Shown piece after piece: positions 1 through 64,000 of a stretch of DNA of 64,000 nucleotides. The stretch's first letter is position 1; each line of letters begins with the position of its first letter. Source of the stretch: Nitrospirae bacterium GWB2_47_37. GTDB lineage: Bacteria; Nitrospirota; Thermodesulfovibrionia; Thermodesulfovibrionales; Dissulfurispiraceae. The position numbers and the translations under genes were made by a program. The notes beneath the pieces are model-generated. The model did not search any database and was not told the origin of the DNA. It saw only the letters and a list, made by a program, of their open reading frames with translations. The stretch spans positions 1-64,000 of the forward strand of contig MHDU01000039.1 of assembly GCA_001803635.1 (NCBI GenBank), in the 5' to 3' direction.

Positions 1-28
1 AGAAAAAGATTTGGCAAGCAGCAGCGTA

Positions 29-76
29 AAAACCGGACATTTTCATTTTGGTGAAAACCGGACATTTCTATTTTGG
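29..76. repeat. Tandem 25-bp direct repeat at the window edge
   Basis: Two near-identical units begin with AAAACCGGACATTT at 29 and 54 (period 25). Tandem short repeats like this occur at the ends of some insertion sequences, including IS21-type elements, so this may be the edge of an element lying left of the window. No transposase is visible, so that origin is inference. Confidence 0.45.
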
Positions 77-99
77 CTTGACAAAGCTCAATATTTCCC

Positions 100-129
100 T
101 TGACTTTGATTTACGCCTTATTTTATCTT
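100..129 (+). promoter_or_regulatory. Weak candidate sigma-70 promoter for mtnP-apt
   Basis: TTGACT at 100-105 and TATCTT at 124-129 are separated by 18 bases and lie about 30 bases before the mtnP start. The minus-10 match is only 4 of 6. A second TTGACA at 78-83 has no good partner. Confidence 0.3.
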
Positions 130-161
130 TCGTATCGCAATTAATTTTATCAGGAGCGTTT

Positions 162-932
162 ATGGGCAATATAAAAATCGGAGTTATCGGAGGCTCGGGG
201 CTGGACGACCCCCGTCTGATGAAAGGCGCAAAAGAAAAAAAGGTAAAAACCCCGTACGGCAGTCCGTCGTCTCCCCTGACCGTCGGAAAGATAAACGGCG
301 TAGATACCGTAATCCTCGCGCGGCACGGCAAAGACCACTCTATTTACCCGACAGGCGTTAATTTCAGGGCGAATATCCATGCCCTCAAAAAAGAGGGCTG
401 CACGCATATACTCGCGACAACTGCCGTCGGCTCTCTGAGGGAAAAAATACGGCCGGGCGACCTCGTATTCGTAGATCAATTCATAGATTTCACAAAACAC
501 AGGCCGCTTACGTTCCACGATGAAAAAGTCATTCACACGCCGATGAGCGAGCCCTTCTGCAAAGACCTGCGCGCATTGCTCGTATCGTCCGCGAAAGGGC
601 TTAAACTGAGACATCATCCGAAAGGCACGGTAATTACAATAGAAGGGCCGCGATTCTCTACAAAGGCGGAATCGCATATGTTCAGGGCATGGGGCGCGGA
701 TGTGATCAACATGTCCACTGTGCCGGAGGTAATACTCGCAAGGGAGGCGGGCATCTGCTACCAGAGCATAGCGATGTCGACGGATTACGACTGCTGGAAA
801 GAAGGCGAGGAGCCGGTTACATGGGACATGATACTTGCCATAATGTCTAAGAACGCGGATAATGTTAAAAAGCTTCTCCTGCTTACAATCTCAAAGATAA
901 AAAATACGAAATGCGATTCATGCAGAGCATAG
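162..932 (+). CDS. mtnP: S-methyl-5'-thioadenosine phosphorylase
   Basis: Predicted 256-residue cytosolic purine nucleoside phosphorylase of the MTAP family. It splits methylthioadenosine with phosphate into adenine and methylthioribose-1-phosphate. Family motifs are clear: the N-terminal [10 protein letters not shown] phosphate loop, [20 protein letters not shown], then [14 protein letters not shown] and [17 protein letters not shown] near residues 180-220, and the MTAP-typical DYDCW. The reading frame is open to 48, but ATG 162 has an AGGAG ribosome site five bases upstream and matches the family N-terminus; the extension would be repeat-derived sequence. The stop touches the ribosome site of apt, which would salvage the released adenine. 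A methylthioinosine preference cannot be ruled out, but the DYDCW context favours MTA. Confidence 0.93.
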
Positions 933-942
933 GAGGTTGCGA

Positions 943-1476
943 ATGCCGATCAAATCGAAAATAAGGACAGTGCCGGATTACCCAAAGAAAGGCATCATGT
1001 TCAGGGATATTACCACTCTCATTAAAGACCCGGTGGGGTTCAGGCTCGTCATAGACAATCTCACGCAACGATATATAAAAGGAGACGTGGATTTCGATGT
1101 AATCGTGGGCATAGAATCGAGGGGATTCATAATCGGCGGCGCGCTTTCTTACACCCTGGGCAAAGGTTTTGTGCCTGTGAGAAAAAAGGGGAAACTGCCG
1201 GCGGAAACTATAAAGCACGAATACGAATTGGAATACGGCACCGACACCATAGAGATGCACAAAGACGCGATAACCAAAGGGACAAAAGTACTCCTGGTCG
1301 ATGACCTGCTTGCCACGGGCGGCACCGCTCTCGCGGCAGCGGCGCTCATTGAAAAGCTCGAAGGCGTCGTATCCGAAATGGCGTTCATAGTAGATCTGCC
1401 GGATGTCGGCGGACGGAAAAGGCTTATGGAGAAAGGCTACAAGATATTCGCCCTAACCGAATTCGAAGGAGACTAA
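943..1476 (+). CDS. apt: Adenine phosphoribosyltransferase
   Basis: A 177-residue type I phosphoribosyltransferase that converts adenine and PRPP to AMP. The PRPP-binding signature VLLVDDLLATGGTA is present near residues 118-131, along with the APT-typical N-terminus IRTVPDYPKKGIMFRDITT and the FVPVRKKGKLP loop. ATG 943 is chosen because AGGAGG at 931-936 ends six bases before it; an upstream TTG in frame at 937 is too close to that site. It follows mtnP with almost no gap, so the two form a salvage operon in which the adenine released by MtnP is recovered. Confidence 0.96.
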   Translation: MPIKSKIRTVPDYPKKGIMFRDITTLIKDPVGFRLVIDNLTQRYIKGDVDFDVIVGIESRGFIIGGALSYTLGKGFVPVRKKGKLPAETIKHEYELEYGTDTIEMHKDAITKGTKVLLVDDLLATGGTALAAAALIEKLEGVVSEMAFIVDLPDVGGRKRLMEKGYKIFALTEFEGD

Positions 1477-1492
1477 AATGCTATAATCACCT

Positions 1493-2413
1493 ATGAACCT
1501 GTACCTTATAGACGGCAATTCTTATTTTTATAGGGCATTCCATGCCATCAGGGGGCTTACGAATTCAAAGGGCTTCCCTACCAACGCCATCTACGGCTTT
1601 ACGAACATGATCATGAAAATAATCAGGGAGAAAAAGCCCGATGCCGTAGCAATAGCCTTCGATTCGCCTCACCCGACGGAAAGACACCGGATATATGAAG
1701 AATACAAGGCTCAGAGGCCCGAAACGCCGAACGATCTAATTTTACAGATCCCCTACATCAAGGAGATAATAAACGCTTTTAACATATCTTCCTTCGAAAT
1801 GCCGGGCTACGAAGCGGACGACATCATCGGCACCATAGCGAAAAAAGCCGCGTCTCAGGGAGTAACCGTATTCATATTGAGCGGCGATAAAGACATGATG
1901 CAAATAGTGGACGGCGGGATAAAGATTTACGATCCCATGAAAGATATAATTATCGACGAGAAATATGTTATCGAAAGATTCGGCGTTTCTCCTGAAAGGC
2001 TTCCTGAAATAATGGCTATAACGGGCGATACCGTGGACAATATTCCCGGAGTGAAGGGCATCGGAGAAAAAACGGCAAAGGAACTCCTCTCAAAGGCAGG
2101 CAGCCTCGATGAACTCATGGACCATCCGGAAAAAACAACGAGCGAACGCTTGAAAAAAATGATAGCCGACAACATAGAAAACATAAAACTGAGCAGGATA
2201 CTCGCGACCATAGATACGAATATTCCGATAGATATAAGTCTTCAAGACATGATAATCAAAGAACCGGATTGGCCGGCCCTCCTCCCCCTGTTCACCGAGT
2301 TCGAATTCAAAAGCCTTATAAAACTCGCACCTTCAAAAGGACGCGAGCCGAGAGGACAATACAGGGCTATTACCGACAGAGAGGATTTGAAAAGGCTTCT
2401 GGGAAAAACATGA
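1493..2413 (+). CDS. polA: DNA polymerase I, 5'-3' exonuclease part (frame-interrupted)
   Basis: A 306-residue reading frame that holds the complete 5'-3' exonuclease (FEN-like) domain of DNA polymerase I. It starts with YLIDGNSYFYRAFHA and contains the acidic metal-site motifs PGYEADDIIGT and LSGDKDMMQ plus the helix-hairpin-helix GVKGIGEKTAKELL. The frame stops at TGA 2411-2413, exactly where the proofreading and polymerase domains continue in the -1 frame. Intact Pol I carries all domains in one chain, so this is either a split gene, a programmed -1 frameshift at 2401-2407, or a one-base deletion error in the A run. TATAAT at 1482-1487 lies only five bases before the ATG. Confidence 0.9.
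   Translation: MNLYLIDGNSYFYRAFHAIRGLTNSKGFPTNAIYGFTNMIMKIIREKKPDAVAIAFDSPHPTERHRIYEEYKAQRPETPNDLILQIPYIKEIINAFNISSFEMPGYEADDIIGTIAKKAASQGVTVFILSGDKDMMQIVDGGIKIYDPMKDIIIDEKYVIERFGVSPERLPEIMAITGDTVDNIPGVKGIGEKTAKELLSKAGSLDELMDHPEKTTSERLKKMIADNIENIKLSRILATIDTNIPIDISLQDMIIKEPDWPALLPLFTEFEFKSLIKLAPSKGREPRGQYRAITDREDLKRLLGKT
2401..2407 (+). promoter_or_regulatory. Possible -1 ribosomal frameshift site in polA
   Basis: G_GGA_AAA fits the X_XXY_YYZ slippery pattern in the phase of the upstream frame, four codons or fewer before the TGA at 2411. A -1 slip here reads directly into the downstream polA frame. Purine-rich AGAGAGGA lies about 16 bases upstream. No strong downstream stem or pseudoknot was found by eye, and a missing A in the run would look the same. 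Confidence 0.4.
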
Positions 2414-4245
2414 GTAGACAATATTCGCTGTTTGAAGATAAGGCAAAGGACAATAAACAAGAGTCGATAGGCGAAGAGAAAACGGAAGATGCTGCGTCGA
2501 ATCCGGTTCCTATAGCCCATAGCCCATCGCCCCTTACCGAGCTTTCTTTCGACATAGAGGCAACGGGCAAGGATCCCATATCGGACACGATAATCGGCAT
2601 TGCGTTATGCAGGGAAGAAGGCAAGGCATATTATGTTCCGATAAGACATAACCACGGCGCGAATATCTCCGATGCCTTGAGCATATTGAAGGAAACACTC
2701 GAAGACAAATCCATTTCTAAGATAGGGCATAACCTGAAATACGACATCCTTATATTAAGACAGGAAGGGATTCATGTAAAAGGCAAGTTATACGATACAA
2801 TGCTCGCAGCTTATTTGCTCAATCCCAACAAGCCGGATCACAGCCTTGAAAATGTCGGACTCGAATATCTCATGCACAAAAAGAGACCCTTTACAGAGGT
2901 TCTCGGCAAACTGCATTCATTCGCCGAGGTTCCATTAGACGAGGCGACCCAATACGCTGCCGAGGATGCGGCACTGGCAATGGAACTGAAGAATATCATT
3001 TTTGAGAAACTCAAAAATGAAGGGCTCGATGATTTATATTTCAATATCGAGATGCCTTTGATCTATGTCCTTGCCGGCATGGAAGAGGAAGGCGTGAGGA
3101 TAAACAAAGAAAGGCTCGAAGAACTGTCGAAAGAACTGGAGAGGGAAATTGGAATAATCGAATCGCGGATATATGCCGGCGCAGGTGAGAGTTTCAACAT
3201 CAATTCGCCTAAACAATTGCAGAAAATACTTTTTGAAAAGCTCGGGCTTAAACCTTTAAAAAAGACAAAGACCGGCTATTCCACAGGAATGGATGTACTC
3301 GAAGAACTCTCAAAAGTCCACGAACTTCCAATGGAGATACTCAATTACCGGACCTTTTATAAATTAAAAACAACTTATGTGGACGCCCTGCCGAAGCTCA
3401 TCGATAAAAAGACCGGAAGGGTGCATACCTCCTTTAACCAGACCGTTACCGCAACGGGAAGATTGAGCAGCAGCGAGCCCAACCTGCAAAATATCCCCGT
3501 TCGCGGGGATTGGGGAACAAAGGTGCGGGAGGTCTTTACGGCGGATGAAGGATGCATGCTTATCTCGGCGGATTATTCTCAGATCGAGTTAAGGATACTC
3601 GCCCATATGAGTAATGACGAAGGTTTGATCGATGCCTTTAAAAAAGATATAGACATCCATTCGAGAACCGCGTCCGAACTCTTCGGCATTGAAAGAGAGG
3701 CGGTAACCGATGATATGCGAAGGGTTGCCAAGACCGTGAACTTCGGCGTTGTTTACGGAATAAGCCCTTTCGGATTGTCCGAGGCGCTTAATATCCCGCC
3801 CAAAGAGGCCGCCGCATTCATCGAACAATATTTCGACAAACACCCCGGCGTAAAACAGTATATGGAAAATACGATCAAGACCGCGCAGCAACAGAGTTAT
3901 GTCGCGACTATCATGGGCAGGAAAAGGCCGACACCCGAAATAAACAGCCATAACGCCAATATAAGGCAGCAGGCGGAAAGGCTCGCTATCAATACCCCTG
4001 TTCAGGGCACCGCCGCGGATTTGATAAAGATAGCGATGATAAACATATGGGACAGGCTTAAAGGAAAAAATCTCAAGACAAAAATGGTATTGCAAATCCA
4101 TGACGAACTCTTATTCGAAGCGCCTGAAGACGAAATCGAAATCGCCCGTGAATTAATAAAACATGAAATGGAAAACGCCATGACTCTCTCTGTACCGCTC
4201 AAGGTGGATATAGGGCACGGTAAAAACTGGTCGGAGGCGCATTGA
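2410..4245 (+). CDS. polA: DNA polymerase I, 3'-5' exonuclease and polymerase part
   Basis: Counted from ATG 2410, which overlaps the upstream stop as ATGA, this is 611 residues. After a 40-residue charged linker comes the proofreading domain with intact carboxylates (FDIEATGKD, HNLKYDILI, YAAEDAALAMEL). The family A polymerase follows: motif A SADYSQIELRILAH, motif B RRVAKTVNFGVVYG and motif C QIHDELLFEAP. The frame stays open back to 2269, so fusion by a -1 shift near 2405 would give a normal-length Pol I of about 915 residues. If translated separately, it would be a Klenow-like polymerase coupled to the exonuclease by the ATGA overlap. There is little ribosome site before 2410, which favours fusion or a sequencing indel. 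Confidence 0.92.
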   Translation: MSRQYSLFEDKAKDNKQESIGEEKTEDAASNPVPIAHSPSPLTELSFDIEATGKDPISDTIIGIALCREEGKAYYVPIRHNHGANISDALSILKETLEDKSISKIGHNLKYDILILRQEGIHVKGKLYDTMLAAYLLNPNKPDHSLENVGLEYLMHKKRPFTEVLGKLHSFAEVPLDEATQYAAEDAALAMELKNIIFEKLKNEGLDDLYFNIEMPLIYVLAGMEEEGVRINKERLEELSKELEREIGIIESRIYAGAGESFNINSPKQLQKILFEKLGLKPLKKTKTGYSTGMDVLEELSKVHELPMEILNYRTFYKLKTTYVDALPKLIDKKTGRVHTSFNQTVTATGRLSSSEPNLQNIPVRGDWGTKVREVFTADEGCMLISADYSQIELRILAHMSNDEGLIDAFKKDIDIHSRTASELFGIEREAVTDDMRRVAKTVNFGVVYGISPFGLSEALNIPPKEAAAFIEQYFDKHPGVKQYMENTIKTAQQQSYVATIMGRKRPTPEINSHNANIRQQAERLAINTPVQGTAADLIKIAMINIWDRLKGKNLKTKMVLQIHDELLFEAPEDEIEIARELIKHEMENAMTLSVPLKVDIGHGKNWSEAH

Positions 4246-4270
4246 TAACGTAATAATACATATAGTGAAG

Positions 4271-4291
4271 GTCCGCTTCAACGCCTTTATA
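4271..4291. repeat. Solo copy of a repeat-family-1 terminus
   Basis: GTCCGCTTCAACGCCTTTATA matches, with few changes, the inner part of the terminal inverted repeats of the 167-bp elements at 11641 and 38630. The flanking bases are shared with the solo copy near 40591. Confidence 0.55.
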
Positions 4292-4326
4292 TATCAATTA
4301 AACCTAAATTGAGCGATTTCATACGT

Positions 4327-4480
4327 CAGGCACTGCTCAAAGACTTTTAAAAGTGTTAATTCAAGTGTATCTGAGAGATTATAAATGCATCACCCAAGAA
4401 GTTACCAATGTTGTAGCTCACGGATACAAGATAAATGTTTTTACAAGTGCGTGGTTTAAAGTCTTTTCGCAGCACCTGCC
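4327..4480 (+). mobile_element. 154-bp MITE-like element, family 2, copy 1
   Basis: The ends form an imperfect inverted repeat of about 25 bp (CAGGCACTGCTCAAAGACTT at the left; its complement with a few changes ends at 4480). The core AATGTTGTAGCTCACG at 4407-4422 is identical in the inverted copy at 11838-11991, which has the same length and the same core offset. A 63-codon reading frame inside (4353-4544) has no ribosome site and is probably not a gene. The element occupies most of the polA to DUF4912 gap. Confidence 0.6.
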
Positions 4481-4573
4481 ATATATTTCCGGATTAGAAT
4501 CGCCCCGATTTTTATATACATTTAAAGGCCGTTTTGGTATATAATTAGCTAAATCGCTCATTGGGGGGCTGAC

Positions 4574-5656
4574 ATGAAGAAGCAAAAGACAACCAAAAAG
4601 GGCATTTTAAAGAAAAAGGCTGCGAAAAAAACCGGGAACAAGCCTGAAAAAAAGGAACTCATAAGGGCGCTCTCCGGCAAACCCGCAAAATCAACTAAGA
4701 AAACCCCGGCAAAAAAAGCCGCTAAAACGAAAAAAACTGTTGCTCCTAAAAAGGCGATTAAAAAGGCAGCAGCCAAAAAAATAAAACCTGCCGTTAAAAA
4801 GCCCGCGATAAAAACAAAAGCGACAAAGGCAAAGACAACGACTAAAACAAAAATCGTTAAAAAGGCCGCTGCGAAAAAGGCTGCCGTTAAAAAAATTCCA
4901 ATAAAAAAAGCCGCTAAAAAGCCTTCTCCCCAAAAGGCTGTGAAGCCGTTAAAAAGAGAAGTTAAAAAACCGCTCGAAGAACTGACCGTCGCGGAACTCA
5001 AAACTCTCGCGAGAGAACTCGGCATATCTTTAAAAAACGGTCTTAAAAAAACGGACATCATTAAAGCCCTAAGCAAGCCTAAAGCAAAGGCCGTCGAAAA
5101 ACCGACCCACAAAAAGGCAAACAAGGCTGCGCCGAAACCGGAGGCTGAAAAGGCAGTAAAAAAAGCAGTCCCTCTAAAAAAAGCAGTAAAGCCGGAAAAA
5201 CCGGCGAAAATATCTAAAGAAAAGCCTCTGCCGCCGGAAAAATATGAGGAAATGCCTTCTCTGCCCGTGGGATACGGCGAAGACAAAGCAGCCTCTATGC
5301 CTGTTACTCCCCGGCAGTTATACGTCTATTGGGAGATAACCGAGAAGACCTTATCTCAATACAAAGGAAGCCTGAACATTAAAGCAATAAACTTAAAGAC
5401 AAAGGCGTTTTTCTATACCCCGATATCCGAGAGGATCGGCGAGCAGTTTCTCTCCGTAGGCCCTGAAGGCGAATATTCCGTTGACATAGGCGTCATCGAC
5501 TATAGCGGAAAGTTCATCCCGATAGTAAGATCGAAGACTACTGAAATCCCTGTTTCGAGAGCGGCACACAAAGAGGCAAAAGAAAAGAAAGAGGCGGAAG
5601 AAACAGAACTGCCGGAAGAGTTCTTTGAAACGCCTGAATCTATAAGCTCTTATTGA
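4574..5656 (+). CDS. Lysine/alanine-rich protein with Rho-N/SAP-like and DUF4912 domains
   Basis: A 360-residue protein of unknown role. Residues 1-130 are a low-complexity histone-H1-like tail of KKAAAKK and KKTPAKK blocks, likely to bind nucleic acid. A SAP/Rho-N-like helical module follows at about 135-165 (LTVAELKTLARELGISLKNG). The last third is a DUF4912 domain around LYVYWEITEKT and GEYSVDIGVIDYSGKF. The start has a GGGGGG ribosome site seven bases upstream. It stands alone, downstream of a repeat element and convergent with the helicase gene. DUF4912 proteins often combine with Rho-N modules; their function is not established. Composition alone cannot separate DNA from RNA binding. 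Confidence 0.8.
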   Translation: MKKQKTTKKGILKKKAAKKTGNKPEKKELIRALSGKPAKSTKKTPAKKAAKTKKTVAPKKAIKKAAAKKIKPAVKKPAIKTKATKAKTTTKTKIVKKAAAKKAAVKKIPIKKAAKKPSPQKAVKPLKREVKKPLEELTVAELKTLARELGISLKNGLKKTDIIKALSKPKAKAVEKPTHKKANKAAPKPEAEKAVKKAVPLKKAVKPEKPAKISKEKPLPPEKYEEMPSLPVGYGEDKAASMPVTPRQLYVYWEITEKTLSQYKGSLNIKAINLKTKAFFYTPISERIGEQFLSVGPEGEYSVDIGVIDYSGKFIPIVRSKTTEIPVSRAAHKEAKEKKEAEETELPEEFFETPESISSY

Positions 5657-5672
5657 TTAACTCCCTTTTACC

Positions 5673-6914
5673 TCAAACCACGCGACGCGCCGTTTTTTGT
5701 CCGAAGACTTTCTTTGCCCCGTAAGACTTGCCGGCCGGTCTGGGTTGCTGCGGCGGGCGGGCAAACTCCTTATCCCTCTGCGGCGCTGAAACATCGTAGT
5801 TGAAATCTGTTACAGTGCGGCGCTCGATGGTACCGCCGAGTATCTTCTCGATGGAGCGCACCATATCGGCATCGTCATTTGTCACCAAAGTGTACGCGTC
5901 ACCGCTCCGCGCGGCGCGACCGGTCCTGCCTATGCGGTGAATATATGCGTCGGTGGTGGATGGGATATCGTAATTGATAACATGGGATATCTGGGTCACA
6001 TCGATCCCTCGCGCGGCGATGTCTGTCGCCACCAAAATCTGAAAAGTGCCGTTACGGAAACCGTTCATCGCGGCCTGTCGCCGCGCCTGCGAGAGGTTGC
6101 CCTGTAAAGAGGTTGCGCGGTAGCCGCTTTTGATCAGTTGTTCACCAACACGCTTGGCCCGATGCTTGGTACGGGTAAATATCAGTACGGACTCTGTGTC
6201 GGTATGGCGCAACAACTCGATGAGCAGGGGCGTCTTCAGGTGCTGGGCGACCGGGTAAACGGCATGGCTGACGGTAAGGGCCGGCGCGGTAACGTCAACC
6301 TGAATTGTAACCGGATTGTTCAGCACGTCCTTGGCCAGATGCCGTATCTCCTCCGGCATAGTGGCCGAAAAAAGCATAGTCTGCCGTTTCTGCGGGAGAT
6401 GTCTAAGGATTCGTCGAATGTCGGGTAAAAAGCCCATATCGAACATATGGTCTGCCTCGTCGAGAACCAACATCTCTACCTTGGAGAGATCGATAGTGCC
6501 CTCGCCGATGTGATCGAGAAGCCTGCCGGGGCAGGCCACGACAATTTCGACGCCGCGTTTCAGCTTTTCCACTTGCGGATTAAAGCCTACGCCGCCGTAC
6601 ACAGTAACGCTTCTAAGGCCTGTTCGCCCTCCCATACTGCGGATTGACTCGTGAATCTGTTCAGCCAACTCCCGGGTAGGGGCGATGACGAGCGCCCGAA
6701 CGTGTCTGCGGCCCCCGTCTTGAAGCAGTCGGTGCAGGATAGGCAGCACAAAGGCTGCGGTTTTTCCGGTGCCGGTTTGTGCCAGGCCCATAATATCACG
6801 ACCATTAAGGAGCAGCGGTATCGCCTGCTGCTGAATAGGTGTCGGCGTAATATAGCCTGCGGCTTTAACCCCTGCCTCGACAAGGGGGTGAAAATCAAAT
6901 GTCTTAAATTCCAT
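5673..6914 (-). CDS. rhlE: DEAD-box RNA helicase, RhlE-like
   Basis: A 413-residue ATP-dependent RNA helicase with all superfamily 2 motifs: the Q motif with TPTPIQQQAIP, motif I AQTGTGKTA, Ia PTRELAEQI, II LDEADHMFDMGF, III SAT, V ATDIAARGID and VI HRIGRTGRAA. The C-terminal tail is short and basic, rich in Pro, Gln and Arg, as in RhlE proteins. It lies downstream of a cold-shock gene on the same strand, separated by an intrinsic terminator. This pairing fits RNA remodelling at low temperature. GAGGAG lies about 12 bases before the ATG. Codon use looks somewhat more GC-rich than that of its neighbours, which could reflect transfer. Confidence 0.93.
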   Translation of the reverse strand: MEFKTFDFHPLVEAGVKAAGYITPTPIQQQAIPLLLNGRDIMGLAQTGTGKTAAFVLPILHRLLQDGGRRHVRALVIAPTRELAEQIHESIRSMGGRTGLRSVTVYGGVGFNPQVEKLKRGVEIVVACPGRLLDHIGEGTIDLSKVEMLVLDEADHMFDMGFLPDIRRILRHLPQKRQTMLFSATMPEEIRHLAKDVLNNPVTIQVDVTAPALTVSHAVYPVAQHLKTPLLIELLRHTDTESVLIFTRTKHRAKRVGEQLIKSGYRATSLQGNLSQARRQAAMNGFRNGTFQILVATDIAARGIDVTQISHVINYDIPSTTDAYIHRIGRTGRAARSGDAYTLVTNDDADMVRSIEKILGGTIERRTVTDFNYDVSAPQRDKEFARPPQQPRPAGKSYGAKKVFGQKTARRVV

Positions 6915-6932
6915 ATTTTTTTTAAACTCCTC

Positions 6933-6963
6933 AAAAAAAAGCCCCCGCTATTCGCAAGGGGCT
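6933..6963 (-). terminator. Intrinsic terminator after the cold-shock gene
   Basis: On the minus strand AGCCCC and GGGGCT pair around a short loop (6940-6963), followed by a run of eight T (6933-6940). It separates csp from the downstream helicase gene. Confidence 0.8.
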
Positions 6964-6986
6964 ATCTTTAGTTAATTGTCGGCAAA

Positions 6987-7184
6987 CTAAATTTTCGTAA
7001 CGTTGATTGCCTTGGGACCCTTAGGGCCTTTTTCGGTATCAAAGCTGACCCTGTCACCCTCGGCAAGAGATTTGAATCCGTTGCCTTGGATGGATGTGTG
7101 GTGGACAAATACATCACTGCCGTCTTCGCTTGTGATAAAGCCAAAACCCTTTGAATCGTTGAACCACTTTACTGTTCCTTCCAT
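6987..7184 (-). CDS. Cold-shock protein (CspA family)
   Basis: A 65-residue single cold-shock domain that binds single-stranded RNA and DNA. RNP1 (KGFGFI) and RNP2 (VFVHH) are intact, and the protein begins [14 protein letters not shown]. An AAGGAGG ribosome site precedes the ATG. The 5' region carries nested inverted repeats, including one that looks like an intrinsic terminator, so expression may be controlled by RNA structure as in other csp mRNAs. The RhlE-like helicase follows on the same strand. Confidence 0.96.
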
Positions 7185-7216
7185 CAGTTGTGTACCTCCT
7201 TATGTATAAATTGAAC

Positions 7217-7294
7217 TTTCAGAAGGACACAAATGAAAAAAAGCCACAAAGCTAAAAGTCTTTGTGGCCTCTTGTGGACAAAAAACTTCTGAAA
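7217..7294 (-). promoter_or_regulatory. Nested hairpins in the csp 5' leader
   Basis: An outer pair TTTCAGAAG (7286-7294 on the minus strand) and CTTCTGAAA (7217-7225) encloses a perfect 9-bp stem GCCACAAAG/CTTTGTGGC (7243-7268), followed on the minus strand by seven T. The inner stem is a textbook terminator lying inside the likely leader. Outer and inner pairing could be alternatives that control read-through. The remaining DNA up to 7399 shows no gene. Confidence 0.55.
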
Positions 7295-7399
7295 CTCTGT
7301 ATGTAGAATACCATGTCCGAGGATAATTAGCAACTAAATAAAATAGGGTATCGAATTATACGATTACCGCAATTCTGCCGCGTAGTAGTTTTGCGTTGT

Positions 7400-7429
7400 T
7401 TGACCTCAAATCTAAAAATCCTTTATTAT
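7400..7429 (+). promoter_or_regulatory. Candidate sigma-70 promoter of the cyclase gene
   Basis: TTGACC at 7400-7405 and TATTAT at 7424-7429 have an 18-base spacer and lie about 55 bases before the ATG at 7484. Confidence 0.5.
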
Positions 7430-7483
7430 CGATTATGCGCGAACGGCGGAACCGGCAGACAACCCGTATAGCGCGGATTCTTT

Positions 7484-8893
7484 ATGAGATTTAATTCCAT
7501 TCAAAAGAAGATACTGTCCCTTTTGTCCTTGATACTTTTTCTGACATTCGTTTTTGTCGTTTATTTCGTAAGCAGCAACCAGAAAAGGGCCATCATATCC
7601 GAGACGGACAAATACATCTATACCAATATCGAGTCCATAGTCATTTCCCTCAGAAATATAATGCTCAACGGCATGGGGCCTACGGTGGTAAGGACTGTCG
7701 ATGAACTCAAACATATCAGGGATTACACTGCCATCGATATTTTCAGGACGAACGGAAAGTTAGCCTTCAGCGATGACACGACCATAAAGTTCGTAAATCG
7801 GCATCAAGGCGCATACAGGTTCGAGCCTACGCAAAGGCTTCAGGATACGAGGACGGAAGAACAGGTAAAAAATGATAAGACCTCTATCGACAGAGTTATT
7901 CGTGAAAAATCCCACCTCAGGACCGTTTATGAAGATACCAAGGAAATAGAATATTATTACCCGATAAAAAATCTTACCGACTGCATGTTGTGCCACGGAA
8001 GCGACCATACGGTAAGGGGCGTGATGCGCATAAGGGTGTCCTACGCCGGCATGCATAATAAGATACGGGCAGCGAGCCTGATCCTCATAGTGTTTTTCAG
8101 CGGCGTAGGGTTTTCACTCCTCGCAATCTTATTTTTTATGATGAAAAAAATCATTATATCTCCCGTCCTGAAGATAGGCGAAGCTGCGAGACAGATCGGA
8201 GAGGGTAATTTTAAAGTCAAGGTGGCGGTAAAAGGAAAAGACGAAATCGGCGAACTGGCGGATAAGATAAATTCGATGACAAAAGGGCTCGATGAGCGCT
8301 TCAGGCTCGCTAAATACGTATCGCACTCGACGGTAGAGATTATCGAAAAAACCGAAGGAGCCGCAATATCCAAGAAAAAACGGGTTACGGTTCTCTTTGC
8401 CGACATTCGTGCTTTCACCTTATTTGCCGAATCGTTTCCGTCCGAGATAGTAATCGAGAGATTAAATAAAATTTTGGAGGCGGAGGCGGAAGCGGTTCAA
8501 AAATTCGGAGGCGATATAGATAAATTTGTAGGGGACGAGATAATGGCGGTATTCGAAAACGAACTGGCCGCCGTAAAGTGCGCAAAAGAGATGATAGAAA
8601 AAATCGCGGAACTCGATAAGGGATACCCGGCGTCTCTTCGTATAGGGGTCGGAATCAATACCGGAGAGGTCATAGCGGGACATATCGGAAGCAAAGACCG
8701 CCTCGAATACGCAATTATCGGAGATACCGTAAATATAGCTTCGCGCCTCTGTTCTCTCGCAAAGCCCGATACCGTGCTCATATCCGAAAACACATATCAA
8801 AAAATAAGCGGTAACGTAGCGGCGGTGCTGATACCGGATCAGAAGATCAAGGGCAAAAAAGAGACCGTCAATATTTACGAGATAAAGTATTAG
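7484..8893 (+). CDS. Membrane adenylate/guanylate cyclase with a c-type heme sensor domain
   Basis: A 469-residue transmembrane signalling protein. A first membrane helix at about residues 9-29 is followed by a periplasmic DUF3365-like (Tll0287-like) domain that ends in a CMLCH heme-binding motif near residue 170. A second helix (about 200-222), a HAMP linker (ISPVLKIGEAARQIGEG) and a class III cyclase domain come next. The cyclase keeps both metal-binding aspartates (LFADIRAFT and KFVGDEIMAVF) and the LEYAIIGDTVNIASRL segment. Covalent heme suggests sensing of redox state, NO or CO, with cAMP (or cGMP) as output. The lysine before FVGDE favours ATP. It is monocistronic with its own promoter. 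The ribosome site is weak. Confidence 0.88.
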   Translation: MRFNSIQKKILSLLSLILFLTFVFVVYFVSSNQKRAIISETDKYIYTNIESIVISLRNIMLNGMGPTVVRTVDELKHIRDYTAIDIFRTNGKLAFSDDTTIKFVNRHQGAYRFEPTQRLQDTRTEEQVKNDKTSIDRVIREKSHLRTVYEDTKEIEYYYPIKNLTDCMLCHGSDHTVRGVMRIRVSYAGMHNKIRAASLILIVFFSGVGFSLLAILFFMMKKIIISPVLKIGEAARQIGEGNFKVKVAVKGKDEIGELADKINSMTKGLDERFRLAKYVSHSTVEIIEKTEGAAISKKKRVTVLFADIRAFTLFAESFPSEIVIERLNKILEAEAEAVQKFGGDIDKFVGDEIMAVFENELAAVKCAKEMIEKIAELDKGYPASLRIGVGINTGEVIAGHIGSKDRLEYAIIGDTVNIASRLCSLAKPDTVLISENTYQKISGNVAAVLIPDQKIKGKKETVNIYEIKY

Positions 8894-8965
8894 CCTACTG
8901 AGGCGATCCAACATAATAAAAACTGCATAATCGGCTAAAAAATCAATAATATCCGCACAAAATTC

Positions 8966-8994
8966 TTGATTCTCTCCTTCTGTAGGTTTATAAT
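8966..8994 (+). promoter_or_regulatory. Strong sigma-70 promoter before the methyltransferase
   Basis: TTGATT (8966-8971) and TATAAT (8989-8994) are separated by exactly 17 bases. Confidence 0.7.
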
Positions 8995-9032
8995 GCTATA
9001 AAATGTTGAAGAAACTTAAAAGAGAATGTTAT

Positions 9033-9107
9033 ATGGAAATAATGAAAATTATTAAAGGCATAAGTAGACACAATAAATATAGGCTCAAGGAGGTTCGTTC
9101 ATCGTGA
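9033..9107 (+). CDS. Possible 24-residue leader peptide
   Basis: A small frame beginning MEIMKIIKGISRHNK ends at TGA 9105-9107, which overlaps the GTG start of the methyltransferase as GTGA. Its ribosome site is weak, and the AAGGAGG of the next gene lies inside it. Translational coupling is possible, or it is only leader RNA. Confidence 0.25.
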   Translation: MEIMKIIKGISRHNKYRLKEVRSS

Positions 9108-9946
9108 ATCCAGTTAATCGTCTTGCCCTTTTTGTCTCCCAAATAGTATTTAGTGCTATTACGCCTCTTTTGCTGATTCCGGGAATAGCGAAGTTAAAAT
9201 TCACTCGTTCTTTCATTTCGTTTTGTTTCGGACGCTCATATGGTAATCGGTACCAAAACATCATTGACTCGTTTCAGGGGCGTTATGGTTTGGCGATGGC
9301 TGAAGGTCTATCGAAAGCCAAAGAGATTGCTGGAGGTAATATTTCTGTAGTAGCGGATTGCGGAACTGGAACGGGTTTTGTCACCAGACAGGCCGCCGAA
9401 CAATTTTCACATGCTACCTTTATTGCATTCGATATTCTTCCCGGAATGCTGGCACAGGCACGCGATAACTGCAAAGATATTCCAACTGATGTTTTTCATG
9501 TGCAGGCAGATGCCTTTGCACTCCCCTTAGCTGACGAATCAGTCGATTTGCTCTTGGCGCAAAACACTATGCCTTGTTTTACGGAGTTTGCGCGGGTATG
9601 CCGGCCCGGAGGCATGATTATTTATGTTGACAGCTCTGCTGGCTGGATTGCCAGCAACGCTAAACGACTGGTGGAGAAATATAAATTATTTGAAAAAGTG
9701 GTTAGCGAAAGAGTTGATATGGGTTTTTATGTATTGGCGCAAAAAGCAGGCGATGATAAGAGGCTGAACAAGCTCTCTATCGTAGGGGAAACAAAGCAGC
9801 AAAAACTTGCCAATCTGCTCCGTTGTCCCTTGGATAAAACCAAGGTTTCAATAAAAGAGAATTACCTGCACTGCGAACATAATCATCAATATCCCATTCA
9901 CAATGGATTTCCCGTAATGCTGGAGAAAAATGCAATATCAAAGTGA
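9104..9946 (+). CDS. SAM-dependent methyltransferase with C-terminal Trm112-like zinc-ribbon-like domain
   Basis: A 280-residue protein. The N-terminus has one hydrophobic segment (LFVSQIVFSAITPLLLIPGI) that may anchor it to the membrane. Residues 75-190 are a class I methyltransferase fold: motif I VADCGTGTGFV, the acidic end of strand 2 AFDILPGML, then DESVDLLLAQNT and the post-motif CRPGGMIIYVD. Residues 240-280 resemble Trm112/UPF0434 proteins, with LLRCPLDKTKV, two more ligand candidates (LHCEHNH) and the family ending YPIHNGFPVML. Trm112 is normally a separate activator of methyltransferases, so here catalyst and activator seem fused. The substrate is unknown. The GTG start follows AAGGAGG with 10-base spacing. 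The gene is AT-richer than its neighbours and sits among accessory genes. Confidence 0.75.
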   Translation: MNPVNRLALFVSQIVFSAITPLLLIPGIAKLKFTRSFISFCFGRSYGNRYQNIIDSFQGRYGLAMAEGLSKAKEIAGGNISVVADCGTGTGFVTRQAAEQFSHATFIAFDILPGMLAQARDNCKDIPTDVFHVQADAFALPLADESVDLLLAQNTMPCFTEFARVCRPGGMIIYVDSSAGWIASNAKRLVEKYKLFEKVVSERVDMGFYVLAQKAGDDKRLNKLSIVGETKQQKLANLLRCPLDKTKVSIKENYLHCEHNHQYPIHNGFPVMLEKNAISK

Positions 9947-10120
9947 AAACCACATATAACAACCACATCGAAGGGACGCGGGATTAGCGCCGGTTGGTTT
10001 TCAGCTTTGTCTTGTGGCCCGCGCGGGTTATGTTTGGCTCTAATATAAAATCATAAATCCCTCTCCCTTAACCTTCCTCCCAAAAGCCTGCAAAAGACTC
10101 TGCATAAATAGAAACATCCG

Positions 10121-10486
10121 CTAAATCGCCACCTCAAAAGCAATCTTGTCATAACGCACATGCGGAATTTTTCTGTCGGTCGTTTCAGTTACATCCACAA
10201 GTCCGAGTTCCTGCAAATACATAATGTCCTGTAGGACGTTTTTAAGGTCTCTATGGAGAATCTTTGCAAGCTCATACACCGACGCTGGTTTTCTGTCTTT
10301 GATTACCTTTAAAAGCTCCATGCGTTTCTCTGTAAGAACCTTCCGCATTTCTTTTAGATTAGCGAAATACACAGCCTCTTTTTTCCGGACATTCTCGCCT
10401 TTTGCTATGCGCTCAAAAACCTCTCCGGCCTCTTTTAATGCATCGTCAAGTCCCTTTATTTCTATCATGACTCTTTTAATCTTCAT
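10121..10486 (-). CDS. Winged-helix DNA-binding protein, probable antitoxin partner (TumA-like)
   Basis: A 121-residue protein with a basic N-terminus and a winged helix-turn-helix in the C-terminal half (ELLKVIKDRKPASVYELAKI, then a recognition region before LQELGLVDV). It overlaps the end of the DUF6516/TumE-like gene by 11 bases, the arrangement of toxin-first toxin-antitoxin modules. It is therefore likely to bind both the toxin and the shared promoter. That role rests on context and fold, not on a motif proving antitoxin activity. Confidence 0.65.
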   Translation of the reverse strand: MKIKRVMIEIKGLDDALKEAGEVFERIAKGENVRKKEAVYFANLKEMRKVLTEKRMELLKVIKDRKPASVYELAKILHRDLKNVLQDIMYLQELGLVDVTETTDRKIPHVRYDKIAFEVAI

Positions 10487-10769
10487 CCCAATCGCCTCCT
10501 CTTATTTTCTTTAGGTCTTTTTTGAAATTGTTTAATAGATCCCATATGCCGGCAAATTCGTATGGGACCTCGATATCTTTATAATGCTTATGATTTCCCT
10601 TCCCCTCGGCATTGTCATAGCCGAGAAGTCTCTTGCCGTCTTTTATATAAACTATCGAGTATTTAACTCCGAAAGGTTTATCCTCCGATTTCGGCACCTG
10701 CCATATTTTAATCTCTACAAGTTCGTCTCCCTTTACCTCTTTCGTATGGAGAATTTTTATGCCCTTCAT
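10476..10769 (-). CDS. DUF6516/TumE-like toxin candidate
   Basis: A 97-residue small protein from the internal ATG 10769. The body contains VKYSIVYIKDGKRLLGYDNAE followed by GNHKHYKDIEVP. The GYDN...HKH pattern is shared with the DUF6516 (TumE) family of putative toxins. The frame is open 12 codons further upstream, but those codons overlap the promoter TTGTAT-N17-TATAAT. The minus-10 box ends seven bases before the ATG, so the transcript is probably leaderless. The downstream overlapping winged-helix gene supports a two-gene toxin-antitoxin operon. The cellular target is unknown. Confidence 0.6.
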   Translation of the reverse strand: MKGIKILHTKEVKGDELVEIKIWQVPKSEDKPFGVKYSIVYIKDGKRLLGYDNAEGKGNHKHYKDIEVPYEFAGIWDLLNNFKKDLKKIRGGDWDED

Positions 10770-10776
10770 AGTAGGT

Positions 10777-10805
10777 ATTATATACCCACTAAAAAGAAAA
10801 TACAA
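10777..10805 (-). promoter_or_regulatory. Leaderless sigma-70 promoter of the TumE-like operon
   Basis: On the minus strand TTGTAT (10800-10805) and TATAAT (10777-10782) have a 17-base spacer. The start codon begins seven bases after TATAAT, so transcription should begin at or next to the A of ATG. Confidence 0.65.
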
Positions 10806-10930
10806 TTATCACCGAAACATTCCATGCGCCTTATTGCGGGAAATTTTCAAGCCGATAGAGGCTGTGATGCGGTCAAAATAGACGGGTGAAACTTGCCAAA
10901 GCCGCCGCAAATCAAGTATTATCAAGCATC

Positions 10931-11013
10931 GCGAGAGTGGCGGAACCGGCAGACGCGCTGGACTTAGGATCCAGTGGGCAACCGTAGGGGTTCAACTCCC
11001 CTCTCTCGCACCA
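10931..11013 (+). tRNA. tRNA-Leu(UAG)
   Basis: GCGAGAG (10931-10937) pairs with CTCTCGC (11003-11009), followed by A and an encoded CCA. The anticodon stem CTGGA/TCCAG encloses the loop CTTAGGA, giving anticodon UAG. The long variable arm makes it a class II tRNA, as expected for leucine. The T arm GGGGTTCAACTCCCC is intact. A T-rich stretch follows directly and could terminate transcription. Confidence 0.97.
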
Positions 11014-11021
11014 TTTTTATT

Positions 11022-11321
11022 TTAATATTGTTCCGCCCAATAAAAATGCATCTGCTGTTCGCTGTGAAACTGTCTCCTCGGCGTGCATTTCCTTTTAAGC
11101 CAGTATTTGCTCAGGTCTACCGCGCAGCCTATGGTCTCTTTCACGGCATCCTTGTCGAAATAGATGACCGGCTCCTCATGGTTATGGGCGTCGTAAAAAA
11201 CTTCCGTGTCGTCTTCGAGCCTTATGCCTTTTCTTTCGGCCTCGCTCCTTGCCCATGACGCTACCTCATGCCCGTACTTCTTCCTGAAATCCCCCCAACA
11301 TCCGATGTGCAGTAGTTTCAA
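11022..11321 (-). CDS. Small hypothetical protein downstream of an RHH regulator
   Basis: A 99-residue soluble protein that I do not recognise. It is rich in charged and aromatic residues, and holds a segment DAHNHEEPVIYFDKD followed by KETIGCAVDLSKYW. The start is TTG with a strong AGGAGG six bases upstream. It lies 11 bases after the ribbon-helix-helix gene in the same operon, under the palindromic operators at 11532-11605. A toxin or a phage-type accessory protein controlled by that repressor is possible but not shown. Confidence 0.6.
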   Translation of the reverse strand: MKLLHIGCWGDFRKKYGHEVASWARSEAERKGIRLEDDTEVFYDAHNHEEPVIYFDKDAVKETIGCAVDLSKYWLKRKCTPRRQFHSEQQMHFYWAEQY

Positions 11322-11332
11322 TTTCTTCCTCC

Positions 11333-11527
11333 TTATATTTGGTTTTTACTTTGTTCCACCGCAATACCTTTAAGGGCGTATTGCCTTATAACCGCAGCTA
11401 TCGAGGTCTGGAGCGTATCCGCCATCTCCTCGAACTTATCGAAGTCCGTGTTTGTGAACCTCACAAGAACGGCCTTTACTTTCAGTTTTTCTTCCGGCTT
11501 TCTCGGTTTCTTTACCTTTTTCTTCAT
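11333..11527 (-). CDS. Ribbon-helix-helix (Arc/MetJ-like) repressor
   Basis: A 64-residue protein with a very basic N-terminal arm (KKKVKKPRKPEEK) followed by a beta strand and two helices (VKAVLVRFTNTDFDKFEEMA, then a helix ending in RQYALKG), the layout of ribbon-helix-helix DNA-binding dimers. Such proteins usually repress their own operon. Three palindromes directly upstream, one overlapping the minus-10 box, fit this. It is the first gene of a two-gene operon. AAGGA abuts the ATG, so the ribosome site spacing is poor. Confidence 0.7.
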   Translation of the reverse strand: MKKKVKKPRKPEEKLKVKAVLVRFTNTDFDKFEEMADTLQTSIAAVIRQYALKGIAVEQSKNQI

Positions 11528-11531
11528 TCCT

Positions 11532-11605
11532 TAATAGTAACTATTAGTTAGTTTTAATTGCTTTTAATAATTATTAGCAATTTTTAGTAATAAATAGTAA
11601 CTATT
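11532..11605. promoter_or_regulatory. Three palindromic operator candidates
   Basis: TAATAGT-A-ACTATTA at 11532-11546, TAATAATTATTA at 11565-11576 and AATAGT-A-ACTATT at 11593-11605. Their centres are about 31 and 29 bases apart, close to three helical turns each, so bound dimers would sit on one face of the DNA. The third overlaps the minus-10 box of the operon. Confidence 0.65.
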
Positions 11606-11622
11606 AGGAAATATTTTGTCAA
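11594..11622 (-). promoter_or_regulatory. Promoter of the RHH operon
   Basis: On the minus strand TTGACA (11617-11622, full consensus) is 17 bases from TACTAT (11594-11599), which lies within the third palindrome. Confidence 0.65.
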
Positions 11623-11640
11623 GAACTTTTTTCGCATGAC

Positions 11641-11807
11641 ACAAAACGCAAATCCGCTTCAACGCCTTTATAAGTGTTATTTCTTGTGCAAGGCAAAGAT
11701 GCTGTATGTCTCATAAAAATAGATACCGCCGATGCGGATGACGCGCATAAGAGAATGTAGTTTAAAAGTTTCGTGGATAAAGTCATTGAAGCGGACCCGC
11801 GTTTTGT
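11641..11807 (+). mobile_element. 167-bp MITE-like element, family 1, copy A
   Basis: The terminal inverted repeats are 22 bp: ACAAAACGCAAATCCGCTTC at the left (11641) and the complementary end at 11786-11807, differing mainly by AAA versus GGG. The interior holds a small stem CCGC-CGAT-GCGG and TAGTTTAAAAGTTTCG. An inverted copy of identical length lies at 38630-38796. There is no transposase, so it would be non-autonomous. Confidence 0.65.
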
Positions 11808-11837
11808 GCTGGAATCTCTTGAACAGTTATGGGATGT

Positions 11838-11991
11838 GAGGCGTGCTGAAAAAGCCTTTACTCATATGTAATGTCATAACAACATTCTCTTTCTCGTGAG
11901 CTACAACATTGCTTTCTTATTCAATGAGACAACGGTAATCTCCGGATTGCACTTGCAACTACACTTAGTAAAGGCTTTTGAAGTATGCCTC
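11838..11991 (-). mobile_element. 154-bp MITE-like element, family 2, copy 2
   Basis: GAGGCGTGCTGAAAAAGCCT... (11838-11862) and its imperfect complement (11967-11991) form 25-bp termini. The core CGTGAGCTACAACATT at 11895-11910 is the complement of the core in copy 1 at 4407-4422. It lies directly beside the family 1 element, so this gap is a repeat cluster without genes. Confidence 0.6.
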
Positions 11992-12015
11992 ATAGCCCAT
12001 TAGAATACATTTGCC

Positions 12016-12040
12016 TTTGAAGCGGATTTGCGCTTTGTGC
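12016..12040. repeat. Solo family-1 terminus
   Basis: TTTGAAGCGGATTTGCGCTT (12016 onward) matches the right terminus of the copy at 38630-38796. It lies about 60 bases before the korA promoter. Confidence 0.5.
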
Positions 12041-12100
12041 TATTGAAGGCTTTGAAGTCGTGCCTTCCATGCCATAGCTGTGGATTACGAAAAAAAAAGC

Positions 12101-12129
12101 TTGCAGCCGGATTATTTTTGAAATATACT
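12101..12129 (+). promoter_or_regulatory. Leaderless promoter of korAB
   Basis: TTGCAG (12101-12106) and TATACT (12124-12129) have a 17-base spacer. The korA ATG begins seven bases after the minus-10 box and has no ribosome site. Confidence 0.6.
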
Positions 12130-12136
12130 TTTAAAC

Positions 12137-13855
12137 ATGGACTACTCGATAAAGATAGGCGGCGAGGCTGGACAGGGCATACAAACAATCGGCGACACCC
12201 TCGCAAGGGTTTTCTCAAGATCGGGCTATCATGTGTTTACGCATCAGGACTATGAATCCCGCATAAGAGGCGGCCACAACTTTTTTCAGATAAGATTCTC
12301 GGACAAACCGGTTTCCGCATCGAGGGATAGGATAGACATCATCGTCGCGCTCGATAAAGAGAGCATATTACAGCACGAAAAAGAGCTTTCGGATATAGGG
12401 CAGATAATCTACGACTCGTCCGGTCTGAAACAGAAGCATGAAAAGCCTCAGTTTTTGGATATTCCATTTGTTGATTTAGCAATCGAACACGGCGGGAGCA
12501 AGATCATGGCAAACACCGTTGCCACAGGCGCGGTGCTCGGAATGCTCGGCATGGAATTGGATATTCTGCTTGCGATAATAAAGAATACGTTTAAAAGGAA
12601 GGGCGAAGATATAATCAAGGCAAATACCGCCGCGGCAATGGCAGGGCATGATCACGCTGTAAAACAGTGCATGAAGTGTTCTTTTTCCGCTGCTCCTCCG
12701 TCAAAACCCAAAATGTTGATACCGGGCATCGAAGCAATAGGTCTGGGCGCGATCGCGTCCGGGTGCAAATTCTACGCGGCGTATCCGATGACGCCATCCA
12801 CCGGGATAATGAATTATATCGCGGGAAAGGAAAAGGAATACGGCATTATCGTCGAGCAGGCGGAGGACGAGATAGCGGCAATAAACATGGCGCTCGGCGC
12901 TTCGTTCGCGGGAGTCCGCGCGATGACGGGAAGTTCCGGCGGAGGCTTTGCATTAATGGTGGAAGGCATATCGCTGGCAGGCATGACCGAAATTCCGGTG
13001 GTTATAGCCCTCGGGCAAAGGCCGGGGCCTGCTACAGGATTTCCGACAAGGACGGAGCAGGCAGACCTTAATTTTGCCCTATACACCTCGCACGGCGAAT
13101 TCCCGAGGATAATCTTCGCGCCCGGAACCCCGGAGCAGGCGTTTTACCTCACAAACAAGGCATTCGAATTGTCGGAGAAATACCAGATACCGTCGATAAT
13201 CATATTCGACACATATCTCTCGGATTCGGAATGGACGTATGAAGGATTCGACTTGAGCAGGATCAAATATAACGATTACAGGCTCAGGGGAGAGGCTTTC
13301 GCAAACTTGCCCGAATATAAAAGGTTCGCCTTTACGCAAACGGGCGTATCGCCTCTGGGCGTCCCCGGAGAGACGCGGCACCTTGTGGTGATAGACAGCG
13401 ACGAACATGACGAAGACGGGCATATCGTGGAAGACGCGGAAACACGGATAAAGATGGTAAACAAAAGGCTCTTCAAGAAATTGCCTCTCATAAAAAAAGA
13501 GATCGAGCCGCCTTCCATTTACGGCCATTCAAATCCTGAAATAGTAATAGCAGGATGGGGTTCGACTTATGGAGTGATGAAAGAGGCCGCGGATGAGCTT
13601 TCGGCGAATCTGGATATTGCCGTGCTGCATTTCAGCGAGATTTATCCGTTCCCTCCCGTAAATAAATTCAATTATATAAAAACATTAGAAGATGCAAAGA
13701 TGACCATATGCGTCGAGAACAATGCCACGGGACAGTTTGCAAGGCTCATGAGGGCGGAAACGGGATACGCGTTCAACAGATCGATTAATAGATTCGACGG
13801 CAGACCCTTTACGGTAGAATCTTTGATAGGAGAAATAAATGTCCTCATTAGATGA
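12137..13855 (+). CDS. korA: 2-oxoacid:ferredoxin oxidoreductase, fused gamma-alpha subunit
   Basis: A 572-residue subunit that, with KorB, interconverts 2-oxoglutarate (or a related 2-oxoacid) and the acyl-CoA plus CO2 using ferredoxin. Residues 1-190 are the gamma domain (IKIGGEAGQGIQTIGDTLAR and DYESRIRGGHNFFQIR). The alpha (pyrimidine-binding) domain follows, with AAYPMTPSTGIMNYI, VEQAEDEIAAINMALGASFA, TGSSGGGFALM and QRPGPATGFPTRTEQADL. The reaction can run in the reductive TCA direction. No separate ferredoxin-like delta gene is adjacent. Transcription is probably leaderless, from a promoter next to a repeat cluster. KorB overlaps by 17 bases. 2-Oxoglutarate is the most likely substrate, but other 2-oxoacids cannot be excluded. 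Confidence 0.9.
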   Translation: MDYSIKIGGEAGQGIQTIGDTLARVFSRSGYHVFTHQDYESRIRGGHNFFQIRFSDKPVSASRDRIDIIVALDKESILQHEKELSDIGQIIYDSSGLKQKHEKPQFLDIPFVDLAIEHGGSKIMANTVATGAVLGMLGMELDILLAIIKNTFKRKGEDIIKANTAAAMAGHDHAVKQCMKCSFSAAPPSKPKMLIPGIEAIGLGAIASGCKFYAAYPMTPSTGIMNYIAGKEKEYGIIVEQAEDEIAAINMALGASFAGVRAMTGSSGGGFALMVEGISLAGMTEIPVVIALGQRPGPATGFPTRTEQADLNFALYTSHGEFPRIIFAPGTPEQAFYLTNKAFELSEKYQIPSIIIFDTYLSDSEWTYEGFDLSRIKYNDYRLRGEAFANLPEYKRFAFTQTGVSPLGVPGETRHLVVIDSDEHDEDGHIVEDAETRIKMVNKRLFKKLPLIKKEIEPPSIYGHSNPEIVIAGWGSTYGVMKEAADELSANLDIAVLHFSEIYPFPPVNKFNYIKTLEDAKMTICVENNATGQFARLMRAETGYAFNRSINRFDGRPFTVESLIGEINVLIR

Positions 13856-14690
13856 TTATAAGGGACAAACCCCTTCATGGTGTCCGGGATGCGGCAATTT
13901 CAGCATCTTAAAGACATTCAAGGACGCGATGGTCGAACTCGGCATAGAGCCCCATCGATTCACCGTGGTCTCGGGCATCGGGCAGGCAGGCAAATTCCCG
14001 CACTATATTAAATGCAATACGTTCAACGGTCTTCACGGAAGGACCTTGCCGGTCGCAACCGCGATAAGGCTTGCCGACCATGACATGCTCACCATAGCCG
14101 TCGCGGGAGACGGCGACTGCTACGGAGAAGGCGGAAACCACCTGATGCATGCCATGAGAAGAAATATAAACGTAAAGCTCTTCGTGCACGACAACCAGAT
14201 CTACGGTCTTACAAAAGGGCAGGCGTCTCCCACGAGCATGGAAGGAATGGTTACGAAGAACCAGCCCTTCGGAGTTTTCTCGGAGCAGTTGAATCCTATG
14301 GCCCTGGCGGTAGCGCTCGATTGCAGTTTCGCGGCGAGAGGCTTTGCGGGAGACGGAGAGCATTTAAAAGGCCTTATAAAGGAGGCAATAAATCATAAAG
14401 GATTTGCCCTTTTGGATATTTTGCAGCCGTGCGTTACTTTCAATAAAATAAATACCTATGAATGGTATCGCCAAAGGGTCTACCGCATAGAGCCTGAATA
14501 TAATCCGGAAGACAGAATTGAGGCATTCAAAAAAGCTCTCGAATGGGGAGACAAAATTCCGATAGGCATAATCTATAGAAATAATAGACTTACCTTCGAG
14601 GAGAGGATGCCGGTAATTAAGGATGCGCCTCTTGTGAAACAGCCGTTTGAGTTGTCGAAATTAGAGACTACTCTGAAAGAGTTTTATTAA
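13839..14690 (+). CDS. korB: 2-oxoacid:ferredoxin oxidoreductase beta subunit
   Basis: A 283-residue thiamine-pyrophosphate-binding subunit. It has the WCPGCGNFSILKTF N-terminus, the TPP motif GDGDCYGEGGNHLMHAMRRN around residues 90-110 and the SGIGQAGKFPHY segment. CPGCG is typical of KorB-type chains, which carry few of the cluster cysteines found in larger complexes. ATG follows AGGAGA by six bases and overlaps the end of korA, so the two are translationally coupled. The convergent ZIP transporter gene ends three bases after it. Confidence 0.92.
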   Translation: MSSLDDYKGQTPSWCPGCGNFSILKTFKDAMVELGIEPHRFTVVSGIGQAGKFPHYIKCNTFNGLHGRTLPVATAIRLADHDMLTIAVAGDGDCYGEGGNHLMHAMRRNINVKLFVHDNQIYGLTKGQASPTSMEGMVTKNQPFGVFSEQLNPMALAVALDCSFAARGFAGDGEHLKGLIKEAINHKGFALLDILQPCVTFNKINTYEWYRQRVYRIEPEYNPEDRIEAFKKALEWGDKIPIGIIYRNNRLTFEERMPVIKDAPLVKQPFELSKLETTLKEFY

Positions 14691-14693
14691 CTC

Positions 14694-15503
14694 CTATCCA
14701 AGACCCACGTCCAGCACCATCATCACCGCGAAGCCGAGAATCGCTCCCATTGTCGCTATATCCGTATTGCCTCCTCTTTGCGATTCGGGAATGAGTTCTT
14801 CAACCACAACGAATATCATCGCGCCTGCGGCAAAGCTCAACGCGTAAGGCAGTATTGGCTTGGAAATCAGAACGGCTGCCGCGCCGATAACTCCGGCAAT
14901 AGGCTCCACAATGCCGGATAACTGACCGTACCAGAAGCTCTTGGATCTCGAAAGCCTTTCCCTTCTCAACGGCATCGAGACAGCCATGCCTTCCGGAAAA
15001 TTCTGCAATCCTATTCCTATGGCAAGCGCTACGGCGCCTCCGAGCGTAGCGCTTTGAAGACCCGCTCCTGCCGCGCCGAATGCCACGCCGACCGCAAGGC
15101 CTTCCGGTATATTATGAAGCGTTATTGCCAAGATCAACAGCGTTGTCTTATGCCACCCCGTCTTTATCCCCTCCGCCTCGTTCATCTTAAGCCCCGCGTG
15201 CAGATGCGGCAGTATCGCGTCCACAATCCTCAAGAATATAGCGCCCGCCAAAAATCCGGCCAAAGGCGGAAACCATGAAGGCAGGTCCTTGCCCTCGGAC
15301 ATCTCTATGGCAGGCGCGAGCAGCGACCAGTAACTTGCCGCGATCATAACGCCTGCGGCAAAACCGAGCATTCCGTCGAGAAGCTTCTTGTTTATATTTC
15401 TCACGGTAAATACTATGGAAGCGCCCAATGCGGTAACAAGCCACGTAAAACATGTGGCAACGAGCGCCTGAGCTATCGGATCCATATTTTTCAAAATTTC
15501 CAT
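14694..15503 (-). CDS. ZIP family metal transporter
   Basis: A 269-residue inner-membrane permease with about eight helices, likely importing zinc or other divalent cations. The family signature in helix 4 is present ([17 protein letters not shown]) and the second metal motif in helix 5 is [18 protein letters not shown] short His-containing loop, [14 protein letters not shown], precedes helix 4. The frame is open 134 codons further upstream, but that part overlaps the divergent cytochrome gene. The ATG at 15503 is preferred, with AGGA five bases upstream; the adjacent ATG at 15506 is also possible. Metal specificity cannot be read from the sequence. Confidence 0.88.
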
Positions 15504-15597
15504 CATATTCCTAATTATACATAAAAAAAGGTTGCATTCCATTTTTTTCCTGATAAAATCTAAATATGAACTTGAATTTAAAAGGAGGTGAAAAAGA

Positions 15598-15987
15598 ATG
15601 AAGGGTTTAAAAGTAGTAATGCTCACCATTATAGCCCTCGGCCTGATCTTCTCAGGAGCCTTTGCAGCGGACGTAGCCAAAGGCAAAGCGCTTTTCAACG
15701 ACACTAAGCTGGGAGGCGGAACATCGGGAAAATCCTGTAATTCATGCCATCCCGACGGCAAGGGAGTAGAAAAGGCAGGCGGGAAAAAAGAGTTCAACAT
15801 CATGGGCAAAAAGCAGAAAGGACTCGAAGCGGCGGTCAATTTCTGTATCGAGATGGCTAACAAAGGAAAGGCGATTGACCCTAAGAGCGCAGACATGGCG
15901 AACATAGTCGCCTACATCAAGTCGTTAAAGGGAATGGCCCCTGCAAAAGAAGCTCCGAAAAAGAAGAAATCGATAGAAGGCTGTTAA
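15598..15987 (+). CDS. Periplasmic monoheme cytochrome c
   Basis: A 129-residue exported protein. The signal peptide ends at about FSGAFA-ADV, and [10 protein letters not shown] near residues 44-53 binds one c-type heme. The C-terminal helix contains [19 protein letters not shown], which could supply an axial Met, and the tail is rich in lysine. It is probably a small electron carrier. The strong ribosome site AGGAGGTGA precedes the ATG, and a promoter (TTGCAT at 15532, TAAAAT at 15554, 16-base spacer) lies upstream. A perfect terminator follows, so it is expressed alone as well as ahead of the membrane-bound cytochrome. Confidence 0.88.
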
Positions 15988-15997
15988 GAAATTAAAA

Positions 15998-16033
15998 AAT
16001 GGGATAGGCGTTACACGCCTATCCCATTACGTT
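15998..16033 (+). terminator. Intrinsic terminator after cytochrome c
   Basis: AATGGGATAGGCG (15998-16010) and CGCCTATCCCATT (16016-16028) form a perfect 13-bp stem with a five-base loop, followed by ACGTTTTTA. Confidence 0.85.
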
Positions 16034-16049
16034 TTTATGAGGAGAACGC

Positions 16050-16796
16050 ATGCCGGTATTTTTAATGAAATCGCTGCTGTCAATTATTTTATTCGTTCTT
16101 GCATTATTAGCCATGCTCACGATGTTCGAGGTGTTCGGAAAGAACGGGAAGAGATTCGATGCCGAAAAACTCAAAAAAACGCACAGGGTTAACGGCATAG
16201 TCTATGCCCTGTTCTATCTGTTTATAGCGTATTTCTGTCTCGACTTTATTGTCGGCACTAAGGCCGAACCCTCGCCGAGGGCGGCGCTGCATAGTGTGTT
16301 CGCGCTTTCGGTAATAATCCTGCTCGCGCTTAAGGTTTCTTTTGTAAGGTTTTACCGGCAGTTTTATAATCAGGCAAAGGTTATAGGCATTTTAATAGCC
16401 CTTCTCACATTCGTTATGATAGGCACTTCCGGCGGATATTATCTGCTTATAACGAAATTCGGCACTGACATTCCTGTTAAGAAAGTTGCCGCTTCCACGG
16501 AAAAGCCGGCCGGCGCTAAACTTGCCGTAAGAACGGACGTGGAGAGCATCAAAAAAGGCAAAGAGCTTTATGAATCAAAGTGCTATTTCTGCCATGACGC
16601 ATACAGTAATGAAACACTCGTGGGGCCGGGACATAAACGTCTCCTTAAAAATCCTCTCCTGCCCGTGAGCAAAAAGCAGGCTACACCGGAGAATGCAGCT
16701 AACCAGATAACAAATCCTTACAAGGATATGCCGTCTTTTTCGTATCTGTCTGAAGATGACGTGCTGAATTTGATAGCGTTTCTTAATACGCTATGA
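16050..16796 (+). CDS. Four-helix membrane protein fused to a cytochrome c domain
   Basis: A 248-residue protein. Four hydrophobic helices occupy residues 1-145, with histidines that could bind b-type heme (KKTHRVNG and RAALHSVFALS). A linker rich in Lys, Ala and Pro leads to a C-terminal cytochrome c domain with CYFCHDAYS near residue 178 and a candidate Met ligand in PYKDMPSFSYLSEDDVLNLI. The layout suggests quinol oxidation in the membrane or an anchored electron carrier facing the periplasm. Exact family not recognised; DUF420/DUF4405-like helices are possible. It has an AGGAG ribosome site and begins a run of same-strand redox genes. Confidence 0.75.
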   Translation: MPVFLMKSLLSIILFVLALLAMLTMFEVFGKNGKRFDAEKLKKTHRVNGIVYALFYLFIAYFCLDFIVGTKAEPSPRAALHSVFALSVIILLALKVSFVRFYRQFYNQAKVIGILIALLTFVMIGTSGGYYLLITKFGTDIPVKKVAASTEKPAGAKLAVRTDVESIKKGKELYESKCYFCHDAYSNETLVGPGHKRLLKNPLLPVSKKQATPENAANQITNPYKDMPSFSYLSEDDVLNLIAFLNTL

Positions 16797-16817
16797 AAAA
16801 TCCGGGAGGAGGCCGCG

Positions 16818-17237
16818 ATGATCTACACCGAAGACTATGACGACATATTGAGAAGGCTCGGGATCGAATATTTCATTCACGATGTGGGTTATGTTTCAAG
16901 CTTAATGTCGTGGTCAAAGGAAAACAAGGTTGACCTGAGCGAGCCTTACCAGCCCATGAAACTCATGACAACGCAGGACAATGTCCTGAAAATGGTAATT
17001 CAATCGGAAGTGAGCGAAGAGATGCTGGACGGCGTTATAACGAATCTCGCGATCCGCTGGTCGTTGAGGAACAACATCGCGGATCCGTCCGCGAAACTGA
17101 ACAGCGTCAAAAAAAGGCTTGTATTCTGCTTTCTAAAGGAATGCGCCGGAACCGTGAAAAACATCGGAGGAGACGAGCTTCTCGAAGACGAGTGGGCCGT
17201 AAATTCTATGGAGAAACTCGGTTTATTTAACGAATAG
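16818..17237 (+). CDS. Hypothetical 139-residue protein
   Basis: I do not recognise this soluble, mostly helical protein. It begins MIYTEDYDDILRRLGIEYFI, and its Cys residues (FCFLKECAG) are too few for a metal cluster. A strong GGGAGGAGG ribosome site precedes the ATG. It lies 21 bases after the membrane cytochrome gene and before the ferritin-like gene, so an accessory role in the same redox group is possible, with no direct evidence. Confidence 0.65.
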   Translation: MIYTEDYDDILRRLGIEYFIHDVGYVSSLMSWSKENKVDLSEPYQPMKLMTTQDNVLKMVIQSEVSEEMLDGVITNLAIRWSLRNNIADPSAKLNSVKKRLVFCFLKECAGTVKNIGGDELLEDEWAVNSMEKLGLFNE

Positions 17238-17296
17238 GCATATGCGCTTGACATTTGTTTCGCGTGTGCTACCCTTGAATTAGAGGAGGTGAAAAC

Positions 17297-17800
17297 ATGA
17301 AAAAAGCAAAGGAAGATTCGAAGGAGTTTTTAAAGCTTATGAGGAACTGGCAGACGCTGGAGGACAAAACCATTGTAAGCGCCGTCGAGATGATGCGCAA
17401 GACAAAAAATCCCCTCGTAAAGATGACTATGGAAATGATCAAGCATGACTCCGAAAAACATAAGCTCATGCAGCAGATGATGATCGACAACATCACGAAG
17501 GAGGCGATCAGCATAGGCCCCGATGAGCTCAATGCCCTTTCGGACATGCTGAATTCCCATATGGAAGCCGAAGCCGAGTCCCTCTGTCTTGCGGACGAGG
17601 CGTTCAGGAACAGCGAGCTTTTCACCACCCGCTATCTCCTGTCCTGCCTTATAGCGGACGAGGCGAAGCATCACGGGATGATGAATCAGCTCAATGACCT
17701 GAAGAGGGCAACGGTAGCCACGTCAACAGGCGCACGATCGTACGGGTATATAGAGAGGCCGCCTTCGGATATCGAGCGGTCTCACGCAAAGCGCAAGTAG
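17297..17800 (+). CDS. Ferritin-like diiron protein
   Basis: A 167-residue four-helix protein. Metal-ligand-like motifs occur on successive helices: an early Glu (WQTLEDKTIVSAVEMM), HDSEKHKLMQ, HMEAEAESLCLADE and DEAKHHGMMNQL. These resemble the ExxH pairs of the ferritin/rubrerythrin superfamily. A role in peroxide or iron handling is likely. AGGAGGTGA precedes the ATG, and a promoter with TTGACA at 17248 and a poor minus-10 at 17270 lies upstream. It is followed by the CBS protein on the same strand. The last 30 residues, with Arg, Ser and Pro, look disordered. Confidence 0.7.
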   Translation: MKKAKEDSKEFLKLMRNWQTLEDKTIVSAVEMMRKTKNPLVKMTMEMIKHDSEKHKLMQQMMIDNITKEAISIGPDELNALSDMLNSHMEAEAESLCLADEAFRNSELFTTRYLLSCLIADEAKHHGMMNQLNDLKRATVATSTGARSYGYIERPPSDIERSHAKRK

Positions 17801-17831
17801 TTTATTCAAAAGGCATTAAAAGGAGGTTAGC

Positions 17832-18281
17832 ATGTCGTGTATATGCGCAAAAGACATAATGCATCCGAGGATCAGTCTTCCCGCCAAGATGAAAGGCGAG
17901 GAACTCGTAGAAAAGCTCATGTGTTCTTACCCGGCGCTTCCCGTGGTAAACGACAATCTTGAGGTAATAGGCGTAGTTTCCGAATATGACGTATTCGGAG
18001 CGCTCGAAGAGGGAAGGACCATTCACGAGTTCAGCGCGGAATCCCTTATGACCTGCGGACATTCGGAGCACGGCGCGTGCGCTTCTCCGATAACGGTAAC
18101 CCCCGACGCCCCGATAGAGGCTATAGTGGATCTATTTTATCAGAATTCAAAAAGCCTCTCGGTCATTCCGGTGGTTGATAAGAAAAAGCTCGTGGGCATA
18201 ATCGGGAGAAAAAACATCATTAACGCCTTGGCCGAAAGGGGCTTCTGGGAAGAACACGAGTTCAAGAAAAGAACGCCGTAA
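17832..18281 (+). CDS. Tandem CBS domain protein
   Basis: A 149-residue cytosolic protein made of two CBS motifs. The first has CAKDIMHPRISLP and ALPVVNDNLEVIGVVSEYDV; the second has PITVTPDAPIEAIVDLFYQN, VIPVVDKKKLVGIIGRKNII. CBS pairs bind adenine nucleotides and sense energy state. Four cysteines (two in SCICA, MCSYP and MTCGHSEHGACAS) are unusual for the family and may add redox sensing. It has an AAGGAGG ribosome site and is followed by a strong terminator, closing this gene group. Confidence 0.85.
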   Translation: MSCICAKDIMHPRISLPAKMKGEELVEKLMCSYPALPVVNDNLEVIGVVSEYDVFGALEEGRTIHEFSAESLMTCGHSEHGACASPITVTPDAPIEAIVDLFYQNSKSLSVIPVVDKKKLVGIIGRKNIINALAERGFWEEHEFKKRTP

Positions 18282-18296
18282 ATAATGTATCGCGGA

Positions 18297-18330
18297 TAAG
18301 GGCAGGGTTTACGCCCTGCCCTTATAAAAA
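18297..18330 (+). terminator. Hairpin between the CBS and cupredoxin genes
   Basis: TAAGGGCAGGG (18297-18307) pairs with CCCTGCCCTTA (18314-18324). The T run is poor, so termination may be partial or work on the other strand. Confidence 0.6.
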
Positions 18331-18346
18331 GGAGAATAACTTTAAA

Positions 18347-18772
18347 ATGCGGAATTTCACAAAGTTTTTAGCGATAATCTTCATTATCGCCGCAGGCACG
18401 GCATTCGCGCAGGATTCGGACAAACACTCCGGCAAGAAGGTCTATAAGGCATTCGCCGAGCCGGACGGGCTCCAGAGGGTAAATATCGTAAGCGGAGAAT
18501 ATTTCTTCGACCCCGACCATATCATCGTGAAGGTCGGCCTGCCGGTGGAAATTCATATTAAAAAAGAAGCGGGCATTACGCCCCATAATATTATAATAAA
18601 CGCTCCTGAGGCCGGCATCGAGGTCAGGGAGAATTTAAGCACTGAGCCTGTGATCATTAAATTCACGCCTAAAAAGACCGGAAAATATCCTTTTTATTGC
18701 GATAAAAAGCTTCTGTTTTTCAAAAGTCACAAAGAAAGGGGCATGGAAGGCATCATCGAAGTGATAGAATGA
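18347..18772 (+). CDS. Exported cupredoxin-like copper protein
   Basis: A 141-residue secreted protein. The signal peptide ends at TAFA-QDS. The blue-copper ligands can be placed: His in GITPHNIIINAPE, then Cys in YPFYCDKKLLFF, His in KSHKERG and Met in RGMEGIIEVIE. This matches a type 1 copper site of the plastocyanin/azurin or oxidase-subunit II-like class. It would carry electrons in the periplasm or bind copper. It starts a three-gene unit with the LolA-like and membrane genes, which overlap or abut it. Confidence 0.82.
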   Translation: MRNFTKFLAIIFIIAAGTAFAQDSDKHSGKKVYKAFAEPDGLQRVNIVSGEYFFDPDHIIVKVGLPVEIHIKKEAGITPHNIIINAPEAGIEVRENLSTEPVIIKFTPKKTGKYPFYCDKKLLFFKSHKERGMEGIIEVIE

Positions 18773-18773
18773 T

Positions 18774-19394
18774 ATGGCGTTTATTTTTGCCCTCCTATTA
18801 GCGATCATGCCCTCTCAGGATATAATCCCGACATCCATAGAGAACTACAACAGCGTTGAAAGTTACAGCGTAACCTTGCGGTCTAAAAGCGGCGATTCAA
18901 ACGAGGAGATGCGCTATTACTATAAAAAACCGGGTTTTGTGAGGATGGAGTTCATAGAACCGCACAAGGGCGCGGCGCTTGTATACAACCCCTTGAAGAA
19001 AGAGGCGGGGCTTAGGCCGTTCGGCTTTTTTAAATCCTTCGTATTGACCATGAGCCCGGACAACAGCCTTATAAGAAGCTCAAAAGGCCATAGGGTTGAC
19101 GAATCGGATATAGGCGCATTATTGAAGGTCGTAAAAAAACTTCAGGACGGCGGGAAAACAGAGGTATCGGGAGAAGAAAGCATCGGTAACAGGCCGGTTG
19201 TAGTCGTGAGCGTCAAAGGAGAGAAGGATTTCACGGTCAACGGAATTCACCGCTATATTCTTTGGCTCGACAAAAAAATGTTTTTGCCGTTAAAAGTTGC
19301 GGCGTATGATATGCAGGGGAAATTGATAGAGGAGGTCTTAATGGACGACCTCCGGATAAATATAGGCCTTACGGAAGATTTCTTCGATCTATAA
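18774..19394 (+). CDS. LolA/DUF1571-like periplasmic protein
   Basis: A 206-residue protein with an N-terminal hydrophobic signal (AFIFALLLAIMPS). The fold-like pattern of antiparallel strands, with YNSVESYSVTLRSKSGDSNE, YYYKKPGFVRMEFIEPHKGA and a late RYILWLDKKMFLPLKVAAYD, resembles the LolA/DUF1571 superfamily of outer-membrane lipoprotein carriers. It starts two bases after the cupredoxin stop and ends just before the four-helix membrane protein, so the three are probably one operon. Its cargo is unknown. Confidence 0.6.
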   Translation: MAFIFALLLAIMPSQDIIPTSIENYNSVESYSVTLRSKSGDSNEEMRYYYKKPGFVRMEFIEPHKGAALVYNPLKKEAGLRPFGFFKSFVLTMSPDNSLIRSSKGHRVDESDIGALLKVVKKLQDGGKTEVSGEESIGNRPVVVVSVKGEKDFTVNGIHRYILWLDKKMFLPLKVAAYDMQGKLIEEVLMDDLRINIGLTEDFFDL

Positions 19395-19395
19395 A

Positions 19396-19824
19396 ATGAC
19401 AGACAAGCAATTAATAGCATATCTCAAACTGCTGCACGGAACTTACAACACCGCAATGATGCTTCTATTCATGTATCAGGGGTTGCTCGGCCTGAGGACA
19501 AGAAGGAATAGGATGCGTGGAAGACAGGATTTCAGGCTAATCAAAAGGCACAGGAAATTAGGGCCGATTTTGGCTTTGACGGGCCCGGCGGGGTTCATTG
19601 CCGGAATGATCGTTATATATCTCGATAAAGGCCGTATCATGGAATACCCGCTTCATTTTCTGACAGGACTGAGCATAGCCCTTTTGACAGCGGCAACTTT
19701 CCTGATATCGAGAAAGATAAAAGGCCCTGATTCCCCTTGGAGGACCCCCCACCTAATGATCGGCATATTTATCCTATGCCTTTACATTATTCAGGTGACC
19801 CTCGGCCTAGGGATATTGTTTTAA
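19396..19824 (+). CDS. Four-helix membrane protein, DUF4079/cytochrome b561-like
   Basis: A 142-residue integral membrane protein with four predicted helices. Histidines lie at helix ends: KLLHGTYNTAMM, IKRHRKLGPILAL, YPLHFLTGLSIAL and RTPHLMIGIFI. Spaced His residues of this kind are the heme b ligands in b561-type proteins such as DUF4079. Together with the cupredoxin upstream, it suggests a small membrane electron-transfer unit. The start ATG is one base after the stop of the preceding gene. The ribosome site is inside that gene. Confidence 0.55.
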   Translation: MTDKQLIAYLKLLHGTYNTAMMLLFMYQGLLGLRTRRNRMRGRQDFRLIKRHRKLGPILALTGPAGFIAGMIVIYLDKGRIMEYPLHFLTGLSIALLTAATFLISRKIKGPDSPWRTPHLMIGIFILCLYIIQVTLGLGILF

Positions 19825-19825
19825 T

Positions 19826-19853
19826 TTGACAAACCCGTAAAATCTGCTATGAT
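19826..19853 (+). promoter_or_regulatory. Strong promoter of the short peptide gene
   Basis: TTGACA (19826-19831, consensus) and TATGAT (19848-19853, 5 of 6) have a 16-base spacer. It drives a leader of about 55 bases into the peptide gene at 19915. Confidence 0.75.
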
Positions 19854-19914
19854 TTTTTTATAGACACAGGCTATTACTGCACCACAATCCATAGGCAAAA
19901 GGAGGTGATACGGG

Positions 19915-20019
19915 ATGAAGAAAATATTGAACGAAAAAGCTCTCGCAAAAGAGGCGGCCCTCTGGGATAGTCTTAAAAAGGCAGCGCAGCAGAATCCCGG
20001 CAAGGTATGCCGCAAGTGA
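19915..20019 (+). CDS. Short precursor-like peptide upstream of a radical SAM enzyme
   Basis: A 34-residue peptide with a charged helical N-terminal part (KILNEKALAKEAALWDSLKK), then AAQQNPGKVCRK and TGA at 20017-20019. It has a dedicated promoter and a near-perfect ribosome site (AAAGGAGGTGAT), so it should be highly expressed. It is separated by a strong terminator from the SPASM radical SAM gene. This is the usual layout of a precursor peptide and its maturase. Past the TGA the frame continues with two more UGA codons (20026, 20035) to a fourth at 20086-20088, giving a U-x-S, U-x-S, U-x-C pattern if UGA is read as selenocysteine. Whether the peptide ends in CRK or is a longer selenopeptide cannot be settled here. 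No named family is claimed. Confidence 0.6.
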   Translation: MKKILNEKALAKEAALWDSLKKAAQQNPGKVCRK

Positions 20020-20024
20020 AACAG

Positions 20025-20065
20025 TTGAAAGAGCTGAAACTGCCGGTCGGCAGCGAATCTTTCAA
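20025..20065 (+). promoter_or_regulatory. SECIS-like hairpin with a GGUC tetraloop
   Basis: TTGAAAG (20025-20031) pairs with CTTTCAA (20059-20065). Above an internal loop, CTGCC (20040-20044) pairs with GGCAG (20049-20053) around GGTC. The second in-frame TGA (20026-20028) lies in the base of the stem and is 16 bases from the tetraloop. E. coli fdhF has the same apical GGUC at a similar distance from its UGA. No folding energy was computed; chance pairing is possible. Confidence 0.4.
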
Positions 20066-20112
20066 TCATGGCAGGGCGCGGTATTTGAGTTGCGCCCTGC
20101 CATGATTTTTTG
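20065..20112 (+). terminator. Intrinsic terminator between the peptide and radical SAM genes
   Basis: ATCATGGCAGGGCGC (20065-20079) and its exact complement (20092-20106) form a 15-bp stem with a 12-base loop, followed by TTTTTTG. It would give abundant short peptide transcripts and limited read-through into the maturase gene. Its first base is shared with the SECIS-like hairpin. Confidence 0.85.
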
Positions 20113-20126
20113 TTTAGCGAGGGGAT

Positions 20127-21179
20127 ATGGCGATAACCGAAGCTCATGAATTTTTCATTCAATGGCATCTTACCGAGAGATGCAATCTCCGCTGCACGCA
20201 TTGTTATCAGGACGGAGCAAAGACCGATGAATTTTCTCTGCCGGAGGCGATGGATGTCATCGGAGAGGTCTACGACTTAATCGATTCATGGTCCGAAACC
20301 TACGGCATCGGATTTTCTCCGAGCTTTAACATCACCGGAGGCGAGCCTTTTTTAAGGCACGACATCTTCGACATACTCGAAGAAATAGCCGGAAAGGGCT
20401 TCGATATTTACCTTCTCACAAACGGCATACTCATAAACCATGAAAAGGCTCAAAGGCTCGCAGATATAGGCATCAAAGGCGTTCAGGTGAGCATCGAAGG
20501 CCCCGAGGACATACACGATTCAATACGAGGTAAAGGCAGTTTCAAGGCGTCTATGAGAGGCGTTAAAAACCTCCTCGACTCAGGGCTGACAGTAACCCTC
20601 AACACCACGCTTTCCGATATTAACGCCGCAGGCTTTATGGATATGATAGAGATAGCCTCATCCCGGGGCGCACAAAAGCTCGGATTTTCGAGGCTTGTGC
20701 CTTCAGGAAGAGGCGCGGGGCTTTTAAGCCATATGCTCGGAACCGAAAGAGTAAAGGATTTATACGGGCATATCTTTTCCGCAAAAACCGACGGGCTTAC
20801 GATAGTCACCGGGGACCCGGTCGCCTCACAGATGAGGTCTTCTTCTGCCGCTGACGCCGGAAATATCGCGTGCGGGGGCTGTGCAGCAGGAGTTTCGGGA
20901 TTGACCATTCTATCGGACGGCGCTATCACGCCGTGCAGGAGGCTTCCCATCCCGATAGGAAATATAAGAACCGATTCCTTAAGAGAGGTATGGTCATGCT
21001 CCGACGTCCTCAATTCATTAAGAGACAGGGGGAAATACAAGGGCAAATGCGGGACATGCAACAAATGGGCTCATTGCAGGGGATGCAGGGCAATAGCATA
21101 CGCCTATTCTCAGTCAAAGGGCGAAAATGATTTCCTCGCCGAAGACCCCCAATGTTTTATAATAGGAAATGAATCCTAA
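20127..21179 (+). CDS. Radical SAM/SPASM peptide maturase
   Basis: A 350-residue iron-sulfur enzyme. The radical SAM cluster motif is CNLRCTHCYQ at residues 19-28, with NITGGEPFLRHD as the SAM-binding GGE motif and YLLTNGILI. The C-terminal SPASM domain has cysteines in ACGGCAAGVSG, ITPCRRLPIPIGNI, KCGTCNKWAHCRGC and DPQCFI, enough for auxiliary clusters. This architecture is typical of peptide-modifying enzymes such as PqqE, AlbA and the maturases paired with selenocysteine peptides. The immediate upstream 34-residue peptide is the likely substrate. The N-terminal FFIQWHLTERCNLRC reminds me of the SbtM group, but I cannot confirm membership. The ICMT-like gene overlaps its end by 11 bases. 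Confidence 0.85.
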   Translation: MAITEAHEFFIQWHLTERCNLRCTHCYQDGAKTDEFSLPEAMDVIGEVYDLIDSWSETYGIGFSPSFNITGGEPFLRHDIFDILEEIAGKGFDIYLLTNGILINHEKAQRLADIGIKGVQVSIEGPEDIHDSIRGKGSFKASMRGVKNLLDSGLTVTLNTTLSDINAAGFMDMIEIASSRGAQKLGFSRLVPSGRGAGLLSHMLGTERVKDLYGHIFSAKTDGLTIVTGDPVASQMRSSSAADAGNIACGGCAAGVSGLTILSDGAITPCRRLPIPIGNIRTDSLREVWSCSDVLNSLRDRGKYKGKCGTCNKWAHCRGCRAIAYAYSQSKGENDFLAEDPQCFIIGNES

Positions 21180-21750
21180 AGTACTCCTCGCACTCATAAC
21201 AATAATACTCTGGCCTGTGGTGCCTTTGTTCTGGGTACCGGTTCACGGGCTTTCAAGGTTTTTCAAAAAGCTCGGCATCTTCACGTATATAATGCCTCTG
21301 CTTACATGGCTGCCGCTGGCATACGTCATTTACATGAACCGTGAATTTCTTCTTGGATTCGCAACAGACCTGCCGCTAATTCTAAACATAATCGGTATTG
21401 TATTATTTATAGCCGGCACGCTTTTGCATATGTGGACAGGAAAACTTTTAGGACTCCTCGGGCTTATGGGACTGCCGGAAATCTCATCGAAACAGGAAGG
21501 ACGGCTCGTGGCGGAAGGCCCATTTTCGATTGTACGCCACCCTACCTATCTGGCGCATACGCTGATGTTTTCAGGGATCTTTTTAATGACGGAGGTGTTG
21601 ACTGTGGGAGTTCTTACATTTTCAGATTTTGTAATAGTCAATGCCCTTATCATTCCTCTCGAAGAAAAAGAGCTTTCAACACGCTTCGGCAGAGAATACG
21701 AAGAATATAAAAAACTCGTCCCCCGGAAATTCTTCCCGAAAATTTTATAG
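21169..21750 (+). CDS. ICMT/PEMT-like membrane methyltransferase
   Basis: A 193-residue integral membrane protein with four to five helices. The C-terminal signature of the isoprenylcysteine carboxyl methyltransferase/phospholipid methyltransferase superfamily is clear: SIVRHPTYLAHTLMFSGIFL, then IPLEEKELSTRFGREYEEYK. These enzymes methylate a carboxylate or lipid head group with SAM at the membrane. The start lies inside the end of the radical SAM gene, so translation is coupled. A role in methylating the modified peptide, for example at a carboxylate, would be new; lipid methylation is the conservative alternative. Confidence 0.82.
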   Translation: MNPKVLLALITIILWPVVPLFWVPVHGLSRFFKKLGIFTYIMPLLTWLPLAYVIYMNREFLLGFATDLPLILNIIGIVLFIAGTLLHMWTGKLLGLLGLMGLPEISSKQEGRLVAEGPFSIVRHPTYLAHTLMFSGIFLMTEVLTVGVLTFSDFVIVNALIIPLEEKELSTRFGREYEEYKKLVPRKFFPKIL

Positions 21751-21755
21751 AGCTT

Positions 21756-22145
21756 TTATTTCATTATCGCTTTGTACTCTTGAAACGGCAGGATGACGTT
21801 CAGTTTCACGAGGATAACGATTAAAAAAGTGTAGAGAAGCGAGATAGCCAAATCTTTCAGGAAATCCTTCCAGCCGTAACGCACCTTTTGCGAATCATCC
21901 TTTGAAAGGGTTTTTCTTATCCCTTTATGCAGCAAAACGAACCCGAGCACATTAGTCGCCAGATATGAAACCACAAAGGCATGCATGAACAGATCGGGAT
22001 AAAAAAGGCTGAAAACCCACGCGCAGAAATACGCTATGGGAATGTTGACGTACAGGTCGTTCCACCACGACAGGGGCGAGAGGATAAAGCCTATGCAGGC
22101 CATAGCGCTGCCCTTCAGCTTTTCATAATAAGCCTTAAGGTTCAT
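21756..22145 (-). CDS. Hypothetical membrane protein
   Basis: A 129-residue protein with about three to four hydrophobic segments (IPIAYFCAWVFSLFYPDLF, FVVSYLATNVLGFVLL, LAISLLYTFLIVILVKLNVI). I do not recognise a family. It is convergent with the ICMT-like gene and ends six bases from it with no terminator between. The start ATG has only a weak ribosome site. Confidence 0.55.
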   Translation of the reverse strand: MNLKAYYEKLKGSAMACIGFILSPLSWWNDLYVNIPIAYFCAWVFSLFYPDLFMHAFVVSYLATNVLGFVLLHKGIRKTLSKDDSQKVRYGWKDFLKDLAISLLYTFLIVILVKLNVILPFQEYKAIMK

Positions 22146-22229
22146 GACTGTGCGTATTGTAACATTAACAGCGGAGTATCTATGAAAAGCGGTAGCTGAG
22201 GCTGATTAATCTTCGCTTACTTGATCTGC

Positions 22230-22540
22230 TAATTCCTTCGGACTTCCTCTGCCCGCCGGAGGCAATACAAAATAATAGAGCCATACACAAGCTTCATCTT
22301 TGGACAACTTCACCGGCAGCAGGAAATCTGCTCCAACTCTGCCTCACCTGCAGTCCAAATAAGCCTTGTGCATGGCTCCAAGATACTGTCCCTGAGACGC
22401 TTACACCCAAGTTCTTTTTTTACTATGGGAGCATCGTCCGATGCTTCAGGCTACCCTCCTGCTTCTGAGGGTTTGCTCACCGCATCCTTCACCCGCTCCC
22501 TTACTGCGTTTGTTCCTTAAGGTTCGCTGTCTCAGGGAGT
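22230..22540. other. Highly structured region without a gene
   Basis: The 530-base gap 22146-22676 has no convincing reading frame but much inverted-repeat structure. GAGCCATACACAAG (22278-22291) pairs with CTTGTGCATGGCTC (22365-22378), and TTTGGAC (22299) with GTCCAAA (22353) inside it. There is a hairpin GCATCG-TC-CGATGC (22431-22444) and CCCTC/GAGGG (22454-22471). CCCTGAGAC (22390-22398) pairs over distance with GTCTCAGGG (22529-22537). The pattern looks like a multi-branched RNA or an intron or element remnant. I do not recognise tmRNA, RNase P, SRP RNA or a group II domain V in it. Confidence 0.45.
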
Positions 22541-22676
22541 CCTTATTCCCTTTCTCTGATTAAAGAATAGCTCACTTTTAAGCGTCTGTAAAGCTATTAA
22601 GATTTTATCAAGTGTGATACAATTAAAAGATATGATTCCGGTTTGAGAACCTGAAAATCGGATGCCTTGGAAAATT

Positions 22677-23828
22677 CTATCTCGGTACTATCCTGTATAC
22701 CCTGTCGTCTCCCGGCTCCGGCTTGCCCCTGCCGTCTGTATTGTTTGTCATAAAATATAATGCGCCGTCAGGCCCCTCTACCACGTCCCTTATCCTCCCG
22801 AACCTGTCGCTAAACCACCTCTCTATTTTCAGCACCCTGTATCCTGCGGCTTCCTTATTCAATTTTATCCTGATGAGGGACTTGCTCCTCAATGTAGCGA
22901 CAAACAAGTCTCCATTGAGATGTTTTATCCTGCCGCCTTTATAAAAAACAATTCCGGAAGGAGGCGTGGTCTTTTTCCATACAATTAAAGGGTCGACAAA
23001 TCGCTTATCTCCAGCCGCTCCTATCGCCTCCGGCCATCCGTAATTGCCGCCCTTTTTAATCACATTTATCTCGTCGTTCGCAAAGGTGAGGAACTCTCCG
23101 GAAGGCCCGTGCTCCGACGCGAATAATTCTTTCGTCTCAGGATGCCACGCAATGCCCTGCGGATTCCTGTGTCCATAAGAATAAACAGGAGAGCCCTTAA
23201 ATGGATTGTCGGCAGGTATTAAGCCTTCCGGAGTTATCCTCAATATCTTTCCTCCGAGCGATTTCAAATCCTGCGCCTGCTTCGATTCGAATGTCTCGCC
23301 TGCGGTGATATAAAGCATTCCGTCCGGGCCGAAGGCTATCCTTCCGCCGTTATGAAATCTGCCTCCGGGGATATTGTCTATTATCACTTTGTCGAAAACT
23401 GCACTGTTTCCGGCATCCCTCAACCTTATGACCCTGTTATAAACGGAATCGCCTTTTTTGTATGTGTGCATCGCGTAAACAAACGGCTTTTTCGGAAAAT
23501 CGGGATGTACTGCAAGCCCCATCAACCCGCCCTCGCCTATGTGGACAACGTCTATTTTCGCGTAGGGTTCGCTCTGGAGTTCTCCGTCTTTAATAAACCG
23601 TATCCTTCCCGGCCTTTCGCTGACCAATGCCCTGCCCTCATTGAGAAATACCAGCGACCACGGGATTTCGAGATTTTCTACCCATGCCTCTACCTTTATT
23701 CCATCGCCTTCGGGCAAGAAAACATCAGCCACGCCTTGAGGGGCATCTCCTATAGTAGGGAAACAGAATCCGATCCGGGCATAAAGAAGGATAAAGAGCA
23801 CGACGGATAATAATCTTTTCATTCTCAT
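22677..23828 (-). CDS. PQQ-dependent aldose sugar dehydrogenase-like protein
   Basis: A 383-residue exported beta-propeller of the soluble glucose/sorbosone dehydrogenase family (YliI/Asd type). A signal peptide (LLSVVLFILLYARIGFC) is present. Family motifs include EIPWSLVFLNEGRALVSERPG, GEGGLMGLAVHPDFP, RFHNGGRIAFGPDGMLYIT (catalytic His region), SYGHRNPQGIAWHP and GGNYGWPEAIG. It would oxidise aldose sugars in the periplasm with PQQ, passing electrons to the respiratory chain. No PQQ synthesis gene is visible here, so cofactor supply is unproven. It overlaps the preceding gene by ATGA. Confidence 0.85.
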   Translation of the reverse strand: MRMKRLLSVVLFILLYARIGFCFPTIGDAPQGVADVFLPEGDGIKVEAWVENLEIPWSLVFLNEGRALVSERPGRIRFIKDGELQSEPYAKIDVVHIGEGGLMGLAVHPDFPKKPFVYAMHTYKKGDSVYNRVIRLRDAGNSAVFDKVIIDNIPGGRFHNGGRIAFGPDGMLYITAGETFESKQAQDLKSLGGKILRITPEGLIPADNPFKGSPVYSYGHRNPQGIAWHPETKELFASEHGPSGEFLTFANDEINVIKKGGNYGWPEAIGAAGDKRFVDPLIVWKKTTPPSGIVFYKGGRIKHLNGDLFVATLRSKSLIRIKLNKEAAGYRVLKIERWFSDRFGRIRDVVEGPDGALYFMTNNTDGRGKPEPGDDRVYRIVPR

Positions 23829-24262
23829 ACTCTCGGGTTCAGCATCTCTTTTATCAAGCGCAGCGTCCCGGTTAATCCGTAACTCTGTAGTATAGTTCTA
23901 AACTTAGAGAGCCATGAATACAAAAAATCAAAAGGCCTCATGATATTTTTATCCATGGCGTAATCATATTCCCACACCCGGCTCTCTCCGGCGCCGAGAT
24001 CTTTTAATATCTCCCACACTCTCTCTTTATCGCTATCAAACGAATATACATTTATGGCGCTCGGGTCTTTGTTCCAGTATTTAGCGCTGTTTATCTCTCC
24101 CGAATCTATTAAAGGCTCCACCCCCCGCGCCAATGCCTCGATCTTTTCCTTGCTGTCGAAGACTATCCACTTGCCCCCGTGCCTTATCCATTCATCCCTA
24201 TCAATAGCCCGTTGAACGTCGGGCAGCAGCCATACCCATAGCAGATCTTTTACTTTATGCAT
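23825..24262 (-). CDS. Hypothetical protein of the sugar dehydrogenase operon
   Basis: A 145-residue, probably cytosolic protein that I do not recognise. It is rich in Trp (LLWVWLLPDVQRAIDRDEWI and GGKWIVFDSKEKIE) and ends in an amphipathic basic segment (FRTILQSYGLTGTLRLIKEM). It lies between the sigma-54 activator (15 bases) and the sugar dehydrogenase (4-base overlap), all on the minus strand, and may be cotranscribed with both. Confidence 0.6.
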   Translation of the reverse strand: MHKVKDLLWVWLLPDVQRAIDRDEWIRHGGKWIVFDSKEKIEALARGVEPLIDSGEINSAKYWNKDPSAINVYSFDSDKERVWEILKDLGAGESRVWEYDYAMDKNIMRPFDFLYSWLSKFRTILQSYGLTGTLRLIKEMLNPRV

Positions 24263-24276
24263 GAGAGATGCCTCCC

Positions 24277-25623
24277 CTAATACTTCAACTTCTTTCTGAG
24301 GGTCAAACGGTTTATACCGAGGATGCGCGCGGCCTCCGATTGGTTTTCCTTTGTGTGGGATAGGACATAATCGAAAATATATTTATCCACCTCGGCGTGT
24401 ATCTTTTCATAAATATTTTTTTCCTTTTTTTCGATAGAGTCTTTGATAAAGGGCATCAGGGCGGATGACAGCGTCTCGAAAAAGGCCGTCCTTTTCACGG
24501 CCGCAGGCCGGGTTCCCAATTCTCTCAGTTCGTGGGTCGTAAGGTAATTGGTCTTGCTCAGGGCGATTGAAGACCGGATGATATTTTCGAGTTCCCTTAT
24601 ATTCCCCGGCCAGTCGTAGGAAAGCAGTTTTTTAAAATATTCTTTAGTGATGCCTTTAATCGGCCTCGGCGCCGTATGATGATACTTGTTTATGAAAAAA
24701 TGGACGAGAGGAAGAATGTCTTTTTTACGTTCGCGCAACGGCGGTATATGTATAGAGGTAACGCGCAGCCTGTGATATAAATCTTCCCTGAATTTCCTTT
24801 CCTTGACCATTGCCGAAAGATCCCTGTTCGTGGCCGATATGACCCTCACATCCACATGCACCTCTTTTGTGCTGCCGATAGGATAGAAACTCTGGGTCTG
24901 GAGGAAGCGCAGGAGTTTGCCCTGCAAAGCGAGCGGCAGTTCACCTACCTCGTCGAAAAACACGCACCCCTCATCGGCTATCTTCAGCATACCCTCTTTT
25001 GCGGCTATCGCGCCGGTAAAGGATCCCTTCTCAAATCCGAAGAGTTCCGATTCGATTAGGGTCTCCGGCACCGCCGCGCAATTCACAACAACAAAGGGCT
25101 TCCCGAACCTCGAAGAAAGCTGTGCGATGGATTCGGCTATAAGTTCCTTTCCGGTGCCGGTCTCTCCGGTTACGAGCACCGGCGCGTCCACCTGAGACAA
25201 CCGCGCCAGTTTCTTGCACACGTCCATGATAATGGGAGAATTGCCCACTATAGCGCAGGTAGGCGTGGGAGGAAGGCTTTCGATGGGCACATTGTCCTTT
25301 ATTTCTTCCATGAAATCCCGCAGTTCATTAAGCATGGCAACAACGGATTCTTCTCTTAAAGGACGATGAAGCACCTCGTAAGCTCCGAAAGTCGCGGCCT
25401 CCATGACCGGCTCGGTTCTTTTCTGCTTGGTAACCGCTATAACGAGGTTCTTTTCTTGCAACTCGCGTATCTGTCCGGGCTTCATGGTGTCTATGTCGAA
25501 AAATACAAAGGCGTTCTTTTCTGCGACCGATGGGGGTGAAAGTTTAAAACCCTTCGGGATGAAACCGGAGAGTTCATCTTTCAACGAACCGTCTTTTGTG
25601 AACAGGACTATCTTGTCGGACAT
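24277..25623 (-). CDS. Sigma-54-dependent transcriptional activator with degenerate receiver
   Basis: A 448-residue NtrC-family regulator. Residues 1-110 are receiver-like, with FFDIDT and GAYEVLHRPL, but the conserved lysine is replaced by His, so normal phosphorylation is doubtful. The AAA+ domain has Walker A GETGTGKELIAES, the sigma-54 loop as GSFTGA in place of GAFTGA, and FFDEVGELPLALQGKLLRFL. A Fis-type helix-turn-helix ends the protein (QSEAARILGINRLTLRKKLK). It is followed by the hypothetical and sugar dehydrogenase genes. A sigma-54 promoter lies 1.1 kb away at 26768. Targets are not otherwise visible. Confidence 0.9.
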   Translation of the reverse strand: MSDKIVLFTKDGSLKDELSGFIPKGFKLSPPSVAEKNAFVFFDIDTMKPGQIRELQEKNLVIAVTKQKRTEPVMEAATFGAYEVLHRPLREESVVAMLNELRDFMEEIKDNVPIESLPPTPTCAIVGNSPIIMDVCKKLARLSQVDAPVLVTGETGTGKELIAESIAQLSSRFGKPFVVVNCAAVPETLIESELFGFEKGSFTGAIAAKEGMLKIADEGCVFFDEVGELPLALQGKLLRFLQTQSFYPIGSTKEVHVDVRVISATNRDLSAMVKERKFREDLYHRLRVTSIHIPPLRERKKDILPLVHFFINKYHHTAPRPIKGITKEYFKKLLSYDWPGNIRELENIIRSSIALSKTNYLTTHELRELGTRPAAVKRTAFFETLSSALMPFIKDSIEKKEKNIYEKIHAEVDKYIFDYVLSHTKENQSEAARILGINRLTLRKKLKY

Positions 25624-25644
25624 AACCTCACCTTGTATAAATAG

Positions 25645-25676
25645 TATACAGAGCGATTAAAAAACAATCAATGTAT
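25645..25676. repeat. Direct repeat left of cysK
   Basis: TATACAGAGCGATTAAAAAA followed by CAATCAATGTAT. A copy with about four differences is at 26689-26720. The inner GATTA/TAATC half-sites could form a small hairpin or operator. Confidence 0.6.
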
Positions 25677-25746
25677 TTGACCGACACTTGTTAAAGTCTT
25701 TGAGACATGTCCGACCTATAAAATAGCTCTACATAGGTGTTAATAT

Positions 25747-26673
25747 ATGCCGACAATGCGATTACATGAAAACATTTTACGCCTTATCGGGAACACGCCT
25801 CTGGTAAGAATTAACCGTATGGTTTCGGATAGCAGCGCCGGGATATGGGCAAAGCTCGAAGGCATGAATCCGGGCGGTTCCGTAAAAGACAGGATTGCTC
25901 TTTCCATGATCGAGACCGCTGAAAAAGAAGGAGCACTAAAGCCGGGCGGCACCATAATAGAGCCGACAAGCGGAAATACAGGCATAGGGCTTGCGCTTGT
26001 CGCGGCAGTTAAAGGATATAAGCTCATGCTCACAATGTCCGAGGCTATGAGCATGGAAAGAAGGCTTTTGCTTCAGGCGTATGGAGCCGAGCTTATCATA
26101 ACGCCGGCAAAAGAGGGGATGATGGGCGCGTGGGATAGGGCGGAAAAAATTCTTAGAGCAAACCCCGGTTTTTTTATGCCGTTACAGTTTGAAAACAGGG
26201 CAAACCCCGAAGCTCACAGGAAGACAACCGCGGTTGAGATAATGGATGCGCTTGGAGGCGTGCCCGATGCGCTGGTCGCGGGCGTAGGAACCGGAGGGAC
26301 AATAACAGGCATAGGCGAGGCGTTCAGAGAAAACAGGCGCGATGTCTTAATTATTGCCGTGGAACCGGCCGGTTCGCCCGTGCTTTCGGGAGGCGATCCG
26401 GGGGAACACAGGATTGCGGGGCTTGGAGCCGGTTTTTACCCCGGTGTTTTGAATACGAAGATATACGATGAAATCATTACCGTCACCGACAGCGATGCGG
26501 AAGAAACCTCAAGGCAGCTTGCCTTAAAAGAAGGGATACTCGCCGGCATATCATCGGGCGCTGCCATGCAGGCTGCCATGCAGGTCGCGCAAAGGATCGG
26601 CAAAGGGAAAAGAATAGTCGTGATATTTCCGGACAGGGGAGACAGATATCTGAGTTCGGGCTTGTTCGGCTAA
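25747..26673 (+). CDS. cysK: Cysteine synthase A
   Basis: A 308-residue PLP enzyme that makes cysteine from O-acetylserine and sulfide. The PLP lysine is in NPGGSVKDRIAL (about residue 46), with EPTSGNTGIGLALVAAVKGY, GVGTGGTITGIGEAF and a late GISSGAAMQAAMQVA. All are standard CysK motifs, including the phosphate-binding glycine loop. AGGTG lies seven bases before the ATG; an ATG three codons later is also possible. The gene is flanked by 32-bp direct repeats and has no partner gene, so it may have been moved as a unit. Confidence 0.94.
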   Translation: MPTMRLHENILRLIGNTPLVRINRMVSDSSAGIWAKLEGMNPGGSVKDRIALSMIETAEKEGALKPGGTIIEPTSGNTGIGLALVAAVKGYKLMLTMSEAMSMERRLLLQAYGAELIITPAKEGMMGAWDRAEKILRANPGFFMPLQFENRANPEAHRKTTAVEIMDALGGVPDALVAGVGTGGTITGIGEAFRENRRDVLIIAVEPAGSPVLSGGDPGEHRIAGLGAGFYPGVLNTKIYDEIITVTDSDAEETSRQLALKEGILAGISSGAAMQAAMQVAQRIGKGKRIVVIFPDRGDRYLSSGLFG

Positions 26674-26688
26674 TATTTATATAAAAAA

Positions 26689-26720
26689 TATACAAAGCGA
26701 TTAAAAAATAATCAACATAC
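26689..26720. repeat. Direct repeat right of cysK
   Basis: TATACAAAGCGATTAAAAAA followed by TAATCAACATAC, the partner of the copy at 25645-25676. The pair spans about 1.08 kb including all of cysK. Confidence 0.6.
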
Positions 26721-26767
26721 ATCTCTCACGTTTCCCCTCATCTTTTATTTAACAATGAGTTAAGAGC

Positions 26768-26784
26768 CGGCACGGGGATTGCTT
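26768..26784 (+). promoter_or_regulatory. Sigma-54 promoter
   Basis: CGGCACGGGGATTGCTT matches the TGGCACG-N4-TTGCW consensus except for the first T. GG (26769-26770) and GC (26781-26782) are spaced correctly by 10 bases. It lies 38 bases upstream of the next gene. Confidence 0.7.
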
Positions 26785-26821
26785 TTATAAATTCAGAAAA
26801 TAAATTTGTAAGGAGCATACC

Positions 26822-27196
26822 ATGACAGACGGCGTTAAGATATACGGGCTCTGCCTCGAAAGGATGAGACATCAGATAAACATAGCCAAAAAGAAATCGC
26901 AGACCGGCGAATTCTTAGAGGATGACACCTTCCTGCTCGAATCCTATAACACGGGCGACATAGACGACATCATAGACATCCTTGAGCTTTACGATATAGA
27001 GGAAAAGAACTTAAAAGGCCTGCATGACAAGCTTGAAGAACTGGCAGACACCGTCTCGATATTGACCCGCGAGACCCTGCGCTTCGGGTTTACGGATGAA
27101 GGACATCTCGGCCTTTATCTGACATTAAATAAAGATAGCGGTTTTTTCGAAGAACCCCTTCAGAATGCCCCGGCGTTAGCATATTCCGGGCGATAA
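26822..27196 (+). CDS. Hypothetical protein under sigma-54 control
   Basis: A 124-residue acidic, helical cytosolic protein that I do not recognise (LEDDTFLLESYNTGDIDDII, then a coiled-coil-like KGLHDKLEELADTVSILTRE). AAGGAG precedes the ATG. The sigma-54-type promoter immediately upstream is the only regulatory lead. It stands alone; a GC-rich hairpin (GCGCAAGG/CCTTGCGC near 27220-27255) without a T run follows. Confidence 0.65.
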   Translation: MTDGVKIYGLCLERMRHQINIAKKKSQTGEFLEDDTFLLESYNTGDIDDIIDILELYDIEEKNLKGLHDKLEELADTVSILTRETLRFGFTDEGHLGLYLTLNKDSGFFEEPLQNAPALAYSGR

Positions 27197-27320
27197 ACAC
27201 AGCCGTCTCAACCCGGTGCGCGCAAGGTTAACTACCTCCCCGGTTTTCCTTGCGCGTACCCCTCCCCTCATAGCGAAGCCCTCCAAAACATGATATTATT
27301 TGATTGTCCGGAGGTGCGCT

Positions 27321-28811
27321 ATGGCAGAGATCATAAAAAATCTTATCAACGGTAAATGGCAGGAGTCTTCAGCAAAAGAAACGTTCGAGAGTATAAATCC
27401 GGCCGATACAGCGGATGTCGTAGGTATCATTACAAAATCAGCAAAGGAAGATGTTGACAAGGCGGTTGCGGCTGCGCGCGAAGCCTTTAAGACATGGCGG
27501 CTTGTCCCTGCTCCTAAGCGCGGAGAGATGCTCTTCAAGGCAGCAGAGCTATTGATCAAAAAAAAGCAGGGGCTTGGCGAGCTTGTTACGCGGGAGATGG
27601 GAAAGGTACTTCCTGAAGGATTGGGGGACGTTCAGGAGGCGATAGATATAGCCTATTACATGGCAGGAGAGGGAAGGAGGCTTTCGGGAGAAACCGTTCC
27701 CTCGGAGCTTCCCGACAAAGATTGCAAGTCCATCCGCGTGCCTGTAGGAGTCTGCGCTTTAATAACCCCATGGAATTTTCCGACAGCCATTCCCGCGTGG
27801 AAGATAATGCCCGCCCTCGTTTCAGGCAATACAGTCGTGTTTAAGCCGAGCAGCTATACGGCTGTATGCGCCGCAAGAATCGTAGAGATACTTCATGAAG
27901 CAGGCATTCCTGCGGGCGTCCTTAATCTCGTTCATGGAAGAGGGGAGGACACAGGAGAATATCTTGCCATGCACCCTGATATAGACGCCATTTCTTTTAC
28001 CGGCTCCACAGCCGTGGGCGAAAGACTTGCCGGAAAGGCAGCCGGAACAGGCAAAAAGGTCTCCTGCGAAATGGGAGGCAAAAACGCCATTATAGTCATG
28101 GATGACGCGAATCTCGATCTTGCTGTAGAAGGCGCTATATGGGGAGGCTTCGGCACGACAGGGCAGAGATGCACCGCCGCGAGCCGTGTTGTAGTTCACG
28201 AGTCTGTCTATGACAAATTTCTCGATATATTTAAAAACGCCGCATCAAAGCTTAAACTCGGCAACGGCCTTCTTAAGACTACCGATGTAGGCCCTCTCGT
28301 GAACGAAGCGCAGATGAAAAAGGTACTCGACTACATAAAGATAGGCAAAGACGAAGACGCAACGGTTGTAACCGGCGGCAAGGCATACAGAGAAGGCGAT
28401 TGTGCGAAAGGATATTTCATCGAACCGACAATATTTGCCGATGTAAAACCCTCTATGCGGATCGCGCAGGAAGAGATATTCGGGCCTGTGGTATGCGTGA
28501 TTAAAGCAAAAAATCTCGAAGAAGCAATCAATATCGTGAACGGCACGAAATACGGTCTCGTCGCGTCAATTTATACTCAGGATGTAAACAAATCGGCAGT
28601 TGCGGAGAGGGAACTTGATACGGGCATTGTCTATATCAACGCGTCCACCATAGGAGCCGAAGTTCAGCTTCCGTTCGGCGGGACAAAAAAGAGCGGTTTT
28701 GGATATAAAGAGGCTGGAGGCAGGGGAGGAGCGCTCGATATGTTCACCAAATGGAAAGTAATTTACCGTGATTTCAGCGGGAAGCTGCAGAAGGCGCAAA
28801 TAGATAAATAA
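27321..28811 (+). CDS. NAD(P)-dependent aldehyde dehydrogenase
   Basis: A 496-residue enzyme of the ALDH superfamily that oxidises an aldehyde, probably a semialdehyde, to the acid. Motifs: TPWNFPTAIPAWKIMPALVS, FTGSTAVGERLAG (coenzyme loop), EMGGKNAIIVMDDANLDLAV, the catalytic Cys in GQRCTAASR, and EEIFGPVVCVI. The C-terminal GGALDMFTKWKVIYRDFSGK resembles 2-ketoglutarate-semialdehyde dehydrogenases. CGGAGG sits before ATG 27321, seven codons into the open frame. The aminotransferase gene overlaps by one base, and the pair resembles GABA- or omega-amino-acid-degrading systems. The exact substrate is inferred only from context. Confidence 0.9.
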   Translation: MAEIIKNLINGKWQESSAKETFESINPADTADVVGIITKSAKEDVDKAVAAAREAFKTWRLVPAPKRGEMLFKAAELLIKKKQGLGELVTREMGKVLPEGLGDVQEAIDIAYYMAGEGRRLSGETVPSELPDKDCKSIRVPVGVCALITPWNFPTAIPAWKIMPALVSGNTVVFKPSSYTAVCAARIVEILHEAGIPAGVLNLVHGRGEDTGEYLAMHPDIDAISFTGSTAVGERLAGKAAGTGKKVSCEMGGKNAIIVMDDANLDLAVEGAIWGGFGTTGQRCTAASRVVVHESVYDKFLDIFKNAASKLKLGNGLLKTTDVGPLVNEAQMKKVLDYIKIGKDEDATVVTGGKAYREGDCAKGYFIEPTIFADVKPSMRIAQEEIFGPVVCVIKAKNLEEAINIVNGTKYGLVASIYTQDVNKSAVAERELDTGIVYINASTIGAEVQLPFGGTKKSGFGYKEAGGRGGALDMFTKWKVIYRDFSGKLQKAQIDK

Positions 28812-30085
28812 TGCATGACATCATAAAAAAAGCGACTGAACTTTTAACTCCTGCGCTTGTAATGCATACTGATATCATTGCAAAGAGAGCTCAGGGCATT
28901 TATGTCGAAGATATAAACGGCAAACGCTATATGGATTTCACCGCAGGCCTTGCCGTTGCAAACACCGGGCACAATCATCCAAGGGTCGTCGAGGCCATAA
29001 AAAAACAGGCTGATGCGTTAATCCATTCCGGCTGCATATTTTATTACGAACCGCTTATCACACTTGCCGAGACGCTCAAGGATATTACCCCGCCCGGCAT
29101 CGATATGTTTTTCTTCGGGAATTCAGGCACGGAGGCGATTGAGGGCGCACTCAAGCTCGCGAGATTTTATACCGGTAGGCAGGGCATCATTGCCTTCACG
29201 GGCTGTTTTCATGGAAGGACATTAGGTTCCTTAAGCCTTACCTCCTCAGGAGCGAAATACAGGCGGAAATACCATTCCCTCTTGCCGGCGGTCTATCATT
29301 CTCCATATCCTTATTGTTACCGATGCTTCTTCGGACAGAGGCCGGAAACCTGCGGCATGGACTGCTATGAACATCTAAAAAGGTTATTTAAACATCTCCT
29401 GCCGCCGGAAGAAACGGCATGCATGATCATTGAACCGGTGTTGGGAGAAGGAGGATATGTCGTCCCTCCAATGAATTTCTTAAAGAGACTGCGTGAGTTC
29501 TGCGACAAATGGGGGATACTTCTTATTTTGGACGAGGTGCAGTCGGGAATGGGAAGGACAGGGAAATGGTTCGCATTAGAGCATTTCGGAGTTATTCCTG
29601 ATATTATGACAATAGCAAAGGGCATAGCATCCGGCATGCCGTTGAGCGCAGTCGCCGCGAAGAAAGAGATCATGTCGCATTGGTCTCCCGGAGCCCATGG
29701 AACTACATTCGGCGGGAATCCCGTATCGTGCGCGGCTGCGGCAGCAACCATAAAAGTTATCAAGGAAGAAGGACTGCTCAAAAACGCAGCCGTTGCCGGC
29801 AAACACGCAATGAAGATACTCCTCGCCATGAAAGAGAAATATGACTGTATAGGAGACGTGCGCGGTCTCGGACTTATGATAGGCATAGAGTTTGTAAAAA
29901 AGGGGAAACCTTATACCGCCGGACTCAAAAAAATAATGGCTCATTGTCTCAAAAAAGGCCTTATCCTCGTAGAGGCAGGTGTGGATAAAAATGTTCTGCG
30001 GCTTGCGCCGCCGCTGATCATCGAAAAAAGTGATCTGGAAAAAGGTTTAGGAATAATTGAAGACGGAATTAAGAAATTGACATGA
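28811..30085 (+). CDS. Class III (omega-amino acid) aminotransferase
   Basis: A 424-residue PLP enzyme of the GABA/acetylornithine/ornithine group. It has FFGNSGTEAIEGALKLARFY, HGRTLGSLSLTSSG, ILDEVQSGMGRTGKWFA and the PLP-lysine segment TIAKGIASGMPLSA. A four-cysteine insertion (YPYCYRCFFGQRPETCGMDC) resembles that of archaeal omega-aminotransferases and may bind metal. Together with the upstream aldehyde dehydrogenase, it would convert an omega-amine to a semialdehyde and then to an acid. The start overlaps the stop of the dehydrogenase (TAATG), and the next gene overlaps its end by four bases. GABA, putrescine-derived and beta-amino substrates are all possible. Confidence 0.88.
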   Translation: MHDIIKKATELLTPALVMHTDIIAKRAQGIYVEDINGKRYMDFTAGLAVANTGHNHPRVVEAIKKQADALIHSGCIFYYEPLITLAETLKDITPPGIDMFFFGNSGTEAIEGALKLARFYTGRQGIIAFTGCFHGRTLGSLSLTSSGAKYRRKYHSLLPAVYHSPYPYCYRCFFGQRPETCGMDCYEHLKRLFKHLLPPEETACMIIEPVLGEGGYVVPPMNFLKRLREFCDKWGILLILDEVQSGMGRTGKWFALEHFGVIPDIMTIAKGIASGMPLSAVAAKKEIMSHWSPGAHGTTFGGNPVSCAAAAATIKVIKEEGLLKNAAVAGKHAMKILLAMKEKYDCIGDVRGLGLMIGIEFVKKGKPYTAGLKKIMAHCLKKGLILVEAGVDKNVLRLAPPLIIEKSDLEKGLGIIEDGIKKLT

Positions 30086-31392
30086 AAAAACAGAAAATAA
30101 TCATTATGGGCGCGGCAGGGAGGGACTTCCATAACTTCAACATGCTCTACCGGGATAATATTGAGTACGAAGTAATAGCCTTCACTGTAGCGCAGATACC
30201 CTTTATCGAAAAAAGGACATATCCGCCGGAACTTGCCGGCAATTATTATCCGGACGGGATCCCGATTTATCCCGAAGAAGAACTCGATGCTCTTATTGCA
30301 AAATATAATATCGATCAGGTAGTTTTTTCTTACAGCGATGTCTCGCACGAATACGTGATGCATAAGGCGTCGCAGTGCCTTTCGCTCGGCGCCGATTTTG
30401 TCCTTCCCGGCCCTGAAAAGACAATGCTTAAAAGCAATATCCCTGTGATCTCGATCTGTGCGGTGAGGACAGGATGCGGGAAGTCCACAATCACAAGAAA
30501 GCTGACAGGCATCTTAAAAGGAAAAGGCATTAAGGTATCGGTCATAAGGCATCCCATGCCGTACTGCGGTTTCACCCCTGTCATGAAATTTTCTACCATA
30601 GACGATATTGATTCGGGAGCATGCACCATCGAAGAAAGAGAAGAGTTCGAGCCGCTCGTAGAAAAGGGCATTACCGTTTATGCCGGAGTGGATTATAAAA
30701 GGGTTCTTGAAGAAGCGGCACGAGAGTCTGAAATCATAATATGGGACGGCGGAAACAACGACTTTTCATTCATAAAACCTGACCTCGAAATCGTGCTCGT
30801 CGATGCCTTAAGACCCGGACATGAAAGACTCTTTTATCCGGGGGAGGTAAACCTTAAACGGGCGGACATTCTCATCATCACAAAAACGAATGAGGCGGAT
30901 GCCTCCGAATTGAAGGCCCTGAGAGATTCGGTGGGAGAGGAAAATAAAAAGGCGGAGATTCTTGAAGCGCCGTCAATTTTAACGTTAAGCGACAAAACTG
31001 TTATTAAAGGGAAAAGAGTTCTCGTCATAGAAGACGGCCCCACCATAACACACGGAGGAATGCCCTACGGAGCTGGAATTGCGGCATCAAAAAGCATTGT
31101 CTCCGGCTTTATAGACCCAAGGCCATACGCGGTCGGCTCTATAAAAGAGACTTATGATCGGTTCCCGCACATCGGGCATGTGCTTCCGGCAATGGGATAT
31201 TCGGATATTCAGATAAAAGAACTCGAAGAAACCATTTCGCGCATTCCATGCGATGTAACGGTTATAGCGACGCCTGTGGATTTACGGAGGATAATAAAAA
31301 TAGACAAGCAGACCGTGCGGGTATCCTATGACTTCGATATAGATTTGAGTAAAGTGGTGAAAACATTTATGAACAATATTAAAAGCAGATGA
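30082..31392 (+). CDS. Cyclic 2,3-diphosphoglycerate synthetase-like GTPase
   Basis: A 436-residue P-loop protein. After an N-terminal Rossmann-like part (IIIMGAAGRDFHNFNMLYRD) lies the Walker A RTGCGKSTITRKL near residue 140. Later parts include IIIWDGGNNDFSFIKPDLEI, VDALRPGHERLFYPGEVNLK, TKTNEAD and EDGPTITHGGMPYGAGIAAS. This matches the family of archaeal cyclic 2,3-diphosphoglycerate synthetase. Bacterial homologues are of uncertain function and often lie next to carbamate kinase, as here. ATGA overlap upstream and a seven-base gap downstream place it inside the aminotransferase operon. An ATP-dependent ligase-type role on an intermediate of that pathway is as likely as cyclic DPG synthesis. 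Confidence 0.75.
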   Translation: MKKQKIIIMGAAGRDFHNFNMLYRDNIEYEVIAFTVAQIPFIEKRTYPPELAGNYYPDGIPIYPEEELDALIAKYNIDQVVFSYSDVSHEYVMHKASQCLSLGADFVLPGPEKTMLKSNIPVISICAVRTGCGKSTITRKLTGILKGKGIKVSVIRHPMPYCGFTPVMKFSTIDDIDSGACTIEEREEFEPLVEKGITVYAGVDYKRVLEEAARESEIIIWDGGNNDFSFIKPDLEIVLVDALRPGHERLFYPGEVNLKRADILIITKTNEADASELKALRDSVGEENKKAEILEAPSILTLSDKTVIKGKRVLVIEDGPTITHGGMPYGAGIAASKSIVSGFIDPRPYAVGSIKETYDRFPHIGHVLPAMGYSDIQIKELEETISRIPCDVTVIATPVDLRRIIKIDKQTVRVSYDFDIDLSKVVKTFMNNIKSR

Positions 31393-31398
31393 CACCTA

Positions 31399-32337
31399 AT
31401 GGATAATACACCGATACTGATAGCTCTCGGCGGCAACGCCCTTATCCTTTCGGGAGAAAAGGGTTACATAGAGGAGCAGTTTATCCACACTGCCGCCTGC
31501 ATGAAGCCTATTGCAAAATTAATATCGCAGGGACTGAAGGTGATACTCACGCACGGAAACGGGCCGATCGTGGGAAATATCTTACTAAGGAATGAATGCG
31601 CGAAAAATTACATTCCTCCGATGCCGCTTTACATATGCGTTGCGGACAGTCAGGGAGGAATAGGCGCGATGACGGCAGAGAGCCTTAATAACGAACTGAA
31701 AAAGATCGGAACAAATAAAACGGTATCCACAGTAATAACCCATATCCTCGTAGATAAAGACGACCCTGCCTTTCAGAATCCGACAAAACCTATAGGGCCT
31801 TATTATTCGGCCGGCGATGCGGGGCTTTATATAAAACAGGGCTGGAACATGAAAAAGATACCCGAGCGCGGATGGAGAAGGCTCGTCCCCTCGCCAAAAC
31901 CTAAAAAAATAGTGGAACTCGAAGCGATAAAGACACTTATTGAAAGGGACATAATTCCCATCGCATCGGGCGGTGGAGGAATTCCGGTAATAGAAGAAGA
32001 CGGAGTCATAAAAGGCATAGACGCGGTAATTGACAAAGACCTTTCCGCGAGCCTCCTTGCCCGTGAACTTTCATTGAAAAAATTTATCATCCTCACCGAT
32101 GTGGACGGTGTCTATCTTAATTGGGAGAGCGACGACAGGAAAAAGCTCGAAATTCTTACAGTAAAAGACGCTGAAAAATATCTCGCCGGGGGTCACTTCC
32201 CGGCAGGAAGCATGGGACCGAAAATAGAGGCTGCAATAGAGTTCCTCAAGTCAGGCGGGCAGGAAGTGATAATCTCAAAACCTGAAGACCTTATTGCTGC
32301 GATAGCCGGAAAAAGAGGAACAAAGATAGTTCCTTAG
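31399..32337 (+). CDS. arcC: Carbamate kinase
   Basis: A 312-residue amino-acid-kinase-fold enzyme that transfers phosphate between carbamoyl phosphate and ADP, giving ATP and carbamate. Motifs: LIALGGNALIL, VILTHGNGPIVGNILLRNEC, ADSQGGIGAMTAES, IPIASGGGGIPVIEEDG, DKDLSASLLARELS, ILTDVDGVYLNW and HFPAGSMGPKIEAAIEF. No arginine deiminase or ornithine carbamoyltransferase is adjacent, so the carbamoyl phosphate source must be different. Its place after the cDPGS-like gene suggests that the four-gene operon ends in ATP formation from a carbamoyl compound. Confidence 0.93.
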   Translation: MDNTPILIALGGNALILSGEKGYIEEQFIHTAACMKPIAKLISQGLKVILTHGNGPIVGNILLRNECAKNYIPPMPLYICVADSQGGIGAMTAESLNNELKKIGTNKTVSTVITHILVDKDDPAFQNPTKPIGPYYSAGDAGLYIKQGWNMKKIPERGWRRLVPSPKPKKIVELEAIKTLIERDIIPIASGGGGIPVIEEDGVIKGIDAVIDKDLSASLLARELSLKKFIILTDVDGVYLNWESDDRKKLEILTVKDAEKYLAGGHFPAGSMGPKIEAAIEFLKSGGQEVIISKPEDLIAAIAGKRGTKIVP

Positions 32338-32338
32338 C

Positions 32339-32971
32339 TTAAATATTCCTCGACGGGCAAATGTCATAAAGTACGCACTCTTTGTGCATCGGCTTTTTTG
32401 CTTGGCATACCTTCCTGCCGTGAAATATCAGGAGGTGCGATATATTTGACCATTCCTTCTGCGGCGTTACAGCCATAAGTTCTTTTTCTATCTTCACCGG
32501 GTCTTCGTTTTTTGTAAGCCCGAGCCTCTGAGCGAGTCTTCTCACATGCGTATCTACGGCAATCCCTTCGTTGATGCCGTAAACATTGGAGAGTATGATA
32601 TTCGCAGTCTTCCGAGCGACTCCGGGCAATGTTGTGAGTTCATCCATCGTATTTGGAACTTTTGAATTGAATCTTTCGATTATCATCTTTGCCGATGCCT
32701 GAATGTTTTTCGCCTTATTCCTGTAAAAATTAATCGAACTTACATCCTTCCGGAGCATATCGGGATCGGCATTCGAATAGTCTTTAATGGATTTGTATTT
32801 TTTAAAAAGTTTTTCCGTAACTTTATTCACATGCACGTCTGTTGCCTGCGCGGAAAGGATGGTCGCCACGAGGAGTTCAAACGGACTTCCGAAAGTCAGC
32901 GCGGTTTTAGGATCGGGATATTCCTTTCTCAGGCGCTTCAATATTTCCGATACCTGTTCTTTCAAATCCAT
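32339..32971 (-). CDS. nth: Endonuclease III with altered cluster ligands
   Basis: A 210-residue DNA glycosylase/AP lyase of base excision repair that removes oxidised pyrimidines. The helix-hairpin-helix with catalytic Lys (LPGVARKTANIIL) and the catalytic Asp (GIAVDTHVRRLAQRLG) are intact. The C-terminal cluster site normally reads Cys-x6-Cys-x2-Cys-x5-Cys. Here it is VCQAKKPMHKECVLYDIC, so the second Cys is His (codon CAC). The [4Fe-4S] cluster may be His-ligated or lost. It is convergent with arcC, one base away. Confidence 0.93.
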   Translation of the reverse strand: MDLKEQVSEILKRLRKEYPDPKTALTFGSPFELLVATILSAQATDVHVNKVTEKLFKKYKSIKDYSNADPDMLRKDVSSINFYRNKAKNIQASAKMIIERFNSKVPNTMDELTTLPGVARKTANIILSNVYGINEGIAVDTHVRRLAQRLGLTKNEDPVKIEKELMAVTPQKEWSNISHLLIFHGRKVCQAKKPMHKECVLYDICPSRNI

Positions 32972-32997
32972 AACGACCTCCTGAAAATAATAGCAGA

Positions 32998-33144
32998 ATA
33001 AGGCTGACTTGATGCAAAATTCCTGGGTTCTTTAAGGGGCAAAGTAACGACTGCCCCTTCCCTCCGCTCTAATAAAAACATTCTATTCTATTTTACAAGT
33101 AATAAAGCACAAAGGACTAATAGTTTTGCGAAAGTCAGCCTTAT
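32998..33144. mobile_element. 147-bp inverted-repeat element
   Basis: ATAAGGCTGACTT (32998-33010) is the exact complement of the sequence at 33132-33144, and GCAAAA/TTTTGC extend it inward. An internal hairpin AAGGGGCA/TGCCCCTT lies at about 33033-33060. The right end overlaps the stop codon of the DUF309 gene. No second copy was seen in the window. Confidence 0.5.
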
Positions 33145-33503
33145 CCTGCTGAATAACATGTTGAGATTTTCGGAAATTCATCTTTTGCAATTTCTTTTGA
33201 CGATTTGAATTTTTCATAAAATGCCTCTACCTCTTTCATAAATGCCTCTTTATCTATCGCTATTTTCGCAATATTATATTCCCTTAAAATCTTCATCCCG
33301 CTCATGAGCAGCTTTTCCGTCCCCGCATATTCCTTTCTTTTATAATGGACAAGAGCAGCCGCGATCTTAATCATTCCCTGAATGAAATGCCTTTCAGGAG
33401 ATTCGGGAGTACCCAGCCACAGGGTTTCCCATGCTTCATGGGCCTCGAAATATTCGCCCTCGTTAAAGAGCCTTATGCCTTTATCGAGATTTTCCACTCT
33501 CAT
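33141..33503 (-). CDS. DUF309 protein
   Basis: A 120-residue helical protein of the DUF309 family, recognised by GIRLFNEGEYFEAHEAWETLWLG near the N-terminus and a following helix with HFIQGMIKIAAALVHYKRKE. The function of DUF309 is not established. The start overlaps the end of gltB by 23 bases. The last codons and the stop lie in the terminal repeat of the 147-bp element, so the native C-terminus may have been changed by insertion. The second half is charged. Confidence 0.8.
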   Translation of the reverse strand: MRVENLDKGIRLFNEGEYFEAHEAWETLWLGTPESPERHFIQGMIKIAAALVHYKRKEYAGTEKLLMSGMKILREYNIAKIAIDKEAFMKEVEAFYEKFKSSKEIAKDEFPKISTCYSAG

Positions 33504-36500
33504 TCACCGGAACAATCTTTTTAAAATATTCGATCCATTTTCCGAAATCACCTGTCATTTCGCCTGCCCTCGGACTATCGGTATATTTATAATGCCTTCC
33601 TATCAATTCTTTCAACCTCTCCATTTCTTTAGCATCTTCAATAGTTGTTATCATCGCGTAAGAGCGGTTAATCTTGTCTTCGAGTTTATCGTCCCCGTCG
33701 AGGATATAGATGACTCCCCCTGTCATGCCCGCGCCCATATTATATCCCGCGTCTCCGAGGACTACAACTTCACCCCTTGTCATGTATTCGCATAGATGAT
33801 GCCCCGCTCCCTCGACCACGGCGATAGCGCCGCTGTTCCTCACCGCAAATCTCTCCCCTGCAGTTCCAGCCGCGTAAAATTCTCCTCCGGTCGCGCCGTA
33901 AAGCACTGTGTTCCCCGCGATCACATTCTTATGCGTATCTTTAACATCCGCCGGTCTTATAACAATCCTCCCTCCGAACATTCCCTTGCCTACATAATCA
34001 TTAGCATCTCCTATCAATTTAAGCGCAACCCCTTTGTGATTGAATGCCCCGAAACTCTGGCCTGCCGTGCCTATGAATGAAATCCTGATGGTATCCGGAG
34101 GTAGTCCCTCATCCCCGTATTTCTTCGCTATATGATAATTCAGCCTTACCGGAATGCTCCTGTGTATGTTTCTTATCGCATATTCCTTCTCAACGGGTTC
34201 TGCCTTTTCGATATACGGCATCAAATCCTTGACTATATCCTCATTCATGGACGGCGCATGGTTGTCATTGCATTTCCACACGCACTTTACCGCCTGTTCT
34301 TCCGGATATTTTTTCAGAAGCCTGTGCAGCTTTATCCTCTTTGCGCCTTCATGACCTTCGGGAGCAATTGCTTCCAACAAATCCGTCCTTCCTATAATCT
34401 CATCGATGCTCTCAGCGCCCATTTCAGCGAGCATCTCTCTCGTTTCACGGGCAACCGCCCTGAAATACGCCATAACGCCTTCGACAGTGCCTGTAAATTT
34501 CTTTCTGAGCCTTTCATCCTGAGTTGCGACCCCTTTCGGACAGGTATTAAGGTGGCACTGCCTTGCGAGCACACAACCCGCAGAGACCATTGTGGCGGTT
34601 CCGAAGCCGAATTCCTCAGCGCCGAGCAACGCCGCAATAATAATATCCCTTCCGGTCTTTATGCCCCCGTCAACCCGCACCTTTATCCTCTCTCTCAGGT
34701 TATTTTCGATCAATACCCTCTGCGTCTCGGAAAGCCCTATTTCCCAGTAATTACCGGCATTTTTGATGGAGCTTATGGGCGAGGCGCCCGTGCCTCCGTC
34801 GCAGCCGCTTATCTGAACTATGTCGGCGTATGCCTTTACGACTCCGGCTGCAACCGTGCCCACGCCCGTTTCCGACACGAGCTTTACGCATACCTTCGCC
34901 TGAGGGTTTGCCTCTTTGAGGTCGTTTATCAATTGAGAGAGGTCTTCTATCGAATAAATATCGTGATGGGGCGGAGGTGATATCAGAAGCATATTCGGCC
35001 TGCAATGCCTGAGCATCGCTATATATTCCGTAACCTTGCTTGCAGGGAGATGTCCTCCCTCTCCGGGTTTTGCTCCCTGCGCTATCTTTATCTCAATCTC
35101 CCTTGCGGATGCAAGATACGCCGGTGTAACTCCGAACCTTCCGGACGCTATCTGCTTTATGGCGCTGCTCTTTATACCTCCGTATCTCTTTGAATCCTCT
35201 CCACCCTCGCCGCTGTTGCTCCTCATTCCGAGCCTGTTGCAAGCCTCCGCTATGGTTTCGTGCGCTTCCGGAGAAAGGGCGCCTACGGACATTGCGCCGG
35301 AAAAAAATCTCACAAGTATGGCATCTTCGGATTCCACTTCATCTATGGAAATGGAGTCGCCTTTTTTATAATCAAGGAGATGCCGTATGGATACCGGATG
35401 TTCGTTTGCCGTTCCGGAAAAATTTTTATAGTCATTGTAATCCATGCTTTTGATGAATTTGTTCAACGCTATCACCGATGACGTAGACCACGCATGCTGC
35501 TGTCCTTCTTTTCTGTGACGCAGTTCTCCTCCGAAATCGAGGACAGGCTCGGAAACTTCAAATCCTGCATTATGTCTTTTAAAAACCGAATCTTCCATTT
35601 CCGTGATTCCGTCCGCCTCTATAACTACGGGGGTTCCGGTGAAATATTCGTCTACAAAATCCTTATTCAGGCATACCGAATCGAACAACTGCGCTCCGTA
35701 GTATGAATTAAGCGTAGAAATGCCCATCCTCGCCATGACTTTAAGAAGCCCGTCCTCCAGTACCTTTCTATAATTTACGGCAGCATCATCATAGGACATC
35801 TTCAGTTCGCCTTTATCGCACATATCTTTAAAAGTCTGAAACGCCAGATAAGGATAAACCGCGGACGCGCCGTAGCCGATAAGACACGCAGTATGATGGA
35901 CATCGCGCGCCTCTCCTGTCTCAATGATAAGGCTTGCCCTATTCGCAAGATTTTCTCTTTGCAATTCTTTAAAACATGCCGAGACCGCAAGCAAGGAGGG
36001 TATAGGCACTCTGTCCTTTGAAATACTTCTGTCCGAAAGTATTATTATCTCTGCGCCTTCGCTTACCGCTTCCACCGTCTTTTTCTGAAGCCTCTTAACC
36101 GCAATGGACAACAAAGGAGGCTCTTCGCCGGGAACGCATGCCGTCATAAGGCCGTCCGGCAGGATATTGTCGGGATGTATCTTCGAGTAAGTCGCGTCTA
36201 TCTTTTTCACCTTAAATATCTTCTGCTCTTCGATCTTCCGGATATGGCCTTCAAAAAGAACCGGAGAGTCGAGATGCAGCCGCTTCGCGTGTTCGGGAGT
36301 TTCATGCAGGAAATCTCTCTTATACCCGAGGTTCATATTTAACGACATTGCCGTCCTCTCCCTTATGTGATCTATAGGAGGGTTTGTCACCTGAGAAAAC
36401 CTCTGCTTGAAATATCTGAAAAGCAACTGCGGTTTTTCCGAAAGCGGAGGAAGAGGCGTGTCGTCGCCCATCGAAAAGGTCATCTCCCTGCCGGAAGCAG

Positions 36501-37887
36501 CCGCGTATTTAATGGAGTTTTGAATCTCTTCGGAGGTATATCCGAACGCGATCTGTTTTCTTATTATTTCGGGCTCCGGGACAGGAAGCGCGACATCTTC
36601 CTTTAATCCGAATAGAAATCCGTCTATCCAATCTTTATAGGGTTTGCGTCCCGATAGTTCATTTATTATATCTCCGGTAAATTTCAAAGCGCCGTTTGTA
36701 ATATCGACGGAAATAATATCTCCGGGGCCGAGCCTTCCTTTTTCTTTTATCGTTTTCCCTTCGAGTTCTATCATACCCGCCTCCGAGCCGGCGATAAATA
36801 TCCCGTCCTCCGTCAATGAATATCTGAGAGGACGAAGGCCGTTCCTGTCGAGATGGGCGACTATTTTCTCTCCGTCGGTAAGGACTACGGCGGCAGGGCC
36901 GTCCCACGGTTTCATCAGTAATGACTGATATTCAAAAAATGCCCGCGCATCCGCGTTCAAACCGGAATCTTCCCATACCGGAGGGATGCACATGAAAATC
37001 GCATGTTCGGGCGAAAAACCCGAAAGCATGAGAAGCTCTACTATCCTGTCCAATGAGGACGAATCGCTCTCCTCTAACGATACGAGAGGAACAAGCAGTT
37101 CATTGTCGTCGCCGAATATCCCATGCCTTATCTCATGTTCGATCGTCGCCATCCAGTTCCTGTTTCCCTGAACGGTATTTATCTCCCCGTTGTGCGCGAG
37201 CGCCCTCAAGGGCTGTGCCATTGTCCAGTCCGGAAACGTATTGGTGGAAAAACGCTGATGGAATACGCAAAAAGCGGATTCGAAATCTTCGCTCATTAAA
37301 TCCGGATAAAATATTTCCAAGTGCGGCGCGACAAGCATTCCCTTATAAACAATATCCCTTGACGACATCGAAGGGATATATACCTTTTCGCCGAATGCCT
37401 TCTCAACCGCCCTACGAGCAATATAAAGCCTTAACTCTTTTTTACCGTTATCTATGCCCGGCATATCGAGCAATAAATGCCTTATTCTCGGCTTTGTAGA
37501 AAGGGCCGACGCCCCGAGGGCATAGTCATTTACAGCCACATCCCTCCAGCATAGGGGCTTAAGGCCGGATATTTTTAAGACCGCCTCTATATCATTTTCG
37601 ATATTTCCATAGAGAAAAAAGACCCCTACTGCAAGAGAGTCTTCCGAAGAAAGTTTACAGCCGGCTTTTTCAGCCTCTTTAAGAAAAAATTTACGGGGTA
37701 TCTGTATGAGTATCCCGGCGCCGTCGCCTGTCTTTCCGTCGGCGCCCACAGCGCCCCTGTGCGTGAGGTTTTTAACCGCCTCTATGCCCCATCGGACAAT
37801 ATCGCGGCTTTTCTTTCCGCTTATATCACATACGAAACCTACGCCGCACGAGCCTGAATGGACGGGCGCCGCGTTATGCCTTTTCAT
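33481..37887 (-). CDS. gltB: Glutamate synthase large subunit
   Basis: A 1468-residue enzyme that makes two glutamates from glutamine and 2-oxoglutarate. From ATG 37887, a short propeptide (MKRHNAAPVHSGS) precedes the N-terminal nucleophile CGVGFVCD. The glutaminase type 2 domain is followed by the central domain, the FMN domain (GGEDSKRYGGIKSSAIKQIA, QGAKPGEGGHLPASKVTEYI, GVGTVAAGVVKAYADIVQIS) with the 3Fe-4S cysteines CVLARQCHLNTCPKG, and the C-terminal beta-helix GXGXG repeats. The frame opens 39 codons earlier, inside the GNAT gene. No gltD lies next to it, so the electron donor is encoded elsewhere or differs (ferredoxin-type is possible). Strong ribosome site absent; coupling with the upstream gene is likely. 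Confidence 0.95.
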   Translation of the reverse strand: MKRHNAAPVHSGSCGVGFVCDISGKKSRDIVRWGIEAVKNLTHRGAVGADGKTGDGAGILIQIPRKFFLKEAEKAGCKLSSEDSLAVGVFFLYGNIENDIEAVLKISGLKPLCWRDVAVNDYALGASALSTKPRIRHLLLDMPGIDNGKKELRLYIARRAVEKAFGEKVYIPSMSSRDIVYKGMLVAPHLEIFYPDLMSEDFESAFCVFHQRFSTNTFPDWTMAQPLRALAHNGEINTVQGNRNWMATIEHEIRHGIFGDDNELLVPLVSLEESDSSSLDRIVELLMLSGFSPEHAIFMCIPPVWEDSGLNADARAFFEYQSLLMKPWDGPAAVVLTDGEKIVAHLDRNGLRPLRYSLTEDGIFIAGSEAGMIELEGKTIKEKGRLGPGDIISVDITNGALKFTGDIINELSGRKPYKDWIDGFLFGLKEDVALPVPEPEIIRKQIAFGYTSEEIQNSIKYAAASGREMTFSMGDDTPLPPLSEKPQLLFRYFKQRFSQVTNPPIDHIRERTAMSLNMNLGYKRDFLHETPEHAKRLHLDSPVLFEGHIRKIEEQKIFKVKKIDATYSKIHPDNILPDGLMTACVPGEEPPLLSIAVKRLQKKTVEAVSEGAEIIILSDRSISKDRVPIPSLLAVSACFKELQRENLANRASLIIETGEARDVHHTACLIGYGASAVYPYLAFQTFKDMCDKGELKMSYDDAAVNYRKVLEDGLLKVMARMGISTLNSYYGAQLFDSVCLNKDFVDEYFTGTPVVIEADGITEMEDSVFKRHNAGFEVSEPVLDFGGELRHRKEGQQHAWSTSSVIALNKFIKSMDYNDYKNFSGTANEHPVSIRHLLDYKKGDSISIDEVESEDAILVRFFSGAMSVGALSPEAHETIAEACNRLGMRSNSGEGGEDSKRYGGIKSSAIKQIASGRFGVTPAYLASAREIEIKIAQGAKPGEGGHLPASKVTEYIAMLRHCRPNMLLISPPPHHDIYSIEDLSQLINDLKEANPQAKVCVKLVSETGVGTVAAGVVKAYADIVQISGCDGGTGASPISSIKNAGNYWEIGLSETQRVLIENNLRERIKVRVDGGIKTGRDIIIAALLGAEEFGFGTATMVSAGCVLARQCHLNTCPKGVATQDERLRKKFTGTVEGVMAYFRAVARETREMLAEMGAESIDEIIGRTDLLEAIAPEGHEGAKRIKLHRLLKKYPEEQAVKCVWKCNDNHAPSMNEDIVKDLMPYIEKAEPVEKEYAIRNIHRSIPVRLNYHIAKKYGDEGLPPDTIRISFIGTAGQSFGAFNHKGVALKLIGDANDYVGKGMFGGRIVIRPADVKDTHKNVIAGNTVLYGATGGEFYAAGTAGERFAVRNSGAIAVVEGAGHHLCEYMTRGEVVVLGDAGYNMGAGMTGGVIYILDGDDKLEDKINRSYAMITTIEDAKEMERLKELIGRHYKYTDSPRAGEMTGDFGKWIEYFKKIVPVNESGKSR

Positions 37888-38341
37888 AGACCATGATCGA
37901 TTCGGGCTTGCCCGAGGATTTGCAAATATCATCGAGATTTTTAAAGAGTTCTTTTGTCCCCTCCCCCATCTCCACGAAACCGAAACGTTTGAAATAATCG
38001 ACAAGATCGGTTGTCGTATAAACTATCTTTACAGGGGCAATATCGAGCAGATGTTTCACTATCAGGGAGCCTATTCCCATTCCCCTTCTCTCCTCCACAA
38101 CGGCAATACAGCCTATCTCATAGAATCCATGGATCTTCTTCAGCCTGCCGAATCCGACAAGGTCTCCATTCTCCGAGGCAACCACAAACTGGCTGTAATG
38201 CAGGTCTTCGGCGTCGAGATCGTATTTCTTTATTTTATCCGCGATGAACACCATATCCGCTTCGGAAGCGTGCCTTATTTTCACTATTTTTCCCGTAATT
38301 CCCGATACCCCCGTATGCGACGGACATTCCTCTTTTCCCAT
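37874..38341 (-). CDS. GNAT acetyltransferase, N-acetylglutamate-synthase-like
   Basis: A 155-residue GNAT-fold enzyme. The acetyl-CoA signature is VEERRGMGIGSLIVKHLLDI, preceded by YEIGCIAVV. The C-terminal YFKRFGFVEMGEGTKEL is like that of short ArgA-type N-acetylglutamate synthases. Its position directly ahead of gltB, with a 14-base overlap, fits acetylation of glutamate for arginine synthesis. A different small-molecule acetyltransferase cannot be excluded. GGAGGGG lies before the ATG. Confidence 0.82.
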   Translation of the reverse strand: MGKEECPSHTGVSGITGKIVKIRHASEADMVFIADKIKKYDLDAEDLHYSQFVVASENGDLVGFGRLKKIHGFYEIGCIAVVEERRGMGIGSLIVKHLLDIAPVKIVYTTTDLVDYFKRFGFVEMGEGTKELFKNLDDICKSSGKPESIMVYEKA

Positions 38342-38385
38342 AACCCCTCCTCTCGATTCGATGCATAATAAGTTGTAATAAAAAC

Positions 38386-38545
38386 GACCAAAATGAGTCT
38401 AACAGGGCACAGTATTTCCGCTCATTCTCGACGGACATCCTTGTCCGTCTCCGAGGCACCAGCCCGGTTTCGCCGTCACGGCAAAACTTCGAGCTGCTGA
38501 AACCGCTCCAATACAATGCCCTATTAGATTGTTTCGCTATAAATA
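38386..38545. repeat. Imperfect inverted-repeat element, family 3
   Basis: Arms TCTAACAGGGCACAGTATT (about 38398) and CAATACAATGCCCTATTAGA (about 38510) are imperfect complements. Between them lies a hairpin GACGGACA-TCCT-TGTCCGTC. The right arm with its flank GAAACCGCT recurs near 46580. No gene is seen from 38342 to 38863. Confidence 0.4.
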
Positions 38546-38629
38546 CCCTCAATAAAAATATAGCACCAAAATGCCCATCTGCCAAGTACATAGGCTTTGA
38601 CTGTAATCCGTAGCCAAAGGTTTCAACGC

Positions 38630-38796
38630 ACAGCGCGGGTCCGCTTCAATGACTTTATCGGCGAAACTTTTAAACTACATTATCTTATGCACGTCATCCG
38701 CATCGGCGGTATCTATTTATTAATTAAACATACAAAATCTTTGCCTTGCACAGAGAACAACACTTATAAAGGCGTTTAAGCGGATTTGCGCTTTGT
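38630..38796 (-). mobile_element. 167-bp MITE-like element, family 1, copy B
   Basis: Inverted copy of the element at 11641-11807, same length, with terminal repeats ACAGCGCGGGTCCGCTTCAA (38630) and the complementary end at 38775-38796. The interior TAGTTTAAAAGTTTCG and the CCGC/GCGG stem are conserved. Confidence 0.65.
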
Positions 38797-38828
38797 GTTA
38801 TTACGGATTATGGTAAGGGTTGCAGTTT

Positions 38829-38857
38829 TTGGAGTCTGCGCGAAAATCCGCTATAAT
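38829..38857 (+). promoter_or_regulatory. Leaderless promoter candidate
   Basis: TTGGAG (38829-38834) and TATAAT (38852-38857) are spaced 17 bases. ATG 38864 begins six bases later. Confidence 0.5.
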
Positions 38858-38863
38858 TGATTC

Positions 38864-38989
38864 ATGGAAGCAATGGCCATAAAAACAGAAAAATATCTCA
38901 TCGAAGAGGAGCCGTTCTACATCTTTATCGACGACGTGAAGAAGCTTCCTAATAAAATAACCGAGATTTATAGAAGGCTGACGGGTTAG
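38864..38989 (+). CDS. Small 41-residue protein or gene remnant
   Basis: A short frame starting MEAMAIKTEKYLIEEEPFYI and ending EIYRRLTG, with ordinary codon use. The part KTEKYLIEEEPFYI recalls the N-terminus of CbbQ/NorQ ATPases, but the rest does not follow that family, so it could be a remnant. It has a consensus minus-10 box six bases upstream and no ribosome site. Confidence 0.4.
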   Translation: MEAMAIKTEKYLIEEEPFYIFIDDVKKLPNKITEIYRRLTG

Positions 38990-39082
38990 TCCGGTTTCGT
39001 ACTCCTCGACTTAACGCATGTTTTTTGCTATATTTTTAGTATATATGGACAGCGGCAACAAAATCACAAATGGAGGCATGTC

Positions 39083-39616
39083 ATGAAACTCGATCTGCAG
39101 ATAACGGCACACAATATCGAACTCAACGATTTTGCAAAGGAAGACATCCGCGAGAAGGCGGAAAAGCTGGACAAATTTTACGACCGGATCATGCGCTGCA
39201 GGGTCGTGGTGGATGTCCCGCACCGTCACAAGCATGAAGGCATACTCTACGACGTGCATATCTACATGACCGTTCCCGGCTCTGAATTAATAGTAAAGCG
39301 GGAGCCCGGAGAAGACCTCACCGTTGCCGTAAGGGACGCCTTTGACGCGGCGCGGCGCAAACTGGAAGATTTCGTGCGACGTCAGAGGGGCGACGTGAAG
39401 CATCATGAAGAGATGCCGCCGGCCCGCATAACCGCGCTCTTTCCGGATAAAGGCTACGGCTTCCTGACAACGCCCGACGGCCGTGAAATCTATTTTCATG
39501 AAAACAGCGTATTGAACAAGGATTTCAAGAGACTGAGCATAGGCACGGAAGTCCGTTTTGCGGAAGAACAGGGAGAAAAAGGCCCGCAGGCCAGCACGTT
39601 AACGGTTCTGGATTGA
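39083..39616 (+). CDS. Ribosome hibernation factor-like protein fused to a cold-shock domain
   Basis: A 177-residue protein. Residues 1-105 are an HPF/RaiA domain (LDLQITAHNIELNDFAKEDI, AVRDAFDAARRKLEDFVRRQ) that binds the 30S decoding region. Residues 113-177 are a cold-shock-like domain (RITALFPDKGYGFLTTPDGR, EIYFHENSV) with RNP1-like KGYGFL. Such a fusion would link ribosome inactivation with RNA binding in stress. A GGAGG ribosome site precedes the ATG. The gene stands alone, convergent with the thioredoxin-reductase-like gene. Confidence 0.88.
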   Translation: MKLDLQITAHNIELNDFAKEDIREKAEKLDKFYDRIMRCRVVVDVPHRHKHEGILYDVHIYMTVPGSELIVKREPGEDLTVAVRDAFDAARRKLEDFVRRQRGDVKHHEEMPPARITALFPDKGYGFLTTPDGREIYFHENSVLNKDFKRLSIGTEVRFAEEQGEKGPQASTLTVLD

Positions 39617-39625
39617 CTATAGGCG

Positions 39626-40516
39626 TCAACGCTCAAGCAGCCGTTTTTTAATATCTATCGCCGCCACGGCGCCCTCGCCCGCCGCTATGACCGCCTGATC
39701 ATTGCCCTGATTCAGCGGGCCGACGATATACAGGCCGCTCAGGGAAGATTCATAGTTGTGAGCCGTTATGTATTTGAAGCCTTTATTATCTCTTTTAAAA
39801 TTCAAATCCGAGAGAAAACCGTCATTCAATTTATAGCCGAAGTGGGACATTATTACCTCGCACTCGATCCTTCGCCCGTCCTGCAGTTCAAGCGCCTCCA
39901 TTTTTTCATTCCCGATGATACGCTCCGGACGGCCTATTATCAAGGGGATATTTTCATCCGCAAGTTCCTCCTTGTATTCTTCAGGGGCCTTGTCCGTATA
40001 AAGCACGAGGGTTATGTCTTTGGTGAACATCTCTCTCATTGCGAATGTTAGATGGACGGTCTTTATGGAATTTCCGATTATGACAAGCTTTTTGTTCGTT
40101 GTTTTGTATCCGTCGCAGTCCACACAGGTAAAAAGGCTTGTCCCTAAAAATTTATGGAGATTTTCGATGGACGGCAGATTGTCGTAAACACCGGATGAGA
40201 CTATCACGAATTTAGACAAATATTGTTTATCTCCCGCGTATACTTCAAAAAATTCGTTTTTCAGGACTTTCGTTACAAGGCCGTGCTCGACCTTTACGTT
40301 GAAGCTTTTTGCCTGCTCTATCCCCGCCTCAATTATTTCCTTTCCCGAGATCGCCTTCTGCGTTAAAAAATTCTCTATGCATTTTGCATGCTGAGTCCTT
40401 CCGCCTCCCCTGTCTATGAGCAGGGCGTTCCTGTTGTATCTGCCTAAATAGATCGCCGCCTGAAGGCCGCCGGGACCCGCGCCTATGATAATGCAGTCGT
40501 ATATTTGTTCCGTCAT
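39626..40516 (-). CDS. Thioredoxin reductase-like flavoprotein
   Basis: A 296-residue FAD/NAD(P)-dependent oxidoreductase. The FAD site is CIIIGAGPGGLQAAIYLGRY, the redox-active pair is CVDC in FTCVDCDGYKT near residue 131, and the C-terminal flavin motif is GLYIVGPLNQGNDQAVIAAGEG. The pyridine-nucleotide region KLVIIGNSIKTVHLTFAMRE lacks the canonical GxGxxA, so cofactor preference may differ from NADPH. Substrate thioredoxin is not adjacent. ATG 40516 is favoured over an extension of 11 codons, because TATAAT lies six bases upstream and would be inside the extension. Confidence 0.85.
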   Translation of the reverse strand: MTEQIYDCIIIGAGPGGLQAAIYLGRYNRNALLIDRGGGRTQHAKCIENFLTQKAISGKEIIEAGIEQAKSFNVKVEHGLVTKVLKNEFFEVYAGDKQYLSKFVIVSSGVYDNLPSIENLHKFLGTSLFTCVDCDGYKTTNKKLVIIGNSIKTVHLTFAMREMFTKDITLVLYTDKAPEEYKEELADENIPLIIGRPERIIGNEKMEALELQDGRRIECEVIMSHFGYKLNDGFLSDLNFKRDNKGFKYITAHNYESSLSGLYIVGPLNQGNDQAVIAAGEGAVAAIDIKKRLLER

Positions 40517-40522
40517 GTAAGA

Positions 40523-40528
40523 ATTATA
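40523..40528 (-). promoter_or_regulatory. Minus-10 box for a leaderless transcript
   Basis: TATAAT on the minus strand, six bases before the ATG of the flavoprotein gene. The minus-35 region is poor. Confidence 0.45.
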
Positions 40529-40589
40529 CCAGATAAAACATCGGCGCAAAACTATAATCTACAATCAAAATATCTCGATATATAGTAAA

Positions 40590-40616
40590 AGTCTGCTTCA
40601 ATGACTTTATAAAGGT
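40590..40616. repeat. Solo family-1 terminus before yceI
   Basis: AGTCTGCTTCAATGACTTTA (from 40590) matches the termini of the 167-bp elements and the solo copy at 4271. Confidence 0.5.
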
Positions 40617-40650
40617 GATATAATTTAGAAAAACGTATGAAGGGGGAGTT

Positions 40651-41190
40651 ATGCCAAAATGGAATATAGACCCTGACCATTCGGTTGCGGCCTTTTCGGT
40701 TAGACATTTGATGGTAACGAACGTGCGCGGACAGTTCGGTAAACTTACGGGCACGATCAACTTCGATCCGTCCGATATAGCCGCGTCTTCCGTTGAATTA
40801 ACAATCGATGTTTCAAGCATTACAACCGGAATACAAAAAAGAGACGATCACCTGCGAAGCCCTGATTTTTTAGATGCGGAAAAATTTCCGAGCATCGTTT
40901 TTAAAAGCGTAAAGGCGGAAAGCATGGGAGGCAACAAAGGCAGGGTAACGGGCGGCCTCTCCGTTCACGGCATTACAAAACAGGTATCGCTCGATGTCGA
41001 ATTCTCCGGCCCTGTAAAAGCGCCCTTCGGAGGCGAGATATGCATGGGATTCTCAACGGAAACCGTGATCAACCGCGAAGACTTCGGCATAACGTGGAAC
41101 GAGCCGCTTGAAGGCGGCGGCGTAATGGTCGGCAGAGAATTACATTTGAATATCGATATAGAAGCGGACCTTATCAAGCAAGCCGGGTAA
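40651..41190 (+). CDS. YceI family protein
   Basis: A 179-residue lipocalin-like beta-barrel of the YceI family, which binds isoprenoid-type lipids. Family blocks: WNIDPDHSVAAFSVRHLMVT, FDPSDIAASSVELTIDVSSI, DFLDAEKFPSIVFKS and the ending REDFGITWN. There is no signal peptide, so it is cytosolic, unlike many YceI proteins. AAGGGGGAG precedes the ATG. It stands alone next to a solo repeat. Confidence 0.9.
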   Translation: MPKWNIDPDHSVAAFSVRHLMVTNVRGQFGKLTGTINFDPSDIAASSVELTIDVSSITTGIQKRDDHLRSPDFLDAEKFPSIVFKSVKAESMGGNKGRVTGGLSVHGITKQVSLDVEFSGPVKAPFGGEICMGFSTETVINREDFGITWNEPLEGGGVMVGRELHLNIDIEADLIKQAG

Positions 41191-41212
41191 CGTCATTGCG
41201 TTTCGCTGCCGG

Positions 41213-41416
41213 TTACCACACAAGCGACATAAGGGCCTGAGTATCCGACTGAATGCGGTTATATTTGCACTGTACAACCATGCACTCCGACCGGTAGCAG
41301 TAACCGTCCTTTATCACCACATGTATGCCAATGCCCGTCCTTTCGGGATATGGACAGGGCATGTGGAGCTTTCGGGTTGTATCCGACCAGCGCTTCTGCA
41401 TGAGAAAATCTTTCAT
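41213..41416 (-). CDS. Small hypothetical protein
   Basis: A 67-residue frame with ordinary codons (MKDFLMQKRWSDTTRKLHM then GIGIHVVIKDGYCYRSECMV). Three to four cysteines (PCPYPE, GYCYRSEC, QCKYN) might bind metal. TATACT lies 14 bases before the ATG with GGGA as a weak ribosome site. I do not recognise it. Confidence 0.4.
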   Translation of the reverse strand: MKDFLMQKRWSDTTRKLHMPCPYPERTGIGIHVVIKDGYCYRSECMVVQCKYNRIQSDTQALMSLVW

Positions 41417-41466
41417 AAAATCCCGTTCTTAGTATACCAGTTAGGGACTATTTTCGGCATCTGCGG

Positions 41467-41494
41467 TTGACATTATTTTTTAATGTGCTAATCT
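41467..41494 (+). promoter_or_regulatory. Promoter of the P460 gene cluster
   Basis: TTGACA (41467-41472) and TAATCT (41489-41494), 16-base spacer, about 40 bases before the ATG. Confidence 0.55.
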
Positions 41495-41536
41495 TTATTA
41501 CCAGGATAAAAGAACTCAAGTTATCAGGAGGTTGTC

Positions 41537-42049
41537 ATGAAAAAGATTTTAACGGTTGTATCGGCGGTTGTTTTTATCCTCGGATTCGGGTTTACGGCAA
41601 GCGCGATTCACGATATTATCCCGTCCGAGTCCCAGATACCGGAGCCCGGCCCTAACGCCGAAAAACTCAACGAATACATAATCAAATACGATCCTTACAG
41701 GGCATGGGAATTGTGGCCTGATAAAGGCAGGCTTTACAAAGGCGCCGCGCCTCACGGGGCGCTGCTTACGACATTTGTGAACAATGCCGGATATTTTTCC
41801 ATTAAAAAGAAAAAAGGCATGGCCGACGGCTCGATTATTGCCAAGGAAAACTACACTGCCGACAAAAAATTCGTCGCGCTTTCCGTGATGTATAAAATAA
41901 AAGGCTACAACCCTGCAGGCGGAGACTGGTTCTGGGTAAAATACGCCCCCGACGGAAAGGTCGAGGCGGCCGGAAAAGTCAAAGGGTGTATAGACTGCCA
42001 CGCTAAAATGAAAGACAATGATTACATTTTCACGGGAAAGGTGAAGTAA
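41537..42049 (+). CDS. Cytochrome P460-like periplasmic heme protein
   Basis: A 170-residue secreted protein. Signal peptide VVFILGFGFTASA; then a P460-type domain (NEYIIKYDPYRAWELWPDKG, KGAAPHGALLTTFVN, FVALSVMYKIKGYNPAGGDW) and the C-terminal heme motif CIDCHAKMKDND. P460 and cytochrome c'-beta proteins act on hydroxylamine or bind NO; the catalytic crosslinking Lys cannot be assigned from sequence alone. AGGAGGT precedes the ATG. It begins a cluster of same-strand redox and stress genes reaching to 49 kb. Confidence 0.85.
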   Translation: MKKILTVVSAVVFILGFGFTASAIHDIIPSESQIPEPGPNAEKLNEYIIKYDPYRAWELWPDKGRLYKGAAPHGALLTTFVNNAGYFSIKKKKGMADGSIIAKENYTADKKFVALSVMYKIKGYNPAGGDWFWVKYAPDGKVEAAGKVKGCIDCHAKMKDNDYIFTGKVK

Positions 42050-42077
42050 TTTTCAGTTGCCCGGCAGGGAGGTCATT

Positions 42078-43451
42078 ATGGAACTATATGACAAATCGAG
42101 AAGGGATTTTCTTAAGCTTTTAGGCGCGGCAGCCGTGGCCTCTCAGTTTCCGGCTATGGTTGAGGCGGGTTCCTATACTCCCGATATCGGGCATATGGAC
42201 CGCGTATTTATAGCAAATGAAGATTCCAATACTATAACCGTAATAGATCCGAGGACAAACACGGTTGAAACAACCATTAATCTTACGAGCTTTGACGAAG
42301 ACCCGAGACCTCCATTCCGTTTCGTGACTGCCGGAGCCGTGCCCACACATGCTGCGATGATCCGCAAACCGCTTTATCACGGATGCATCGACGCGCATGG
42401 AGCAGTGCCGTCTCCTGACGGCAGGATTCTCGCGACAAGCGGCCGCGGCTCAAGCAATGTTTACCTTATTGATACTGTGAAAAAGAAAGTAATCGGCAAT
42501 GTACCGAATCCCTTTGCATCATCGACTACCAATTCTGAAAGAATCTCCAGCGGGATACTTGTGGGCCGCGAACCGCACGAACCCACTTTCACCCGCAACG
42601 GCAGGGAATTATGGATTGCAGTGCGCGGGGAAGACAGGCTCGCAATTCTCGACGTGGAGAAAGCGATAAAACAATCCGGAGGAACCGATGCGCAGGCTAT
42701 AATCCAATTCGTCAACACCGTAAACGGCCCGGCTCAGGTCTGGTTTAACGCCGATGGGACTTTAGCCTTTGTCGCGAGCCAAAAGGTTTCTAAAATCGAC
42801 ATATTCAGGGTCAACCCGGATATGAGCGGCTATTCGCACCCAAAACATCTTACTACGGTAGATATAAGCGAACAGGACAAACCCGGTTTCACCCCGTTTC
42901 TCAAGACTTCTCCGGAAGGCAAAGAGGTCTGGTTCTCGCACAAACTTAGCGATGCGGTATCCGCCCGTTCCGTAAAAGAACCTTTTGACATATTGGATAC
43001 CGTACCTCTCGGAAAGCAGGCGCGGCCCAATCACCTTGAGTTTGTCGAAAATTCAAACGGCAAGGCGGTATATGTAAGCCTTGCCCGCGTGGATGACAAC
43101 GGCCCCGGCGGTACGGCTTCAAGCCAAATCGCGATAATCGACAGGAGCGCACTGGCAGGAAAACGGAAAGTTGTAGGCACGTTCTTTTCGCAAGGCAGGG
43201 AAGCGCACGGCATATGGACGAACCCGACGAATAAATTGCTCTATATAGCGCATGAACAGGATGAACTGCCCGGAACTCCAAATGCCGGACAGACCGTGGC
43301 GACTGCATTTGACGTATCTGATCCGTTCAAGCCGAAATTCATAGCGCAGATGCCGCTCGGCAGTCTCAAGCTGCCGTCAGGCGAATTGCGGAACAAAAAA
43401 AGCATCAATCTCGTGTATGTACGTCCGGGTTATCGCGGGCAAACAGGATAG
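42078..43451 (+). CDS. Tat-exported YVTN beta-propeller protein
   Basis: A 457-residue protein. The N-terminus KSRRDFLKLLGAAAVASQFP is a twin-arginine signal. The rest is a series of propeller blades such as FIANEDSNTITVIDPRTNTV and LATSGRGSSNVYLIDTVKKK, and REAHGIWTNPTNKLLYIAHE. Such YncE/nitrite-reductase-like propellers often bind metals or hemes or act as protein scaffolds; no CxxCH is present here. GGGAGGT precedes ATG 42078. It lies between the P460 and DUF305 genes and may work with them in the periplasm. Confidence 0.8.
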   Translation: MELYDKSRRDFLKLLGAAAVASQFPAMVEAGSYTPDIGHMDRVFIANEDSNTITVIDPRTNTVETTINLTSFDEDPRPPFRFVTAGAVPTHAAMIRKPLYHGCIDAHGAVPSPDGRILATSGRGSSNVYLIDTVKKKVIGNVPNPFASSTTNSERISSGILVGREPHEPTFTRNGRELWIAVRGEDRLAILDVEKAIKQSGGTDAQAIIQFVNTVNGPAQVWFNADGTLAFVASQKVSKIDIFRVNPDMSGYSHPKHLTTVDISEQDKPGFTPFLKTSPEGKEVWFSHKLSDAVSARSVKEPFDILDTVPLGKQARPNHLEFVENSNGKAVYVSLARVDDNGPGGTASSQIAIIDRSALAGKRKVVGTFFSQGREAHGIWTNPTNKLLYIAHEQDELPGTPNAGQTVATAFDVSDPFKPKFIAQMPLGSLKLPSGELRNKKSINLVYVRPGYRGQTG

Positions 43452-43462
43452 AAGGAGGCAAT

Positions 43463-43888
43463 ATGAGATACGCTCTGTTATTTGCGGCTGTGATTATGGC
43501 GTATAGTTCCGCGTGGGCGCAGGACCATTCGAATCATAAGCAAGCGCCGGCGCAATACGGTCCCGAATTTACAATGTTCATGAAGGAGATGGATGCCGGC
43601 ATGAAAAAGATGATGGACGATATGCATGCTCCCGGCTATTCCGGAGATCCCGACATAGATTTCCTCGTAATGATGATCCCGCATCACGAAGGCGCGATCG
43701 AGATGGCCCGTCTTGTCCTTATTCACGGGAAAGACCCGATAGTACGCAAATTCGCGGAAGAGATCATCGCCGCCCAGCGGGTTGAAATCGAAGCCATGAA
43801 ACGGAGATTAACCATTCTTCGCGTTAAGCCCGACCCGGATCCCGATGGGTTCCCGGCGCTCGGCGGCACAAGAGGAAAAGGCAAATAA
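43463..43888 (+). CDS. DUF305 periplasmic protein
   Basis: A 141-residue exported protein with signal peptide ending SSAWA-QDH. The DUF305 signature DFLVMMIPHHEGAIEMARLV is clear, and a His/Met-rich region (DHSNHKQAP, MDAGMKKMMDDMHAPG) suggests copper binding. DUF305 proteins are ferritin-like helical bundles seen near metal-resistance genes. It follows the propeller gene by 11 bases with a GGAGG ribosome site. Confidence 0.88.
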   Translation: MRYALLFAAVIMAYSSAWAQDHSNHKQAPAQYGPEFTMFMKEMDAGMKKMMDDMHAPGYSGDPDIDFLVMMIPHHEGAIEMARLVLIHGKDPIVRKFAEEIIAAQRVEIEAMKRRLTILRVKPDPDPDGFPALGGTRGKGK

Positions 43889-43909
43889 ATTCAGAAGAGA
43901 GGAGGTAAT

Positions 43910-44194
43910 ATGCCGTCAAAAATACCGGTTGATCTCGGAAAACTGAAAAAAGAGGATATCGACAAAGAGATTTTGAGGGCCGCCATAATAGCCGAACTGG
44001 ACGCCGTAAATCTCTACGAACAGATGGCTGCGCTCGCTACGAACAAAAACATCCGCACAATCCTCATGGACATAGCAAAGGAAGAAAAGACCCATGTAGG
44101 CGAATTTCAGGCTCTCCTTTTACGGGAGGATCAGGAGCAGGAAAGGGAACTCGAAGAAGGCAGGAGAGAGGTCAAAGAAATAACCGGGAAATAA
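43910..44194 (+). CDS. Short ferritin-like protein (encapsulated-ferritin type)
   Basis: A 94-residue two-helix protein. The motif ILRAAIIAELDAVNLYEQMA followed by DIAKEEKTHVGEFQALLL holds a Glu on the first helix and ExxH on the second, as in encapsulin-associated ferritins that assemble into diiron dimers. The charged tail (QERELEEGRREVKEI) could be a coil. No encapsulin gene is in the window, so encapsulation is untested. It has AGGAGGT before the ATG, and a nitroreductase follows. Confidence 0.8.
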   Translation: MPSKIPVDLGKLKKEDIDKEILRAAIIAELDAVNLYEQMAALATNKNIRTILMDIAKEEKTHVGEFQALLLREDQEQERELEEGRREVKEITGK

Positions 44195-44225
44195 TGCGGC
44201 CGGAGGACTCGTAGAGGAGGCGCTT

Positions 44226-44855
44226 ATGGAAATAATTCAGGCTATTAAGGAGAGACGCTCGATAAACTTTTTCGATCCGGGCAGGGAAATCCCCGACGAT
44301 AAATTAAGGGAACTGTTTGAAATCGCGAATCTTGCGCCTTCGTCCTTCAATCTCCAGCCGTGGAAGGTCGTGGCAGTGAGAGACCCCGAAAGGAAAAAGG
44401 CATTAAGGCAGTGCGCGTTCAATCAGCCAAAAGCGGAAGAGGCGTCCGCGGTATTGATCATGGTTGCCGACCCTAAGGCCATGGAAGAGAATATAGACCG
44501 GATGCTCGACAACTGGCAGGAGCTCGGATACATGAAACCGGACATGAGAGATACCTATAAGGGGATGGCAAACAATCTATACGGAACCGACGACAGCCTC
44601 AAAAGGAAATTTTTTGCGATAAAGAATACTTCCCTTTTCGCGATGAATCTTATGGTTGCGGCAAAGGGGCTCGGCCTTGAGACTCATCCCATGGACGGCT
44701 TTGACGAGGATTGCGTGAAAAAGGAATTCGATATACCCGAGGACAAGGTCATACCGATGCTTATAGCCGTCGGTTATCTTAAGCCCGGAATAACGCTTCT
44801 TCCGAGGGCGTGGAGAAGAAAAATCGAAGAATTCGTAAAATTCGAACGATATTGA
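44226..44855 (+). CDS. Nitroreductase family FMN protein
   Basis: A 209-residue flavoprotein of the NfsB/NfnB-like fold. The N-terminal AIKERRSINFFDPGREIPDD and LAPSSFNLQPWKVVAVRD are the FMN-binding parts; MNLMVAAKGLGLETHPMDGF and VIPMLIAVGYLKPG follow. It reduces quinones, nitro compounds or related electrophiles with NAD(P)H. It lies in the stress cluster, ahead of tpx by 12 bases. Confidence 0.9.
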   Translation: MEIIQAIKERRSINFFDPGREIPDDKLRELFEIANLAPSSFNLQPWKVVAVRDPERKKALRQCAFNQPKAEEASAVLIMVADPKAMEENIDRMLDNWQELGYMKPDMRDTYKGMANNLYGTDDSLKRKFFAIKNTSLFAMNLMVAAKGLGLETHPMDGFDEDCVKKEFDIPEDKVIPMLIAVGYLKPGITLLPRAWRRKIEEFVKFERY

Positions 44856-44867
44856 GATGGAGAGATT

Positions 44868-45383
44868 ATGGAACGCACGGGGATAATTACAATAAAAGGC
44901 AATCCGCTTACATTGATAGGTCCGGCATTAAAGGCCGGGGATAAAGCGCCTGACTTCTATGTCCTGGACGGCGAGTTGAAAGGCGTCGGGTTAAAGGATT
45001 TTAAAGGCAAAATAAAACTCATAAGCGTAACACCTTCCCTCGATACGCCGGTCTGCGATATGCAGGCGCGCAGGTTCAATCAGGAGGCCGCGAACCTGCC
45101 GGACGATATGGCGGTTTTGAATATCAGCATGGACCTGCCTTTTGCCGTTTCGAGATTCTGCGCGACAGCGGGAATAGATAAGGTCAAGGCATTTTCGGAC
45201 CACAGGGATGCGTCGTTCGGAAACGCTTACGGCGTTTTGATCAAAGAACTGAGGCTGCTCGCCCGTTCCATCTTTATTGTAGATAAAGACGACGTCATAA
45301 GATACATCGAGATCGTTGCCGAGACGACAAGCCTGCCCGATTACGACAAGGCTCTCGATGCGGCGAAAAAACTGCGCGCATAA
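44868..45383 (+). CDS. tpx: Thiol peroxidase
   Basis: A 171-residue atypical 2-Cys peroxiredoxin. Peroxidatic Cys is in TPSLDTPVCDMQARRFN (about residue 62) and the resolving Cys in AVSRFCATAGI. The N-terminal ITIKGNPLTLIGPALKAGDK is Tpx-typical. It reduces peroxides using thioredoxin; a thioredoxin-reductase-like gene is at 39.6 kb. It is part of the oxidative-stress run ahead of SOD. Confidence 0.93.
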   Translation: MERTGIITIKGNPLTLIGPALKAGDKAPDFYVLDGELKGVGLKDFKGKIKLISVTPSLDTPVCDMQARRFNQEAANLPDDMAVLNISMDLPFAVSRFCATAGIDKVKAFSDHRDASFGNAYGVLIKELRLLARSIFIVDKDDVIRYIEIVAETTSLPDYDKALDAAKKLRA

Positions 45384-45402
45384 ACGTATCTGGGAGGAAT
45401 TT

Positions 45403-46089
45403 ATGTTGAACAGGCGACAATTCATATCGGTAACGGCAATAGGCATGGCCGCGCTTTCTACCGGCTATACAATACCGTCATACGAAAAACAAAAAAAGGA
45501 GGATAAAAAAATGGCTTACACGGCAAAAGATTATTCAAAACTCATAGGCATGGAGGGCTTCGGCGAAACTCTCCTGAAAAATCACTTCACCCTGTATCAG
45601 GGGTATGTAACGAACACCAACAAGGTGCTGGACACCCTCGACCGGATGCTGAAAGACGGAAAGACCGGAACCCCGGAGTTCGCGGAATTAAAGCGGAGGC
45701 TCGGCTGGGAATTTAACGGCATGAGGCTCCACGAATATTATTTCGAGAATTTAGGCGGAAAGGGCGGCATCAACAAAGACGGGAAACTCGCGAAAAAAAT
45801 GGCGGAGGACTTCGGGAGCTATGAGGCATGGGAAAAGGACTTTAAGGCCGTAGGAGCTATGAGGGGCATAGGATGGGTCGCACTGTATCGGGACAGCGTC
45901 AACGGAAAGCTCATAAACTTCTGGATAAACGAACACGACGTATCCCATCCGGCCGGGTGCGATCCGGTATTGATAATGGACGTGTTCGAGCACGCCTTTA
46001 TGATCGATTACGGGCTTAAGAGGGCCGATTACATAGAGGCGTTCTTTAAGAACATAAACTGGGGCGCGGCAGAGGCACGGCTCAAATAA
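45403..46089 (+). CDS. Fe/Mn superoxide dismutase with possible exported and cytosolic forms
   Basis: A 228-residue Fe/Mn SOD. Metal ligands are placed as His in KNHFTLYQGYV, His in RLHEYYFENLGG, and Asp and His in LIMDVFEHAFMID. The N-terminus LNRRQFISVTAIGMAALSTG resembles a Tat signal. A second in-frame ATG at 45511 (MAYTAKDY) has its own consensus AGGAGG eight bases upstream, which would yield a 192-residue cytosolic enzyme. ATG 45403 has GGGAGG as well. The gene abuts the rubrerythrin-like gene. Metal choice between Fe and Mn cannot be told. Confidence 0.93.
   Translation: MLNRRQFISVTAIGMAALSTGYTIPSYEKQKKEDKKMAYTAKDYSKLIGMEGFGETLLKNHFTLYQGYVTNTNKVLDTLDRMLKDGKTGTPEFAELKRRLGWEFNGMRLHEYYFENLGGKGGINKDGKLAKKMAEDFGSYEAWEKDFKAVGAMRGIGWVALYRDSVNGKLINFWINEHDVSHPAGCDPVLIMDVFEHAFMIDYGLKRADYIEAFFKNINWGAAEARLK
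45497..45513 (+). promoter_or_regulatory. Internal ribosome site inside the SOD gene
   Basis: AGGAGG at 45497-45502 followed after eight bases by the in-frame ATG at 45511, the expected start of a signal-less SOD. Confidence 0.6.
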
Positions 46090-46580
46090 TGGTAACGGGC
46101 AAGGAAGACCTGCTTCAGGCCCTCATAGAGGCGTATCTGGTGGAGAAAGGCACAATGGAATTCTATTCCTATGCGTCTGAAAACGCCCTGAATCCGGAGG
46201 CTAAAAAGATGTTCGGCAATCTCTCGGGATGGGAAGGAAGGCATATGGAGTATATCCGGTTCCTTTATCATTCGGTCACGCAGGATCTCGACCTGAAGGG
46301 CTTCGAGGAATTCAGCAGAATGGCAGACGCGCCTTTCACGGAGGCAGGCATACCGGTAAAAGACATGGAGACGCAATTTGAAGAGCATAAATTCATCGAC
46401 GACATGGGAGCGCTCATAATGGCTCTTGAGGTTGACGGCAAGGCGTATGCACTGTACAGCAGGCTGTCTAAAAGCGCTGCGGACGCCAACGCGAGGGTGG
46501 TATTCAAAGAAATGATGGAACAGGAGGCAAGGCATATAGAATATCTGAAAAAGCTCAGAATAAAGCTTTCTGAGACTTAG
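46089..46580 (+). CDS. Rubrerythrin-like ferritin-fold protein
   Basis: A 163-residue four-helix diiron protein without a rubredoxin domain. Helix motifs are YLVEKGTMEFYSYASENALN, LSGWEGRHMEYIRFLYHS, MALEVDGKAYALYSRLSKSA and EQEARHIEYLKKLR, with Glu and His ligands. It probably reduces hydrogen peroxide, and follows SOD by one-base overlap. This makes a superoxide-to-water pathway from SOD, Tpx and this protein plausible. Confidence 0.85.
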   Translation: MVTGKEDLLQALIEAYLVEKGTMEFYSYASENALNPEAKKMFGNLSGWEGRHMEYIRFLYHSVTQDLDLKGFEEFSRMADAPFTEAGIPVKDMETQFEEHKFIDDMGALIMALEVDGKAYALYSRLSKSAADANARVVFKEMMEQEARHIEYLKKLRIKLSET

Positions 46581-46613
46581 AAACCGCTTCAATACAATGC
46601 CCTGTCATCTAAT
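46579..46613. repeat. Family-3 repeat copy
   Basis: GAAACCGCTTCAATACAATG followed by CCCTGTCA resembles the right arm of the element near 38500. Confidence 0.4.
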
Positions 46614-46648
46614 TTTGATGGAACCTATTAAACAACAGGAGGTATAAG

Positions 46649-46993
46649 ATGGCGAAAATCGAGTATGCCGGAGGAAAGGTCGAAATTGACAGTGAGGGTT
46701 ATCTCGTAAACATCGACGACTGGAACGAACAGGTGGCTTGCGCGCTTGCTGAAATAGCGGGGGTTGACGAGCTGACAAAGGAGAGGATAGACATCCTGAA
46801 GTTCGTAAGGGAATATTATAAAAAATATAATTTCTTCCCTATCTTGAACGCGGTCTGTAAAAATGTGCACCAGCCCAAGAACTGCATCAACGAAAAGTTC
46901 ATGGACCCTTTAACCGCATGGAAATTAGCCGGTCTTCCGCAGCCGGGCGAAGACATAATCAATATCGTCGAATACGGCCAGACTCCCACGTAA
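46649..46993 (+). CDS. DsrC/TusE-family protein lacking the redox cysteines
   Basis: A 114-residue DsrC-like protein. The N-terminal half DSEGYLVNIDDWNEQVACAL and LKFVREYYKKYNFFPILNAV match the family. In DsrC the C-terminal arm has Cys in GACKMAGLPKPTGCV. Here the corresponding segment is TAWKLAGLPQPGEDIINIVE, with Trp for the first and no C-terminal Cys, and the chain runs 12 residues longer. Canonical sulfur-trisulfide chemistry is therefore unlikely; a regulatory role like that of cysteine-free DsrC paralogues is possible. Three other Cys occur (VACALAE, AVCKNV, KNCINE). It has AGGAGGT and a strong terminator. Confidence 0.85.
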   Translation: MAKIEYAGGKVEIDSEGYLVNIDDWNEQVACALAEIAGVDELTKERIDILKFVREYYKKYNFFPILNAVCKNVHQPKNCINEKFMDPLTAWKLAGLPQPGEDIINIVEYGQTPT

Positions 46994-47002
46994 AAACCGC
47001 GC

Positions 47003-47045
47003 AAAGAACGGTTTGGCCGGATGCTGTCCGGTCAAACCGTTCTTT
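47003..47045 (+). terminator. Intrinsic terminator after the DsrC-like gene
   Basis: AAAGAACGGTTTG (47003-47015) pairs with CAAACCGTTCTTT (47033-47045), with CCGGA/TCCGG inside, and ends in a short T run. Confidence 0.85.
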
Positions 47046-47062
47046 TATCGGGGAAATCCATA

Positions 47063-49015
47063 ATGAACAGGCTTTCAAAAGAACGATCCGCGTATCTCAA
47101 ACATTCCGCCTACCAGAAAATAGAGTGGTATCCGTGGTCGGATGAAGCGTTCGAAAGGGCAAAACAGGAAGACAAACCCGTATTTTTGAGTTCGGGCGCC
47201 ATATGGTGCCATTGGTGTCATGTGATGGCTAAGGAATGTTTTGAGAATGAAGATATCATCCGCCTGCTTAATGAAAATTTTATCTGCATAAAACTCGACA
47301 GGGACGAAAGGCCCGACATAGACAGGCGGTACCAGCAGGCGGTATCCGCTATCGGATCAGGGGGAGGCTGGCCGTTGAGCGTATTTTTAACGCCCGATAG
47401 GAAACCGTTTTTCGGCGGCACTTATTTCCCGCCTGAAGACAGTTCGGGAAGACCCGGATTCAAGAGAATGCTTAAGGCAATAGCGGAATTCTATAAGACA
47501 AACCGGGGCGATGTCTCATTGTATGCGGATAAACTGCTCGGTTTCATAAAGCAAAAACCTATGCCTCACGCCGGGATAGAAAAATCGATGCCGGACGCTG
47601 CGGCAAAAAGAATACTCTCCGAATTCGATCCGCAAAACGGCGGGTTCGGCGCCGCGCCCAAGTTCCCGATGCACGGGGCAATGGAATTCATGATCAACCG
47701 ATACTTTTTTACACGCGACGAATCCATCGGGTATGCGGTCAAAAAAAGTCTCGAAGGAATGGCTAAGGGTGGATTTCACGACCATTTAGGAGGCGGCTTT
47801 CACCGTTACTCGACCGACGAGGCTTGGATTATCCCGCACTTTGAAAAAATGGCGGACGACAACGCATGGCTCCTGAGAAATTATATAGACGCCTATAACG
47901 TCTTTGGAGACGATTACTTCAAAGAGGTTGCGGAGGGAATAATAAAGTTCATAAAAGAAGTATTATCCGCCCCCGAAGGAGGATTTTATGCGAGTCAGGA
48001 TGCAGATGTAACTCCTGACGACGAAGGGGGATATTTCACATGGACGGAGGAAGAGTTCAAAAACGCCCTTAATGCGGGAGAATACCCCGTGCTGTCAATG
48101 CATCTTTTCCATGAAAGGGGCTCGATGCATCACAACCCTGAAAAAAAGGTGCTGTTTGACATTATGAATGAAGATGAGATTTCGGTCAAAACCGGTCTCG
48201 ACAAAAACAGGGTCAGGGAAATCATTCAACTTGGAAGGCAAAAGCTGCTTAACCGGAGACTCCGGAGAGAAACGCCGTTTATAGACAAAAACTTCTACAC
48301 GTCTTTGAACGGCATGCTCATATCCGCGTATCTAAAGGCATTCAGGGCGCTCAAAGAAGATTCGATCAAAGAGTTTGCTCTCAAAAGCCTCGACATGATA
48401 ATGAATCTGAGATTTACAGGCAATGAACTCTTCCATTCCGAAGGCGTGAAAGCGATGCTCGACGATTACGTATACATGATCGAGGCATTGGCCTCGGCGT
48501 ATGAGGTAACGGGAGATTCCTCATATCTTCATAAAGCGGACGGGCTTATGGGAATATGCTTGGAAAAATTCAGGGACAAAAATGAGGGCGGGTTTTTCGA
48601 TACCGATGAAGAAGTCCTCGGGTTGAGGCTTAAAGGCATAGAGGACATTCCGCATCCCTCGGCCAATTCGCTCATGATCATGATGTTGCTGAAACTTTAC
48701 CAAATGACAAACAAATCTGCATACATAGAATACGCGGAACAGGCGCTCAGGACGTTCTCCGCGAGGGCAAGAGATATGGGCATCCATGCCGGATATTATT
48801 ACGCGGCACTCGACGCGTATTTCAACATGCTAAAGCTCACGGTCTATGCTTCCCCTGAGGGCGAGCCGGCCAAGGCTGCCGTTTCGACATTCAGACCGTA
48901 TATGACAATCGCATATGAAGAGGACAGAGGTTATATATTGCCGTGCCTGAAATCCGAATGCTATGAGCCGGTTTATACAGCCGGAGAATTAAAAAAATTT
49001 CTAAACATGAAATAG
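47063..49015 (+). CDS. YyaL/DUF255 thioredoxin-domain protein
   Basis: A 650-residue protein of the YyaL/SSP411 family. The N-terminal thioredoxin-like domain has HSAYQKIEWYPWSDEAFERA and the double Cys motif WCHWCHVMAKECFE, followed by GGGWPLSVFLTPDRKPFFGG. The rest is an alpha-toroid like that of glycosidases. The cellular role is unresolved; a thiol-disulfide or sugar link is possible. The start at 47063 is 14 codons inside the open frame, because the earlier codons belong to the terminator of the previous gene. GGGGA lies nine bases upstream. Confidence 0.88.
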   Translation: MNRLSKERSAYLKHSAYQKIEWYPWSDEAFERAKQEDKPVFLSSGAIWCHWCHVMAKECFENEDIIRLLNENFICIKLDRDERPDIDRRYQQAVSAIGSGGGWPLSVFLTPDRKPFFGGTYFPPEDSSGRPGFKRMLKAIAEFYKTNRGDVSLYADKLLGFIKQKPMPHAGIEKSMPDAAAKRILSEFDPQNGGFGAAPKFPMHGAMEFMINRYFFTRDESIGYAVKKSLEGMAKGGFHDHLGGGFHRYSTDEAWIIPHFEKMADDNAWLLRNYIDAYNVFGDDYFKEVAEGIIKFIKEVLSAPEGGFYASQDADVTPDDEGGYFTWTEEEFKNALNAGEYPVLSMHLFHERGSMHHNPEKKVLFDIMNEDEISVKTGLDKNRVREIIQLGRQKLLNRRLRRETPFIDKNFYTSLNGMLISAYLKAFRALKEDSIKEFALKSLDMIMNLRFTGNELFHSEGVKAMLDDYVYMIEALASAYEVTGDSSYLHKADGLMGICLEKFRDKNEGGFFDTDEEVLGLRLKGIEDIPHPSANSLMIMMLLKLYQMTNKSAYIEYAEQALRTFSARARDMGIHAGYYYAALDAYFNMLKLTVYASPEGEPAKAAVSTFRPYMTIAYEEDRGYILPCLKSECYEPVYTAGELKKFLNMK

Positions 49016-49021
49016 CAAGCG

Positions 49022-50059
49022 TTATCCCAGAAAAATAGTTGCCGCGTAGATGAGATAAAAAATCCCGCCTAAAAGGACTGTAGCGGGCGAAAGTTTGTTA
49101 CGCATATGGATCTCCGCTATGGCGACAGCGGCAGATGTTAAAGCAAGGATTGCGGAAAAGAGCGCAAGGCCCGAAATGTTCCAGTCGGTAAACAAGAGTC
49201 CCACAGATACGGGAAACGTGGACTGAAATACCATCGCTCCTGTAATATTGCCCATCGCGAGGGTATCCCTTCCCTTAAGGGTCCATGTAACGCTGTTGAA
49301 CTTCTCCGGCAGTTCGGTTGCGACAGGAGCGATAAGGAGGGCGAACAACAGGGGGTTCATTCCCCACGCGGTCGAAAGTTTTTCGAGATTACCCACAAAG
49401 ATGTGCGCGCCGCTTACCATTACGGCAAGGGCCGCAAGAACCTGAAACGATATAAGCGGCAGACCGGCTCCGTGCTGTTGGGCATGGGCTTCTGATGAAG
49501 CACTTCCGGCTAAACGCCGCGCGCCGCCGAGCAGGCGCTTAAAATATAATTCCTCGGTGTGCATTATGTCCGCGCTCTCTCCCCTGAATGTTAAGTAAGC
49601 GTATATCACATAGCCTATTACGAGGGCTATCGCTATGAAAATGTTGGACTTCGGAATTAAAAGCGGAAAGAAGATGGCAAAGGAATACATCACTACAAAA
49701 AATAAGAGGTCGCGCTTCATCGAATGCGCCTCTACGATAAGTTCGAACTTTCTTTTTTTCATAAGAAAACTTGCGAGCACGGAGAGGCCTACGAGGAAAA
49801 ATGCGAGCGTCGAGAGCATAAAAGGCGCTCCGAGGATAGCTCCTACGCCGATGTTTTTTGCCGCCTCTCCGCCGTGCATAAGTATGGCTACAAACGGCAA
49901 TATGGTCTCGGGCAGGGCGGTCCCCACCGCAGCCAAAATGCTTCCGACTACCGCCTGAGACAGCGAGAGTTTTCTGCCGAGGGATTCCACGCCGTTAGTA
50001 AAAAACTCGGCGCTGAGCAATATCATAAGCAGGCTGAAGACGAGAAATGCTATTTCCAT
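49022..50059 (-). CDS. Calcium/cation exchanger (CaCA superfamily)
   Basis: A 345-residue membrane protein with about ten helices. The two alpha-repeat motifs are VGTALPETILPFVAILMHGG and APVATELPEKFNSVTWTLKG, with acidic residues for Ca or Na. A hydrophilic loop (LLGGARRLAGSASSEAHAQQ) separates the halves. The gene begins immediately after the stop of the universal stress gene (TAAATG), so the pair is an operon. Ion specificity (Ca, Na or H exchange) cannot be read from the sequence. Confidence 0.85.
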   Translation of the reverse strand: MEIAFLVFSLLMILLSAEFFTNGVESLGRKLSLSQAVVGSILAAVGTALPETILPFVAILMHGGEAAKNIGVGAILGAPFMLSTLAFFLVGLSVLASFLMKKRKFELIVEAHSMKRDLLFFVVMYSFAIFFPLLIPKSNIFIAIALVIGYVIYAYLTFRGESADIMHTEELYFKRLLGGARRLAGSASSEAHAQQHGAGLPLISFQVLAALAVMVSGAHIFVGNLEKLSTAWGMNPLLFALLIAPVATELPEKFNSVTWTLKGRDTLAMGNITGAMVFQSTFPVSVGLLFTDWNISGLALFSAILALTSAAVAIAEIHMRNKLSPATVLLGGIFYLIYAATIFLG

Positions 50060-50947
50060 TTATCGGGTAATCACCGCAGGACAGGGGGATGACTTGATGA
50101 TCGACTCGGAAACGCTTCCGAGCATTACGCCCTTAGTGTAAGATAAACCGCGCGCTCCCATCACAATCAAATCCACATCTATTTCCGCTGCTATGTCATT
50201 AACGGCCGTATAGGGAACCCCTATCCTGACTACACTCTTGGCTCTATCACAGACATTAAGGAATGAGCACATCCGTTCTTCGGCCTCTTTTACGAGCGCG
50301 TCCTTATAACCGCTTCTGTCCGCTTCGGTCATATCCTTCCATTTCTGCAAGCCCTTTTCCATTTTAACGCTCGAAACCACATGCGCGACCGTAAGCTCCG
50401 AAGAGGTATTCTCCGACAATAACTTGGCGAATTCAAGCGCCTTCTTCGACGGCCCGGAAAAATCCACAGCGCATAATATCCGTTTTATGTTTACGGAACC
50501 CAGACGAGCGTTTTCGGATTTTTTGCCCCTGACGACCATCATGGGTATGTCGAGGGATTTTATAAGCCTCTCCGAACTGCTCGGCCTTATCATATGTGAT
50601 TTATGACCGAGGACGAGGATATCGGCATTCAGATCTTTCGTCGAAACGTTGAACGTCTCTACAAGCCTGCCGGAGGCAATGACATGTTTTGAAGCTATGC
50701 CGTAGGGCTTTAATTTTAAAACCCATTTTTCAAGCTCTTTCTCATCCGTTTTTTTCTCTTTTTCGATATACGGCATCAAATAGCCGGGAGGGGTGAGGGC
50801 GTAATCCATAACGTACAGCATATCTATTTCGGCCTTTTCAGCCCCTCCGGCCCCGGACAGCCAAAGCGCGTAGGCGATGACCTTTTCCGTGTCCGGGCCG
50901 AGGTCTACCGCCGAGAGTATTTTATTTATTTTAAGTTCTCCGCCCAT
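50060..50947 (-). CDS. Tandem universal stress protein
   Basis: A 295-residue protein with two Usp domains. The first starts INKILSAVDLGPDTEKVIAY, the second IKRILCAVDFSGPSKKALEF and ends with LIVMGARGLSYTKGVMLGSV, which carries the G-x2-G-x9-GS ATP-binding pattern. Tandem Usps respond to stress and may bind ATP in the second domain. The start at 50947 is chosen because 12 more upstream codons would include the HU terminator. A ribosome site is not evident, and TATAAT overlaps the ATG. Confidence 0.85.
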   Translation of the reverse strand: MGGELKINKILSAVDLGPDTEKVIAYALWLSGAGGAEKAEIDMLYVMDYALTPPGYLMPYIEKEKKTDEKELEKWVLKLKPYGIASKHVIASGRLVETFNVSTKDLNADILVLGHKSHMIRPSSSERLIKSLDIPMMVVRGKKSENARLGSVNIKRILCAVDFSGPSKKALEFAKLLSENTSSELTVAHVVSSVKMEKGLQKWKDMTEADRSGYKDALVKEAEERMCSFLNVCDRAKSVVRIGVPYTAVNDIAAEIDVDLIVMGARGLSYTKGVMLGSVSESIIKSSPCPAVITR

Positions 50948-50954
50948 TATAGTT

Positions 50955-50991
50955 AAAAAATAAAGGGTGGCAAAAAAAACCACCCTTTATT
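50955..50991 (-). terminator. Intrinsic terminator after the HU gene
   Basis: On the minus strand AATAAAGGGTGG and CCACCCTTTATT (50959-50991) form a perfect 12-bp stem, followed by T-rich sequence. It separates HU from the universal stress gene. Confidence 0.9.
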
Positions 50992-51009
50992 GAAAGAAAA
51001 CGAATACGC

Positions 51010-51282
51010 CTATTTTATCGCATCTTTTAATGTCTTGCCCGCTGTGAACTTGGGAACCTTTGTAGCAGGAATTTTGATCTCTGCGCCTGTCCTCGGGTTA
51101 CGGCCCTTGCGAGCCTTCCTCTTGGATACAGAGAATGTTCCGAAGCCTACGAGCGTTACCTTCTGGCCCTTCTTAAGAACGGCCTTCACCGCATCAAGCG
51201 TTGCGTCCAGCGCCTTTCCTGCGTCTGTCTTTGTGAGGCTCGCGCTTGTTGCGATCTTGTCGATAAGATCTGCCTTTGTCAT
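51010..51282 (-). CDS. hup: DNA-binding protein HU
   Basis: A 90-residue nucleoid protein. It begins MTKADLIDKIATSASLTKTD and has VTLVGFGTFSVSKRKARKGR and NPRTGAEIKIPATKVPKFTA, the DNA-arm signature. It bends and compacts DNA as a dimer. AAGGGGGG precedes the ATG. The promoter TTGACA (51361-51366) with a TAATGT box and a GTTGA/TCAAC palindrome between promoter and gene suggests regulated expression. Confidence 0.96.
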   Translation of the reverse strand: MTKADLIDKIATSASLTKTDAGKALDATLDAVKAVLKKGQKVTLVGFGTFSVSKRKARKGRNPRTGAEIKIPATKVPKFTAGKTLKDAIK

Positions 51283-51337
51283 TAGTTTAATCCCCCCTTT
51301 CTTTTATGGATTGTTGAATATCAACGATTTGGTATAA

Positions 51338-51366
51338 ACATTACCAAGAAAAGCAGTATTTGTCAA
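51338..51366 (-). promoter_or_regulatory. Promoter of the HU gene
   Basis: On the minus strand TTGACA (51361-51366) and TAATGT (51338-51343) have a 17-base spacer. A palindrome GTTGA-ATA-TCAAC lies at 51313-51325. Confidence 0.55.
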
Positions 51367-51461
51367 GAAAAAAAACAGGCATGAAACCGAATAGGCATAG
51401 ACAGGCTTGCCGGTTTATAGAATAAATCGGCGAATATCTGTTTTAATAAAAAGTGCGGGAC

Positions 51462-53717
51462 ATGAATATAAACACCCTTATCGATTCTCTGAAGAAAGAC
51501 CGGCTTATCGGAGCGGGCATTACAGCCCATGAATATATCACTCCGAAAGAATCCGCTTTCGGCAATATGGAAATAACGGACAAATTGCGGGAAGCCTTGG
51601 GAAATAAGGGAATAAAGGGATTCTATACCCATCAGGCAGAGGGTATCGGACTGATAAGGCAAGGGCATAATGTTGTCGTCATGGCTCCCACTGCCGGCGG
51701 GAAAAGCCTTATTTACAACATCCCGGTCATAGAATCCATCATCGAAAAACCGGAGACAAAGGCGCTTTACATATTTCCCCTGAAGGGTCTCGAACAGGAT
51801 CAATTCAATAATCTCAACGAACTGTTCCACGCCGCCGGTTTGAACAGTTCGAACAGTTTAATCTGTGCTGTTTACGACGGCGATACTACTCAATACAGGC
51901 GAAAGAAGATAAGGGAAAACCTCCCCAATGTAATCTTCACCAATCCCGACATGATCCACCTCTCGCTTAACGCATTCCATAAAAAATGGGAAGGCTTTTT
52001 CAGGAATTTAAAATATATCGTAATCGATGAGATACATACTTACAGGGGAGTGTTCGGCTCGCATGTAAGCCATGTTTTCAGGAGATTGAGAAGGATATGC
52101 GATTATTGGGGAAGCGATCCGCAGTTCATTGCATGCTCCGCGACCATAGCGAATCCTAAAGAGCTTGCGGAAACGCTCGTAGGAGCGCAGTTCTCCGTGG
52201 TAGACAAAACAGGCGCTCCGCAGTCCGGAAAGCACTTTCTCTTTTTAGACCCTATGGACAGCCCTTACGCCGAGGCAACGAGGATATTCCTGAAATGCGT
52301 AAATTCGGGATTAAGGACTATACTCTTTACAAAGGCAAGGAAGATCACAGAACTGATATACAAATGGAGCATCGAGCGATCGCCGTTGCTTAAGGATAAA
52401 ATAAGCCCTTACAGGGCCGGTTTCCTCCCCGCAGAAAGAAGGGAGATAGAGCAAAAACTCTTCAGCGGCGAATTGATGGGCGTAATATCCACAAGCGCCC
52501 TCGAGTTAGGGGTCGATATAGGCGGCCTCGATGTATGCATACTATGCGGCTATCCGGGCTCTATTTCGAGCACATGGCAGAGGGCCGGACGCGTGGGCCG
52601 AAGCGGGCAGGAATCATTGATTATAATGATTGCCGTTAAAGACGCCCTCGACCATTATTTCATCTCGCACCCCGACACATTTTTCGAAAGGCCCTATGAG
52701 GCGTCCATATGCGATCCCTACAACAAAAAAATCCTCAAACAGCATCTCGTATGCGCAGCCGACGAGGTCTATTTAAGGGCGAACGACGGCGTATACGAAA
52801 TCGATAAGATAAAAGACATTATCGGAGATCTGGTGAGCGAAAACGGCCTGAGAGCAGGAAAAACCGGAGACATATGGTTCTCAGGGAAAAGAATGCCTCA
52901 GAGAGAGATAGGTATCAGGACTATCGGAAAACCCCTGAAGCTTAAGGACGAATCGAACAGGCATATCGGAGATCTGGACGGAAAAAGGATTTACAGGGAC
53001 GCGTTTCCGGGAGCTATCTACCTGCACAGGGGAAGACAGTACAGGGTATTGCATCTCGACCTTGAGAGGAACGAAGCCGTATGCAGGGAAACGGATGTTA
53101 ATTACTATACTCAGGCGCTCTCTAACGAGCATGTCGAGATTACAGGTATGCCGCAGAAATCGCGCATGCGTCTTTCCCCGGAAATAGACCTTTATCACGG
53201 AATGATGCGGATTACCTATCAGGTAGTAGGCTATGACAAGAAAAACACGTTCGACGGCACGAGGATATCGAGGCATGAGGTCGAGATGCCGGAATACATA
53301 TTCGATACCGAAGGCATATGGATGGTCGTTCATGAAGGCCTCAGGGACAAAATCATCGGCAAGGGCTATGACCTTGCGGGAACCCTTCATGCGGCAGAGC
53401 ATGTAACAATCGCCTGCATGCCCTTATTCGCTTTATGCGACAAGGGGGACATCGGCGGCTACAGCTATGCCGCATATCCCGAATTTAAACTGCCCGCCAT
53501 TTTCATTTACGACGGGTACGATGGGGGCATAGGCCTTACCAATAGGGTTTTAGACGTGCCGGCGCAATGGATTAAATCCTCGATCGAAATAATCAAAAAT
53601 TGCGAATGCGAGGAAGGCTGCCCTTCGTGCGTTCAGGATTCGCAGTGCGGCTCGGCAAACCGGCCGCTGGATAAAAAGGGGGCGATGTATTTTCTGGAGA
53701 GTTTATCGGGTTCTTGA
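51462..53717 (+). CDS. MrfA-like DEAH helicase with C-terminal DUF1998
   Basis: A 751-residue superfamily 2 DNA helicase. Motif I MAPTAGGKSLIYNIPVIE, II VIDEIHTYRGVFGSHVSHVF, III SATIANPKELAETL, and VI QRAGRVGRSGQE are present. The C-terminal DUF1998-type domain ends with metal-binding cysteines NCECEEGCPSCVQDSQCGSA. The same layout occurs in MrfA (YprA), which helps repair mitomycin-type DNA damage. No MrfB-like nuclease lies next to it. GTG 51453 is an alternative start; both lack a good ribosome site. It is divergent from HU. Confidence 0.88.
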   Translation: MNINTLIDSLKKDRLIGAGITAHEYITPKESAFGNMEITDKLREALGNKGIKGFYTHQAEGIGLIRQGHNVVVMAPTAGGKSLIYNIPVIESIIEKPETKALYIFPLKGLEQDQFNNLNELFHAAGLNSSNSLICAVYDGDTTQYRRKKIRENLPNVIFTNPDMIHLSLNAFHKKWEGFFRNLKYIVIDEIHTYRGVFGSHVSHVFRRLRRICDYWGSDPQFIACSATIANPKELAETLVGAQFSVVDKTGAPQSGKHFLFLDPMDSPYAEATRIFLKCVNSGLRTILFTKARKITELIYKWSIERSPLLKDKISPYRAGFLPAERREIEQKLFSGELMGVISTSALELGVDIGGLDVCILCGYPGSISSTWQRAGRVGRSGQESLIIMIAVKDALDHYFISHPDTFFERPYEASICDPYNKKILKQHLVCAADEVYLRANDGVYEIDKIKDIIGDLVSENGLRAGKTGDIWFSGKRMPQREIGIRTIGKPLKLKDESNRHIGDLDGKRIYRDAFPGAIYLHRGRQYRVLHLDLERNEAVCRETDVNYYTQALSNEHVEITGMPQKSRMRLSPEIDLYHGMMRITYQVVGYDKKNTFDGTRISRHEVEMPEYIFDTEGIWMVVHEGLRDKIIGKGYDLAGTLHAAEHVTIACMPLFALCDKGDIGGYSYAAYPEFKLPAIFIYDGYDGGIGLTNRVLDVPAQWIKSSIEIIKNCECEEGCPSCVQDSQCGSANRPLDKKGAMYFLESLSGS

Positions 53718-53753
53718 CAGGGTAAGGGTAACAATAATAAGGTGAAAATCACC

Positions 53754-53782
53754 TTGACAGGCTTATCCTTTTTCTATATATT
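53754..53782 (+). promoter_or_regulatory. Promoter before the unknown membrane-protein pair
   Basis: TTGACA (53754-53759, consensus) and TATATT (53777-53782, 5 of 6) are spaced 17 bases. A palindrome AAGGTGAAAATCACCTT lies just upstream at about 53740-53756. Confidence 0.65.
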
Positions 53783-53787
53783 GAGTG

Positions 53788-53890
53788 TAAATACCCTTTT
53801 CAGGGGGACAGATGGGGTAAATAAGCCTTTAGCAGCAAAGGGTTTTCTGGCCAATCTTTCTAAGCCAGAATCGGGATATATGAAACAGAT
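53788..53890 (+). promoter_or_regulatory. Structured 5' leader, possible regulatory RNA
   Basis: Downstream of the promoter about 200 bases are untranslated before 53985. Three stems can be drawn: TACCC/GGGTA (53790-53820), CCTTT/AAAGG (53827-53843) and TTCTGGC/GCCAGAA (about 53846-53872). No named riboswitch was recognised. A GTG frame over part of this stretch overlaps the promoter and looks non-coding. Confidence 0.35.
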
Positions 53891-53984
53891 TCCTCTACGA
53901 TCCCATTTTTATGGGCATAAATGAACCTATCATGCACATGAACAAGTTATATGAAATTGCTGCACAAAGGAGGAAGGAATTAAT

Positions 53985-54383
53985 ATGTCCAATAGATTTA
54001 GGATAGAAAACAATCATATCAAGCTTTATACTACACTTATAGGCCAGCTTCAAAAATACAATACCATTATTTGGCAGGGGCCTACTGCTCTTATAGCTGC
54101 AAACTCCTTTGCTCTTGAGAAATTTCATTCAAATCCGTTGTTACTTTGCGTGTTAGCTATTTTCAATACTGTCATAATTTACTCATTTCACAGAATGATT
54201 ATTCACCAGAAGGCCATAATCAACGCGACAAAGAAGGCAGAAAAAAAGCTTGGAAAAATTTTTCCTCATTTTATTCCTGAGTTTTCTGAAACGAAAGTGA
54301 GCGCAGGTACTTTTTTAATATGGACGCTCTCGATATTTGATATTGCGCTTTTTATATATGCAATCACAATTGTGTATGCCTAA
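53985..54383 (+). CDS. Hypothetical membrane protein A
   Basis: A 132-residue protein not recognised. The N-terminal helix NRFRIENNHIKLYTTLIGQL and YNTIIWQGPTALIAANSFAL precede a first membrane segment (NPLLLCVLAIFNTVIIYSFH), then a basic loop (ATKKAEKKLGKIFPHF) and a second membrane segment at the C-terminus. AAAGGAGGAAGG precedes the ATG. The gene is AT-rich relative to the chromosome and forms a cassette with the next gene. Confidence 0.65.
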   Translation: MSNRFRIENNHIKLYTTLIGQLQKYNTIIWQGPTALIAANSFALEKFHSNPLLLCVLAIFNTVIIYSFHRMIIHQKAIINATKKAEKKLGKIFPHFIPEFSETKVSAGTFLIWTLSIFDIALFIYAITIVYA

Positions 54384-54417
54384 ATGACAGAACAATTATG
54401 TTTATGAGGAAGTATTT

Positions 54418-55164
54418 ATGAGAGAGATGCGCTTCAAGATCACTGGTACGCTATTCTACACCATCGTTGTAATGAATTTGTTTTTAACAGAGGGTGGTCA
54501 GAACTTCATCCATAATATTATACAGCAAATTTTAAACCCTCAGATTGGAATTGCCTCATCGGTTGTTCCCCTTATCTCAGTATTGCTTACTATTAGCGCA
54601 CTCTTATTTACTTCTGATGCAATAGGCTATGTTTTCAGTAGCATAGTTGTCCTCTGGTGGAACTTCTTTCGTGGCGAATCGTATCAATGGCACACACTCA
54701 AATATGATCTCAAACAAAAAATAATACAAATGCATCAAAACTCTGACGCCGATAAATCGCAGGAAAAGCTGCAATTGAGCGATTATTATGACGATGTCGT
54801 CTTCAACTATTTTTGGCAACAAGCTCCAGAACCAGTTGTAGAGTGGACAGTGCGACGGGATACAGCTTTCCTAATCGGTCTATCAGCGGCTCTTGGAATT
54901 GCAGTGAGCGTGATACTATCAGCAGTGCTTACTCTTTATTTTGGGATGATATGGACTGGTTGGAATTGGGTGGTTACAATAATATTTTCCATTTTGATGG
55001 TAATATTTTTGTTTAATGCATGGCGCGCAGGCCGAGAAGAATGGCAAATGATGTCACTTTGGTCGTCTGGAAGACTGGATGGTAAACTACAAAATACCTT
55101 GCAATATTTTAGTGAAGCGTTAATACAAGCAAATAAAGAGAATAAGCCGTTCAAGAAAAATTAA
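54418..55164 (+). CDS. Hypothetical membrane protein B
   Basis: A 248-residue protein not recognised. Four hydrophobic stretches: LFYTIVVMNLFLTEGG, VVPLISVLLTISALLFTSDA, LSAALGIAVSVILSAVLTLY and WVVTIIFSILMVIFLFNAW. The middle loop is charged (KQKIIQMHQNSDADKSQEKL) with Trp-rich QWHTLKYDL nearby. It follows protein A by 34 bases, with the same AT-rich codon use, so the two probably act together. The context, beside a toxin-antitoxin pair and a helicase, is accessory, perhaps defence, but there is no direct evidence. Confidence 0.6.
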   Translation: MREMRFKITGTLFYTIVVMNLFLTEGGQNFIHNIIQQILNPQIGIASSVVPLISVLLTISALLFTSDAIGYVFSSIVVLWWNFFRGESYQWHTLKYDLKQKIIQMHQNSDADKSQEKLQLSDYYDDVVFNYFWQQAPEPVVEWTVRRDTAFLIGLSAALGIAVSVILSAVLTLYFGMIWTGWNWVVTIIFSILMVIFLFNAWRAGREEWQMMSLWSSGRLDGKLQNTLQYFSEALIQANKENKPFKKN

Positions 55165-55230
55165 GAAAAAAGGAAAAAGAAAAGGGGAAATGCTGCTTTT
55201 AAGTTCCATATCCATCGGTTAGACAAAATT

Positions 55231-55242
55231 ATGCCCGCTTAT
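55231..55242. repeat. Left flank of the toxin-antitoxin inverted repeat
   Basis: ATGCCCGCTTAT is the complement, with one change, of ATGAGCGGGCAT at 55757-55768; the two enclose the RelE/ParE-type module. Confidence 0.45.
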
Positions 55243-55293
55243 CGGCAGATTGTTTTATAATAAGTAGTAAGAACAACGAGGGGGGTGATTTAA

Positions 55294-55482
55294 ATGGCAG
55301 GTGCAAAGCAGCAGGTTATTCAGATGATTCAGTCTCTCCCTGAAGAAGTTACGGTTGACGATATTATTGCGGAATTATATTTCAAACTTCAGGTTGATGC
55401 GGGGTTAAAAGAATTGGATGAGGGGAAAGGGATTCCTCATGAAGAAATCGAGAAGCGGATGTCCAAATGGCTTACAGTTTAA
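55294..55482 (+). CDS. Antitoxin of a ParE/RelE-type module
   Basis: A 62-residue acidic protein (QQVIQMIQSLPEEVTVDDII, then a short helix GLKELDEGKGIPHEEIEKRM). Its size, the overlap with the toxin gene (16 bases) and its position upstream fit a cognate antitoxin that neutralises the toxin and probably represses the operon. A DNA-binding motif is not evident. GGGGGTG is the ribosome site. Confidence 0.8.
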   Translation: MAGAKQQVIQMIQSLPEEVTVDDIIAELYFKLQVDAGLKELDEGKGIPHEEIEKRMSKWLTV

Positions 55483-55760
55483 AATGGTCTCCACGCGCTG
55501 CTTCGCATTTTGAAGGAATCTGTGATTATATAGCAAAGGATTCAAGATATTATTCTGCTCTTTTTGCCAAAAGAATTATCTCAATTGTTAGAGCCATTCC
55601 TCAGTTCCCTAAAGCAGGGCGGATTGTTCCGGAATATAACGATGAGAATTTGAGAGAAAAGATTTATGAGAATTATAGAATTGTCTATCGTATCAAGTCT
55701 GAGGTTATCGAAATTGTTGCAATTTGTCATGGAGCAAAACCGTTGAAAAATATTTTATGA
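55467..55760 (+). CDS. RelE/ParE-family toxin
   Basis: A 97-residue toxin of the RelE/ParE fold. The family pattern is KWSPRAASHFEGICDYIAKD, IPQFPKAGRIVPEYNDENLR and YRIVYRIKSEVIEIVAICHG. The conserved late Arg-rich strand favours ParE, which targets gyrase, but RelE-type mRNA cleavage is an alternative. Its stop lies within the right flanking inverted repeat, and a strong terminator follows. Confidence 0.88.
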   Translation: MAYSLKWSPRAASHFEGICDYIAKDSRYYSALFAKRIISIVRAIPQFPKAGRIVPEYNDENLREKIYENYRIVYRIKSEVIEIVAICHGAKPLKNIL

Positions 55761-55768
55761 GCGGGCAT
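55757..55768. repeat. Right flank of the toxin-antitoxin inverted repeat
   Basis: ATGAGCGGGCAT pairs with 55231-55242; the TGA of the toxin lies within it. Confidence 0.45.
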
Positions 55769-55780
55769 GCCTTTAATAAA

Positions 55781-55814
55781 AAAAGGGAATTCCTGCGAAT
55801 CCCCTTTTATCAAA
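55781..55814. terminator. Bidirectional terminator between parE and the alpha operon
   Basis: AAAAGGGAATTC (55781-55792) and GAATCCCCTTTT (55797-55808) form a 12-bp stem with one mismatch around CTGC, with A and T runs on both sides. Confidence 0.75.
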
Positions 55815-55828
55815 AAAATTTATTCTTG

Positions 55829-55963
55829 TTATTTACAGTTTTTAGAGTCCACCGAACCCTTTTGTGGAGCCGCTCAAGTAGGGACGCCGAGCTTCGGAAG
55901 TATCACCTTTTGTAAAAGCACCCACACTGCGATTATTCCGATTACTGCGAGAATATCGCTCAT
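55829..55963 (-). CDS. Small membrane protein with an in-frame UGA (possible selenoprotein)
   Basis: A short frame starting MSDILAVIGIIAVWVLLQKV and continuing ILPKLGVPT, then TGA (55874-55876). It overlaps the rplQ stop as ATGA. If the TGA ends translation, the product is 29 residues, a single membrane helix. If it is selenocysteine, the frame goes on as AAPQKGSVDSKNCK to TAA (55829-55831), 44 residues in all. I recall similar small proteins with Cys or Sec right after LPxLGVxT, but cannot verify this. A stem TCCAC/GTGGA with an 11-base loop follows the UGA at short distance. It is not a strong SECIS. The frame ends before the operon terminator. Confidence 0.4.
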
Positions 55964-56385
55964 GCGGCCTTGCTCTCTTTTTTACCCTCTTTCTTAGCGC
56001 CCTTATCGCCTGATTTCGCCTTTATATCTTCATAATCGACAAACTCAATAATAGCCATAGGCGCGCGATCGTTGACCCTCTGCCTTGTCTGCACTATCCT
56101 TAAATAACCGCCGTTCCTGTCCGCGAACCTCGGCGCCACATCCGAAAAAAGCTTCGCGACAACGGCCCTGTTCGGGATGTAGGACATCACCATTCTCTTA
56201 GCATGGAGATCTCCGCGCTTGCCGAAGGTAACCATTTTTTCGGTTATTCCCCTAATCGCCTTCGCCTTTGCGAGGGTCGTCTCTATTCTCTGATGCTCTA
56301 TGAGCGACGACACAAGCCCTCTCAGTAACGCCTTTCTCTGATTTGCGGTTCTATTGAAATTACTTCCTGCCAATTTATGACGCAT
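55960..56385 (-). CDS. rplQ: 50S ribosomal protein L17
   Basis: A 141-residue L17. It begins MRHKLAGSNFNRTANQRKAL and has LVSSLIEHQRIETTLAKAKA. The C-terminal tail is lysine-rich (GDKGAKKEGKKESKAA) and longer than minimal L17. It is the last ribosomal gene of the alpha operon, 11 bases after rpoA, and shares ATGA with the small membrane-protein frame. It lies near the polypeptide exit tunnel in the 50S subunit. Confidence 0.96.
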   Translation of the reverse strand: MRHKLAGSNFNRTANQRKALLRGLVSSLIEHQRIETTLAKAKAIRGITEKMVTFGKRGDLHAKRMVMSYIPNRAVVAKLFSDVAPRFADRNGGYLRIVQTRQRVNDRAPMAIIEFVDYEDIKAKSGDKGAKKEGKKESKAA

Positions 56386-56396
56386 GTCTGCCTCCT

Positions 56397-57401
56397 CTAC
56401 TTCCTGTTCCTGCCTGCTGTTTCGTCGGACTCTATCCTCATGCCGAATCCTAAGCCCATTCCAACCAGTATTTCTTTGATCTCGTTAAGAGACTTACGCC
56501 CGAAGTTCTTTGTCCTCAGCATTTCGTGCTCGGTCTTTTGAACGAGTTCGCTGATGCTCTTTATATTGGCGTTCTTCAAACAGTTATACGCCCTTACCGA
56601 CAATTCCAATTCGTCGATGCTCTTCGAAAGGTTCTCGTTCAAAGCGGGGTTGGCCGTAACCGTAATCATGGAAGACGATGCCTCTTCATCGGATTCCGGC
56701 TCTTCGATAAAAATAAGCAGATCGAAGTGATCCATGAGTATGGATGCGGCGTCGCTCACCGCCTTTTCCGGGGTTATGCTGCCGTCCGTCCATATTTCCA
56801 TGACAAGCCTGTCATAATCCGTAGACCTTCCTACCCTCGCCTTTTCGACCCAGAAGTTCACCTTTCTTATAGGACTGAACACCGAATCTATGGCAAGCAC
56901 ATCGACCGGAAGCCCCTCTTCCTTGTTTATTTCGGCAGGCACATAGCCTTTGCCTTTTTTAACGTGCATCTCGATCTCGAGTTTTGCGCCGTTGTCTACG
57001 GTGGCTATATAATGGTCGGTATTCAGCACCTCGACGCTCTGATCGGTTTCGATATCGGCGCCTGTTACCGTTTTAGGGCCTTTCACCTTGACTGTGACCA
57101 CCCTTGGGCCGTCGCCGTATATTTTAAATCTGAGCTTCTTTATATTCAGGACGACATCCACCACGTCATCCTTCACACCCTTTATGCTCGAAAACTCGTG
57201 AAGGACTCCGGGTATTCTAACGTCCGTTACCGCGGCGCCCTCGATTGAAGAAAGCAAAACCCTGCGGAGCGCATTCCCGATGGTAGTTCCGAAGCCGCGC
57301 TCAAGGGGCTCTACGACAAGCTTGCCGTAAGAATCGGTAAGGCTCTCTTCATCGAAATTATTTTTTTTCGGTAACTGAAAGCCCTTTTTGACAAGATCCA
57401 T
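56397..57401 (-). CDS. rpoA: RNA polymerase alpha subunit
   Basis: A 334-residue subunit, start chosen at ATG 57401 after AGGAGGCC. The N-terminal assembly domain has VEPLERGFGTTIGNALRRVL and SSIEGAAVTDVRIPGVLHEF. The C-terminal domain (SVRAYNCLKNANIKSISELV, NFGRKSLNEIKEIL) contacts UP elements and activators. The open frame extends 17 codons further, but without a ribosome site. It is in the usual alpha operon between rpsD and rplQ. Confidence 0.97.
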   Translation of the reverse strand: MDLVKKGFQLPKKNNFDEESLTDSYGKLVVEPLERGFGTTIGNALRRVLLSSIEGAAVTDVRIPGVLHEFSSIKGVKDDVVDVVLNIKKLRFKIYGDGPRVVTVKVKGPKTVTGADIETDQSVEVLNTDHYIATVDNGAKLEIEMHVKKGKGYVPAEINKEEGLPVDVLAIDSVFSPIRKVNFWVEKARVGRSTDYDRLVMEIWTDGSITPEKAVSDAASILMDHFDLLIFIEEPESDEEASSSMITVTANPALNENLSKSIDELELSVRAYNCLKNANIKSISELVQKTEHEMLRTKNFGRKSLNEIKEILVGMGLGFGMRIESDETAGRNRK

Positions 57402-57495
57402 ATAAGGCCTCCTATGCCTATTATCTATTTTCCTTTTACAGTATAAAAACAAAAACCGAGCCGTTCTGCCCCGGTATCCTACGTCTTAAAGAATA

Positions 57496-58122
57496 TTACT
57501 TTGAGTATAATTCAACGATAAGCTGTTCCTGAACAGGGAGCTGCATCTCGTCTCGTGTCGGGATCCTTACGAACTTCCCTTTCAAGCCCTGCGCGTCGAT
57601 CTCTATCCATTCCGGGAATCCTCTGTGTTCGGCCATGGAGAGGCTTTCGGATACGGCCTGAAGACCTTTACTGGCCTCCTTTACCTCAACCGCATCACCG
57701 GGCCTGAGGATATGGGAAGGAATATCGGACGACCTTCCGTTTACAAGGAAGTGTCCGTGCTTGACGAGTTGCCGCGCTTCCCTTCTATTGGCTGCAAATC
57801 CCATTCTATAAACGACATTATCGAGTCTTCTTTCGAGCAGTTGGAGCAGCAATTCGCCTGTTATGCCTTTCATCCCTGATGCCTTTTTGAAGTATATCCT
57901 GAATTGGTTCTCCATGACGCCGTATATCCTTCTGACCTTTTGCTTAGCCCTCAACTGAATTCCATAATCGGAAAGCTTGCCCCTGCCCTGACCGTGCTGG
58001 CCGGGCGCATACTTTCTCCGTTCGACTCCACATTTCTCGGTATAGCACCTTGTGCCTTTCAAGAAGAGTTTTTCGCCTTCCCTCCTGCACAGCCTGCACA
58101 ATGCGCCTGTATATCGTGCCAT
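57496..58122 (-). CDS. rpsD: 30S ribosomal protein S4
   Basis: A 208-residue S4 with the N-terminal zinc-type cysteines ([20 protein letters not shown]) and the S4 RNA-binding domain ([20 protein letters not shown]). As the four-Cys form, it may bind Zn. The start overlaps the rpsK stop by one base. It binds 16S rRNA and can autoregulate the alpha operon in other bacteria. Confidence 0.97.
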
Positions 58123-58508
58123 TACACCCTCCTCCTTTTCGGCGGCCTGCAGCCGTTATGCGGCACAGGCGTGACGTCCTTGATCAATGTTATCTCAAGA
58201 CCTGCCGACTGAAGGGCGCGTATTGCCGTTTCCCTGCCGGCTCCCGGACCTTTTACATAAACGTCCACATGCTTGAGTCCCATTTCCATAGCCTTTTTGG
58301 CCGCTGTTTCCGAGGCTATCTGGGCCGCAAAAGGAGTGCCCTTTCTCGACCCCTTGAAACCGAGGCTTCCCGCGCTCGACCATGCTACCACATTGCCTGT
58401 CTGATCGGTTATGGAGATTATGGTGTTGTTAAACGTCGTCTGTATATGGGCGGCGCCGCTCGATATATTTTTCTTTATCTTTTTCCCTGTTCTCTTTTTC
58501 TGGGCCAT
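58122..58508 (-). CDS. rpsK: 30S ribosomal protein S11
   Basis: A 128-residue S11 ([40 protein letters not shown]). The C-terminal [15 protein letters not shown] is the standard ending. The ribosome site is GGAGGATTAGTTTAC before the ATG. It forms the platform of the 30S subunit. Confidence 0.97.
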
Positions 58509-58526
58509 GTAAACTAATCCTCCTCT

Positions 58527-58892
58527 TTACTTTTTCTTGACGACGAGCTTACGGGGGCCTTTCCGCGTCCTCGCATTTGTCTTTGTCCTCTGTCCTCTCG
58601 CAGGCAGATGGGCCTGATGCCTGCTCCCCCTGTAGCATCCGATGTCATGAAGCCTTTTTATGTTCATCGATATCTCGCGCCTGAGGTCGCCTTCAACATT
58701 GTAATCACGCTCGATGAGGACCCTTATTTTTACGATGTCCTCGTCGGTGAGATCCTTCACCCTCGTATCGGGATTTACCTTCGTCTCCTCAAGTATCCTG
58801 TTAGATAAAGACCGTCCTACACCGAATATTCGCGTCAGCCCTATCTCGACTCGTTCGTTCTTCGGCAGGTCAACTCCAGCTATTCTCGCCAT
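58527..58892 (-). CDS. rpsM: 30S ribosomal protein S13
   Basis: A 121-residue S13 that starts [20 protein letters not shown] and ends in a basic tail ([18 protein letters not shown]). It contacts the 50S bridge and the P-site tRNA. GGAG lies before the ATG. It follows the rpmJ region by 13 bases. Confidence 0.97.
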
Positions 58893-58904
58893 ATTCGCTC
58901 CTTT

Positions 58905-59019
58905 CTATCCCTGTCTCTGCTTGTGTCTCGGATTTTCGCAGAGAATCCTTACTACGCCTTTTCTTTTTACGATTTTACATTTAGAACATATCGGCTTAAC
59001 CGACGGCCTTACTTTCATA
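58905..59019 (-). pseudogene. rpmJ: 50S ribosomal protein L36, interrupted by one extra base
   Basis: The frame reads [13 protein letters not shown] and then, because of four A (58980-58983 on the plus strand as T) where three are expected, stops at a TAA. Ignoring one A gives the complete 37-residue L36 with [20 protein letters not shown] and QRQG, including the zinc ligands Cys-x2-Cys, Cys and His. The span of 115 bases is not a multiple of three. A sequencing indel is the simplest cause; a real lesion is possible, because L36 can be dispensable. Confidence 0.85.
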
Positions 59020-59043
59020 TTTCATCCTCCATCTTCCTGCTTC

Positions 59044-59262
59044 CTACTTAAACCTATAAGTGATCCGTCCCTTTGTAAGGTCGTAGGGCGATACCTCAAC
59101 CGTAACTTTGTCTCCGGGCAGTATCTTTATGAAATGCATTCTCATCTTACCCGATACGTAAGCAAGGATTATCTGACCGTTCTCGAGCTGAACCCTAAAC
59201 ATCGCGTTCGGCAAGGTCTCCACAATAGTTCCCTGAAGTTCTATATTCTCTTCTTTGCTCAT
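59044..59262 (-). CDS. infA: Translation initiation factor IF-1
   Basis: A 72-residue OB-fold factor ([40 protein letters not shown]). It assists 30S initiation at the A site. It lies between map and rpmJ as in many bacteria. The AAGGA ribosome site is close to the ATG. Confidence 0.97.
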
Positions 59263-59291
59263 TCCTTAAGCCTAAAATTATACACGCCTTA

Positions 59292-60041
59292 TCAGATTTT
59301 AGTCAAGATTTCAGCGCCGTTTCCGGTAATAACTACCGTATGTTCGTAATGAGCGGACAGACTGCCGTCCGCCGTAACCGCCGTCCAGCCGTCATCGAGT
59401 ATCCTGACGTCCGGCCCGCCGGCATTGACCATAGGTTCAACCGCCATAGTCATGCCCGTCTTCAGTCGCGGCCCATGCCCCGGTTTCCCGAAATTCGGGA
59501 CCTGCGGCTCCTCGTGAAGCGAGCGGCCTATACCGTGCCCGACGAAGGCCCTTACGACCGAAAACCCTTTTGATTCCACATGCTCCTGTATCGCGTATGA
59601 TATATCGGAAACCCTGTTTCCGATTACCGCCTTTTCCATCCCCGCATAAAATGCGTTTTCGGTCGTTTTAATGAGCCTCGACGCCTCATCGCTTATATCC
59701 CCTACCGGGAGCGTTACGGCCGCGTCTCCGTAAAAGCCGTCAAGCACTACGCCGAGATCTATGCTGACAATATCGCCGTTACGCAGCTTGACCGTGCGCG
59801 ATGGGATGCCGTGCACTACCTGATCGTTTATCGATACGCATACGCTCGCCGGATAGCCTCTGTATCCCTTAAAGGCGGGCAGCGCATTTTTCCTTCGTAT
59901 CTCGCTGTCCGCGAAGCTTTCCATATCGGCGGTCGATACGCCCGCGCCGACAAACGTCTTCAGTTTTTCTATAATCTCCGCTGTTATGCGGCATGCCGCC
60001 GCGATCTTCTTTATTTCAGCCTGAGACTTGATTATTATCAC
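59292..60041 (-). CDS. map: Methionine aminopeptidase type I
   Basis: A 249-residue metalloprotease that removes the initiator Met. The metal ligands are in GDIVSIDLGVVLDGFYGDAA (two Asp), GHGIGRSLHEEPQV (His) and MTMAVEPMVNAGG and the late EHTVV (Glu). The start is GTG at 60041 with only a weak ribosome site. It follows secY directly; adk, often found between secY and map, is absent. Confidence 0.95.
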   Translation of the reverse strand: MIIIKSQAEIKKIAAACRITAEIIEKLKTFVGAGVSTADMESFADSEIRRKNALPAFKGYRGYPASVCVSINDQVVHGIPSRTVKLRNGDIVSIDLGVVLDGFYGDAAVTLPVGDISDEASRLIKTTENAFYAGMEKAVIGNRVSDISYAIQEHVESKGFSVVRAFVGHGIGRSLHEEPQVPNFGKPGHGPRLKTGMTMAVEPMVNAGGPDVRILDDGWTAVTADGSLSAHYEHTVVITGNGAEILTKI

Positions 60042-60050
60042 ACCGCGGCT

Positions 60051-61358
60051 TTAACCCCTTCTGCCCTTTAACCTGCCTTTTTTAAGGAAGCCCTCGTATG
60101 ACCTTGTCACCATATGGGACTCGATCTGCGAGACCGTATCGAGGGCGACGCCGACGGCTATCAGAAGAGAAGTGCCTCCAAAATAAAAAGGCACATTGAA
60201 TTTTTTGATCAAAAGCTCCGGCATAATACATACCACGGAAAGGTATACGGCGCCCACAAACGTAAGCCTTGTAAGTACCCTGTAAATATATTCTGAAGTC
60301 TTCGGTCCCGGCCTGATACCCGGAATAAATCCGCCGTGCTTTTGCAGGTTGTCCGCAATGTCTACGGGGTTGAATATTACGGCGGTATAAAAATAACTGA
60401 AGAAAAATATCATTCCCACATACATAGCCGTATACATCGCAGTGCCGGGAGATAATTGTTTAGCTATGCCCTGAACCCATGGGATTGCGATAAAGCCCGC
60501 AATCGTCGCGGGGAACATTATTATGGACGAAGCGAATATGGGAGGTATAACCCCCGATGTATTGACCTTCAGAGGGAGATGAGTTGTCTGGCCTCCGAAC
60601 ATCTTTTTGCCCACAATCCTTCTCGCGTACTGTACCGGGATCTTCCTCTGGCCCCTTTCAATAAAGATAATTCCACCCACTACCAGGAACATCATGGCGA
60701 CAAGAAAGAAAACAAAGAATATCGACAGCTCGCCTGCCCTCACCAGATTTAATGTACTGACAATGGCATTGGGGAACTGTGCCACTATTCCCGCGAAAAT
60801 AATAAGAGATATGCCGTTTCCGATGCCGCGCTCGGTAATCTGCTCTCCGAGCCACATAAGAAAGGCTGTGCCGGATGTAAGGGTAATCATGGTGAGCAGC
60901 CTGAAAGACCATCCCGGATTCTGGATAAACTGGCCTCCCTGCATGCCCTCTATGCCTATTGCTATTCCAAGCGACTGAATGGCGGCAATGACAACCGTAG
61001 CGTATCTTGTATATCTCGTGATCTTCTTTCTGCCTGCATCGCCTTCCTTTGCGATCTTGCCGAGCGCCGGGATAACTACCGTGAGAAGCTGAAATATAAT
61101 GGAAGCGCTGATATAAGGCATTATGCCGAGCGCGAAAATAGTGACCCTTGAGAGAGCGCCTCCGGAGAACATGTCGAAGAACCCCATGAGCGCTCCGCCT
61201 TTTTCAACGAGAAACTTGCTCAGGGCCTCTCCGTTGATTCCGGGCGTCGGGACGTGGGCTCCTATTCTATAAACGATAAGAAGGCTTAATGTAAAAAGAA
61301 TCCGGATCTTTAGCTCCGGTATCTTAAATATATTCCTGATGCTTGCGAGGACTCCCAA
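60051..61358 (-). CDS. secY: Preprotein translocase subunit SecY
   Basis: A 435-residue ten-helix channel subunit. Recognised by FDMFSGGALSRVTIFALGIM, GEQITERGIGNGISLIIFAG, and the C-terminal EGFLKKGRLKGRR. It forms the export pore with SecE and SecG. The start codon is TTG, with GAGGTG eight bases upstream. It is coupled to rplO by a two-base gap. Confidence 0.97.
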   Translation of the reverse strand: MGVLASIRNIFKIPELKIRILFTLSLLIVYRIGAHVPTPGINGEALSKFLVEKGGALMGFFDMFSGGALSRVTIFALGIMPYISASIIFQLLTVVIPALGKIAKEGDAGRKKITRYTRYATVVIAAIQSLGIAIGIEGMQGGQFIQNPGWSFRLLTMITLTSGTAFLMWLGEQITERGIGNGISLIIFAGIVAQFPNAIVSTLNLVRAGELSIFFVFFLVAMMFLVVGGIIFIERGQRKIPVQYARRIVGKKMFGGQTTHLPLKVNTSGVIPPIFASSIIMFPATIAGFIAIPWVQGIAKQLSPGTAMYTAMYVGMIFFFSYFYTAVIFNPVDIADNLQKHGGFIPGIRPGPKTSEYIYRVLTRLTFVGAVYLSVVCIMPELLIKKFNVPFYFGGTSLLIAVGVALDTVSQIESHMVTRSYEGFLKKGRLKGRRG

Positions 61359-61360
61359 TG

Positions 61361-61801
61361 TTAAAGCACCTCGGCCTTGCCGCCTGCGGCATTTATTTTT
61401 GACAGCGCAGAAGCGCTGAAGGCATGCGCCTTTACGGTCACCGGCTTGCTGAGATCGCCGATGCCGAGTATCTTTATCCCGTCTTTTATGTCCTTTATGA
61501 CCTTTTTCCCCAAAAGCGTCTCGGGAGTTATTAAATCGACGCCGAGCGCCGCGATATCCTTGATATTTAAAACGGCATACTCTTTTTTAAAGGGTATGTT
61601 CTTAAATCCCCTCTTAGGCAGTCTCCTCTGCAGCGGGGTCTGGCCGCCTTCAAACGCAGGCCCTTTGGGGCCTCCCGAACGGGCCTTCTGCCCCTTATGT
61701 CCTTTCGTAGCGGTCTTGCCGTGCCCTGATGCGGGGCCGCGTCCTATCCTCTTTACTCGCTTCGTGCTGCCCTCTGCCGGAGTCAAATCCTGTATCTTCA
61801 T
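61361..61801 (-). CDS. rplO: 50S ribosomal protein L15
   Basis: A 146-residue L15 with the glycine-rich N-terminal part ([40 protein letters not shown]) and the C-terminal fold. It follows rpsE; the rpmD gene (L30) that normally lies between rpsE and rplO is absent here. Confidence 0.96.
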
Positions 61802-61832
61802 GGGTAATCCTAACCTCCTGTAATCTGCTTTC

Positions 61833-62351
61833 TTAATTCGTCTCTTCGGCTGCCGGCTCTTCCTCTGATTTGCCTCTCAGCCTGAAAACGACATCGGGAT
61901 TTTTCAGGTTTGTAAGGCCGTCCAGCGTTGCCTTGACTGCATTGAAAGGGTTATGACCGCCGAGAGATTTTGCGACTATATCATGAATTCCGGCAACCTC
62001 AAAAACGGCCCTGACAGCCCCTCCGGCAATTAATCCGGTGCCTTTTTTTGCGGGGTTCATGACTACGGAATTCGCGCCGTAACGGCCGATAATTCTATGA
62101 GTTATAGTGCCCTCGGTTAACGGAAATTTCACAAGCCGTTTCTTTGCCTGCTCCACTGCCTTTCTTATCGCCTCCGGGACTTCGGTTGCTTTTCCTTTGC
62201 CTACGCCTACGGTGCCGTTTTCATCGCCTACGACCACAAGTGCGCTGAAAGAAAATCTCCTTCCGCCTTTAACGACCTTGGCGACTCTATTTATGTAGAC
62301 AACCTTATCCTTTAAGCTAAGCCCTTCAGCTTCTATCCTCTCAGTCTTCAC
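61833..62351 (-). CDS. rpsE: 30S ribosomal protein S5
   Basis: A 172-residue S5 ([39 protein letters not shown], then [20 protein letters not shown]). The start is GTG after AGGAGGCAGG. The C-terminal tail is acidic ([11 protein letters not shown]). It is important for decoding fidelity. Confidence 0.96.
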
Positions 62352-62367
62352 CCTGCCTCCTACCTAT

Positions 62368-62399
62368 AATTTGAAATTTCAAATTTGAAATTTGAAATT
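62368..62399. repeat. AT-rich palindromic repeat between rplR and rpsE
   Basis: TTTGAAATTTCAAA (about 62371-62384) is a perfect palindrome, followed by further TTTGAAATT units. It overlaps the stop of rplR and may attenuate or stabilise the operon transcript. Confidence 0.5.
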
Positions 62400-62757
62400 A
62401 AAACTCGAGCCCGCCTTCCCTTGCAGCATCGGCAAGGGCCTTAACGCAGCCGTGATATCTATATCCGCCTCTGTCGAACACCACACTTTTAATTCCGGCC
62501 TTCAACGCCTTTGACGCCAGCATCCCGCCTATTTTTTTCGCCGATGCCGAGTTTCCTTTATGACCCTTTTCCGTCTTAATATCTTTATCTACGGTCGAGG
62601 CGGCAACAATGGTGCGCCCCTTCGTATCGTCTATAAGCTGGACATGTATGTTATTAAGGCTTCTGCAAACGCTGAGCCTTGGCCGCTCGGCGGTGCCGAA
62701 TACCTTTTTCCTCAATCTCGCGTGTCTTCTCTTACGTGCCGATTCCTTTATATTCAC
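62398..62757 (-). CDS. rplR: 50S ribosomal protein L18
   Basis: A 119-residue L18 ([40 protein letters not shown]). The start is GTG after GAGGAT. It binds 5S rRNA. Its stop lies within the AT palindrome. Confidence 0.96.
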
Positions 62758-62769
62758 CGATATCCTCCT

Positions 62770-63312
62770 CTACTTCTTGCCTGTCTTGCCTGCCTTAAGC
62801 TTAATCCGCTCGCCGGCATACCTTATGCCTTTACCCTTATACGCATCCGGCGTTCTCAGTTCCTTTATGTTGGCCGCAACCTGACCCAAAAGCTGTTTAT
62901 CTATTCCGCTGAGGGTAATGGTGGTCTGCTTTTCATCGGCCTTTGCGGCAACGCCTGCGGGAAGCTCGAATTCAACCGGGTGGGAATAACCGAGCGTAAA
63001 TAAAATCCTGTTCCCTTTGACCTGCGCCCTGTATCCGATACCTATTATTTCGAGCACCCTCTCGTATCCCTTGAATACGCCGTTCACCATATTCGACATC
63101 AAGCTGCGCGCAAGGCCGTGAAGAGCCCTGTCTTCCTTCATGTCGGATACGCGCTCGACCGATATCTTGTTATCGGCCATGGAAACTTTTATTCTTTGGG
63201 GAATTGAATAACTGTTCTCACCCTTAGGCCCTTTTACTTTGACAACGTCTTTTTTTATCTCGACATTCACGCCCTGGGGTATTGCTATAGGTTGTTTTCC
63301 TATTCTCGACAT
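62770..63312 (-). CDS. rplF: 50S ribosomal protein L6
   Basis: A 180-residue L6 (MSRIGKQPIAIPQGVNVEIK, then TPDAYKGKGIRYAGERIKLK at the C-terminus). It lies near the GTPase-associated centre. It is followed by rplR. Confidence 0.97.
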   Translation of the reverse strand: MSRIGKQPIAIPQGVNVEIKKDVVKVKGPKGENSYSIPQRIKVSMADNKISVERVSDMKEDRALHGLARSLMSNMVNGVFKGYERVLEIIGIGYRAQVKGNRILFTLGYSHPVEFELPAGVAAKADEKQTTITLSGIDKQLLGQVAANIKELRTPDAYKGKGIRYAGERIKLKAGKTGKK

Positions 63313-63325
63313 CTGTTATCTCTCC

Positions 63326-63721
63326 TTACCACACATAACATAGTACTTCGCCGCCTACGCCTTCCCTGCGGCACGTTTTGTCGCCCAATATGCCTTTAGG
63401 CGTGGTGATAACGGCCATTCCGACTCCGCCCATCACCCTCGGTATCTCGCCCTTGCCGACGTATACCCTTCTGCCGGGCTTGCTTATTCTCTTCAATCCC
63501 GATATAATCGAACCGCTTTCAGGCGCATATTTCAGGGCAATCCTCAAAATTCCCTGTTTTTTGTCCTTAATAATCTTGTACGATTTTATGAACCCTTCTT
63601 CCTTCAATATCTTCGCTATCTCTACTTTCATTTTAGATGCAGGGATATCGACCTTTTCGCTCTTTATAAGGATCGCATTCCTTATCCGGGTCAACATATC
63701 TGCAATTGGATCTGTCAGCAT
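63326..63721 (-). CDS. rpsH: 30S ribosomal protein S8
   Basis: A 131-residue S8 ([20 protein letters not shown], and the C-terminal [14 protein letters not shown]). It binds 16S rRNA and, in other bacteria, controls the spc mRNA. It follows rpsN. Confidence 0.97.
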
Positions 63722-63780
63722 TTAGCCTCCTAAATCTTATATCCTGTATCCGATGAAAAGCCTCAGCTCCTTCATCGACG

Positions 63781-63966
63781 TTACCAGCTCGACTTTGTTA
63801 CCCCGGGTATCTGTCCCTTAAGGGCAAGCATCCTGAAACAAATTCTACAAAGGCCGAACTGCCTTATATAACTCTTCGGCCTGCCGCATACCTTGCACCT
63901 ATTATGAGCCCTGACCTTAAACTTGGGCGGCCTCTTAGATTTCTCAATTATGCATGTCTTTGCCAC
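63781..63966 (-). CDS. rpsN: 30S ribosomal protein S14, zinc type
   Basis: A 61-residue short S14. The zinc ligands [10 protein letters not shown] and [10 protein letters not shown] are intact, so it is the C+ type. The start is GTG at 63966, with GGAGGAG four bases upstream. The 34 bases upstream to the window end would carry the rplE end or spacer; no stop or start can be assigned there. Confidence 0.95.
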
Positions 63967-64000
63967 AAACTCCTCCTTGCCGAGACCCCGAAAAGTCCTG

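Follow-up and report, generated by a model that had tools for sequence, protein, structure and literature searches.

The window analyzed in this work is a stretch of 64,000 nucleotides (positions 1 to 64,000 of contig MHDU01000039.1, assembly GCA_001803635.1) from Nitrospirae bacterium GWB2_47_37. It harbors, on the forward strand, a short peptide gene followed by a gene for a radical SAM enzyme with a SPASM domain and by a gene for an ICMT-like membrane protein, which overlaps the radical SAM gene by 11 bases. The features of the locus are the following:

19826-19853, + strand: sigma-70-type promoter, TTGACA-16-TATGAT (consensus scan, 11/12 bases)
19900-19909, + strand: ribosome-binding site, AGGAGGTGAT (read from the sequence)
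19915-20037, + strand: predicted selenopeptide precursor, 40 codons (70 aligned loci, diverged loci of other phyla, alignment A6)
20017-20019, + strand: UGA1, predicted Sec35 (TGA in 70/70 aligned loci)
20026-20028, + strand: UGA2, predicted Sec38 (TGA in 70/70 aligned loci)
20035-20037, + strand: true stop, TGA here and TGA, TAA or TAG in other loci (free type changes)
20040-20053, + strand: SECIS-like hairpin, CTGCC-GGTC-GGCAG (hairpin scan of the loci, covariation, fit to the bSECIS model)
20064-20107, + strand: intrinsic terminator in the gap between the peptide and radical SAM genes (19-bp stem, T tail)
20127-21179, + strand: radical SAM/SPASM enzyme, 350 aa, presumed maturase (PF04055 and PF13186)
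21169-21750, + strand: ICMT/PEMT/MddA-like membrane methyltransferase, optional neighbour (PF04191, 51 bits)

The promoter, the ribosome-binding site, the terminator and the SPASM radical SAM identity of the enzyme had been pointed out in an earlier note on this DNA, and all of them were found again in the present analysis. By chance, 4.1 promoter-like sites would be expected, and the scan returned four; those other than the one listed match at just 9 of 12 bases. The sequence AGGAGGTG was found 5' of most homologous peptides. The cassette described in the earlier note is a real locus, but its most important features were absent from that description, namely UGA1 and UGA2, both in frame, and the SECIS-like hairpin.

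Further upstream, on the same strand, lie four genes (16818-17234, 17297-17797, 17832-18278 and 18347-18769), including those for a cupredoxin and a protein with a CBS domain. Some other genomes also have relatives of the CBS gene (8 loci) and of the ferritin-like gene (7 loci) in the vicinity of the peptide.

Conservation of the Peptide beyond the First UGA

Starting from the ATG at 19915, the frame embeds 34 codons up to the first in-frame TGA, and the earlier note correctly delimited this open reading frame, taking CRK as the end of the peptide. The alignment of the DNA located 5' of the radical SAM orthologues revealed that conservation runs on beyond this TGA; indeed, all the 70 aligned loci exhibit the pattern K-TGA-[KNS][SGA]-TGA-[KR]-S, followed by a stop codon of any type, which in some loci comes one codon later. 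A peptide terminating at CRK is therefore ruled out, and the predicted end falls at 40 residues. In the window the 3' end reads, in frame, ...NPGKVCRK-UGA-N-S-UGA-K-S-UGA, and the whole product would be MKKILNEKALAKEAALWDSLKKAAQQNPGKVCRK-U-NS-U-KS-stop, in which the leader-like residues 1-31 precede Cys32-x-x-Sec35-x-x-Sec38.

The constraint acts on the peptide frame. For codons 1-34, frame 0 gives a pN/pS of 0.34, versus 1.0-1.2 in the other frames; the residues between the two TGAs are also constrained in frame 0, and Ser40 is retained as AGC, AGT or, in one genome, TCG. When 25 peptides from the different groups were aligned, with Sec counted as Cys, Glu13, Cys32 and positions 35 and 38 turned out to be invariant, Lys39 nearly so, and position 17 was nearly invariably Trp or Phe. 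In agreement with the earlier note, which could name no family for the peptide, neither Pfam nor (up to an E-value of 10) NCBIfam returned any match to it. A profile search detected the peptide in 49 of the 176 genomes of the order and in 59 of the 396 genomes sampled from the phylum, the latter sample overlapping the former.

The behavior of the three stop triplets is very different. The terminal one, in the first 50 loci, is TGA in 28 cases, TAA in 14 and TAG in 8, and a maximum-likelihood tree built from 60 partner enzymes requires at least 22 changes of its type. On the same tree UGA2 never changed and UGA1 did so just once, becoming TGC, a Cys codon, in L233. If UGA1 were an ordinary stop, its type should vary like that of the terminal stop, which is not the case. 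The only replacements of UGA1 that were seen are Cys codons: besides the TGC just mentioned, a TGT in the second of the two peptide copies carried by Proteobacteria bacterium SZUA-178. The first copy of this bacterium reads ...VKACRK TGA AAC GGT TGA AAA TCC TGA and is followed by CGCTGCCGGTCGGCAGC, which includes the GGTC hairpin; the second reads ...VKACRK TGT AAC GGT TGT AAA TCC TGA and is followed by CGCTGCCCTCAGCGG, in which the GGTC loop is lost. Thus, Cys codons occupy both Sec positions of the second copy, and the final TGA is retained. The conservation of the UGA codons, together with Cys codons in homologues, is the pattern expected of a bacterial selenoprotein, and the comparative data leave little doubt that codons 35 and 38 insert selenocysteine.

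The Cys/Cys copy (L224:2946-3065) is located past the YceI-like gene, and the stretch examined contains no radical SAM gene that could be assigned to this copy. A related peptide was also observed 3' of a radical SAM gene (L248:4048 onward); it ends in C-RK-TGA-KS-TGA-TAG, and its second TGA may represent either Sec or part of a double stop.

The SECIS-like Hairpin and the Selenocysteine Machinery

The hairpin of the window has the stem CTGCC/GGCAG and the loop GGTC, which lies 25 nt past UGA1 and 16 nt past UGA2. The SECIS of E. coli fdhF has a GGUC apical loop, and the likeness extends to other loci, three of which (L218, L219 and L222) have hairpins reading GTTGCAGGTCTGCAAC; the difference is that here one hairpin apparently serves two UGAs 9 nt apart. 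With plain mononucleotide shuffles as controls, a SECIS-like hairpin (loop GGTC or similar) was found in 98 of 100 loci versus 4.1 in the shuffles, and in 86 of the 100 the loop lies 15-18 nt past UGA2, versus 0.8. In the alignment of the stems, 89.8% of the cells are paired, and there are 30 compensatory double changes against 9.8 expected, a value reached in none of 500 shuffles and lower in slid versions; these covariation figures, which come from related sequences and do not include G174, are not to be read as probabilities. The position of the hairpin also fits the model of bacterial SECIS elements, which calls for a G in the first two loop positions and a spacing of 16-37 nt (PMC13188914). 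The evidence for the hairpin is comparative: Rfam returned no match to it, and the 62-nt stretch of the window folded alone gave a z of -0.97, which is not significant. Taken as a whole, the assignment of Sec to both positions, with a SECIS hairpin behind them, is strongly supported by the comparison of the loci.

Some loci depart from this scheme. The hairpin of G110 is imperfect, and L099 (G174) has no recognisable SECIS-like hairpin, though UGA1 and UGA2 are intact. In two more loci (L125 and L126, from G085 and G033) the SECIS-like loop lies 38 nt past UGA2, and an extra small hairpin, CCCGCAGTTGCGGG, follows the stop codon and precedes the SECIS-like one; it may shorten the effective distance between UGA2 and the loop.

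As regards the machinery for Sec insertion, the source genome harbors a tRNA-Sec (71 bits), SelA (625 bits) and SelB (391 bits). SelB was detected in 160 of the 176 genomes of the order and in 24 of the 27 carriers outside Nitrospirota. A clear tRNA-Sec match is missing in 7 of the 49 peptide-bearing bins, but six of these seven have SelB. The co-occurrence of the peptide with tRNA-Sec is uninformative as proof within the order because 144 of the 176 genomes have tRNA-Sec anyway.

Pairing with the Radical SAM Enzyme and Distribution

Orthologues of the radical SAM enzyme (57-96% identity) were found in 14 of the 59 relatives searched, i.e., other genomes of the order, and a conserved small frame lies 5' of the orthologous genes; its absence would have spoken against the earlier note, which had likened the locus to a precursor with its SPASM radical SAM enzyme. 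The two genes form a real conserved pair that co-occurs even when unlinked. In four genomes (G110, G111, G113 and G114) the peptide has no adjacent radical SAM gene and an orthologue (61-65% identity) is located elsewhere in the genome; the unlinked peptides keep Glu13, Trp17, Cys32, U35 and U38. Conversely, for closely related radical SAM loci with no adjacent peptide, the peptide was found elsewhere in 6 of 7 cases. In one further genome (G021) the contig ends directly after the peptide. A small precursor genetically paired with its enzyme is what is expected of a RiPP system, and, on the basis of these comparisons, a functional pairing of the peptide with the radical SAM enzyme appears strongly supported.

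According to the contig scan, the carriers are mostly Nitrospirota; the others belong to Desulfobulbaceae, Geobacter, Syntrophorhabdus, Syntrophaceae and Chloroflexota, plus one Actinomycetes and one Bacillota case, each of a single bin, and, since the carriers are apparently metagenome-assembled genomes, contamination of single bins is possible. Most of the diverged enzymes (41-46% identity) also have a precursor of like plan 143-215 nt upstream, and the precursors of Chloroflexota, Syntrophaceae and others exhibit the CxxUxxUK end, an example being MSTESREREARFFQRFKEAMAKSRVLARNCLA-U-KS-U-KGK. Overall, this end was seen in Nitrospirota, Desulfobacterota relatives and Chloroflexota, and in the single bins of Actinomycetes and Bacillota. 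The occurrence of the same pair in uncultured bacteria of several phyla suggests that it probably represents a new family of modified selenopeptides.

Near three of the loci of the next-closest radical SAM relatives (L023-L027, 38-41% identity), alanine-rich low-complexity frames were observed; read in another frame, these may be repeat peptides of the ACGX type.

The Partner Enzyme and the Neighbouring Genes

The enzyme possesses the CNLRCTHC (CxxxCxxC) motif and the SPASM cysteines (alignment A4). All the NCBIfam models examined scored below their cut-offs: AhbD, which together with NirJ is the top-scoring one, 194 bits of 500, ACGX (TIGR04340) 175 of 400, SbtM (TIGR04082) 147 of 350, PqqE 82.6 of 381, PapB 76 of 340 and SkfB 68.5 of 300. 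The top position of AhbD and NirJ, far under cut-off, makes a non-peptide substrate possible. The profile relatives in the PDB are SkfB, PqqE, anSME, the radical SAM protein 5wgg and, more weakly, SuiB, and the best Foldseek matches of the AlphaFold model (pLDDT 91) are SkfB, anSME, BlsE, PqqE and SuiB. The earlier idea of a peptide-modifying enzyme is in agreement with this picture, in that the closest solved folds (SkfB, anSME, PqqE and SuiB) mostly belong to enzymes of this kind. No extra domain was seen in the predicted model of the 350 residues; an RRE sits in many, not all, such systems.

No third gene is fixed among the 124 loci whose surroundings were inspected, and no conserved linked protease or exporter was found. 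In these loci, which count some genomes twice, the genes nearby include YceI-like (27), TrxB-like (20), ICMT-like (16), MqnC/E (14, one lineage) and thiol peroxidase-like (4) ones, the TrxB-like and peroxidase labels having been assigned by eye from the sequence. In other genomes, no neighbour is seen more often downstream of the radical SAM gene than YceI; in the window, a YceI-family gene (40651-41187) lies 20 kb off. The ICMT-like protein (NF040696, 47.7 bits, under the cut-off of 160) had been proposed as part of the cassette, and its co-conservation was suggested as a check: being unlinked in most loci, where YceI, MqnC/E or unrelated genes hold that position, it can be discarded as a core partner.

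Discussion

The data reported above lead us to propose that the locus probably encodes a Sec-containing precursor together with its modifying enzyme, of the radical SAM/SPASM type. According to this model, the ribosome would decode both UGA1 and UGA2 as Sec through one shared SECIS hairpin, placed 25 nt downstream of the former and 16 nt downstream of the latter, and the third UGA would act as terminator because by then the loop is just 7 nt away and the hairpin is presumably melted. The product would be a peptide of 40 residues with a helical, leader-like part and the C-terminus Cys-x-x-Sec-x-x-Sec-Lys. The radical SAM enzyme might recognise the leader and, with the peptide as its substrate, modify the Cys/Sec/Lys core; a selenoether or thioether cross-link and an oxazole-type oxidation are examples of what this modification might be. 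What is then set free might be a short selenopeptide with redox activity or the ability to bind metal.

Different explanations of the same locus can be put forward. If UGA1 were an ordinary stop, the conserved DNA beyond it might be an RNA element, or it might specify a second protein, MPQVKELKEL..., read in a different, overlapping frame, which in one family could supply the N-terminal end of the radical SAM enzyme. Indeed, Leu is well conserved in that frame, and family f4 and G076 have a radical SAM frame that runs uninterrupted from the ATG inside the peptide gene, so that the hairpin would fall there within the coding region of the enzyme. Such a product, though, would leave a change from TGA to TAA silent, and this synonymous change should occur; in 70 loci it was never found at UGA1 or UGA2, with the third stop varying freely. 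Moreover, Ser40 as TCG and Ser37 as TCC alter the other frame yet keep Ser, the UGAs are replaced by Cys codons, and in the window the other frame stops at 20105. The missing TGA-to-TAA changes and the switches of Ser codons contradict an other-frame main product, and we consider the whole idea extremely improbable. Hardly more credible is the possibility that the UGA/SECIS peptide is a selenium-sensing leader, in which readthrough under selenium-replete conditions would alter the terminator and thereby set the expression of the radical SAM gene. The strong terminator between peptide and enzyme in the window, preceded by two UGAs and one SECIS, speaks for such a device, but a simple scan detected terminators in just 7 of 34 homologous gaps; in addition, in four genomes the peptide is far from the enzyme gene with its key residues kept, and the conserved leader residues favour a product.

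A more serious, though in our opinion still unlikely, alternative accepts the Sec peptide and denies that it is a RiPP: the small peptide would function without any modification, in redox reactions, in metal binding or as a selenium donor, and the enzyme would act on another substrate, using the peptide as a partner, e.g., as reductant or selenium source. The C-x-x-U-x-x-U spacing is typical of redox and metal-binding arrangements, the genes for YceI, TrxB-like or peroxidase proteins recur nearby, the top models of the enzyme (far under cut-off) act on hemes, and no protease or exporter is linked. On the other hand, the conserved N-terminal helix with the invariant Glu13 resembles a leader, the structural neighbours are mostly peptide-modifying enzymes, and a co-occurrence as strict as this one is typical of an enzyme with its precursor. 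For these reasons we retain the modified selenopeptide as the preferred reading.

Precursors containing Sec and paired with radical SAM enzymes are already known from SbtA/SbtM (TIGR04081/TIGR04082), a selenobiotic thio/selenooxazole RiPP system in which SbtM oxidises Cys/SeCys substrates (PMC11002830). The two systems share a small Sec precursor with a SECIS and a SPASM radical SAM enzyme. They differ in the motif of the precursor, SGUG in SbtA (PMC13188914, Table 1) versus CxxUxxUK here, and in the enzyme, since the TIGR04082 profile has a length of 516 versus 350 aa here and the enzyme of the window reaches 146.6 bits of the 350 required (125-148 bits for the distant members, below cut-off as well); the locus therefore combines an enzyme under the TIGR04082 cut-off with a precursor that is neither of the TIGR04081 nor of the SGUG type. 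PqqA/PqqE also consists of a short precursor adjoining a SPASM radical SAM enzyme, and PqqE is a fold neighbour, but a Glu-Tyr pair stands there in place of the Sec residues, and neither the PqqE score nor the peptide, which matches no Pfam or NCBIfam family, places the locus in that system. The sactipeptide and ranthipeptide maturases (SkfB, CteB and PapB) and SuiB are the closest solved structures and share a chalcogen-rich core peptide; they are set apart by scores below the curated cut-offs and by the Sec in the core found here. The ACGX system and AhbD/NirJ are among the top models, far under their cut-offs of 400 and 500, and the repeats of the former are absent from the precursor. The catalogue of prokaryotic selenoproteins given in a 2026 review comprises 119 families, only one of which, selenobacteriocin, is comparable (PMC13188914). 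SbtM/selenobacteriocin was the sole precedent found in the open-licence literature; a description outside it is possible.

In its broadest form, which we regard as evenly poised, our interpretation is that of a so far undescribed, cross-phylum family of Sec-containing RiPPs. A single SECIS would serve to decode a pair of UGAs nine bases apart, a third UGA, lying too close, would terminate, and the enzyme would install a new selenium-centred modification on the CxxUxxUK core; the product would serve uncultured anaerobes as a selenium cofactor or for metal binding. Automatic gene calling would cut such peptides short at the first UGA. The UGA-UGA-UGA array, read as Sec, Sec and stop according to the distance from one hairpin, would be a clean natural test of SECIS geometry. 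Finally, a second family, unrelated to selenobacteriocin and spread over several phyla, would offer a handle on the selenium chemistry of radical SAM enzymes and on the use of selenium by uncultured anaerobes.
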